A stretch of 35,712 nucleotides of DNA from Bacteroidota bacterium (lineage in GTDB: Bacteria > Bacteroidota > Rhodothermia > Rhodothermales > JAHQVL01), in the NCBI GenBank assembly GCA_039111535.1, contig JBCCIM010000044.1:1-35712 (forward strand), written 5' to 3'. Under the pieces are notes generated by a model. It was not told the origin of the DNA and did no database searches. It saw only the letters and a program-made list of their open reading frames with translations. The position numbers were made by a program, and so were the translations under genes. Below are positions 1-35,712 of this stretch, in pieces (position 1 is the stretch's first letter; the number at the start of each line of letters is the position of its first letter).

Positions 1-1276
1 CGTGTTCTTTTGCCAGTGTAAGTACTTTTTGCAGTGCATTGTTCGTTTCAAACACATCCTGAAGCGCATCCATTAAGAACTGCGTATTGTCCCCGACATA
101 TTGCATCGGCGTGTTTATTTCATGTGCAATGCCGGCAGCCAGTTGCCCCACAGACTCCATTTTCTGACCGTGCATCACACGTACTTCCTGACGCTTCCGG
201 TTGGAGACATCATTTTTGATGGAGACCACATGTTTCAATTGGCCCTCCACGTCAAGAATTGGCGTAATGGTCTCTTCCCGTGTATAGAATGTGCCGTCTT
301 CACGGCCGCTTGTTATTTCGCCATGCCAGTGCTCGCCGGCCAATACTGCGGCCCACAAGGTATCGAAGTTGAGCGAATCTTCAGGATACAGGTTGCGCAC
401 ATGTACCCCAACAATCTCATCAGGTGCATAGCCCGTCATAGCGTAATAGGCGTCATTTGCCCACGCTACTGTGCCGTCGGGCTTACTGACTAGAACGGCG
501 TTCGCTACCGCTGCCAATATGCCATCATACGCTGTGTTATCTTCTTTTGGCTCCGGTACATCGACATCCGGTTTAGTGACATCCGCTACATTGACAAGGG
601 ACTGGGGGCCTTTTGCCACAAGATCAAGTGGCAATACCCCCTGTGTCCGCTTAACTGGCCGGGATACAAACCATCCGGCAAAAAAGAGGAAGACAATGGT
701 TATGCCCAAAACGCCGGCGCCAAGTTGCTGGATCGCGCGTATTTCTGATTTTGCTGCACGCGCGTAATGACCAACAATCATCTCCATTTGGGCCAGGTAC
801 GGGCCCTCTGCAGCCAGGAGATGGGAGAGTGCCGTGTCGATCACCGGGCGCGCGGTAACCCCGGGTCTGAACCGCGCCAAACGAAGGCTGTCTGCAGCCT
901 GTTGCATGGCTTCATGATGGGTTTGCAACACAGCATACATGCCATCGAGTTCTTGCGCATTCGCATCGAAAATCTCCTCAACCCGATAGGTGACTACAAC
1001 TGCGTGTGCAGTCTGCCATCGATCAAGTACCTCCTGTAATGCTTCCGTGTGTTTGTTATGCGTCCGGATATCGCGGGCATAGTAAATAAACTGCGCCTCT
1101 TTTACTATGGCCTGACTATACATCCGCTGCCGGCCCGCAATATTTATTATTTCGCCAACTTCTTCCTGCCCGTGAAGGGTATACTGGATCAAGCCCTGGC
1201 TACATGTAACCAGCAGTACAATCAGGCATAGCGCCATCTTGCAGCGTGTTTTGAAGATGTCTTCGGGGTCTTGCAT
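1..1276 (-). CDS. PilJ-type sensor / PAS histidine kinase (3' end outside window)
   Basis: Membrane sensor kinase, partial: about 425 residues are visible and the ATP-binding domain lies beyond the left edge. Reading from ATG at 1276, a first membrane segment (about residues 14-32) is followed by a periplasmic region carrying IINIAGRQRMYSQ (about 43-55), the hallmark of PilJ/NarX-type methyl-accepting sensor domains. A second membrane segment lies near 186-205 and a PAS domain near 253-360. A dimerisation box GQLAAGIAHEINTP with phospho-acceptor His at about 385 follows, then MQYVGDNT. That H-box and its extension are the same subtype as in the kinases at 2890 and 5180, so it probably belongs to the same signalling group. 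No ribosome site is obvious. Family assignment is firm; the stimulus is unknown. Confidence 0.9.
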   Translation of the reverse strand, partial: MQDPEDIFKTRCKMALCLIVLLVTCSQGLIQYTLHGQEEVGEIINIAGRQRMYSQAIVKEAQFIYYARDIRTHNKHTEALQEVLDRWQTAHAVVVTYRVEEIFDANAQELDGMYAVLQTHHEAMQQAADSLRLARFRPGVTARPVIDTALSHLLAAEGPYLAQMEMIVGHYARAAKSEIRAIQQLGAGVLGITIVFLFFAGWFVSRPVKRTQGVLPLDLVAKGPQSLVNVADVTKPDVDVPEPKEDNTAYDGILAAVANAVLVSKPDGTVAWANDAYYAMTGYAPDEIVGVHVRNLYPEDSLNFDTLWAAVLAGEHWHGEITSGREDGTFYTREETITPILDVEGQLKHVVSIKNDVSNRKRQEVRVMHGQKMESVGQLAAGIAHEINTPMQYVGDNTQFLMDALQDVFETNNALQKVLTLAKEH

Positions 1277-1438
1277 GGTGCCTCAGAACCATCTTGCACC
1301 AGCGTTGATCACTGGTACTATGTCCATAAATGAGTTGATCGTCCCCTTAAGAGAACAGCTTAAATTGACATGAACCACCATTCTTTTGCATCATTCGGGG
1401 CATAAACTTTTGCAGGGCATTGTATAACCAATACACAA

Positions 1439-1456
1439 GTGCTAAATTTTTAGCAC
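1439..1456. promoter_or_regulatory. 8-bp perfect palindrome, possible operator
   Basis: GTGCTAAA and TTTAGCAC flank a TT centre, about 33 bp upstream of the esterase-like gene at 1490. The position fits a dimeric regulator site or a promoter-overlapping operator. No downstream T-run makes it a terminator. The regulator is unknown. Confidence 0.35.
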
Positions 1457-1489
1457 AAAGATTTCCTGTTTGGCCCACCCCTAAACACA

Positions 1490-2731
1490 ATGCGCAAAGT
1501 TCTCACCTTCTTCTTTCTCTTTGTCTACAGCGTTGCCTGTAAACCACATCAAGCGTACGAAATTCAGCCTGTTAGCCTTACAGACAACACGATAAATCCA
1601 GACAGCATGCAACGGCAACTGCATGCGTTGGGGGAGCAGGTACAAGACGCACAAATTGTACTCCTTGGTGAAAACGGCCATGGTGTTGGTACGTTTTCCG
1701 ATATCAAAGTGGATCTGGTACAATGGCTGTACACACACCACGGGTTTGACACCATCATCTTTGAAAGTGGTTTTTTTGAATGCAGCTATGCCTGGGAGCG
1801 CATTGATTCTCTTCAGCCTTATGAGGCTTTGCAAGATTGTCTGCGCTATCCGTTTCAACACGCAGAATTACTTCCACTGTTTGCCTTTATCAAACAACAA
1901 CAGCAAACGGACCGGCCCTTGCATCTCGCTGGCATGGATTTTCAAGGGCAAGGTTATGACTCTTCGCCAAGACCAGCGTACTTACACGATGCCTTGTTGC
2001 CAAACAACCCACAGCTGGCGCGCGCATTGGCAACAGCCGACTCAGCGCTACATCTTGCAGACGAACACGGAGGGAAAGGCAATAGCCGGTATATCTGGGC
2101 GTATCAAAACCAGGAAACACTCAGCAAGTTGTACACAGAGGCAGCACGACACAGTAAGGGATGGCCCAAATGGACCCTCAATCTTACCCAGGGCTGGATA
2201 GATCGCTTGTCGATTCGCGGAGCGGCTGAATCCAACGATACCAACCGCGACTTGCGGTATTACGAATTGCGAGATGAGTGGATGGCGCGAGCGGTAGCAG
2301 CACATGCAGATTCAATGGGTACCCGTCGAAAAGTGCTGGTTTGGCTGCACAATGATCACGGGCGGTACGGCAACATCGACAGCCACGGTGGGAAAGCAAC
2401 GGGGAACTACCTGCGCACCTGGTATGGAGAGCAAGTCTATTCTATCGGTTTTTTTATGGGTGCGGGTACGATTACAGACAATGGACGCACAGAATACACG
2501 ATCCAGGTGCCAATGCAAGACAGCATTGCATCCTTCATGCATGCAAACACCCACGCTGCCAGCTACTTGCTGTTGCGGGAAAATCCACTGCCGACAATCA
2601 ATTCCTGGGCAAACACTTCGCAGCCTTACCTGCGCATGGGCCTGACGCCGCATACCATGGTGCCTGCTGCTGAATTTGACGCGCTATTCTTTGTACATAG
2701 CGTCAATCCGCCGAATTATCGACTTAGATAG
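1490..2731 (+). CDS. Erythromycin esterase-like (Ere family) lipoprotein
   Basis: 413 residues. The N-terminus (MRKVLTFFFLFVYSVAC) is a short hydrophobic signal ending in a Cys at 17, so probably a lipoprotein, although the lipobox is imperfect. The mature part matches the erythromycin-esterase family. LLGENGHGVGTF (residues 58-69) holds the GExxH motif with Glu61 and His64. A LHLAGMDFQG strand follows, and VLVWLHNDHG with a later YSIGFFMGAGT gives the WxHNxH and SxGF signatures. Resistance enzymes EreA/EreB hydrolyse the macrolide lactone, but most homologues, especially secreted ones, have unknown substrates, so macrolide resistance is not implied. It sits alone between two kinases on opposite strands. 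The reading frame is intact and no Shine-Dalgarno site is visible. Confidence 0.85.
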   Translation: MRKVLTFFFLFVYSVACKPHQAYEIQPVSLTDNTINPDSMQRQLHALGEQVQDAQIVLLGENGHGVGTFSDIKVDLVQWLYTHHGFDTIIFESGFFECSYAWERIDSLQPYEALQDCLRYPFQHAELLPLFAFIKQQQQTDRPLHLAGMDFQGQGYDSSPRPAYLHDALLPNNPQLARALATADSALHLADEHGGKGNSRYIWAYQNQETLSKLYTEAARHSKGWPKWTLNLTQGWIDRLSIRGAAESNDTNRDLRYYELRDEWMARAVAAHADSMGTRRKVLVWLHNDHGRYGNIDSHGGKATGNYLRTWYGEQVYSIGFFMGAGTITDNGRTEYTIQVPMQDSIASFMHANTHAASYLLLRENPLPTINSWANTSQPYLRMGLTPHTMVPAAEFDALFFVHSVNPPNYRLR

Positions 2732-2889
2732 CGGCTTCACCAGGGGTTGATGGGCCCTTGGCAAGAATTCAAATTTCGCTCACAAGCACCAAATAGTCGT
2801 TTTTTAGTGCGCCACTATTCTGCCGATATACATCTTGCGTGCTCCACTACTTAGCAAGTTGATTTTCCATCAATCACCAGAGTACCATC

Positions 2890-5007
2890 ATGTACGGTTC
2901 TTCTTTGCTACCCGAAGCCATTCTCTCTCCTATTGAGATGGCAGGTGGCCAGTTTAGTCCTATTCTCGTCATTTTATCATATGTGGTAGCGGTCATCGCC
3001 TCGTATACCACGCTGGGTCTTGTAAACCAACTTACACAAATCTCTGGCAAAGCTGAGAAGAGATGGCTAATTGCCGGCTCCTTTTCGATGGGTATTGGGA
3101 TTTGGTCCATGCATTTTGTTGGGATGCTGGCGTTTTCCATGGACATGCCATTTGTTTATAATCCTTTTCTCACAGTCGTCTCGCTTGCCGTTGGGATGGT
3201 TTCTTCTTGTTTTGCCATTTACACGGCATCCAGAAAGGACACAGGCCTCAAAAAAATCCTTGGCGCCGGCTTATTCCTGGGCCCGGGTATCGCCGGCATG
3301 CACTACACCGGTATGGCTGCCATGGAGATGGAAGCTACCATTTCTTACGATACCAACCTGTTTCTGGCTTCGATACTGATCGCCATTCTTGCCTCCATTG
3401 CAGCGCTTTGGATCGCAACAACCCTCGCCAGAAGAACAACACGGATTGTGCCGCTCAAAATCGGTGCCGCGCTCATTATGGGTATTGCAATTTGCGGCAT
3501 GCATTACACCGGCATGGCTGCTGCCATCTACACACCAATTCCGGGTTACGTGCACGACCCATCAATCACCCAGCCAGACCATTGGGGTCTTGCTATCGGC
3601 GTCACAGTAGCTACACTGATCATTCTTCAGTTCACGATCCTTACTACCTACTTTGAGCGCAAACTCAATCTCGAAAAACATGTTGCAGAGCGGCTCACGC
3701 ACCTGGTAGAAGAGCGGACGGCTGATTTACAGAAACAGACCCAAAACCTGCAAGCGAGTAAAGCACAGTTAGAAAAGGAAATGGCTGAACGGCGCGTCAT
3801 GGAAGAAGAAATGACCCGCCTTGGCCGCATCATCGATGCTACTTCGATCGAGATTTACCTGGTCCACGCAGAAACTTTCAAGTACATCGGCGCAAACAAA
3901 GGCGCGATCGAAAAATCTGGATACCCGCTCGAAGCGCTTAAAGCCCTTACGCCACTCACGTTGAACATGGATATGACGCAAGACAAACTGGACGAGTTGC
4001 TTGCACCCCTGAACAATGGCAAACAGGAAAAAGTAACGTTCGAATCAATGCGACTGCAGCGGGATGGCTCCAAATACCTTGCGAAAATAGACATCCATTT
4101 CTCCAATTCAGGTTCGCCGGCTGTGTATGTGATGATGGTGGAAGACATCACCCAGCGCAAGCAACTGGAGTCCCAGTTGTCCCAGGCCCAGAAGCTCGAA
4201 TCGATTGGGCAACTGGCTGCCGGCGTGGCCCATGAAATCAATACGCCAATTCAATACGTTGGCGACAACACCAACTTTTTCAAGGAGTCGTTTGGCGAAA
4301 TTGAAGAACTGATTGGCATCTACGATCAGCTTGTCTCCCAGGCGCGCGAGGGAGCGCTTACCGCAGAAACCCTCGCAGAAATTGAAGAAGCACTGGAAGA
4401 TGCTGACTTCGAGTACCTTGCGGAAGAAATCCCGAAAGCCATTGATCAGACCATTGAGGGCATCAACCGGGTAGCAAAAATTGTACGTGCGATGAAAGAA
4501 TTCTCTCATCCCGGACAAGAAGAGAAAACGCTGGTCGACCTGAACAAAGCCATAGAAACCACCATGACAGTAGCGCGCAATGAGTGGAAATATGTGGCTG
4601 ACATTGATCTTCAGCTTGACCCCGCACTGCCTGAAGTCCCCTGCCATCCGGGAGAATTAAACCAGGTATTCCTGAACATTATGGTTAATGCCGCCCATGC
4701 CATCGAACCTTCAGTTGAAGCAAACAATGGGCAGAAAGGAAAAATCACGCTTCGAACGCGCGCGACAGATGAATTTGTAGAAGTCCAGATCCAGGATTCT
4801 GGGAGCGGCATTCCGGTACACGCACGTCAAAAAATATTTGACCCTTTCTACACCACCAAAGATGTGGGCAAGGGTACTGGGCAGGGGCTCGCCATCGCGC
4901 ATGCCGTCGTCACTGAAAAACACGGCGGAAATATCTTTTTCGAAACAGAAATTGGACAAGGGACAACCTTTTTCATTCAGATTCCCCTCCAGGCTGAAAT
5001 GGCTTGA
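2890..5007 (+). CDS. MHYT-domain seven-TM sensor, PAS, histidine kinase
   Basis: 705 residues. The first ~255 form an MHYT membrane sensor with three repeats: MHFVGM (74-79), MHYTGMAAM (137-145) and MHYTGMAA (204-211). The family is proposed to bind metal and to sense a gas such as O2, CO or NO. A coiled linker (about 255-310) leads to a PAS domain (about 312-425) ending DITQRKQLE. The transmitter has GQLAAGVAHEINTP with His448, an N-box LNQVFLNIMVNAAHAIE, DSGSGIP (G1), and GTGQGLAIAH (G2). A long acidic helical insert follows the H-box, as in the next kinase. No receiver is attached; the likely partners are the two receiver proteins at 6833 and 8054. Start chosen at the ATG just before the first TM helix. 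The gene lies 160 bp upstream of the second kinase. Confidence 0.95.
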   Translation: MYGSSLLPEAILSPIEMAGGQFSPILVILSYVVAVIASYTTLGLVNQLTQISGKAEKRWLIAGSFSMGIGIWSMHFVGMLAFSMDMPFVYNPFLTVVSLAVGMVSSCFAIYTASRKDTGLKKILGAGLFLGPGIAGMHYTGMAAMEMEATISYDTNLFLASILIAILASIAALWIATTLARRTTRIVPLKIGAALIMGIAICGMHYTGMAAAIYTPIPGYVHDPSITQPDHWGLAIGVTVATLIILQFTILTTYFERKLNLEKHVAERLTHLVEERTADLQKQTQNLQASKAQLEKEMAERRVMEEEMTRLGRIIDATSIEIYLVHAETFKYIGANKGAIEKSGYPLEALKALTPLTLNMDMTQDKLDELLAPLNNGKQEKVTFESMRLQRDGSKYLAKIDIHFSNSGSPAVYVMMVEDITQRKQLESQLSQAQKLESIGQLAAGVAHEINTPIQYVGDNTNFFKESFGEIEELIGIYDQLVSQAREGALTAETLAEIEEALEDADFEYLAEEIPKAIDQTIEGINRVAKIVRAMKEFSHPGQEEKTLVDLNKAIETTMTVARNEWKYVADIDLQLDPALPEVPCHPGELNQVFLNIMVNAAHAIEPSVEANNGQKGKITLRTRATDEFVEVQIQDSGSGIPVHARQKIFDPFYTTKDVGKGTGQGLAIAHAVVTEKHGGNIFFETEIGQGTTFFIQIPLQAEMA

Positions 5008-5179
5008 CTTAAGTAACGATTTGCCTATAGTGGATTATACCCTAAAGAAGTCAAAAACGGCTTTAAAAGAGCCAAAATCGGTAAAAGCACACAGCGAAAT
5101 GAGGATTATCCCCACACTAGAAGCGCAGCACTGCGTCGATACTTTTTAGAGCCAAGTATAGAAATAATTGAGTACCAAA

Positions 5180-6814
5180 ATGCAGGCAAAGATTGACGCA
5201 TCATCGTCCCAACAACCGGCCGGCTCATCACCAGTTGCTGAAGCAAGCCACCTTAAGCAAAAGTTTTTCGAGTATGCGCTCGAACTGTTTTGTGTTGCCA
5301 GCGCCGATGGGTACTTCCTCGAGGTAAATCCGGCTTTCCCAAAGACATTGGGGTACACCTATGCAGAACTCTATGCATCACCGTTTTATGATCTTATCCA
5401 CCCAAACGATCGGGATGCAACATTAAGAGAAATTCAGCGACTTTCAGAAGGTAGTATCTGCATTGACTTTCGGAACCGGTACCGTTGCAAAAACGGCGAA
5501 TACCGTTGGCTCGCCTGGACCTGCCAACCCGATGTAAAAACGGGACACTTGTTCGCTATCGCTCGGGATGTAACCGTCGAGCTTGAAACAGAAGAAGCCT
5601 TGCGGAAGAGCGAAGCGTTGCTGAACGCTACCCATGACATCGCACAAATAGGGAGTTGGGAATGGGACGCAAAAACCGACAAGCTGACCTTCTCCGACAA
5701 AATGCTCGAAATTGCCGGCATTGACGCAGAGGCCTTCGATGGATCCCTGGAAACCTATCAGCAAATGTTGTCCCCCACGACCGATGAGAGCCTCACAACA
5801 ATAATAAAAGATGGCTTCCCCGAAGATGCACTAACACCAACCGAGTACACGATTGTACAACCCGACGGAAGCCAGCGAATTGTATGGGCTGAAGTCAAGC
5901 CTTTTCACGATCAAAACGAACAGTTGGTTAAGATAGTTGGGGCAGCGCAAGACATCACGGAACGCAAGCAACTGGAGTCGCAACTTAGTCAGGCGCAGAA
6001 GCTGGAATCGATTGGTCAATTGGCAGCCGGCGTTGCCCACGAAATAAATACACCGGTCCAGTACATCGGCGACAATACCAACTTCTTCAAAGAGTCTTTT
6101 GGCGAAATCCAGGAACTGATTGAAATCTATAGTGACCTCTTCGAGCAGGCGAAAAATGGCACAATCACACCAGACGCTCTTGCCGAAATAGAGGAAGTCC
6201 TTGAAGAGGCTGACTTTGAATACCTGGCGGAAGAAATCCCTAAAGCCATTGATCAAACCATAGAAGGTATCGAGCGGGTTGCCCGCATTGTGCGTGCTAT
6301 GAAAGAGTTTTCTCATCCGGGTCAGGAAGAGAAATCCATGATGAACCTGAACAAGCTGCTTGAGACAACCATGACGGTTGCCCGCAACGAGTGGAAATAC
6401 GTTGCAGACATTGAACTGGACTTCGACCCTGCGTTGCCTGAAGTCCCTTGTCACCCAGGCGAGTTGAACCAGGTCTTTCTCAACATCATGGTAAACGCAG
6501 CGCATGCCATTGAACCAACCCTTGAAAACGCCCATGTATCAAAAGGGAAAATCACACTGCGTACGCTCGCAACCGAAGACTACGTAGAAGTACAAATTGC
6601 TGATAGCGGCACAGGTATTCCGGTAAAGGCACGCAAGAAAATTTTTGACCCCTTCTATACGACAAAAGAAGTCGGCAAAGGTACCGGTCAGGGGTTGGCT
6701 ATTGCCCATGGTGTGGTAACGGAAAAGCATGGCGGACGCATTTACTTCGAAACTGAATTGGGCGAAGGCACAACGTTCTTCATTCAAATACCCTTGAAGT
6801 CCGAAGAAACCTAG
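5180..6814 (+). CDS. Soluble PAS-PAS histidine kinase
   Basis: About 544 residues from ATG 5180; a TTG at 5168 would add four residues. No membrane segment is visible. The first PAS domain covers about residues 28-138 (ADGYFLEVNPAF, then HPNDRD and RWLAWTCQPD). The second covers about 145-265 (IGSWEWDAKTDKLTFSD) and ends DITERKQLE. The transmitter starts SQLSQAQKLESIGQLAAGVA, with His at about 287. From there to the end it is nearly residue-for-residue the same as the preceding kinase, including CHPGELNQVFLNIMVNAA and GTGQGLAIAH. This points to duplication followed by a swap of the sensor half. It is 18 bp ahead of the REC-HDOD gene and probably cotranscribed with both downstream receiver genes. 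A cytoplasmic signal is inferred. Confidence 0.93.
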   Translation: MQAKIDASSSQQPAGSSPVAEASHLKQKFFEYALELFCVASADGYFLEVNPAFPKTLGYTYAELYASPFYDLIHPNDRDATLREIQRLSEGSICIDFRNRYRCKNGEYRWLAWTCQPDVKTGHLFAIARDVTVELETEEALRKSEALLNATHDIAQIGSWEWDAKTDKLTFSDKMLEIAGIDAEAFDGSLETYQQMLSPTTDESLTTIIKDGFPEDALTPTEYTIVQPDGSQRIVWAEVKPFHDQNEQLVKIVGAAQDITERKQLESQLSQAQKLESIGQLAAGVAHEINTPVQYIGDNTNFFKESFGEIQELIEIYSDLFEQAKNGTITPDALAEIEEVLEEADFEYLAEEIPKAIDQTIEGIERVARIVRAMKEFSHPGQEEKSMMNLNKLLETTMTVARNEWKYVADIELDFDPALPEVPCHPGELNQVFLNIMVNAAHAIEPTLENAHVSKGKITLRTLATEDYVEVQIADSGTGIPVKARKKIFDPFYTTKEVGKGTGQGLAIAHGVVTEKHGGRIYFETELGEGTTFFIQIPLKSEET

Positions 6815-6832
6815 GATAATTGTACCGAGATC

Positions 6833-8050
6833 ATGAAACGAATTTTGTTTGTCGATGATGACAAGTTTCTACTTGATGGGCTGAAGCGTTCCTTGCGTAC
6901 GTATCGCAAGGAATGGAAGATGGTTTTTTGCGAGTCTGGAGAAGCTGCGCTGGAGAAACTTCAGGAGGCCCCAGCTGACGTAGTTGTATCCGATATGCGC
7001 ATGCCGGGTATGGATGGCGCCACGTTACTCACGAAGGTCAAGGAACGGCACCCTGGAACCATCAGAATTGTGTTGACAGGGCATACCGAACTGGAAGCAG
7101 CGTTGCGCTCTATTCCCATTGCGCACAACTTCCTGAACAAGCCCACGGATGGTAAAATTGTCAAAGAGGTTATCGACCGCGCGCTGCGCCTGCAGGATTT
7201 GCTCGAGGACGAAGAATTGCGCCGGCAAATAGACAGCATGAACGGCCTGCCAGCTGTACCCAGCACCTATGCAGAACTAACCCGGTTGATGCGCGATGAG
7301 GACGTCACAATCGATGACATCGCAACCGTGATCGAGCGTGATGCGGCCATAGCCAGTCGTATCCTCCGGACCGTAAATTCCGGGTTCTTCGGCCGCTCGA
7401 ACCGGGTTTCCGAAGTCAAAGCAGCCATCAATTTTATTGGCTTCAAACTGCTGGAAACCCTGGTACTTTCGGTTGAAGTATTCCAAAACAGCTCGTTGCA
7501 ATTTCTGTCCTCACATTACGATTTGGAAAAAGAGCAACGGCATGCCCTCCTGGTTGCGCACATTGCCTCCGCGCTAGACCCCCTGACGGTAGACGCAAAC
7601 CAGGCCTTTATGGCAGGACTCTTGCACGACGTAGGCAAACTCGTGCTGGCAGCCCAGTTACCAGAAAAATTTGCCAGGGCAATTGAAATCAAAAATGAAC
7701 GCGGCATCCCCCTTTATCAAGCGGAACTGGAACTGAGCAGCTTCAGTCACGCCGAAATTGGTGCATATCTACCAAACCTGTGGGGGCTGGCCTATCCGAT
7801 CATAGAAGCCATTGCAAATCACCATGTGCCGTGGCGAATAGCAGAACAAGAAGGCTTTAACCTTGTAGCCGCGGTGTACCTGGCAAATAACCTGGGACAC
7901 AAATACTCATTGGATGAAGCGGACCAGTTAACGGGTGAACACGAAGCACTCAACCTGGACTATTTGTCAGACCTCGGCGTCATCGACAAGCTTCCTGAAT
8001 GGGAAAGGATAGCTGAAGAAATCGCCATGAGAGATAAAGAGATCGCGTAA
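6833..8050 (+). CDS. Response regulator REC-HDOD
   Basis: 405 residues. The N-terminal receiver (1-118) is complete: acidic pocket D8-D10, phospho-acceptor Asp54 in VVVSDMRMPGMDG, Thr82 in IVLTG and Lys103 in LNKP. The C-terminal HDOD domain (about 125-330) starts with LPAVPSTYAEL, carries RDAAIASRILRTVNSGFFG, and keeps an HD pair in AGLLHDVGKL. Later it has an HH pair in IANHHVPW. HDOD domains are HD-fold relatives usually acting in signalling without proven nuclease or phosphodiesterase activity; retention of HD leaves weak metal binding possible. It lies 18 bp after the PAS-PAS kinase and 3 bp before the next receiver gene, so a single operon is likely. Output could be protein-protein or cyclic-dinucleotide related; this is not settled by sequence. 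Confidence 0.93.
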   Translation: MKRILFVDDDKFLLDGLKRSLRTYRKEWKMVFCESGEAALEKLQEAPADVVVSDMRMPGMDGATLLTKVKERHPGTIRIVLTGHTELEAALRSIPIAHNFLNKPTDGKIVKEVIDRALRLQDLLEDEELRRQIDSMNGLPAVPSTYAELTRLMRDEDVTIDDIATVIERDAAIASRILRTVNSGFFGRSNRVSEVKAAINFIGFKLLETLVLSVEVFQNSSLQFLSSHYDLEKEQRHALLVAHIASALDPLTVDANQAFMAGLLHDVGKLVLAAQLPEKFARAIEIKNERGIPLYQAELELSSFSHAEIGAYLPNLWGLAYPIIEAIANHHVPWRIAEQEGFNLVAAVYLANNLGHKYSLDEADQLTGEHEALNLDYLSDLGVIDKLPEWERIAEEIAMRDKEIA

Positions 8051-8053
8051 CCT

Positions 8054-9259
8054 ATGTCTTTAAAAGAAAAATTACCCGTCCTGTTTGTAGACGACGAACA
8101 GAATTTGCTGGACGGCATGAAGCGCCAGTTAAGAAAGCAATATAAAGTATTCACTGCACCTGGTGGACACGAGGGACTCGCTATTCTTGAAAAAGAAGGG
8201 CCGTTTCCTGTTGTAGTATCTGACATGAAGATGCCCATCATGAATGGCGCCGAGTTTTTGAAAAAAGCGCGGCATATGGCGCCCGACACAACGCGGTTAC
8301 TTTTAACGGGACAGGCCGATTTCAATGAAACCATTGAAGCCGTAAACGAAGGCAACATATATCGCTTTCTACATAAGCCTTGTCCGCTTCCACTGCTCAT
8401 TCAAAATCTGGAAGATGGCATTCGGCAGTATAACCTGATTCAGGACCAGCGGGTGTTGCTTGAAGAAACGCTGCGGGGAAGTATTAAAACCCTGACGGAT
8501 GTGCTGGCCTTGGCAAATCCAACGGCGTTTGGCCGCGCGGCGAGGGCAAAAAAACTCGTGGCCGGCATGATTGCACACCTCGAAATTGAGGAAAGCTGGC
8601 ACATCGAAGTGGCAACTATGCTCTCCCAGATCAGCGCCGTTGCACTGCCCCCGGAGCTTGCCGAAAAAGTATACAAGGGCAGCGAACTTACCCAACAAGA
8701 TAAACACGTCCTCGAAAAATTACCGCACATTACCGAAAGCCTACTGGGAAATATCCCACGAATCGAACCAGTACGGGATATTTTGAGATTCCAGCACACG
8801 CACTTTGATGGCACCAACAGCCCGGTGCGCAACGTCAGCGAAAGCAATATTCCGATAGGCGCAAGGTTGCTGAAGCTGGTATTGGACTTCGACCATCTTG
8901 TCAGCCAACTTGGCCGCGAGGATCTTGCCCTGAACAGCCTCGAGAAACGCAGCGGCTGGTACGACCCGGCGCTCATTTCCAGCTTCCAGGAAGTGTGTTA
9001 CGCCCTCGGCAATATGATGGAGATCCGCGATGTGAAGGCCCATGCCGTTCAAATTGGGATGATCTTCTCTGAGGACCTGCGGGGTAGCAACGGGCAATTG
9101 CTTATTGCCCGCGGCCAGGAAGTCAACGACAGTATTCAGGCCCGCGTACAACATTGGTCCAATATGGGCATGATCAATGATGAGCTCGTCATGTTATTGC
9201 CATCTGAAAAATCAGATGAAACAGAGCAACACGCACTGGCAGCTTTTATGGCAGCTTGA
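8054..9259 (+). CDS. Response regulator REC with degenerate HD-GYP output
   Basis: 401 residues. The receiver is intact (D13-D14, Asp57 in VVVSDMKMP, Thr85, Lys108 in HKPCP). The remainder follows the fold of RpfG-type HD-GYP c-di-GMP phosphodiesterases, but the active site is gone. The usual LHDIGK position reads LSQISA (190-195). The usual HHERWDGxGYP stretch reads FQHTHFDGTNSP (246-257), so HD is SQ and GYP is NSP. Two other His (224 and 248) remain. A non-catalytic regulatory role is inferred; the Shewanella H-NOX network uses a degenerate HD-GYP receiver (HnoD) as a modulator of an active one. Last gene of the block, 3 bp after the REC-HDOD gene, and convergent with the PilT-like gene 7 bp beyond. 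Confidence 0.88.
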   Translation: MSLKEKLPVLFVDDEQNLLDGMKRQLRKQYKVFTAPGGHEGLAILEKEGPFPVVVSDMKMPIMNGAEFLKKARHMAPDTTRLLLTGQADFNETIEAVNEGNIYRFLHKPCPLPLLIQNLEDGIRQYNLIQDQRVLLEETLRGSIKTLTDVLALANPTAFGRAARAKKLVAGMIAHLEIEESWHIEVATMLSQISAVALPPELAEKVYKGSELTQQDKHVLEKLPHITESLLGNIPRIEPVRDILRFQHTHFDGTNSPVRNVSESNIPIGARLLKLVLDFDHLVSQLGREDLALNSLEKRSGWYDPALISSFQEVCYALGNMMEIRDVKAHAVQIGMIFSEDLRGSNGQLLIARGQEVNDSIQARVQHWSNMGMINDELVMLLPSEKSDETEQHALAAFMAA

Positions 9260-9266
9260 TGCTGTG

Positions 9267-10577
9267 TTATTTGCCGAGCAATTGACGCAGTCGCTGCTTG
9301 TTGTTGGCGTATCGCATGGCTGTATCAGGCGCAATTTTCCCCCGTCGCATGAGCAAATAAAGATCCTGCTCTAGCGTCATTTGCCCTTTCTTGTTGCCTT
9401 CCCACATCATCTGGTAGATCTCACTGAGGTTACCATTTTTGATGGCTGCCTGCACAGACGGCGTTACACAGAGTACTTCTTTGGCAAGGATCAATCCTCC
9501 GCCAATTTGGGGACATAGTTTTTGCGAAATCACACATCGTAACACATCCCCCAACCGATGCCGAACGCGCTCCTGTTCTTCAGCGGGATATTCTGCGATA
9601 ATCCTGTCAATACTCTCAACAGCTGAACGCGTGTGTAAAGTAGAAAAGACGCGGTGCCCGGAGTCGGTAACCTCCAATGTTGCTGTAATTGTATCCGGAT
9701 CGCGCATCTCTCCGATGACAATCATGTCAGGATCCTGACGGAGCGATTGAATCACGCCGGCTTTGAAAGATGAGACACCCGTCCCTACTTCGCGATGCCG
9801 GATAATGCATTTTTTAGACGCGTGGATATACTCAACCGGATTCCCAAGCACCACAATGTGGCCTTCCACGTGCCTGTTGTTGGCATCTATAATCGAATCC
9901 AGTGTGGTGCTTTTCCCTGATCCCGTTACCCCGGTTATAAGCGTGAGGCCATCTCGCATGTTGGAAAACAGCAGGCTTCGCGCCACGGTTGGATGAAAAC
10001 CCAGGGAATCCAACGTACGCAACTCGCGCCGGATTGCCCGAATGCTTACCGCGAGGTTTAATTCATCAAAATAAATGGATACCCGAAAGCGCCGGCTCCC
10101 CCCCGCCCACTCGCCGCCGACCGTGATAGAAATATCGATCGCGTAGGTCTCCAGGAGTTGCGTGGCTTGTTCTGCCGTAAGCAAGCTGAGAATAAGGACG
10201 TCCATCACATCTACGTCGATCTGGCCTAACTCCTCGCATGGGGCCTTTCGTCCACTTGTGCGGTACCACACCCATCCATTTGCTGCCGGCCCGCCGGCAT
10301 CAAGATCGCTTGCACCGAGGTGTACCATGTGTTGCGCCAACTGCTCCAGGTGGGCGCGCATGGCAACGCGCTGGTTTTGCTTAACGTCAGCAAGTGCCGT
10401 TGCAATGAAGGCCAATCGATCGCGGCCGCTATGGCTGGCTGGCAATGCAGCCAGTATTTCTCCACATGCTTTTGGCGGGCGTGGCAAAACACTGTGCGTT
10501 TGGACAGGCACAAGCTCGTGTCCGGGTTCATCTATAACGGCGAGACCATTGGTGCTAAGTGTGAGGGCAGTACTCAT
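9267..10577 (-). CDS. PilT/PilU-like retraction ATPase family protein
   Basis: 436 residues. Residues ~1-75 are an unrecognised extension. The PilT-type N-domain begins near HMVHLGASDLDAGG (83-96). The ATPase core has Walker A GVTGSGKSTT (216-225), an Asp-box region HIVVLGNPVEYIH, Walker B DPDMIVIGEMRD and a His box SGHRVFSTLHT. Families of this type power pilus retraction. The Asp box normally reads EDPIE; here the acidic pair is GN, which may weaken catalysis or reflect a PilU-like accessory role. No other pilus gene is near. The only apparent operon partner is the unknown gene 65 bp upstream. Family membership is firm; function as a retraction motor is inferred. Confidence 0.88.
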   Translation of the reverse strand: MSTALTLSTNGLAVIDEPGHELVPVQTHSVLPRPPKACGEILAALPASHSGRDRLAFIATALADVKQNQRVAMRAHLEQLAQHMVHLGASDLDAGGPAANGWVWYRTSGRKAPCEELGQIDVDVMDVLILSLLTAEQATQLLETYAIDISITVGGEWAGGSRRFRVSIYFDELNLAVSIRAIRRELRTLDSLGFHPTVARSLLFSNMRDGLTLITGVTGSGKSTTLDSIIDANNRHVEGHIVVLGNPVEYIHASKKCIIRHREVGTGVSSFKAGVIQSLRQDPDMIVIGEMRDPDTITATLEVTDSGHRVFSTLHTRSAVESIDRIIAEYPAEEQERVRHRLGDVLRCVISQKLCPQIGGGLILAKEVLCVTPSVQAAIKNGNLSEIYQMMWEGNKKGQMTLEQDLYLLMRRGKIAPDTAMRYANNKQRLRQLLGK

Positions 10578-10642
10578 GGCTTTTCTGGTATTAGGACTAA
10601 TCGTATTTCAGAAAAATGATAGCGGATGGGCAAATGATACCA

Positions 10643-11221
10643 CTAGCTGTGGCCGGCAGGACCCGAGGCAGGGCGACGAGGCAATTCTAACCGTGTCAAG
10701 TAGACTTCTCCTAGCAGAGACGCAATGCGTTTACGATCTGCCTGTACCAATTCGTACTGCTTGCCGACGAGTTGGCGTACCAGTGCGTGGGTAGACTTTG
10801 CCGTTGGATCTGATGCGGCAAACTTCCACATCATGGAGACGCCAGGGTTTGAGGTACGCTTTACCGGCACCATGGCACCACGCAGCATCATTTGCCACTG
10901 GCTGTCAGAAAAGCAGGTGATAATGCGGTTGACAAACGCGCGTAGTTCACCCATATCGGTTGCGAGTGGCTTATAGTCGTAACAATCAGCTGCAATGCTC
11001 AGGAGCGCCTCGTAATCAACAGCGGGCTGCAGTGCAAGCCACCGCCACACAGGTGCCCTGCGCCCGGCGCGATACATTGTTCGGCGCCTTAGCCAGGCGT
11101 CAGCTACCTGTTTGTGGTTTACAATTTTCCGTGCAACGGCCTCCTCTACAACAGGATCAGGCAGCGCAGGCGGCTGCGTGGCAGGGAAACGGAATGGGCC
11201 TTCCGAATGGTTCTCAAACAT
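10643..11221 (-). CDS. Unrecognised protein upstream of PilT-like ATPase
   Basis: 192 residues from ATG 11221. A TTG at 11362 would give 239 residues, and the extra stretch (for example SPHKFNPWCYF) has coding character, so the true start is uncertain. I do not recognise the family. No signal peptide or membrane segment is visible. It is rich in Trp, Arg and Met, with a basic N-terminal half (AWLRRRTMYRAGRRAPVW) and a helical second half around AFVNRIITCFSDSQWQMM and LVRQLVGKQYELVQADRKR. It is followed 65 bp later, on the same strand, by the PilT-like ATPase, so the two may act together. The frame is open throughout with codon use like its neighbours. Confidence 0.6.
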   Translation of the reverse strand: MFENHSEGPFRFPATQPPALPDPVVEEAVARKIVNHKQVADAWLRRRTMYRAGRRAPVWRWLALQPAVDYEALLSIAADCYDYKPLATDMGELRAFVNRIITCFSDSQWQMMLRGAMVPVKRTSNPGVSMMWKFAASDPTAKSTHALVRQLVGKQYELVQADRKRIASLLGEVYLTRLELPRRPASGPAGHS

Positions 11222-11600
11222 GAAGTAGCACCAGGGATTGAATTTGTGCGGGGAATCCCTCAGCAGGTGCGAACCTCTTTCTGCTCCGGTAACCGGATTG
11301 GTGGTACACAACACATGACAACTCCCATGCCAACGCAAACCAAGTGACTCGCTCCCCCTCAATCCAGGCTGGTTTCGAGCTATTCAGTCGCTGCCTAATA
11401 TCAGCATGAGAACAAAGCCGCGCGCTGGGACCCGGATTGATAAGTAGCAAGCAGGAAATAAAGGTGGAACCGACAAACCCGTTCGCATCGTACTAGCCTT
11501 GTCTGAGCAGGCTATTGAGTCCTGGTTACTGGTGCCTTCTTCCTGTGCCAGTAAAGACCCCTCTTATCATTTTAAACCCTTATCAGAGCGATACAATTTT
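11222..11600. other. Intergenic region between divergent genes
   Basis: About 380 bp separate the minus-strand unknown gene from the plus-strand DUF427 gene. If the TTG start at 11362 is used, the first 140 bp are coding. No clear hairpin, repeat or promoter consensus was recognised in the rest. Confidence 0.5.
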
Positions 11601-11882
11601 ATGAAAGCAACCTGGAATGGCGCAGTACTCGCTGAAAGTGACAATACTGTTGTTGTGGAAGGAAATCACTATTTCCCTCCGGAGGCAATTAACAAGGCTT
11701 ATTTCCAGTCGAGTGACAACCAAACGACCTGTCCATGGAAAGGCCAGGCAAGCTACTATTCGGTTGTAGTAGACGGAGAGGAAAACAGAGATGCAGCCTG
11801 GTATTACCCGGCCCCGAGTGATGCAGCAAGTCAGATTAAGGACCATGTTGCTTTTTGGAAAGGGGTGGAAATCAGCCAGTAG
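11601..11882 (+). CDS. DUF427 domain protein
   Basis: 93 residues, the usual size of single-domain DUF427 proteins. It begins MKATWNGAVLAESDNTVVVE and keeps the family pattern: NHYFPPEAI, then TTCPWKGQASYYSV, then AAWYYPAP and a terminal VAFWKGV. The Cys-Pro-Trp-Lys-Gly segment is the most conserved part of the family. The role is unknown; a small beta-rich (tudor-like) fold is reported for members. An upstream in-frame extension to 11499 lacks family similarity, so ATG 11601 is preferred. It stands alone and is followed by a strong terminator. Confidence 0.88.
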   Translation: MKATWNGAVLAESDNTVVVEGNHYFPPEAINKAYFQSSDNQTTCPWKGQASYYSVVVDGEENRDAAWYYPAPSDAASQIKDHVAFWKGVEISQ

Positions 11883-11969
11883 GTAATTTCACTCACAAAT
11901 TGTGGGGAATCCCCCTAAAGTCGGCACACTTTTGCCCGATATTCAGGCCATACCCTTTTCCCGGTTTAT

Positions 11970-12010
11970 AAAGCCTGCCCTTTTGCGTCCAGCAGAGGGT
12001 AGGCTTTTTT
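11970..12010 (+). terminator. Rho-independent terminator after DUF427 gene
   Basis: Stem AAGCCTGCCCT / AGGGTAGGCTT (11 bp with one G-T wobble) around a 14-base loop, followed by a run of T. It lies 88 bp after the DUF427 stop and about 100 bp before the sulfatase start, so it separates the two units. Confidence 0.85.
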
Positions 12011-12107
12011 GTTATAGCTATGCAATTGATCGAGCCGGTATTCCAACTTGATTCGAATAAGAAGATGCGTAAATTAGACCATCTAATATCAATCAATACG
12101 CCCTACA

Positions 12108-13589
12108 ATGTCCCGAATCATAGCTCTATTGCTCGTTTTTCAGCTTTTTGCAAGTTGCAGTCAACAAGAAGCACCACCACCAGCAGATGCTTCAAAACCC
12201 AATTTCCTGTTTCTTTTTGCAGATGACCAGGCTTTTGATACCATTCAGGCCTTTGGGCATCCCCTTGTTCAGACGCCGAATCTCGACCGGCTTGTTCAAA
12301 GCGGGATGACATTCACGCATGCCTTCAATCAGGGATCCTGGAGTGGTGCGGTATGCGTGGTAAGCCGCGCCATGCTGAACTCCGGACGTTATATCTACCA
12401 TGCACGAGATGACATCAACGACGAAGCTATTCCGTTGTGGGGAGAAACGTTCTACAACGCCGGCTACGAGACCTTCATGACGGGCAAATGGCACAATGGT
12501 GATGACACTGTGCTCCGTGGCTTCAACCAGGCGAAGAGCATCGGCAAAGGCATGTTCGAGACCAAAGACGGACCACAAGGCGCCGGCTACCGACGGCCAA
12601 CACCAGACAATCAATCCTGGTCGCCCACCGATTCCACCCTCCTCGGCCACTGGTCACCCAACGTTAAAGACATCGAAGAAGGGGCTTTTGGCAAAACCAT
12701 TTCAGACGAATACATCGTAAACGAGCACACGAGTACGCTGTATGCCAATCGTGCTATTGAGTTTATGGAAGACTGGACCGCCAGCTCTGATCAACCCTTT
12801 TTGATGTACGTGGCCTTTAATGCCCCCCACGACCCGCGCCAGGCACCGCAGGAATTTGTTGATATGTATCCGCTGGATGAAATTGAGTTGCCGGCGAATT
12901 ACATGTCAGAGCATCCATTTGATCAGGGTGAAAGGTATACCCTGCGTGACGAAATTCTTGGGCCATTCCCCAGAACAGAAAATGCCATCAAGGTCCATAT
13001 GCAGGAGTACTATGCCATCATCTCTCACATGGATTACGAGATTGGCCGCATCATGGAAAAACTGGAGGCGCTGGGTGAGGCTGATAACACCTATATCATT
13101 TTCACAGCCGACCATGGCCTGGCTGTAGGTGAACACGGTTTGCTCGGCAAGCAGAACCAGTATGAGCACAGTATCCGCGTCCCGCTCGTGCTTGCAGGCC
13201 CTGATATCGAAGGCGGCACAACCAGCGATGCGCTCGTGTATCTGCAAAGCATATACCCGACCACTTGCGACCTTGCGGGCATACCGACGCCAGCCACCGT
13301 TGAATTTAAAAGCCTGATGCCCCTAATCGAACAGCGTACCGAAAGCTCATACGACGCAATTTTTGGCTCTTACAAACATTTCCAGCGCATGGTGCGCACT
13401 AAAGATTTCAAACTCATTTTGTACCCGGAAGAAGACCAGGTGCAGCTGTTTGATATGCAAGCAGACCCGGATGAATTGAACAACCTTGCCGCAGAGGCCG
13501 CATACCAGGATACGATGGCTGCACTCTTTGGCAAATTACAAACCTTGCAAACAGAAGTAGGCGATACACTTACATTGGGAGGACTCTAA
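12108..13589 (+). CDS. Lipoprotein sulfatase (S1 family) with variant active-site motif
   Basis: 493 residues. The signal MSRIIALLLVFQLFASC ends in a lipobox Cys at 17, so it is probably anchored in an envelope membrane. The alkaline-phosphatase-like fold is clear: metal ligands D39-D40 in FLFADDQAF, MTGKWHNGDD with conserved Lys and His, APHDPR, FTADHGLAVGEHGLLGK with Asp-His and Lys, then SIRVPL. The formylglycine segment is AVCVVSRAMLNSGR: Cys83 and Arg87 are present, but the third position of C-x-P-S-R is Val, not Pro. Such enzymes remove sulfate from polysaccharides in marine Bacteroidota and planctomycetes. No maturase gene or polysaccharide-utilisation genes are adjacent. It converges on the primase gene 20 bp away. 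Confidence 0.9.
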   Translation: MSRIIALLLVFQLFASCSQQEAPPPADASKPNFLFLFADDQAFDTIQAFGHPLVQTPNLDRLVQSGMTFTHAFNQGSWSGAVCVVSRAMLNSGRYIYHARDDINDEAIPLWGETFYNAGYETFMTGKWHNGDDTVLRGFNQAKSIGKGMFETKDGPQGAGYRRPTPDNQSWSPTDSTLLGHWSPNVKDIEEGAFGKTISDEYIVNEHTSTLYANRAIEFMEDWTASSDQPFLMYVAFNAPHDPRQAPQEFVDMYPLDEIELPANYMSEHPFDQGERYTLRDEILGPFPRTENAIKVHMQEYYAIISHMDYEIGRIMEKLEALGEADNTYIIFTADHGLAVGEHGLLGKQNQYEHSIRVPLVLAGPDIEGGTTSDALVYLQSIYPTTCDLAGIPTPATVEFKSLMPLIEQRTESSYDAIFGSYKHFQRMVRTKDFKLILYPEEDQVQLFDMQADPDELNNLAAEAAYQDTMAALFGKLQTLQTEVGDTLTLGGL

Positions 13590-13609
13590 AAACCGCCGGC
13601 TCGAACCTG

Positions 13610-14566
13610 TTAATCGTTGAGCCCCATGTGTACCCAGGCTTTTAAATCGATGCCTTCCTGTAGCATCGCGTTTGCGTCATCCCAATAAGGGCGCAAGCGC
13701 GATGCGTTGGGCAGGGCTTCATACCAAAACGCTGCAGCCTTTTCGCCGGCCTCGTCAGAATCAAAGGCAATCAGCACCTTGCTGGCTTTCATCAATCGGA
13801 GCACCCAAGTGTAGCGCCGGCTTCCACCGGTTGACCCCGTTGCAACTGCGGCAATGCCAGCCACCTGCATAACAGAAAGTGCGTCAATTTCTCCTTCCAC
13901 AAGAACCACAGGGGCGCCAGATACCACGTCATCTACATTGTACAGCCCATTACTCGAACCAGCTGGCCCAATATACCGGGGTGTCCCTGCAGGCCGGCGC
14001 ACATTGAAACGCCAAATATCCGATTTGATCATCCAGGGAATGGTGATGCCACGGGGAATAAACACTTCTTGTTCACGATCCAGTCCCCACTTCTTTGCTG
14101 GCTCACGCCGATCTTCCGGATTGTAGCCCAGTGAGGCGACGTGCATCGTTTCATCGGTTAGTCCACGTGATATAAGCCATTTGCGGGCGCGCGCGCCTTT
14201 GTCTGACCAGAGGTTAGTTATAGAGGTCTCAGTAAGCGCCCAGGCACGCGACCGCCAGATTTTTGGAGGCGGTGCCAACGCTTTGCCATGCGGCTTATTC
14301 GAATGCTGCACAGGACTGAATCCGCTGCCTCCCAGCGTATCACGGGCTTCGGCGTAGCTAACGCCCCGCAATTCAGTCAGCAGGGTAATTGTATCGCCCG
14401 ATCGGCCACACTGTCGGCACCAGAAGCGGCCACGGTCACCCGCGTTGGGCCATACTCGAAAACGATCTCGCCCACCGCACCACGGGCAGGGGCCGGCATG
14501 CTCACCACCATTGGTATGCGCTTTCCATCTAAGCTTCGTGGGGACGTAATCGAGAATGTTGTGCAT
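13610..14566 (-). CDS. Lone zinc-finger/Toprim primase-like protein
   Basis: 318 residues. The N-terminal zinc finger is CPWCGGRDRF...FWCRQCG (about residues 27-54), typical of phage and plasmid DnaG-type primases, with GDTITLL after it. The Toprim domain (about 218-290) holds VVLVEGEIDALSV with the catalytic Glu and VLIAFDSDEAGEKAA with the DxD pair. A YWDDANAML segment parallels the KDxND region of DnaG. It is shorter than chromosomal DnaG (~600) and lacks the helicase-binding domain. No helicase, replication initiator, integrase or phage structural gene surrounds it: sulfatase on one side, glgC on the other. It is probably a mobile-element remnant or a domesticated gene. All key residues seen are intact. 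Confidence 0.88.
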   Translation of the reverse strand: MHNILDYVPTKLRWKAHTNGGEHAGPCPWCGGRDRFRVWPNAGDRGRFWCRQCGRSGDTITLLTELRGVSYAEARDTLGGSGFSPVQHSNKPHGKALAPPPKIWRSRAWALTETSITNLWSDKGARARKWLISRGLTDETMHVASLGYNPEDRREPAKKWGLDREQEVFIPRGITIPWMIKSDIWRFNVRRPAGTPRYIGPAGSSNGLYNVDDVVSGAPVVLVEGEIDALSVMQVAGIAAVATGSTGGSRRYTWVLRLMKASKVLIAFDSDEAGEKAAAFWYEALPNASRLRPYWDDANAMLQEGIDLKAWVHMGLND

Positions 14567-14703
14567 GTCCGTTTTGATGGTGTATACCGCGTGTTGGTTG
14601 CATCAAGCGACTTCGCGTTGCACACCGTGCCAGTTGCAACAATCAACCATTGAATAATACACATAATTCAGACATATGTTTTTCAAAAAGAATGCCAGCC
14701 AAC

Positions 14704-14733
14704 AAAAAACCCGGTGACCTTAGCCACCGGGTT
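14704..14733 (-). terminator. Rho-independent terminator of glgC
   Basis: Perfect 9-bp stem AACCCGGTG / CACCGGGTT with an 8-base loop. Read on the minus strand it is followed by six T. It lies 60 bp beyond the glgC stop codon, in the right orientation. Confidence 0.9.
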
Positions 14734-14792
14734 AACATTCAAATACACTGTACAAGTGGTCAGATATACGTTACTACGTGCAGTATTGCTGA

Positions 14793-16127
14793 TTACATGG
14801 ACAACCCAACAGGTACCACGGGCGGTGCCAATTCGGTACGAATCATGGATGAAAGGTCAATTTTTGTGCTCGTACCAATCACAGTACCATCCGGTACAAC
14901 AGCATCTTGGGGAATCACGATGATGCCATCTTTGATATAGTAGTTCGCGCCCTCTCCTTCTGTCACCCCATCGTGGTTGGCAAGCACAACGCCATTGCCT
15001 ATGCTCGCATTCAGATCGATAATGGCATTTTCAATGTAGCAAGCTTCGCCAATGCCGGGGCGCGCAATGATACCGTCTCCGGCTGCGTACCGGTTTGTGC
15101 CGGCGCCCATAATGACAGCACTTTTGATGGTACTCCGTTTCCCTACATAGCTCCGGATACCAAGCACACTGTTGTAGATTTTACAATTGTTAAGCACACT
15201 ACCTTCCCCGATATACGCATCCTGAATGTAAGACGCATGAATCTTTGGGGGTGCCAGCGCTTCTTTCTTTGTGTAAATAGGATTCCTGTGGTCATGAAAA
15301 TCGATCATGGCATCCATCCTGGAAAGCGCTATATGGGCAGCATGGTAAGAACGAATGCTGCCTACATCACTCCAGTACCCGCGGAAGGGATAACTGACAA
15401 CGTTGTGATTGGCAAGCGACTGCGGAATGATTTCTTTACCAAAGTCGGTCACAGCAGGATCTGCGGTAAGCAGGTCCTGGAGTACGTCGCGGTTGAATAA
15501 ATAAATCCCTGTAGAGGCCAGAAAATGGCGTTCTTGCTGTTTCATTTCAGGATCCACATCACTTCTCAAGCCGGCCAGCTCTGCCTCGCCAGGTTTTTCG
15601 CGGAAATGGATAATTTTGTCATCAGCATCGGTGTGCATGATCCCGAAGCCCGTGGCTTCCTTTGCGGTCACAGGGGTTGTTGCCACTGTGATGTCTGCTT
15701 TTTGCGCGCGATGTTGGGCATAAAGCTTGGCAAAATCCATTTGGTACAGCTGGTCGCCGGCAAGAATCAGTACGTGGCTGTACTGGTGTTGATTAAGATG
15801 GTGCAGCACCTGGCGCACGGCATCTGCAGTACCCTGAAACCAGTTGGGAGACTGGTAGGTCTGCTCAGCGGCAAGCACCGACACAAAGCCGCTGCCAAAT
15901 CCATCGCGTTGATAGGTATCGGTTACATGTTGATTGAGGCCGGCTGAGTTGAATTGCGTCAGCACAAAAATCCGGTCAAGACCTGAATTCAGGCAATTTG
16001 AAATGGGAATATCTACCAATCGATATTTACCAAGGAGGGGTACAGCTGGTTTAGATCGCCACTCAGTTAGCGGAAAAAGACGGGTACCAGCACCGCCACA
16101 CAGTACTACAGCAAGTATGCTATCCAT
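14793..16127 (-). CDS. glgC: Glucose-1-phosphate adenylyltransferase
   Basis: 444 residues, slightly longer than the enterobacterial enzyme. It makes ADP-glucose from glucose-1-phosphate and ATP, the committed step of glycogen synthesis. The nucleotidyltransferase signature VVLCGGAGTRLFPLT is at 7-21, followed by KPAVPLLGKYRLVDIPISNC. WFQGTADAVRQ, LILAGDQLYQMD and FREKP are all present. The C-terminal left-handed beta-helix runs from about residue 290 (ALAPPKIHASYIQDAYIGEG onward) and ends with the conserved DGIIVIPQDAVVPDGT segment. It is monocistronic here, with its own terminator and about 340-800 bp without a firm gene upstream; glgA and glgB are not in the window. Confidence 0.97.
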   Translation of the reverse strand: MDSILAVVLCGGAGTRLFPLTEWRSKPAVPLLGKYRLVDIPISNCLNSGLDRIFVLTQFNSAGLNQHVTDTYQRDGFGSGFVSVLAAEQTYQSPNWFQGTADAVRQVLHHLNQHQYSHVLILAGDQLYQMDFAKLYAQHRAQKADITVATTPVTAKEATGFGIMHTDADDKIIHFREKPGEAELAGLRSDVDPEMKQQERHFLASTGIYLFNRDVLQDLLTADPAVTDFGKEIIPQSLANHNVVSYPFRGYWSDVGSIRSYHAAHIALSRMDAMIDFHDHRNPIYTKKEALAPPKIHASYIQDAYIGEGSVLNNCKIYNSVLGIRSYVGKRSTIKSAVIMGAGTNRYAAGDGIIARPGIGEACYIENAIIDLNASIGNGVVLANHDGVTEGEGANYYIKDGIIVIPQDAVVPDGTVIGTSTKIDLSSMIRTELAPPVVPVGLSM

Positions 16128-16521
16128 GGAAAGTTAGAGGGAATTGAGCTCATAGACGCAAAAAGCATCTGAAACCATCAACGGGCTGCAGGGGGAGCCT
16201 CAAAGAGGTGCTCGGAAGTTAAATGGAGGACAAACAGGACGCTTTTCTGTCAAGAGGGGCGTCTTTCGACTACTAAAAAGTTATCGACGCGAGGCACGGA
16301 ATATTAATCCACGCGCATGGTTTGTCAGCCCATTTTTTTCTGCAGTCACAAAGAGATGCAAAGTACCATACGGATTCAAGTGCAATACCAACAGAGCACC
16401 ACACGAAGTCGGCAGATACGGGTTTAAAGCTCAGAAAAGATGTATTGAAAGGGTAAAGGAGATCTGGAGATGTGCAATATCAACACCAATTCTAGTGTAT
16501 CAGCGAATAATTGTTTCAAAT
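16128..16521. other. Non-coding stretch upstream of glgC
   Basis: About 390 bp that should contain the glgC promoter on the minus strand. I see no convincing coding frame, strong hairpin or repeat. Plus-strand frames running from about 16470 have no protein-like composition. Confidence 0.5.
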
Positions 16522-16647
16522 CTATGCTTTGTTATCAATTTGGTAACGGAAGCTTGCGTAATCCTTCAACCGTTGGGCACCTTCGCAAGTACGCATATAG
16601 CCGTCCAGGTCGATTGATTTCACAATCTTCCCTCCCTGCAGGTGCAT
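16522..16647 (-). CDS. Possible 41-residue small protein
   Basis: ATG at 16647 to TAG, giving a product that starts MHLQGGKIVKSIDLDGYMRT and ends in RYQIDNKA. Amino-acid composition and codon choice look like real coding sequence, and an in-frame TGA lies just upstream of the start. No ribosome site, family or domain is recognised. It may be a genuine small gene, or the tail of the decayed gene at 16681-16877 on the same strand. Confidence 0.3.
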   Translation of the reverse strand: MHLQGGKIVKSIDLDGYMRTCEGAQRLKDYASFRYQIDNKA

Positions 16648-16680
16648 GGGGACAATTATTCAAGGCCATTAAAAAAAACA

Positions 16681-16877
16681 CTAAGCGCCTGCCTTGCCGG
16701 CCAGTGATTTGTAAATCTCGGAGCCTTCAAAGTGAATGTCTTCCGAGTATAATGCAATTCCTTCCCCGTACCACACCAGGTATAATTCCTTTGTCGATGT
16801 TGGTATGGGTATATCGAAACGGATTCTCCGGTGTTTGTAAACAATGAGGGCTCAAAGCGTGTGCCTTTCAGAAACAC
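16681..16877 (-). pseudogene. Frameshifted remnant of an unrecognised small gene
   Basis: Two minus-strand frames carry protein-like sequence that only makes sense joined. From a GTG at 16877 one frame reads VFLKGTRFEPSLFTNTGESV. From about 16840 down to the TAG at 16681 another frame reads RFDIPIPTSTKELYLVWYGE and then GIALYSEDIHFEGSEIYKSL. The second frame has a TGA immediately upstream and no start codon. A single-base insertion or deletion near 16815-16840 would unite them into about 65 residues. Possible N-terminal continuation (MPAEIFLKINAR) lies in the third frame. It is downstream of the big propeller kinase. No family is recognised; chance cannot be excluded. Confidence 0.35.
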
Positions 16878-16930
16878 TAACGCGCATTGATTTTGAGGAA
16901 AATCTCTGCTGGCATCTTGGCTTGGTAGGC

Positions 16931-19900
16931 CTACGCGGCCGGCACTGCTGCTGGAACATCTACTGCAGGGACATCTACGGCCGGCACATCAAACCAGAAC
17001 GTAGCGCCAGAACCAAATTCACTGTCGACACCAACCCGCCCGCCATGCATTTCAACCAGTTTCCTCACGATGTATAACCCAAGGCCTGTCGAATGCTCGC
17101 CTCCAGTGGGCTTTGCGGATAACCGTTGCATTTTGCGGAATGCTTTGGCTTTGTCTTGCGCGGTCAATCCCGGTCCTTTATCACTTACAGAAAACCGAAT
17201 CCGCTCGGTCGTTTTATCCAGCTTGATACAAATTGCTGTTTCGGGGAGCGTGTATTTCACAGCATTGGAAACCAGGTTATCCATGACCCGCTGGATGGCC
17301 GTACGGTCTACATGTGCTTCTACCGGGGCTGTGCCCTCAAAAATAATCTGGATGCCTTTTTCGCGTGCCGCTTTGCCGTTCCAGCGCAGTACGTGGTGCA
17401 CCGACTCGTTCAGGTCGAGTTGTTCGATTTTCAGCGATTCGCTGTAGTCATCTCGATAGCGATCCAGTAAGTCGCGCACGTTCTGCAGCATGCCCTCCAC
17501 TTCGTCCTTCAACATCTTCACGTTGGCCATCGACTCCGCCTTGTAGCTCTCAGGCGCAAGCTCCTCTGCATCTTCCAGGATGATATCAGCCAGACCAATA
17601 ACCCCACCCAGTGGATTTTTCAGATCGTGGGCAGTAATGCCCAGGATTTCTTTGTTCCGCTCAAGTGCATCGCGCAACTCCTGTGAGGCCGCTGCAAGGT
17701 TCTCATTCGAGGTTTGCAGCGCTTCATTGGATGATACCAAATCAGCGTTGGTATGCTGGAGCAGCAGGTTCTTTTCGCGTAATTCCTCCGTGCGTGTTGC
17801 AACGCGACTTTCGAGCAAGAGGTTGCGCTGACGAATAGACCGGGTACGAGACTGATAGAAACCGATGATGAGAAACATTCCAGTAAAAACTACCAGTGCC
17901 CGAAACCAGAGGGTTTGCCAAAAAGGAGGTGCAACCTGAATCTGCAAGGTAGCAGGTTCATCGTTCCAGATACCATCACCATTGGCCGCCATCACTTCAA
18001 AGGTGTACGTGCCGGCGGGCAGGTTGGTGTAGGTGGCCTGGCGCATGTCGCCGGCAATGGTCCACTCCGATTCAAAGCCCTGCAGCCTGAACTTGAACTG
18101 GTTTTTTTCTGGCGCCCCAAAATGCAGGGCAGAAAAAGAAATGGAGATCACACGATCCGTATGGTTTAGCCGCAAAGCCTCTGCATAGGGTGGCGCCACG
18201 TCGAGTAGTACGCGCCCATCTTTATCAGCAGCCCCGGGCTTTATGGATTTGTTTAGCCGTAGCACATCCGTAATGGTGGCCTCTGGGGCAAACGTATTGT
18301 CTTTTATGGTTGCAGGATCAAAAACTGTGTAGCCATGATCCCCGCCCAGATAAATAAACCCGTCATTTCCCCTGAGAGAGGGACCGATATAGAATGTATT
18401 GCTGGCAAGTCCGTCGTACGTATCGTAGTTCTTGAAAGAGAGGCGGAAACGGGAAGGATCTGCGCGGTGAGCGATGCGGGTAGCGCGCGACAGGCCGGCT
18501 GATGTAGAAATCCAGAGGTAGCCGGCATCATCCTCCAACATGCCTACAACTCCATTATCAGCCAGGCCATCTTTTTCCAGATACAACCGGAATTCACCGG
18601 TTGGTTGTCCGTCTGCATCGCGTACAACCTGGTGCAGCCCTTTGTCCGTACCAGCCCATAAAACGTTTTGCGAATCCATGAAGAGCAACAAGACGTTTGT
18701 GCTCGTCAATGCCGCAGGGTCATCCGGATCGGGCATATAATGGTGAATGAACTGGCCTATATTGGGGTCAAAAGCGTACAACCCACTTAATTCAGATCCA
18801 ATCCACAAAATCCCCTGGTCGTCTTCATAAATGGCGCGCACGCCACTTTCTTCTGCATAAACGTCAGGAACGAATAATTCAAAGGTATCTGTATCCCGAT
18901 AATAGCGGTGCAAACCACGCTCTGAGCCAATCCACAATCGCCGTTGGCTGTCTTCATAAAAAATGAAGGCAATCGTTGCCTGAAAACCGGTGCTGTCATC
19001 GCCGGCGTCAGGGTAGTGTAAAAAATTGTAGGTCCCTTTTTTACGCCGATCAAGGCCTTCCCCAAATGGCCCAAGCCAAACATCATCCTGATGATCGACA
19101 AACACTGACCAGATCTCGCTGCCTGCAATAGACCGCGGATCCTGGTCATCATGGAAGTAGCGCATGAAGCTGTCACTGCCGGGCGCCAGGTAGTTCAACC
19201 CGTTAATGGTTGCTACCCACAATCCCCCCGCTTCATCCTGCGCAAGGCCATACACATCGTTACTACTCAACGAGGTGATTACATTGGGATGATAGGTATA
19301 GTTGCGAAACGGTTTGCGCGCCAGGTCTGCCTGTGAAACGGCATTATTGGTCGCCGTCCATACCGTACCAGTGCGGTCTTCCAAAACCGAGCGAATCTGG
19401 TTACTGGAGATGGTGCCTGCCCGATCAATCTGGTGTTGATAAACGCGGGCAGTGCCGGCGTTTTTATCTACGTGGAGCAGGCCATCTTCCCCTGTCCCAA
19501 GCCACAACGATTCGCCCTTGCCGCCGGCGATCGTCCATATATCCAGATCTACAGCCGTGTCCGTCTGCAACGGTACAGCAATAAACTGGCCCAGCTCAGC
19601 TTCATATCGCAGCAAGCCCTCGTCGGTGCCCACCCACATGACGCCTTCCTCATCGGTATGCAAGGCCTGAATTGCAGCATCGGGACTGACGCCGCTACGT
19701 TCATCTGTAGGAGCGAACCGTTCTTTTTTTCCTGTTTCCGGGTGAATGCGATCAAGCCCTCCTTCATCAAGCCCTGCCCAGATAAATCCATCAGGGTCTT
19801 CGGTAAGGCTCGTAAAGACGGGCGGCTCGGCATCTTCTTCTACGTCTTCCCGAAAATGCGTGAATGTTTGTGTTTCGACCTCAAATTTGCTAACGCCCCC

Positions 19901-20356
19901 TGTAGCCATGGCCAGCCATACATCACCATTTTGATCGACATGCATGTCCCATATCTGCCCGTTTAGGGCATCAGGGTTGTTTTTTTCGATGAGATAATTT
20001 GTAAAGCGCTCCGTTGGGGGATCGAAGCGTGTTAGGGCTTCGCGGGTACCAATCCAAATCTCCCCCTTTTGGCCTTCCGCCAAATTGATGACAAAATGGT
20101 CAAACAGGCTATTTTTATCGCTCGGGTCGTTTCGGTAGGTTTTGTAATGGGTACCGTCGTACCTGCTCAATCCGCGTTCGGTCCCTATCCAGATAAACCC
20201 TTTGCGGTCTTGTATAATGACCGTTGCATTGCTGTGAGCAAGACCTGACCCTACGGTGTGATGTTTGAACACCAACGGCGTATGCTGGCCGGCCGCCTCC
20301 CAAATAAAAAGGCAAAAGAATCCCTGGAGCAGCAATGTGGGCAACCATCTGCTCAT
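16931..20356 (-). CDS. Two-component-regulator propeller / Y_Y_Y sensor histidine kinase
   Basis: About 1141 residues from ATG 20356, chosen because it begins the signal peptide MSRWLPTLLLQGFFCLFIWE. The periplasmic part is a run of regulator-propeller repeats (IQDRKGFIWIGTERGLSRYD, then many WIGT, WAGT and WLGT variants), enough for two seven-bladed propellers. A Y_Y_Y domain follows (FRLQGFESEWT...YTNLPAGTYTFEV). One membrane helix (LWFRALVVFTGMFLIIGFY), a coiled coil, an H-box ILGITAHDLKNPLGG, and an ATPase domain with DNLVSNAVKYT, DKGPGL and STGLGLYIV complete it. Unlike classic hybrid HTCS proteins it has no receiver or AraC output. The tail ends in an odd DVPAVDVPA repeat. It lies 148 bp after galE on the same strand, so sugar sensing is a reasonable inference. 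Confidence 0.93.
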   Translation of the reverse strand: MSRWLPTLLLQGFFCLFIWEAAGQHTPLVFKHHTVGSGLAHSNATVIIQDRKGFIWIGTERGLSRYDGTHYKTYRNDPSDKNSLFDHFVINLAEGQKGEIWIGTREALTRFDPPTERFTNYLIEKNNPDALNGQIWDMHVDQNGDVWLAMATGGVSKFEVETQTFTHFREDVEEDAEPPVFTSLTEDPDGFIWAGLDEGGLDRIHPETGKKERFAPTDERSGVSPDAAIQALHTDEEGVMWVGTDEGLLRYEAELGQFIAVPLQTDTAVDLDIWTIAGGKGESLWLGTGEDGLLHVDKNAGTARVYQHQIDRAGTISSNQIRSVLEDRTGTVWTATNNAVSQADLARKPFRNYTYHPNVITSLSSNDVYGLAQDEAGGLWVATINGLNYLAPGSDSFMRYFHDDQDPRSIAGSEIWSVFVDHQDDVWLGPFGEGLDRRKKGTYNFLHYPDAGDDSTGFQATIAFIFYEDSQRRLWIGSERGLHRYYRDTDTFELFVPDVYAEESGVRAIYEDDQGILWIGSELSGLYAFDPNIGQFIHHYMPDPDDPAALTSTNVLLLFMDSQNVLWAGTDKGLHQVVRDADGQPTGEFRLYLEKDGLADNGVVGMLEDDAGYLWISTSAGLSRATRIAHRADPSRFRLSFKNYDTYDGLASNTFYIGPSLRGNDGFIYLGGDHGYTVFDPATIKDNTFAPEATITDVLRLNKSIKPGAADKDGRVLLDVAPPYAEALRLNHTDRVISISFSALHFGAPEKNQFKFRLQGFESEWTIAGDMRQATYTNLPAGTYTFEVMAANGDGIWNDEPATLQIQVAPPFWQTLWFRALVVFTGMFLIIGFYQSRTRSIRQRNLLLESRVATRTEELREKNLLLQHTNADLVSSNEALQTSNENLAAASQELRDALERNKEILGITAHDLKNPLGGVIGLADIILEDAEELAPESYKAESMANVKMLKDEVEGMLQNVRDLLDRYRDDYSESLKIEQLDLNESVHHVLRWNGKAAREKGIQIIFEGTAPVEAHVDRTAIQRVMDNLVSNAVKYTLPETAICIKLDKTTERIRFSVSDKGPGLTAQDKAKAFRKMQRLSAKPTGGEHSTGLGLYIVRKLVEMHGGRVGVDSEFGSGATFWFDVPAVDVPAVDVPAAVPAA

Positions 20357-20504
20357 AATATCAGCCCAATATGTACCAGAAATGTACATGTTACCTGCTG
20401 GCCCGAAGAGAAGCCAGCAATACGATTAGCGGGGATCGAAGGTATGGAGGGTGAATACACACCTTCCGGTATCGGCACAAACAGGTATTGATTAAGTCTT
20501 CTGT

Positions 20505-21515
20505 TTATTTTACAAGTAATGAAGCGCTATTTCCAGCAACGGTATAGCCCGCAGGATTTTTCTGGTGCCATGCCCATGCACTCTCAAGAATCTGTTTGAG
20601 TTCGGGGTAGGCTGGTTTCCATCCGAGTTCGTCGCGTATTTTCTGACTGTCTGCAACAAGTACTGCGGGATCGCCAGGCCGGCGTGGGCCGGCAATCGTA
20701 GGAATAGGATGTCCGGTTACCTCCCGCGCAGCCTCAACCACTTCCCTGACACTAAAACCGTGGCTGTTACCAAGATTGTAGGTTCTGCTACCGTTGTCGA
20801 GGTCGCGTAAAGCGAGGATGTGTGCTTGCGCCAGGTCGAGTATGTGCACAAAATCGCGTACACAGGTGCCATCTGGTGTCTCGTAATCATCCCCATAAAT
20901 GGTAAAATGATCGCGTTGTCCGAGGGCAACCTGGAGTACAAGTGGAATAAGATGTGTTTCCGGGTTATGGTCTTCACCATGATCCGGAGAGACCGCACCG
21001 CAGGCATTGAAATACCGCAGTGCTGCGTATCGCATGCCATAGATTTCATCCATCCAATGCAGCATCCGCTCTATAATGTACTTGGATTCGCCGTAAGGAC
21101 TACCGGGATGGATTGGTGCATCCGCCTTAATTGGCATTTCCTGTATGGATCCGAACAGGTTGGCCGTTGATGAGAAAATAAACTGCTTCACGCCGGCCTC
21201 AGCGGCACTTTGCAACAGGTTAATGCCATTCTGCACATTTTCACCCAGGTACAGAAAAGGCTTCTCCATCGACTCCCCTACCAGGGTATGCGAGGCAAAA
21301 TGCATGATTGCTTCCGGCCGAAACATGTCAATGGTTGCTTTAACCAGTGCTTTGTCTGCCAGATCTCCGTTAACAAAAGTTGCGTCTGGATGCACAACAT
21401 CCCGATGACCCTGATACAGGTTATCAAATACCAATACCTCGTCACCAGCGGCAACCAACTCATGTACCGCAGTGCTACCTATATAGCCTGCGCCACCCGT
21501 TACCAATACTCTCAT
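20505..21515 (-). CDS. galE: UDP-glucose 4-epimerase
   Basis: 336 residues, full length. It interconverts UDP-galactose and UDP-glucose using tightly bound NAD. The Rossmann motif [10 protein letters not shown] is at 4-13 and the catalytic Tyr-x3-Lys is in [14 protein letters not shown] (about 144-157). Ser in FSSTANLFG and the substrate-loop [10 protein letters not shown] are present. The C-terminus has [13 protein letters not shown] and [13 protein letters not shown]. Start ATG 21515 lies 5 bp after the galT stop, so the two are cotranscribed. The third gene of a galM-galT-galE operon; substrate preference for N-acetylated sugars cannot be judged. Confidence 0.96.
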
Positions 21516-21520
21516 GAAAT

Positions 21521-22576
21521 TTATAATGCTTTGAAGTGTACTGCAGGAAGAGCTTTAAGAAGAGATGCACTCACCTCAGCGCTTACATCGCGCTGGCCGC
21601 CACCTAACATCTCATACCCAACCTTGAATTTCCTGATCGTTGCAGACCGAAGAAGCGGGGGGTAAAAATGCATGTGGAAGTGCCACGCAGGATGTGCACT
21701 GCCGTCTGTCGGCGCTTGATGCAAACCGGCAGAATAAGGAAAAGACACCTTGAACAGGTTATCGTATCGAACAGTTATTTGCTTAATAGCATCTGCAAAC
21801 TGTTCACGTTCGCCCATCGTTAGCGCTGTTATATCCGGAACAGCGCGCCGGGGCAGAATAATGGTTTCAAACGGCCAGAACGCCCAAAAAGGCACCAACA
21901 CGACAAAATCCTTGTTCTGGTATACAATCCGGACATCCTGTTCCAATTCGAGCTGGAGATATGCTGCCAGCAAGGTGTGTCCGGTTCTCTGGAAATAAGC
22001 TAGCTGATGATGTGATTCTTTCGCCGGCTCATCTGGTACGGTCTGCTGCGCCCAGATTTGACCATGCGGGTGCATGTTACTGCATCCCATCATGGCTCCC
22101 TTATTCTCAAAGATCTGTACGTAATTGATATCGTTGCGGGCACCAAGTTCAGCGTATTGGCTGGCCCAAAGATCTACAATTTTCACAAGGGCCGGCGCGT
22201 CCATCTCTGCAAGGGTTAGGTCGTGCCGCGGTGAAAAGCAAATTACGCGACAAATGCCCGTTTCTTGCCGGGCAACCATCAGGCCGCCCGTATCCATCAA
22301 CGCTGGTGCGGAACCTGCTACAGCCGGCTGCAGCGCTGCAAAGTCGTTGTCGAACACAAACGTATCTGCATAATCAGGATTGACTTTGCCGCCAGCGCGC
22401 GCGTTACCCGGACACAAATAACACGCAGGATCATGCGGCGGTCGGCTGGCTGTGGCCGGCGTATCGAGATGTCCTTTCCATGGACGCTTGCTGCGGTGCG
22501 GAGAAACAAGAATCCATTCACCAGTCAACGGATTATACCGCCGGTGAACGTGCTCGGAAAGGTTGAGATGATCCAT
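21521..22576 (-). CDS. galT: Galactose-1-phosphate uridylyltransferase
   Basis: 351 residues. It transfers UMP from UDP-glucose to galactose-1-phosphate through a uridylylated His. The HxHxQ motif is in [11 protein letters not shown], the N-terminal zinc site in CYLCPGN, and the segment [20 protein letters not shown] is the usual family start. [13 protein letters not shown] near the C-terminus supplies the second metal and active-site His set. It precedes galE by 5 bp and follows galM by 62 bp, within a GC hairpin spacer. Full length, intact, monofunctional class I enzyme. Confidence 0.96.
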
Positions 22577-22595
22577 GAAAGTGAAAGAACCAGCA

Positions 22596-22620
22596 CCGGG
22601 CGCGACTTATACACGCCCGG
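22596..22620 (-). other. Intercistronic hairpin between galM and galT
   Basis: Perfect 7-bp GC stem CCGGGCG / CGCCCGG with an 11-base loop, directly between galM and galT. No T-run follows on the minus strand, so it is more likely an mRNA processing or stability element than a full terminator. Confidence 0.4.
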
Positions 22621-22638
22621 CCTTGGTATTAATACCTG

Positions 22639-23790
22639 CTATCGGGTCGAAAACCGATAAACTGTTGTGGTCTCATACGTTTCCCCTGGATCAAGCCGTG
22701 CTGTAGGATAGTCTGGTTGGTTAGGGGAATCCGGATAGCGCTGGGTTTCGAGGCAAAATCCAGAACGGGTTGCATAGGTAATGCCCCGGCCCGTGAACTG
22801 GCTATTCAGGTGGTTACCTGTGTAAAACTGGATGCCAGGCTCCGTTGTGAGAACTTCCATAAACCTGCCCGTGCTTTCATCGTGCACTTCAGCTGCAAGG
22901 CGCATCCCACTGCCATCGACCACAAACGTATGGTCGTACCCAAATCCATATTCTATCTGGATCTCATCCGCTTCGATGCGATCACCAATTGCTGTTGCCG
23001 TCCGGAAATCAAATGGTGTACCTTCAACATCTACCAGCGGGCCGAGGGGAATATTTCCTGCATCAGTTGGAATGTATTTGTCGGCAACGATGCGCATTTT
23101 GTGATCGAGGATGGTGCTGGCGCCGCCATCTTTCAGATTGAAATAGGCGTGATTGGTAAGATTGATAACGGTCGGTTTGTCTGTAGTAGCCTCATAATCC
23201 ATCTGGATGGCATTGGCCGGTGTAAGGGTATACGTAACCTTGGCCGCAACCTCTCCCGGATATCCTTCTTCGCCATCAGGGCTTACGTACTGCAATACCA
23301 CGCCAACGCCTGATTCATTCTGAAAAGCTTCCGCATCCCACAACTTTTTATCAAAGCCTTCGAGGCCGCCATGCAGGTGGTTCTCGCCGTTGTTCACAGC
23401 CAACGTGTACGATTCTCCGTCGATGCTGAATTGCCCTTTTGCAATACGGTTGGCGTACCGGCCGGCAATCACACCAAAAAACGGGTTGCCCGCAACATAC
23501 TTTTCAACAGAATCATACCCAAGCGTTACCTCACCCATTTCGCCGTTTTTATCCGGCACCATGATCGATGTAATTGCGCCACCATAATTGGTGATTTTGA
23601 CAGTCATGCCAGAAGCATTGGAAAGTGTATACAGGGTGGCCTCGCGCCCGTCTGGCAACTGCCCAAAAGCGGCCTCGGTTACGGTAGCATTGTCCGTTGA
23701 CGACATATCATCTGCAGGTTGACAGCTTGAACAAACTAAAAAGATCGCACACATGAAGGTGCTGAATATCCGGATTGGCTGGCGTTTCAT
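22639..23790 (-). CDS. galM: Exported galactose mutarotase (aldose 1-epimerase)
   Basis: About 383 residues from ATG 23790; the next in-frame codon upstream, at 23817, would place residues ahead of the signal and is less likely. The N-terminus MKRQPIRIFSTFMCAIFLVC then SSCQPADD looks like a lipoprotein signal. The enzyme equilibrates alpha and beta hexoses. Family motifs: ITNYGGAITSI, GVIAGRYANRIAKGQF, NGENHLHGGLEGFDKKLW (catalytic His region), NLTNHAYFNL, GYDHTFV, and the catalytic Glu region TTEPGIQFYTGN. First gene of the galM-galT-galE set. Export suggests it acts on sugar released outside the inner membrane. No galK is in the window. Confidence 0.94.
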   Translation of the reverse strand: MKRQPIRIFSTFMCAIFLVCSSCQPADDMSSTDNATVTEAAFGQLPDGREATLYTLSNASGMTVKITNYGGAITSIMVPDKNGEMGEVTLGYDSVEKYVAGNPFFGVIAGRYANRIAKGQFSIDGESYTLAVNNGENHLHGGLEGFDKKLWDAEAFQNESGVGVVLQYVSPDGEEGYPGEVAAKVTYTLTPANAIQMDYEATTDKPTVINLTNHAYFNLKDGGASTILDHKMRIVADKYIPTDAGNIPLGPLVDVEGTPFDFRTATAIGDRIEADEIQIEYGFGYDHTFVVDGSGMRLAAEVHDESTGRFMEVLTTEPGIQFYTGNHLNSQFTGRGITYATRSGFCLETQRYPDSPNQPDYPTARLDPGETYETTTVYRFSTR

Positions 23791-23847
23791 AGTGGTAAAC
23801 TTCAGTTTTTGATACATCGGCAGTTTAACACTTTGAACGCAAAGGTG

Positions 23848-25230
23848 CTAGCCAGCCTGCGCTTCAACGGGCTTGAGCGCATCCAGCGTCCACGGGAGCA
23901 ACTCAGATACCGTTGGGTGGACCAATACCGACTTGCGGAATGTTTTGTAGGTGATTTTGTTGTTCATCATCGGGGTAAACATATTGATGATTTCGTCCCC
24001 TCCGATCCCGAGAATAGCTACGCCCAGAAACAGATCGGTATCTGCATCTACCAGGAGTTTGACAAACCCTTTGGTTTCACCCATTTCTTTTGCACGGCTG
24101 ATTTTGGCCATCGGACGCGTCGCTTTCAAGACTCGGTATCCCTTTGCCAGTGCCTGCGCTTCCGTAAGCCCTACCCGCCCAAGCGCCGGATCGATAAACA
24201 AGCCATAGGTTACAATACGGTCAGACAATTTCCGATCTCCCCCACGCATCTGATCCAGTACAATTTCAGCGTCGTTTACAGAAGTATGCGTGAACGCACC
24301 ATGCCCGTTCACGTCTCCAACAGCAAATACATTTTTGGCTGTCGTGTTGCAGTAATCGTCTACTTTGATGTATCCGCGGTCATCGATTTCAATACCGGCA
24401 GCATCGAGCCCAAGTCCGCCAGTTGCCGGCTCCCGGCCAACCCCCAGCAATAAATGTGAACCTTCAAAGGATCGATCACCCGCTCTGTCCTCAAAGACGC
24501 GAATGCCGCCATCGGCAGTCTGCTCAACACAGCACGCAGACACGCTAGTTTCGATGTTGATGCCTTCTTCTGCCAGGATATCGGTGATGGCAGCAGATAT
24601 GTCTTCGTCTTCGTGTTTCACGAGCCGGCTGTTGTGTTCGATAACTGTTACTTCTGATCCAAACCGGCGAAAAGCCTGTGCAAATTCAAGCCCTATATAA
24701 CTCCCGCCCATAATTACGAGATGCTCGGGCAACGCTTCGAGATCGAGCAACCTGCCGCTATCAAGCCACGGGACCGCATCAATACCTTTCATGTTTGCAA
24801 CGCGCGTCCGTGTCCCCACGTTGATGTAAATCTTATGCCCGGTGATCACTTCATCGCCAATCTGGATTTGCCGTTCCCCCACAAACTTGCCCCATCCTCT
24901 GAATAGCGTAATTTGCTCCTGAGACGTTATCCAGCCTTCAAGCCCCTGCCGGCTGCTGTTGCGAACCTTGTCCATGCGGGCCATCACATCAGGAAAACTA
25001 ACCCGCAAGTTATCTGTAAAAACACCATACGCAGCCCCTCGTCGTGCCATGTGCGCAACGCGGGCACTGGCTACCAGGGTTTTGGTTGGCGTACATCCAA
25101 CATTCACACAGGATCCACCAATCTTTCCCCCTTCTATGATGGCTATAGATTCACCGGTAGCCAGTAAACCGCCCAGTAACGTACCTGTCGCCTGACCGGT
25201 CCCAAGAATGATGTGATCGAAGGACTGCAT
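23848..25230 (-). CDS. FAD-dependent pyridine nucleotide-disulfide oxidoreductase (MerA/RclA-like)
   Basis: 460 residues, class I flavin disulfide reductase. The FAD-binding start is HIILGTGQATGTLLGGLLA and the redox Cys pair is GGSCVNVGCTPTK (about 38-50). The second Rossmann motif is VIMGGSYIGLEFAQ, the FAD ribityl motif NVFAVGDVNGHGAFTH, and the C-terminal catalytic His-Glu pair is VHPTVSELLP. It lacks the HMA domain and C-terminal Cys pair of true mercuric reductases, and no mer genes are near, so mercury reduction is not indicated. It could be RclA-like (copper/oxidant defence) or a dihydrolipoamide-dehydrogenase relative without partners. Divergent from the Spondin gene. Confidence 0.88.
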   Translation of the reverse strand: MQSFDHIILGTGQATGTLLGGLLATGESIAIIEGGKIGGSCVNVGCTPTKTLVASARVAHMARRGAAYGVFTDNLRVSFPDVMARMDKVRNSSRQGLEGWITSQEQITLFRGWGKFVGERQIQIGDEVITGHKIYINVGTRTRVANMKGIDAVPWLDSGRLLDLEALPEHLVIMGGSYIGLEFAQAFRRFGSEVTVIEHNSRLVKHEDEDISAAITDILAEEGINIETSVSACCVEQTADGGIRVFEDRAGDRSFEGSHLLLGVGREPATGGLGLDAAGIEIDDRGYIKVDDYCNTTAKNVFAVGDVNGHGAFTHTSVNDAEIVLDQMRGGDRKLSDRIVTYGLFIDPALGRVGLTEAQALAKGYRVLKATRPMAKISRAKEMGETKGFVKLLVDADTDLFLGVAILGIGGDEIINMFTPMMNNKITYKTFRKSVLVHPTVSELLPWTLDALKPVEAQAG

Positions 25231-25339
25231 AAAATTTCTCTGTATCTACGTAATAATGCTGCCTGCGTAGTATGCCAACATTAAACAAATTCCTTAAATT
25301 TACCTGAACCTACAACTTTCCCAAAAAGGTAAACCAGCC

Positions 25340-26308
25340 ATGAAACTGCACCGCACAATCCTGATGAGCAGCTGTCTGCTGTTGTTATGCGGTGCTTTTT
25401 GCTCGTTTTCGGCTGTTGCCCAGCAATCTACTGCCACCTACACAGTCACCTTCGCAAGTACCTGGAGTGCAGCTACCCATCCTGAAGGTTTTCCTTCAAA
25501 CCCTCACTTTTCCGGACTCATAGGTGCCACACACGACTCAACTGTTACGTTCTGGGCCCCGGGTGCTGTTGCGTCCTCTGGTATAGAAAGCATGGCGGAA
25601 ACCGGGAGTAAAGGAAGTCTCACTGGCGAGGTCAATGCCCAGATCGATTTGGGTAGGGCGGAGCATCTGCTTTCGGGTGGCGGTATCGGCACATCGCCGG
25701 GTAACACAAGCCTGACGTTTGATGTATCAGCCGAATTTCCGCTGGTAAGCCTCGTTTCGATGCTTGCGCCGAGTCCTGACTGGTTTGTTGGCGTCCACGG
25801 CCTCAATCTCTTTGAACAAGGTGGCTGGATCGAGTCGCTTACTGTAGATTTGTTTGTATACGATTCAGGCACCGACTCGGGCACCGATTATAGCTCAGCA
25901 AACGCTGATACGCAGCCCGCAGAAGACATTTTCAGAATTGAATCAGCGCCTTTCCTGATTAACGATGTCGTAGCGCCGTTGGCTACCTTTACCTTTACCC
26001 TGCTTTCATCTGTCAATACAGAATCAGATACGGCGTTGCCCAACAGTTTCACCGCACAACTTCCCTACCCCAATCCCTTTTCCTTAACGACCCAATTGGC
26101 GGTTACGACAGCTGAAACAGAGCATGTCCAGATTGAGGTGTTTGATATCCTTGGCCGCCAACGCGCCCTTTTATTCGCCGGCACCTTATCAGCAGGTCAA
26201 ACTTTTCGCGTCGCATTTGATGCATCCGGACTTCCCGCCGGCCAGTATATCGTACGCTATTCCCACGGCACCCGGCGGACTTCTCAACTAATCACGTTGA
26301 TCAGATAA
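25340..26308 (+). CDS. Secreted Spondin_N protein with T9SS sorting domain
   Basis: 322 residues. The signal peptide ends near residue 27 (SAVAQQ). Residues ~33-220 match the Spondin_N domain: TYTVTFASTWSAATHPEGFP, HFSGLIGATHDSTVTFW, ASSGIESMAETGS, then PSPDWFVGVHGLNLFEQGGW. Residues ~245-322 form a type A C-terminal sorting domain (LPYPNPFSLTTQLAV, VQIEVFDILGRQ, GLPAGQYIVRY, then a final SQLITLIR), which directs export by the type IX system and attachment to the cell surface. This implies a T9SS elsewhere in the genome. The function is unknown; animal spondin domains mediate adhesion. Its last 8 bases overlap the convergent lut pseudogene. Confidence 0.92.
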   Translation: MKLHRTILMSSCLLLLCGAFCSFSAVAQQSTATYTVTFASTWSAATHPEGFPSNPHFSGLIGATHDSTVTFWAPGAVASSGIESMAETGSKGSLTGEVNAQIDLGRAEHLLSGGGIGTSPGNTSLTFDVSAEFPLVSLVSMLAPSPDWFVGVHGLNLFEQGGWIESLTVDLFVYDSGTDSGTDYSSANADTQPAEDIFRIESAPFLINDVVAPLATFTFTLLSSVNTESDTALPNSFTAQLPYPNPFSLTTQLAVTTAETEHVQIEVFDILGRQRALLFAGTLSAGQTFRVAFDASGLPAGQYIVRYSHGTRRTSQLITLIR

Positions 26309-26611
26309 CAGCATCTCTCGACAACAGTACCGGCAAGCTTCGTGGTCCGTGTGCACCCAATACCAATTACTGTTCAATATCCGCCGTCTTGGATGGTCCT
26401 GCGATAAACATACCGAAGCCGCTGGTAGCAACGTCTATCTGTTTGTACGCATCGTGCATGATGTTCACGATTTTCCCCGGATTGAGCACAATCGCAACAT
26501 GTTGGGTGATAAACGGTGCCTTGCGGCGTTTAATTCCAGGCGCTGCAACCCAGATCGCTCCGTTGGATAAAGCTGGTCGACATAACACGGCACAAAGAGG
26601 GCAACACGCTT
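26301..26611 (-). pseudogene. Deletion scar of a lactate-utilisation operon (lutA start joined to lutC end)
   Basis: The minus strand from 26611 encodes KRVALFVPCYVDQLYP, the N-terminal CCG-type signature of LutA/YkgE iron-sulfur proteins. At about 26560-26570 homology jumps to another frame, NGAIWVAAPGIKRR, then PFITQHVAIVLNPGKIVNIM, then GFGMFIAGPSKTADIEQ, which is the C-terminal part of LUD-domain LutC/YkgG. At 26367-26369 a TAA replaces the expected Ser codon (TCA to TAA would be one change), after which the frame goes on as LVLGAHGPRSLPVLLS to a terminal TGA at 26301. So most of lutA, all of lutB and the first part of lutC are gone. No start codon remains for the lutA piece. Remaining DNA lies between the Spondin and dehydratase genes. 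Confidence 0.82.
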
Positions 26612-26659
26612 AGATTCAGACTCCGGGTAGGGATACGCAAATACACAAGGCCGGCGGCC

Positions 26660-27616
26660 TTACAACAACATTTTAAGGCGTGCCCGATCTACGTTGCCAC
26701 CGCTCAGGATGCATAAAACGGTTGCATCAGGTGGGAAGTCAATTTTTTTCGAGGCCACTGCAGCAAAAGACGCGGCAGCAGCGGGCTCAGGCAATACCTT
26801 ACACCACTCCATAATATCAAACATTGCACGCACAATTTCCTCTTCTTCTACCAGCACAACTTCATCAACAAATGCCTGCACGTGTGCCAGTGTGTGGGAG
26901 CCGGCAAACGGAGCGGCCAATCCATCTGCAATGGTCTTGTTGTGCGAGAGGGTAACCGGGTGGCCTGCTTCCAGGCTCTGGTACATTGCATTAGAGCCCC
27001 GGGGCTCAACACCAATTACTTTAGCTGAAGGCCGCAGGGCCTTTACGGCTGTTGCAACGCCGGAAATCATGCCACCGCCACCGATACCGGTTATTACAAC
27101 GTCTACCTCCGGAAGGTCTTCAAGGATTTCCAGGCCCATCGTCCCCTGCCCTGCGATGATATGGGGGTCGTCAAACGGGTGAACCAGCGTCAGGTCGCGC
27201 TCAGCCTGAATTTGCAGGCAAGTGTCCATGAGGCCGTCTTCTGTTAGAATGACTTCTCCGCCATAAGCTCGTGTGGCAACCACTTTAGCTTCCACGGCAG
27301 TGGCTGGCATCACAACTGTTGAATCCACACCTGCCGCAGCGGCACTCCACGCCAATGCCTGCGCATGGTTGCCAGCCGAGATGGTGATTACCCCTTTCTT
27401 ACGCGCGACTGCAGGAAGATGGCGTAAGGTATTCAGGGCGCCACGCACTTTGAAGGCGCCGGTCTTCTGAAACATCTCTTGCTTGAAAAAAAGCCGGCAA
27501 CCATACCGCTTGCTCAATTGCATAGAACCGGCAACCGGTGTTCGATGCAATTGGCCGGCAATTACTTGCTGCGCAGCCTGCAGGTCAGCGAGGGTAACAA
27601 GGGCAGCGTCGTTCAT
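26660..27616 (-). CDS. Threonine/serine dehydratase-like PLP enzyme
   Basis: 318 residues, fold type II PLP enzyme. The Schiff-base Lys is in KTGAFKVRGALNTLR (about 51-65), the substrate loop is SAGNHAQA, the phosphate-binding turn is GIGGGGMISG and the late Ser motif is LCILSGGNVD. It lacks the C-terminal ACT-like regulatory domain of biosynthetic IlvA, so it resembles the catabolic threonine dehydratase (TdcB) or a serine racemase/dehydratase. Those three activities cannot be separated by eye. It deaminates Thr to 2-oxobutyrate or Ser to pyruvate. It stands just upstream of the lut scar; if lactate and serine catabolism were once grouped here, pyruvate was the common product. Confidence 0.88.
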   Translation of the reverse strand: MNDAALVTLADLQAAQQVIAGQLHRTPVAGSMQLSKRYGCRLFFKQEMFQKTGAFKVRGALNTLRHLPAVARKKGVITISAGNHAQALAWSAAAAGVDSTVVMPATAVEAKVVATRAYGGEVILTEDGLMDTCLQIQAERDLTLVHPFDDPHIIAGQGTMGLEILEDLPEVDVVITGIGGGGMISGVATAVKALRPSAKVIGVEPRGSNAMYQSLEAGHPVTLSHNKTIADGLAAPFAGSHTLAHVQAFVDEVVLVEEEEIVRAMFDIMEWCKVLPEPAAAASFAAVASKKIDFPPDATVLCILSGGNVDRARLKMLL

Positions 27617-27641
27617 AAGCTGGGTACAGGTTGGTACAAAC

Positions 27642-27686
27642 TAAAAATGGCTTCAGTGCAAAGAACGCACTGAAGCCATTAAAAAT
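27642..27686 (-). terminator. Rho-independent terminator of the DUF3078 gene
   Basis: Perfect 13-bp stem ATGGCTTCAGTGC / GCACTGAAGCCAT with a 7-base loop, followed on the minus strand by TTTTT. It lies about 47 bp beyond the DUF3078 stop and upstream of the dehydratase start. Confidence 0.9.
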
Positions 27687-27726
27687 AAGCACCAGTTAGG
27701 CAAATATTTTACCGATACAGTTCAGC

Positions 27727-28608
27727 CTAAAGCAAGCCAACTGAAATACCGGTAGACAGTACCTGCTTCAACTGCAACTGGTCTGAAATATCAAGATCGT
27801 AGAACGTTACAAACTCGAAGTTCACGGTCAGCCAGGAATTAACAGACATCGTCACCAGGTTTTCCCAGCGGACATCAGGATCGCCGAACTGGTCAAATGC
27901 AGCAAAAATACCGAGTGAGCTTTTCAGGTGTACGTTTTCGAAGATGTCGCGATCATAGGTACCTTTTGTGCTCAAACCCGTCTCAAACCGTACGGTTTGG
28001 TCCAGGTCATTGCCGTACAGCGGACGGAGTTCTTCAAGACCAACAATGGTTTCTTTTGCACCAAAACCAATCAGCCAGGTAAACCAGTCTTGCGGCTGGT
28101 ACGTGAAACCGAGCGTCTGTGCAAACGTGGCCGGCGCAAAGAAAGCTGACACTTTCACAGGCTCATCACCACTGTAGTCAAATCCATTGGCAAACTGCGT
28201 ACGAAGCTCGAGGGAAGCCGTTGGATGCCATTTGGCAAAAGTGTCTTCGTTCTGGTAGAGGAAGTTGGAGACAAACTGAATCAGGTCGTCAGCTTTCCGG
28301 AAATCAAGCGAATCCTGCTTCAGTGAGCCGAGCGCAAAACGCATTTCGTGTTTCTGCTTCCAGCTCTCGTAATCGCGGGAAAAGTCGCCATTCAGGCTTG
28401 CTGTGAAAGCAAGTGAATTGATACCACCTTCTGCCCAGTTATCATAAGAAGCCTGGCTGCCGGCCAGGTTGGCAACAATGCTTTTCTGCCAGTCGGTTGA
28501 ATCAGGTGCAGCTTCATCTTGCGCCAACACTGTTGCCGGCGACATAAAAAAGAACATCAGCAGACCACTTAAAATCACCCGATAAGAATATTTCTCTACC
28601 GTCGTCAT
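27727..28608 (-). CDS. DUF3078 outer-membrane beta-barrel protein
   Basis: 293 residues. The signal peptide ends near AQDEAAPDS (residue ~30). The mature start WQKSIVANLAGSQASYDNWA with EGGINSLAF is the DUF3078 signature of Bacteroidota (a W...NWAxGG...S pattern). The rest alternates aromatic and polar residues in strands typical of an outer-membrane barrel (FTYQPQDWFTWLIGFGAK, VNSWLTVNFEFVTFYDLD), ending in a hydrophobic GISVGLL. Its role is not established. Single gene with its own terminator. Confidence 0.9.
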   Translation of the reverse strand: MTTVEKYSYRVILSGLLMFFFMSPATVLAQDEAAPDSTDWQKSIVANLAGSQASYDNWAEGGINSLAFTASLNGDFSRDYESWKQKHEMRFALGSLKQDSLDFRKADDLIQFVSNFLYQNEDTFAKWHPTASLELRTQFANGFDYSGDEPVKVSAFFAPATFAQTLGFTYQPQDWFTWLIGFGAKETIVGLEELRPLYGNDLDQTVRFETGLSTKGTYDRDIFENVHLKSSLGIFAAFDQFGDPDVRWENLVTMSVNSWLTVNFEFVTFYDLDISDQLQLKQVLSTGISVGLL

Positions 28609-28928
28609 TGAATTTGGAGTATGATTGAACTTGTAATCAGTGTAGTGGGCCCTAAGATCTATTTAATTGCATAATCACAACACGAAGGGGTGCAACTGAA
28701 TGCCCGTTATGCAGCTTGGTTTCAAAAAAATGGCATCTCGACGGATGATTCATAGAAACCGCGCATTCATACTGCAATGTGTATAGTTTTGCTGTACAAT
28801 TACGCAACAAATCTTGAACAATGGCCCAGGTCTTTGAAGGCAAAACCCTCAAATTAACCGCAAATGGCGTATTTAAACGCTGATTGCCGGCTTCTCTTAC
28901 TAGTACTCCAAATACTGCACCATAGGAA
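28609..28928. other. Intergenic region upstream of DUF3078 gene
   Basis: About 320 bp containing the probable DUF3078 promoter on the minus strand. Nothing else is recognisable. A minus-strand open frame across 28652-29101 starts inside the inverted-repeat element and has no protein-like character. Confidence 0.5.
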
Positions 28929-29089
28929 ATTTCGATTGTCGATTGCCGATTTTCGATTGGAGGGAACGTAAGCCGAGGAGGTACGCCACGTTTGTACGAT
29001 ATACCGAGCCCCGGCATAAGGGTTAGATAAGTTTCCCCTGTTATCCGTGTCCTCTCTTCAATCGAAAATCGGCATTCGACAATCGGCAT
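28929..29089. repeat. 161-bp element with 37-bp inverted ends made of TCGATTG heptamers
   Basis: The left arm (28929-28965) and the right arm (29053-29089) are inverted copies with 32 of 37 positions identical. Each arm is built of 7-bp units: TCGATTG, TCGATTG, CCGATTT, TCGATTG on the left, and the complement on the right. The 87 bp between has no recognisable gene. The element lies in a non-coding gap. It could be a dispersed genomic repeat, a MITE-like relic or an RNA-level hairpin. Confidence 0.7.
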
Positions 29090-29164
29090 CCAAATTGGCA
29101 TCGTTCTTGGCTTTTATCATATCAACAGATTAAAGCGCACGACCAAAAGGGCGCTAAAATCTAA

Positions 29165-29197
29165 AAACCTTCGAAAAACACCAAAAAACGAAGGTTT
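29165..29197. other. A-rich-loop hairpin upstream of the peptidoglycan-binding gene
   Basis: Stem AAACCTTCG / CGAAGGTTT (9 bp) with a 15-base A-rich loop, 130 bp upstream of the gene at 29328. On the minus strand it is followed by TT, giving weak terminator character, but no minus-strand gene feeds it. It may lie in the leader of the 29328 transcript. Confidence 0.4.
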
Positions 29198-29327
29198 AGG
29201 GAGACCCACCCCGCCTAAGACTTCAAATCTTTGTTGCATTATCAAACACAGATTTGCGCATTTTCAGACAATTACTGGAAGTGTATGAGGTCCTCCTAAA
29301 TACTTTACAATCAATCATTCAACGGAA

Positions 29328-30137
29328 ATGAAAAAAGGTTTACAGTTAGCACTAGCCCTCCTGTTCTTCTTTGGATCTACGGCTTTCGCCCAGGATGTAA
29401 CGCTTGCAGATGCAGACTTACCTCCTAACGCAAAAGCAGGCGAGTGCTATGCACGTGTTCTGATTCCCGAGCAGTACAAAAACACTTCAGAGCGCGTTTT
29501 GGTACGCGAAGCATCTGAGCGGATCGAAACCATTCCTGCAGTTTACCGCACGGTACAGGAACGCATTCTCGTGAAAGAAGCATCTGAGCGTCTTGAAACC
29601 GTTCCTGCTGTATACGAAACGGTTACCGAGCGTTTGCTTGTGAAGCCAGCTTATACAACCTGGAAAAAAGGCACCGGTGCCATCACCAAAGTTGACAACT
29701 CAACAGGTGAAATCATGTGTCTCGTAGAAGTACCAGCTGAGTACAAAACAGTAACAAAGCGCGTTCTGAAACAAGATGCAACGACGCGTAAAATCACTGT
29801 TCCTGCTGAATACCAGACCGTTAGCGTACGTAAACTGGTTGAGCCAGCTAAAGAGCGTCGTATTGCAATCCCTGAAGAATACCAGACGGTTGTAAAACGC
29901 GAGCAGGTAACAGATAGCCGTCTCGAATGGCGTTCTATCCTGTGCGAAACGAACACAACAACCAATGTGATCTCTTCATTGCAGCGTGCCCTCAAAATGC
30001 GTGGCTTTGATCCAGGCCGTATCGACGGTGTAATGGGTCAGCAGACCATCGAAGCAATTAGCCGTTACCAGCGCTCAAAAGGCATGGCCAGCGGTCAACT
30101 GACGATGGAAACGCTGAAGTCACTTAACGTGATCTAA
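29328..30137 (+). CDS. Secreted repeat protein with C-terminal peptidoglycan-binding domain
   Basis: 269 residues with a cleavable signal (MKKGLQLALALLFFFGSTAFA). The middle (about 45-205) consists of roughly six imperfect repeats of 20-23 residues with the pattern P-x-x-Y-x-T-V-x-x-R-x-L-V-x-x-A: IPAVYRTVQERILVKEA, VPAVYETVTERLLVKPA, VPAEYKTVTKRVLKQDA, VPAEYQTVSVRKLVEPA, IPEEYQTVVKREQV. Residues ~215-269 are a PG_binding_1 domain (LQRALKMRGFDPGRIDGVMG then TIEAISRYQRSKGMA). Cys40, Cys131 and Cys202 are the only mature cysteines. It is probably periplasmic or outer-membrane associated and wall-binding. Single gene with a strong terminator. Confidence 0.9.
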   Translation: MKKGLQLALALLFFFGSTAFAQDVTLADADLPPNAKAGECYARVLIPEQYKNTSERVLVREASERIETIPAVYRTVQERILVKEASERLETVPAVYETVTERLLVKPAYTTWKKGTGAITKVDNSTGEIMCLVEVPAEYKTVTKRVLKQDATTRKITVPAEYQTVSVRKLVEPAKERRIAIPEEYQTVVKREQVTDSRLEWRSILCETNTTTNVISSLQRALKMRGFDPGRIDGVMGQQTIEAISRYQRSKGMASGQLTMETLKSLNVI

Positions 30138-30158
30138 GGCATTTCGCTTTATGATTAG

Positions 30159-30192
30159 AAAAGGCGTCCGGTAAATGCCGGACGCCTTTTTC
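30159..30192 (+). terminator. Rho-independent terminator after 29328 gene
   Basis: Stem AAAAGGCGTCCGG / CCGGACGCCTTTT (13 bp) with a 6-base loop, followed by more T. It could work from both strands, serving the convergent lspA as well. Confidence 0.92.
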
Positions 30193-30227
30193 TTTATCGC
30201 TAATTTTTACGCGCCCGTGGGTAGCCT

Positions 30228-30761
30228 TCAGGCTGCGCTGCCCTCTTCCGTTGTAGGTTTAGATCCTTCAGGCGCAACTGCCTCTTCAGGTAGTACCTCT
30301 TTGCCTACAAAAATAAAGAGAAACAGGCCGGCCATAATGGCCATATCGGCAACATTAAAAATGCCTGTCCGCACCGAACCAAAACCCACGTTCAGGAAGT
30401 CCACCACAGCCCCATCATTAAACACCCGGTCGATAAGGTTACCCACACCCCCACTCAGCATAAGCGCGCCGGCAATAATGGCAGCACGGTTAAAGCCATT
30501 GTTACGAAGCAGGTAAATAAGGAAAACAACCAGAATAACGGCCACGAGCCCGGTGAACAGCCCCTTGCGCAGGGGTTCAGGCAAGTTGGCGCCCATACTC
30601 AGGAAGGCCCCCCGGTTTTCGGAATACTGCAACCGAAACATATCGTTCGCCATACTGATGCGTCCTTCGCCCAGCAAATGCTCTTTTGCCAGATATTTGG
30701 TACCCTGATCGACGACGGTAATAATTACAAACAGCGTCAGGATGATGGGCCACTTTTTCAT
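30228..30761 (-). CDS. lspA: Lipoprotein signal peptidase (signal peptidase II)
   Basis: 177 residues, four membrane helices. It cleaves prolipoprotein signals before the lipidated Cys. The conserved blocks are all present: NRGAFLSMG (box with N and G), GGVGNLIDRVFNDGAVVDF with the first catalytic Asp, and FNVADMAIMAGL with the second. A C-terminal polar tail (GKEVLPEEAVAPEGSKP) extends past the last helix. It lies 42 bp downstream of hisI on the same strand. The window encodes several probable lipoprotein substrates (1490, 12108, 22639). Confidence 0.97.
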   Translation of the reverse strand: MKKWPIILTLFVIITVVDQGTKYLAKEHLLGEGRISMANDMFRLQYSENRGAFLSMGANLPEPLRKGLFTGLVAVILVVFLIYLLRNNGFNRAAIIAGALMLSGGVGNLIDRVFNDGAVVDFLNVGFGSVRTGIFNVADMAIMAGLFLFIFVGKEVLPEEAVAPEGSKPTTEEGSAA

Positions 30762-30803
30762 AACTAGGGGTAGATTGAGTGCGCGTTAACGTTGCGGGTG
30801 TAT

Positions 30804-31196
30804 CTATTGGCCGTATACAGCCTGCGGGTCAAATACTTGTTCTCCTTCCTCAATCAAATGCTCCCCGTCAAACCGGCGATAGAAGCAACTCACCTTGCCT
30901 GTATGGCACGCAGCGCGGCCGTGCTGCTTTACACTAAATAACAAGGCATCACCATCACAGTCAATCCGGACTGCCAGCACATCCTGGGTATTGCCGCTGC
31001 TTTCTCCTTTGACCCATACCTTTTTGCGGGACCGGCTCCAGTAGGTCATGGTCCCCGTTTCGAGGGTTTGCCGCAGGGTTGCTTCGTTCATGTAAGCCAC
31101 CATTAGGATCATATCCGTCTCTTCATCCTGTGCAATGGCGGTTACCAGCCCGTCGGCATTGTATTTGACCTGTTCAAGTAAAACTTCTGGTTTCAT
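30804..31196 (-). CDS. hisI: Phosphoribosyl-AMP cyclohydrolase
   Basis: 130 residues, the stand-alone HisI length (not fused to HisE). It opens the adenine ring of PR-AMP in histidine synthesis. The motif set is complete: MVAYMNEATLRQTLETG, YWSRSRKKVWVKGESSGN, then DCDGDALLFSVKQHG with the Mg-binding DxDxD pattern, then ACHTGKVSCFYR with the zinc Cys. Other his genes are not in the window. It is 42 bp upstream of lspA and divergent from the SleB-like gene. Confidence 0.97.
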   Translation of the reverse strand: MKPEVLLEQVKYNADGLVTAIAQDEETDMILMVAYMNEATLRQTLETGTMTYWSRSRKKVWVKGESSGNTQDVLAVRIDCDGDALLFSVKQHGRAACHTGKVSCFYRRFDGEHLIEEGEQVFDPQAVYGQ

Positions 31197-31288
31197 GCGG
31201 ATGCTTCGCTTTTAGGGTGCTATTCAGGCGCTCTGGCCAGGCTACGAGCACGTCTTACAACCAACCTCGGGATTTTATTCCGCTCCTG

Positions 31289-32044
31289 ATGAAAAAAAGT
31301 ATCTTCTTATTCTTCCTCCTCGCCCTGTGGCCGGTGCGGCTTGCAATGGCAACACATCCTGTTACAGACGATTTTGAAGCACTCCGGGCGCGCCTGGAAG
31401 CCATGCCACCGATGGAAATGGACGAAATTCTCTGGCTCGCCCGGTGTATTTATTCAGAATCCAACAAAGCCAACGAACAAGAGCACATCGCATGGGTGGT
31501 GCGAAATCGCGTGAATACACAGTACAGGGGAGAAAACTACCGTGAAGTGATTTTGGAGCCGCTACAATTTAGCTTGTTTAACACCAATTCAACGCGGCGA
31601 AACTATATTCTCGGATTGAATCAAAATTCCAACTCCAAACCCTGGGTGAGCGCGCTCAACATTGCGCTAAAAATCTATCAGGCATCCCCAGAAGACCGGC
31701 CTTTTTCAAAGAAGACACGACATTTCTACAGCCCCGTTTCGATGAAAAACAGCAAGACGCCGGCGTGGGCTAAAAACGCCACACCCCTCAACTCCGAATC
31801 TTTCGATATCGACCCGGAGCGCTTTCTGTTTTTTGAAGAGATCGACCAGAGCAAAGACCCCTTTCTAGCTCTCAAGACTCCAGGAGAACGCATCGACGAA
31901 GTCAACGAAAGCACGCGAGAGAAACTGCAGCCGGTGCGGAGCAAATCATCGATAAGAGATCGCTTGAAGCCGAGTGGCCGCGTGGCGCGCCCGATGCGTC
32001 CGAGCAATACAAAGCGGAAGACGACAAAACGCGCCGGGTGGTAA
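31289..32044 (+). CDS. SleB-like cell-wall hydrolase, exported
   Basis: 251 residues from ATG 31289, which begins the signal MKKSIFLFFLLALWPVRLAM; an upstream in-frame extension to 31217 would bury it. The Hydrolase_2 (SleB/CwlJ) domain spans about 45-175: ILWLARCIYSESN carries the proposed catalytic Glu, followed by HIAWVVRNRVNTQY and LEPLQFSLFN, then ALKIYQ and HFYSPVSMK. These enzymes cut peptidoglycan glycan strands; homologues outside spore-formers are general wall hydrolases. The tail from ~190 is low-complexity and very basic (RPSNTKRKTTKR). Its stop is only 6 bp from the left end of the IS element, so the original 3' end may have been altered. Confidence 0.87.
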   Translation: MKKSIFLFFLLALWPVRLAMATHPVTDDFEALRARLEAMPPMEMDEILWLARCIYSESNKANEQEHIAWVVRNRVNTQYRGENYREVILEPLQFSLFNTNSTRRNYILGLNQNSNSKPWVSALNIALKIYQASPEDRPFSKKTRHFYSPVSMKNSKTPAWAKNATPLNSESFDIDPERFLFFEEIDQSKDPFLALKTPGERIDEVNESTREKLQPVRSKSSIRDRLKPSGRVARPMRPSNTKRKTTKRAGW

Positions 32045-32116
32045 ACCTGCTGACCTTACCCCTTGAAATTGTACCAAAGGAAGTGAGAGATTTCTCATAA
32101 CTAATCCCTTGATACA

Positions 32117-32383
32117 ATGCGAAAAAGCAGATTCAACGAAGAGCAAATTATCCGTATCCTCCAGCAGCATGAGCAAGGCATGAAAGTGACTGATCTATGC
32201 CGCGAGCATAACATCAGTGAAGGCACTTTTTACAGATGGAAGAGCAAGTACGGCGGCATGGACGTCTCCGAAGCAAAGCGACTGAAGGCAATGGAAGAAG
32301 AGAATCGCAGGCTGAAGCAGATTGTAGCTGACCAGGCACTCGATATTCATGCACTCAAGGCTGCCTTGTCAAAAAAGTACTGA
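32117..32383 (+). CDS. IS3-family transposase OrfA
   Basis: 88 residues, complete. Helix-turn-helix DNA-binding protein of IS3 elements: MRKSRFNEEQIIRILQQHEQ, then DLCREHNISEGTFYRWKSKY, then a leucine-zipper helix (MEEENRRLKQIVADQALDI). The last codons cross AAAAAAG, the usual -1 frameshift site that would fuse it to OrfB as the active transposase. OrfA alone is intact, but the element is dead because of OrfB lesions. Confidence 0.93.
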   Translation: MRKSRFNEEQIIRILQQHEQGMKVTDLCREHNISEGTFYRWKSKYGGMDVSEAKRLKAMEEENRRLKQIVADQALDIHALKAALSKKY

Positions 32384-33258
32384 GGCCTGCGCAGAAGCGA
32401 GCAGCCGTGGATGTGATGCGTGATTATGATCTAAGTGAACGGCGTGCTTGTAGGCTGGTAGACCTAGCCAGATCAACGTATCGCTACGCATGTAAACGGA
32501 AGGCAGATGAAGCACTGCGTAAGCGTTTATGTGAGCTTGCAGGTGAACGTCCGAGGTTTGGTACACCGCGTCTGACCGTTTTACTTAGGCAAGAATTTGG
32601 CGCTGTTAACCACAAGCGTATTGAGCGGCTATACAGAGAAGAGAGACTCCAACTGCCTCGTAAGCGTAAGTAGCGACGTAGAGGCATCAAGCGAGCACCA
32701 CTGGTGCAGCCTGATCGCATTGGACAGCGCTGGTCACTTGATTTTATGAGAGATTCGCTCAGCGACGGTCGGCGCTTTAGGCTCCTTAGCATCATTGATG
32801 ACTTCTCCAGGCAAGCACTTGCGATTGAGGTTGATACATCAATCTCAGGCGAGCGGGTGACACGGGTGCTAGATCGCCTAATTGAGCATCACGGATTGCC
32901 AGAAGTGCTTGTGACAGGTAATGGACCCGAGTTCACAAGTAGAGCAATGCTACTGTGGGCAGAAGAACGCGGCATTGCTTTGCACTACATCGATCCTGGC
33001 AAGCCCATGCAGAATGCCTTTGTAGAAAGTTTTAATGGGCGAGTCAGAGATGAATGTCTTAATCCATCATGGTTCAGCAGCTTACAACACGCACGTGCCC
33101 ACATAAACAACTGGAGAAAAGACTACAATGAAAAGCGACCTCATAGCAGCTTGAACTATCTGGCTCCCGATGTATTTGCCAATCAATGGAAAATGTCGGC
33201 CGGACCTTCTAAATTCAACCTGAACCTCTCATTAACCCCGGTACAAACTCAGGGGTAA
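32377..33258 (+). pseudogene. IS3-family transposase OrfB, stop-interrupted and catalytically dead
   Basis: About 293 codons in the -1 frame from orfA. The HTH_21 part (MRDYDLSERRACRLVDLARS, GERPRFGTPRLTVLLRQEFG) ends at an in-frame TAG at 32671-32673 (RKRK[13 protein letters not shown]). The rve integrase core continues in the same frame: WSLDFMRD with the first Asp, then VTGNGPEF where the family has DNGPEF, so the second catalytic Asp is Gly (GAT to GGT would be one transition), and [17 protein letters not shown] with the Glu. The C-terminal HSSLNYLAP block is intact. Two independent single-base changes, each inactivating. Confidence 0.92.
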
Positions 33259-33263
33259 GGTCA

Positions 33264-33373
33264 ATCGCTTCGCTTTTGCCCATCTTTCTACAAATTTCAG
33301 CGACCTCGACACCGGACTCAGCCTGGAGAAGCGCAAATACAATTTGGGATTCAGTGAACTTTGATTTCTTCAT
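33264..33373 (-). pseudogene. Truncated OrfA of a second IS3-type element
   Basis: ATG at 33373 begins MKKSKFTESQIVFALLQAES then GVEVAEICRKMGKSEA, the N-terminal half of an IS3-family OrfA (usual length about 88). After 37 codons the frame is cut exactly at the right end of the IS at 32051-33263. The DNA from 33374 to about 33450 is probably its leader and terminal repeat. The other half is not on the far side of the intact-length IS, where the SleB-like gene lies, so a deletion accompanied or followed insertion. Confidence 0.82.
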
Positions 33374-33610
33374 GGCAATCGGGGATTAAGTTCAAGATAA
33401 CGATTGCCGGAAACTCTAATTTAGATTGGCTCAGTTTTTCGAGAGGAGATCAATAGGTCAAGTCAATAGTGTTTTACTTCAGAAGTATAATTACGCGAAC
33501 CATCGAATAATCACCACTCATAAAATCGAAGCCCAGTCACCATCAAACGCTTTTTAACTAGCAAAGGGAAACCTATTCTTCATCACAAGTAATTAATAAA
33601 ACTAAAAAAC
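33374..33610. other. IS leader remnant and AT-rich intergenic DNA
   Basis: The first ~80 bp are likely the outer end of the truncated IS. Thereafter the sequence becomes AT-rich with no frame of note, up to the stop of the thioredoxin-fold gene at 33611. No clear terminator is visible. Confidence 0.45.
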
Positions 33611-34204
33611 TCAATTTACCATACGTGCAATCAATCGATCCTTCATCAAACCACTGTCAACTGTTGAACTTGGAAAATATAATTCCTTCACTATATTATC
33701 CTTAATATAAAGCAATGCCGGCGTTTGAATCATATTCAATTCGTTCTTAAGAATCGCATTTGTATCCATAAAAACGTGCGATCTATTCGCTCTAATTGAT
33801 GCAAGCAAAGAATCATACATGCTTACAGCTATCGCATATCCATTTTTTTCAGTTTGCATCTCAATTTCCTCAAGAGCCACAGCCCCCTCCTCAACACATG
33901 AATAACAATCATATGGCCCGAACAACAAAACAATGAATTCGGGATTATTATTTACTATACTATCTCCTAAAACTAATTGAATACTACTAACTTCAGCATC
34001 AATTCGACTACGCCTCATCTCCTCCAGGCGTTCAACTGTAGCCAGTGCTTTCTTCTCAGATTCCGCACTAGCTTCTCTTAAAGATTTATTTTTAGAGTAA
34101 AAACTGGCTGCAAAAAAAGCACCACCAAGCAAAATAATCGCAACAAGAATAGTAGAAAACGAAATGCTTTTCAATATTCCTGGAAGAAACTCATCAATAT
34201 TCAT
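33611..34204 (-). CDS. Membrane-anchored thioredoxin-fold protein with CYSC
   Basis: About 197 residues from ATG 34204, which overlaps the end of the propeller gene by 11 bp; the upstream start at 34261 would lie wholly inside that gene. One membrane helix (ISFSTILVAIILLGGAFFAA) is followed by a coiled coil (KNKSLREASAESEKKALATV) and a thioredoxin-like domain: FIVLLFGPYDCYSCVEEGAV with the C-x-x-C pair at the right place after a beta strand, and IQTPALLYIKDN with the cis-Pro loop. Likely periplasm-facing thiol-disulfide exchange, like TlpA/ResA relatives. Translational coupling to the propeller gene and proximity to Cys-rich peptides suggest those are substrates; this is inference. AT-rich codon use unlike the genes before 33 kb. 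Confidence 0.8.
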   Translation of the reverse strand: MNIDEFLPGILKSISFSTILVAIILLGGAFFAASFYSKNKSLREASAESEKKALATVERLEEMRRSRIDAEVSSIQLVLGDSIVNNNPEFIVLLFGPYDCYSCVEEGAVALEEIEMQTEKNGYAIAVSMYDSLLASIRANRSHVFMDTNAILKNELNMIQTPALLYIKDNIVKELYFPSSTVDSGLMKDRLIARMVN

Positions 34205-35198
34205 ATCTATGTAATTCTGCTTTACTCCCATCAAAGACAAGAATACCATTAGAAGAAACATTTATCGCTGTACCATAAACTCTATCGCCATTACTATTCT
34301 TAAAATTCAACAATTTATATACTTGCATAGCATCAATATTCAACACTAATGCAGTATCCGAAAATTTGTCTTTTTTATGAAAAAGCACGTGCAAATTGCC
34401 CTCATACTCCGAAGCAGACCTAAATGTAATAAATGCCATTCGCTGATCAATGCCATTTCGATATTCACTCAAGATAAATTTATAGAAATCCTTCATAAAG
34501 TATCCATCTGAAAGATCTAGCCTGCTCTTCATTTCTAAATCTTTTGAGTACAGTTCAACGAGTGGTTGGAATTTAAACAAACTCACAACCTCTCCATCTG
34601 GTCTAATGAAAACCTCTCGAGCATTCAACCTATTCGTTCTTGCCTCCGAATCGTTCGATATCATTGGACTTATTTTACCAAAACCCTTATCCTCCCTCCC
34701 TCCTAAGGTAACCTTTGCCATAGGATGCTCTGAATTTCTTTGACTTGAATAGAAGGCATCATTGTATATATCAAACCCGTAGGAATACCGAAAAGGGACA
34801 GAAACAGATGACAGATACTCATTAGAAACTACACTATATTTGTGTATACGTGAATTCCCATCGTCATAGACATAAAGTGTATCTTTGTAAATACGCGAGG
34901 AACCTACACCCAAGTTTTCTCCTGGTCCACGACCGGGCGAGCCTAATGATTTAATTACTTTTAGATTTTGATCTAAAATGAGTAGTCTATTATTAGAATA
35001 GTCACTAATATAATACCGTTCATCATAGAATTTTATATCTCCTACTTGAGTCAAAAACGTTGAATCGCTTAATTCCACAACTGTTTCTTCAGGATACAAG
35101 TCCAACTCCTGAATTGCCGCATCCGAGCTCGCGAAGAATGTAAAATAAGCAAACACACAAATTAATACAGTCAATGAAATCAAAAAAAATCGCATCAT
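34194..35198 (-). CDS. 6-bladed beta-propeller protein, membrane-anchored or secreted
   Basis: 334 residues. The N-terminal hydrophobic segment (MMRFFLISLTVLICVFAYFT) is a signal or anchor. The rest follows the Bacteroidota 6-bladed propeller type (BF4221/NHL-like): DIKFYDERYYISDYSNNRLL, then LDQNLKVIKSLGSPGRGPGE, a loop diagnostic of the family, then DTLYVYDDGNSRIHKYSV, and later VHxLF and ILVFDGSKAELHRYEY blades. In Bacteroides such proteins are commonly encoded next to small NVEALA-type peptides. Here a Cys-rich peptide gene lies 159 bp upstream and the thioredoxin-fold gene overlaps its end. The function is unknown. AT-rich, likely acquired by transfer. Confidence 0.82.
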   Translation of the reverse strand: MMRFFLISLTVLICVFAYFTFFASSDAAIQELDLYPEETVVELSDSTFLTQVGDIKFYDERYYISDYSNNRLLILDQNLKVIKSLGSPGRGPGENLGVGSSRIYKDTLYVYDDGNSRIHKYSVVSNEYLSSVSVPFRYSYGFDIYNDAFYSSQRNSEHPMAKVTLGGREDKGFGKISPMISNDSEARTNRLNAREVFIRPDGEVVSLFKFQPLVELYSKDLEMKSRLDLSDGYFMKDFYKFILSEYRNGIDQRMAFITFRSASEYEGNLHVLFHKKDKFSDTALVLNIDAMQVYKLLNFKNSNGDRVYGTAINVSSNGILVFDGSKAELHRYEY

Positions 35199-35303
35199 TT
35201 ACACTAAACAAATTAGCCTGATTCATTTAAAACTGACTTGATCAAACACAACCAAGGCAGTATTCATTAAATTTCTCAATAAAAGATCATTGATGAATTA
35301 ACA

Positions 35304-35337
35304 GGGAGATGTTACACATATAATAGCAACATCTCCC
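35304..35337 (-). terminator. Hairpin between Cys-rich peptide gene and propeller gene
   Basis: Perfect 10-bp stem GGGAGATGTT / AACATCTCCC with a 14-base loop, 20 bp past the peptide stop. There is no T-run after it on the minus strand, so it may act as a partial terminator or 3' mRNA stabiliser, giving high peptide and lower propeller expression. Confidence 0.5.
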
Positions 35338-35357
35338 CGAAAACCCTCTCAACATAG

Positions 35358-35573
35358 TCAAAGCTGACAGTCAAAAACTACTCCATCACAAATGATAATA
35401 TCTGCAGTAGATAAACATTCGTTATCTCCTGAACATTGTATCGCACCACCACAATTTTCACCCTCTGGACAATCACATTGATTCATGGCAATACACGGCC
35501 TTGCATCAGCAATAGAAACTGTTGTCAAAAAACACACTGCAACCATCACAACTAATCTTATTACTTTTCTCAT
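35358..35573 (-). CDS. Small exported Cys-rich peptide (71 aa)
   Basis: Signal peptide MRKVIRLVVMVAVCFLTTVS then IADA, cleavage expected near residue 24-25. The mature part is about 47 residues, acidic, with 8 Cys: RPCIAMNQCDCPEGENCGG, then IQCSGDNECLS, then IIICDGVVFDCQL. The even number and close spacing suggest four disulfides or a metal-binding knot. A good ribosome site (AAGGA) is 8-10 bases before ATG, unusual for this window, and points to strong translation. Size and location next to a 6-bladed propeller parallel the NVEALA peptides of Bacteroides, but the NVEALA sequence itself is absent. No known bacteriocin or toxin family recognised. Confidence 0.78.
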   Translation of the reverse strand: MRKVIRLVVMVAVCFLTTVSIADARPCIAMNQCDCPEGENCGGAIQCSGDNECLSTADIIICDGVVFDCQL

Positions 35574-35607
35574 TTTTCACAATCCTTTTTTTGATCAACA
35601 AACACAA

Positions 35608-35712
35608 TTAAGCTGGATTACACTCGCAACACATTTCAAAATAATCACAAATAACACATTCGCCACTCGCATAACATGAGAATTGGCAAACTGCACCAAA
35701 AGGAGTACCATC
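35608..35712 (-). CDS. Second Cys-rich peptide, C-terminal part (5' end outside window)
   Basis: The last 34 residues of a gene entering from the right edge: DGTPFGAVCQFSCYASGECV then ICDYFEMCCECNPA and TAA at 35608. Seven Cys in 34 residues, in the same orientation, 34 bp upstream of the 71-residue peptide gene. The shared ECxxxxxICD-like pattern hints that the two are paralogues. The signal peptide, if any, is not visible. Confidence 0.65.
   Translation of the reverse strand, partial: DGTPFGAVCQFSCYASGECVICDYFEMCCECNPA

Follow-up and report, generated by a model that had tools for sequence, protein, structure and literature searches.

A recurrent gene set of cysteine-rich exported peptides, a six-bladed beta-propeller and a thioredoxin-fold protein at a contig end of a Bacteroidota genome

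The window analysed here is an entire contig of 35,712 nucleotides (G000:C44) from a Bacteroidota genome of 6.59 Mb, and its right end falls inside a gene for a small cysteine-rich peptide. Four genes lie on the minus strand at 33611–35712, in the order (5' to 3') peptide 2, peptide 1, propeller and thioredoxin-fold protein, all of which the first-pass annotation, made from the letters of the DNA, had described. Peptide 2 is present as its C-terminal part, an open frame that continues up to the contig end (35608–35712, minus strand); its 5' end lies beyond the contig, and the 34 codons present, an incomplete gene, include 7 cysteines. The open reading frame of peptide 1 (35358–35573, minus strand) encodes 71 amino acids, with a signal peptide that ends in ADA and a mature part containing 8 cysteines; the peptide has no match in Pfam or the PDB, and no second copy was found in the window's genome. 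The propeller gene (34194–35198, minus strand; 334 amino acids) is followed by the gene for a membrane-anchored thioredoxin-fold protein (33611–34204, minus strand), the ATG of which, at 34204, creates an overlap with the propeller stop of exactly 11 bp, the length originally annotated. In many modules from other genomes, these two genes likewise share 4 or 11 bp or are separated by a gap of a few bp. Elsewhere in the window, positions 29328–30137 encode an exported protein that binds peptidoglycan and contains repeated segments of the VPAEYKTV type.

The window propeller belongs to the Pfam family DUF5128 (PF17170, '6-bladed beta-propeller'), with an E-value of 6.9 × 10−16 and a score of 58.8 bits over residues 44–304, compared with the curated cut-off of 22.9. 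The AlphaFold2 model of the protein (pLDDT 86) finds its best Foldseek matches among NHL propellers, and the N-terminus forms a signal or anchor helix. An amidating-lyase function, considered on account of a PAL match, was set aside because the PAL metal site requires histidine and no conserved histidine is found in the propeller alignment (A2), in which the invariant or nearly invariant columns are M1, G89, D66, P92 and E94.

The thioredoxin-fold protein, recognised by a family profile and by its predicted structure, contains an N-terminal transmembrane segment, a CYSC motif and a T-P motif; CYSC and the proline are conserved in the family alignment. A Pfam search with the single sequence gave no match, and the family profile, compared with the PDB, recovered ResA/StoA-type proteins at 1 × 10−7. 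The AlphaFold2 structure shows a thioredoxin fold for which Foldseek returns StoA, ResA, DsbE and FetE. By this modelled fold, the CxxC motif and the cis-proline, the protein qualifies as TlpA/ResA-like. The proteins of the cassette, as we call the gene set, share with the ResA/StoA/TlpA/DsbE oxidoreductases the N-terminal membrane anchor, the CxxC motif, the cis-proline region and the thioredoxin fold, but are only about 10–20% identical to them, lack a Pfam match, vary in the CxxC dipeptide (CYSC, CAKC, CNPC, CNKC) and are encoded in linkage with peptide-propeller modules.

The GC content from position 33420 onward is 0.357, compared with 0.505 in positions 1–32000. An IS3-family element (32051–33263, plus strand) is bounded by 13-bp inverted repeats (32051–32063 and 33251–33263); its orfB, which encodes the transposase, is interrupted at 32671 by an in-frame TAG codon, and the flanking triplets (tgc and atc) give no target duplication. 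Immediately adjacent, a second IS3-type orfA, of which the 5' part remains (33264–33373, minus strand, read from the sequence within an ORF at 33215–33373), is truncated by the first element and marks the edge of the AT-rich block. Either insertion of the element at 32051–33263 into another IS3-type gene or recombination between the two produced this arrangement. Hence, the IS junction that had been annotated at the start of the block is real, but it is not a clean insertion, given the missing target duplication, the broken orfB and the truncated second orfA. The thioredoxin-fold protein had no match in two genomes of the same family, and its profile, at E-values up to 1 × 10−4, matched only two other genomes of the window's order (G030 and G035). 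Because the block 33611–35712 is AT-rich, adjoins IS3 remains and was not detected in the two same-family genomes, it was probably acquired by horizontal transfer, as originally suspected.

To what extent the gene set recurs was analysed from three starting points. A profile built from six thioredoxin-fold sequences and run on 394 genomes of the phylum matched in 24 of them. Eight cassettes at seven loci are outside the profile set (L042, L043, L044 twice, L045, L047, L048 and L057); in all eight, a propeller gene lies directly beside the thioredoxin-fold gene, and a cysteine-rich exported peptide is nearly always present, whereas weak unrelated thioredoxin matches, which served as a control, have neither a propeller nor a cysteine-rich peptide nearby. 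The propeller profile matched in 169 of the 245 genomes of the class. Around the 40 top propeller matches, none of them used in the profile, 18 strictly defined cysteine-rich secreted ORFs were found in 417 kb, compared with a single one across control loci totalling 435 kb (p = 3 × 10−5). Counted per gene, the effect is weaker, with a peptide beside 10 of 66 propellers as against 3 of 102 genes of other kinds (p = 0.006); two of the three control genes with a peptide are large ORFs adjoining the peptide, and one of these two is itself a DUF5128 propeller. Thus, many propellers of the superfamily lack a detectable peptide of this kind.

The peptide-first search employed profiles of two peptide groups and covered 296 genomes from the phylum and 114 from the order. 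Every strong new match sits in a peptide-propeller array, most of these with thioredoxin-like and MauE genes (L011, L212, L213, L214, L215); two threshold-level matches resemble noise, one without such neighbours (G508) and one reading through three stops (G260). Tandem peptide pairs ahead of the propeller, as in the window, occur at L047, L161, L165, L174 and L212. The cassettes span several families within the phylum, frequently as tandem arrays, and the thioredoxin-first, propeller-first and peptide-first searches converge on the same ones. Two outcomes had been specified beforehand as counting against the proposed gene set, namely absence of co-occurrence in other genomes and peptide homologues always located apart from the other genes; both were tested and neither was observed. 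The genes of the set form a conserved system of modules rather than a cluster assembled by chance. Among named organisms, a relative is carried by the Persicobacter sp. JZB09 plasmid CP012861.1, and a scan of named genomes with a thioredoxin pair alignment matched only two contigs, which resemble copies of L010. No relatives of the set were found in the viral contigs searched. Several thioredoxin and propeller genes in the many-module arrays at L011:190–12304 and L213 are broken by stops, suggestive of rapid turnover.

Two further components, which the first-pass annotation missed because neither is present in the window, accompany the cassette in other lineages. Genes for MauE (PF07291) lie within the cassettes of L011, L012, L042–L045, L110, L147, L158, L160, L212 and L213, but a search of the window's genome (G000, 97.6% complete) did not find MauE. 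MauE is widespread elsewhere, and since most of its neighbourhoods are unrelated to propellers, it is not by itself a marker of the cassette. ORFs of RND pumps, confirmed by Pfam as AcrB-type and located mostly in genomes of one family (f26), were found at 6 of 11 cassette loci compared with 1 of 33 controls (p = 4 × 10−4); the comparison for propellers only was borderline (p = 0.05). Further RND pumps were found at L110, L156, L158, L165 and L176, and also on the Persicobacter plasmid, where the pump and propeller genes overlap. The window itself has no RND pump, and none adjoins most cassettes of its order (L014, L047, L161, L162, L169, L178). An S26 signal peptidase gene directly follows the propeller and peptide at two loci (L110:8793–9350 and L158:6376–6990).

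Across the modules, the mature peptides are hypervariable, with 25–50 amino acids and 4 to 10 cysteines. The number of cysteines is even in 33 of 39 mature peptides (p = 7 × 10−6) and in 23 of 28 after clustering (p = 5 × 10−4), as expected because fully paired disulfides require even counts; judging from these counts, the mature peptides are apparently locked by disulfides. When nearest relatives were counted in another genome only, the same module was the nearest relative of both the peptide and the propeller in 17 of the 39 modules, compared with 1.06 expected (p = 2 × 10−4), and the agreement persisted when peptides were shuffled only among modules of one genome (p = 0.004). Peptide 1 and the propeller of the window are both closest to module L011b. 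Thus, peptide and propeller are inherited as a pair, and co-inheritance of linked genes is a simpler reading of this agreement than binding. The agreement is confined to nearest neighbours; the overall peptide-propeller correlation is not significant (Mantel r = 0.08, p = 0.08) because divergence within most pairs is too great for comparison. The similarity matrices of the thioredoxin-fold proteins and the propellers do correlate (Mantel p = 0.008).

No paper describing the gene set was found in the searchable literature, which omits most subscription papers and preprints. The NVEALA peptides of Bacteroides, to which the set had been linked, are, according to the first-pass annotation, small exported peptides encoded beside 6-bladed propellers, an arrangement that the cassette shares. 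The NVEALA model (PF14055), however, matched none of ten related peptides (E up to 5) nor the window peptide (E up to 1), so that membership in this family was rejected; the cassettes also differ in having thioredoxin, MauE and pump genes as neighbours. In 198 genomes, PF14055 gave only two weak matches, both outside such cassettes and in unrelated contexts. In some relatives, the peptide starts with a long leader, terminating at a YA-type site, that looks by eye like those of NVEALA peptides, whereas peptide 1 of the window starts with a conventional signal peptide.

The closest published idea comes from the decRiPPter study of Streptomyces (PMC7794033), where candidate RiPP families encode mauE, in one case also mauD, together with a precursor containing at least 8 cysteines, and MauE/MauD-type proteins are proposed, as predictions, to form the disulfides of such precursors. 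The likeness to the cassette lies in redox proteins of the MauE/MauD type whose genes accompany that of a small precursor with 8 or more cysteines. Those families are actinobacterial, and the passages considered mention no propeller, whereas the cassette peptides each have a co-inherited DUF5128 propeller, the modules form arrays and the genome of the window lacks a MauE match. At the level of genes, the cassette does combine a many-cysteine precursor with a dedicated thiol oxidoreductase, one feature expected of a MauE-type disulfide RiPP.

From the observed co-occurrence, the order and coupling of the genes, the even cysteine counts and peptide-propeller co-inheritance, we tentatively propose, at somewhat below an even chance, a dedicated disulfide-peptide module in which the thioredoxin-fold protein would oxidise the peptide and a cognate propeller would hold it. 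The small peptides would leave the cytoplasm through Sec and lose their leader to signal peptidase, and the membrane thioredoxin-fold protein would introduce or correct their disulfides at the outer face of the inner membrane, a redox direction that we infer; in some lineages, the linked MauE-type membrane protein may recycle it. The original suggestion that this protein acts on the peptide disulfides is strengthened by the even cysteine counts and by MauE in related cassettes, but still as an inference. The co-inherited propeller may hold the folded peptide as a chaperone, a docking platform or a means of self-protection; pairwise inheritance is compatible with the annotated idea that the propeller might bind the peptide. 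In several lineages, the neighbouring RND pump might move the peptide across the envelope or clear it, and release of the peptide, possibly through the pump, is speculative. The released peptide would act outside the cell, most likely in competition or signalling, with a structural role as another candidate; this is the weakest step of the scheme.

Chance association is very improbable. IS3 remains and the contig end adjoin the block, and the propeller family is very common in the class, so that unrelated genes might have met at a mobile-element junction; but the same set was recovered from three independent entry points, and the co-occurrence tests refute an accidental neighbourhood. A more substantial alternative is an enzyme resembling methylamine dehydrogenase, in which the peptide would be a disulfide-bonded catalytic or electron-transfer small subunit, the propeller the large subunit and maturation MauD/MauE-like. 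The mau operon encodes the propeller MauB, the cysteine-rich MauA, the thioredoxin-like MauD and the membrane protein MauE, and the cassette, with its propeller, small cysteine-rich exported polypeptide, thioredoxin-like membrane protein and, in many cases, linked MauE, parallels this list strikingly. The large subunit of methylamine dehydrogenase, however, is a 7-bladed propeller, whereas that of the cassette is 6-bladed and of the NHL type, and the peptides vary in number and sequence. Across the 39 modules, no conserved tryptophan, as needed for the TTQ cofactor, or other cofactor residue was found in these short, hypervariable peptides, and several, including peptide 1 of the window, have no tryptophan at all in the mature part. 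The propeller type and the lack of a conserved tryptophan argue against membership in the mau group; in addition, general inspection of the neighbouring genes revealed no recognisable MauG-like gene, and the window's genome yielded no MauE. Such an enzyme is, accordingly, improbable.

The peptides might instead never be released and serve envelope machinery as regulators or structural partners, such as small modulators of an RND pump or a lipoprotein complex. RND genes adjoining cassettes in several families, and overlapping the propeller gene in Persicobacter, are compatible with such a role, which nevertheless appears quite unlikely, given that most cassettes of the window's order have no pump and that strong turnover of peptide sequence is unusual for a fixed structural partner. 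Rather less easily dismissed, albeit still on the unlikely side, are toxin-immunity modules for competition, with the peptide as an antibacterial toxin folded by the thioredoxin-fold protein and the propeller as its cognate immunity protein. Tandem arrays of divergent modules with broken copies in single genomes (L011, L012, L212, L213), hypervariable cysteine-rich peptides, pairwise co-inheritance and adjoining pumps all fit; on the other hand, a PADLOC search gave no match, the peptides have no recognised toxin family, and propellers commonly occur as orphans or in multi-propeller arrays that lack peptides (L157, L170, L183).

A broader form of the disulfide-peptide proposal is decidedly doubtful, namely that the cassettes represent a phylum-wide, previously undescribed class of modular secreted disulfide peptides, each with its own NHL-type propeller and redox protein, multiplied and diverged in toxin-immunity-like arrays and exported by linked RND pumps. 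Were the disulfide-peptide proposal itself to hold, the abundant, unassigned DUF5128 6-bladed propellers would gain a concrete partner and a testable role, MauE/MauD-type redox proteins would mature peptides in settings other than methylamine metabolism, and the cassettes would point to a large reservoir, as yet unexplored, of bacterial peptides rich in disulfides. The cognate peptide-propeller pairs are short enough for direct binding and folding tests.

Degenerate extra peptide copies lie beside an intact 10-cysteine peptide at L047:3004–3276 and G035:C178:3648–3788. At L151 and L155, peptide-propeller pairs adjoin genes that, by eye, resemble those for a BlaI-type repressor, M56-type membrane peptidases and TlpA. 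MauE also adjoins a small secreted protein, DUF6520 (PF20130) or alike, at L099:5249–7289, L103:5756–7152, L096:6728–7559 and L092:5495–7073; a propeller-like protein is present at two of these loci, and mobilisation-like genes are neighbours at L092 and L099, possibly indicative of a related MauE-peptide theme on mobile elements.
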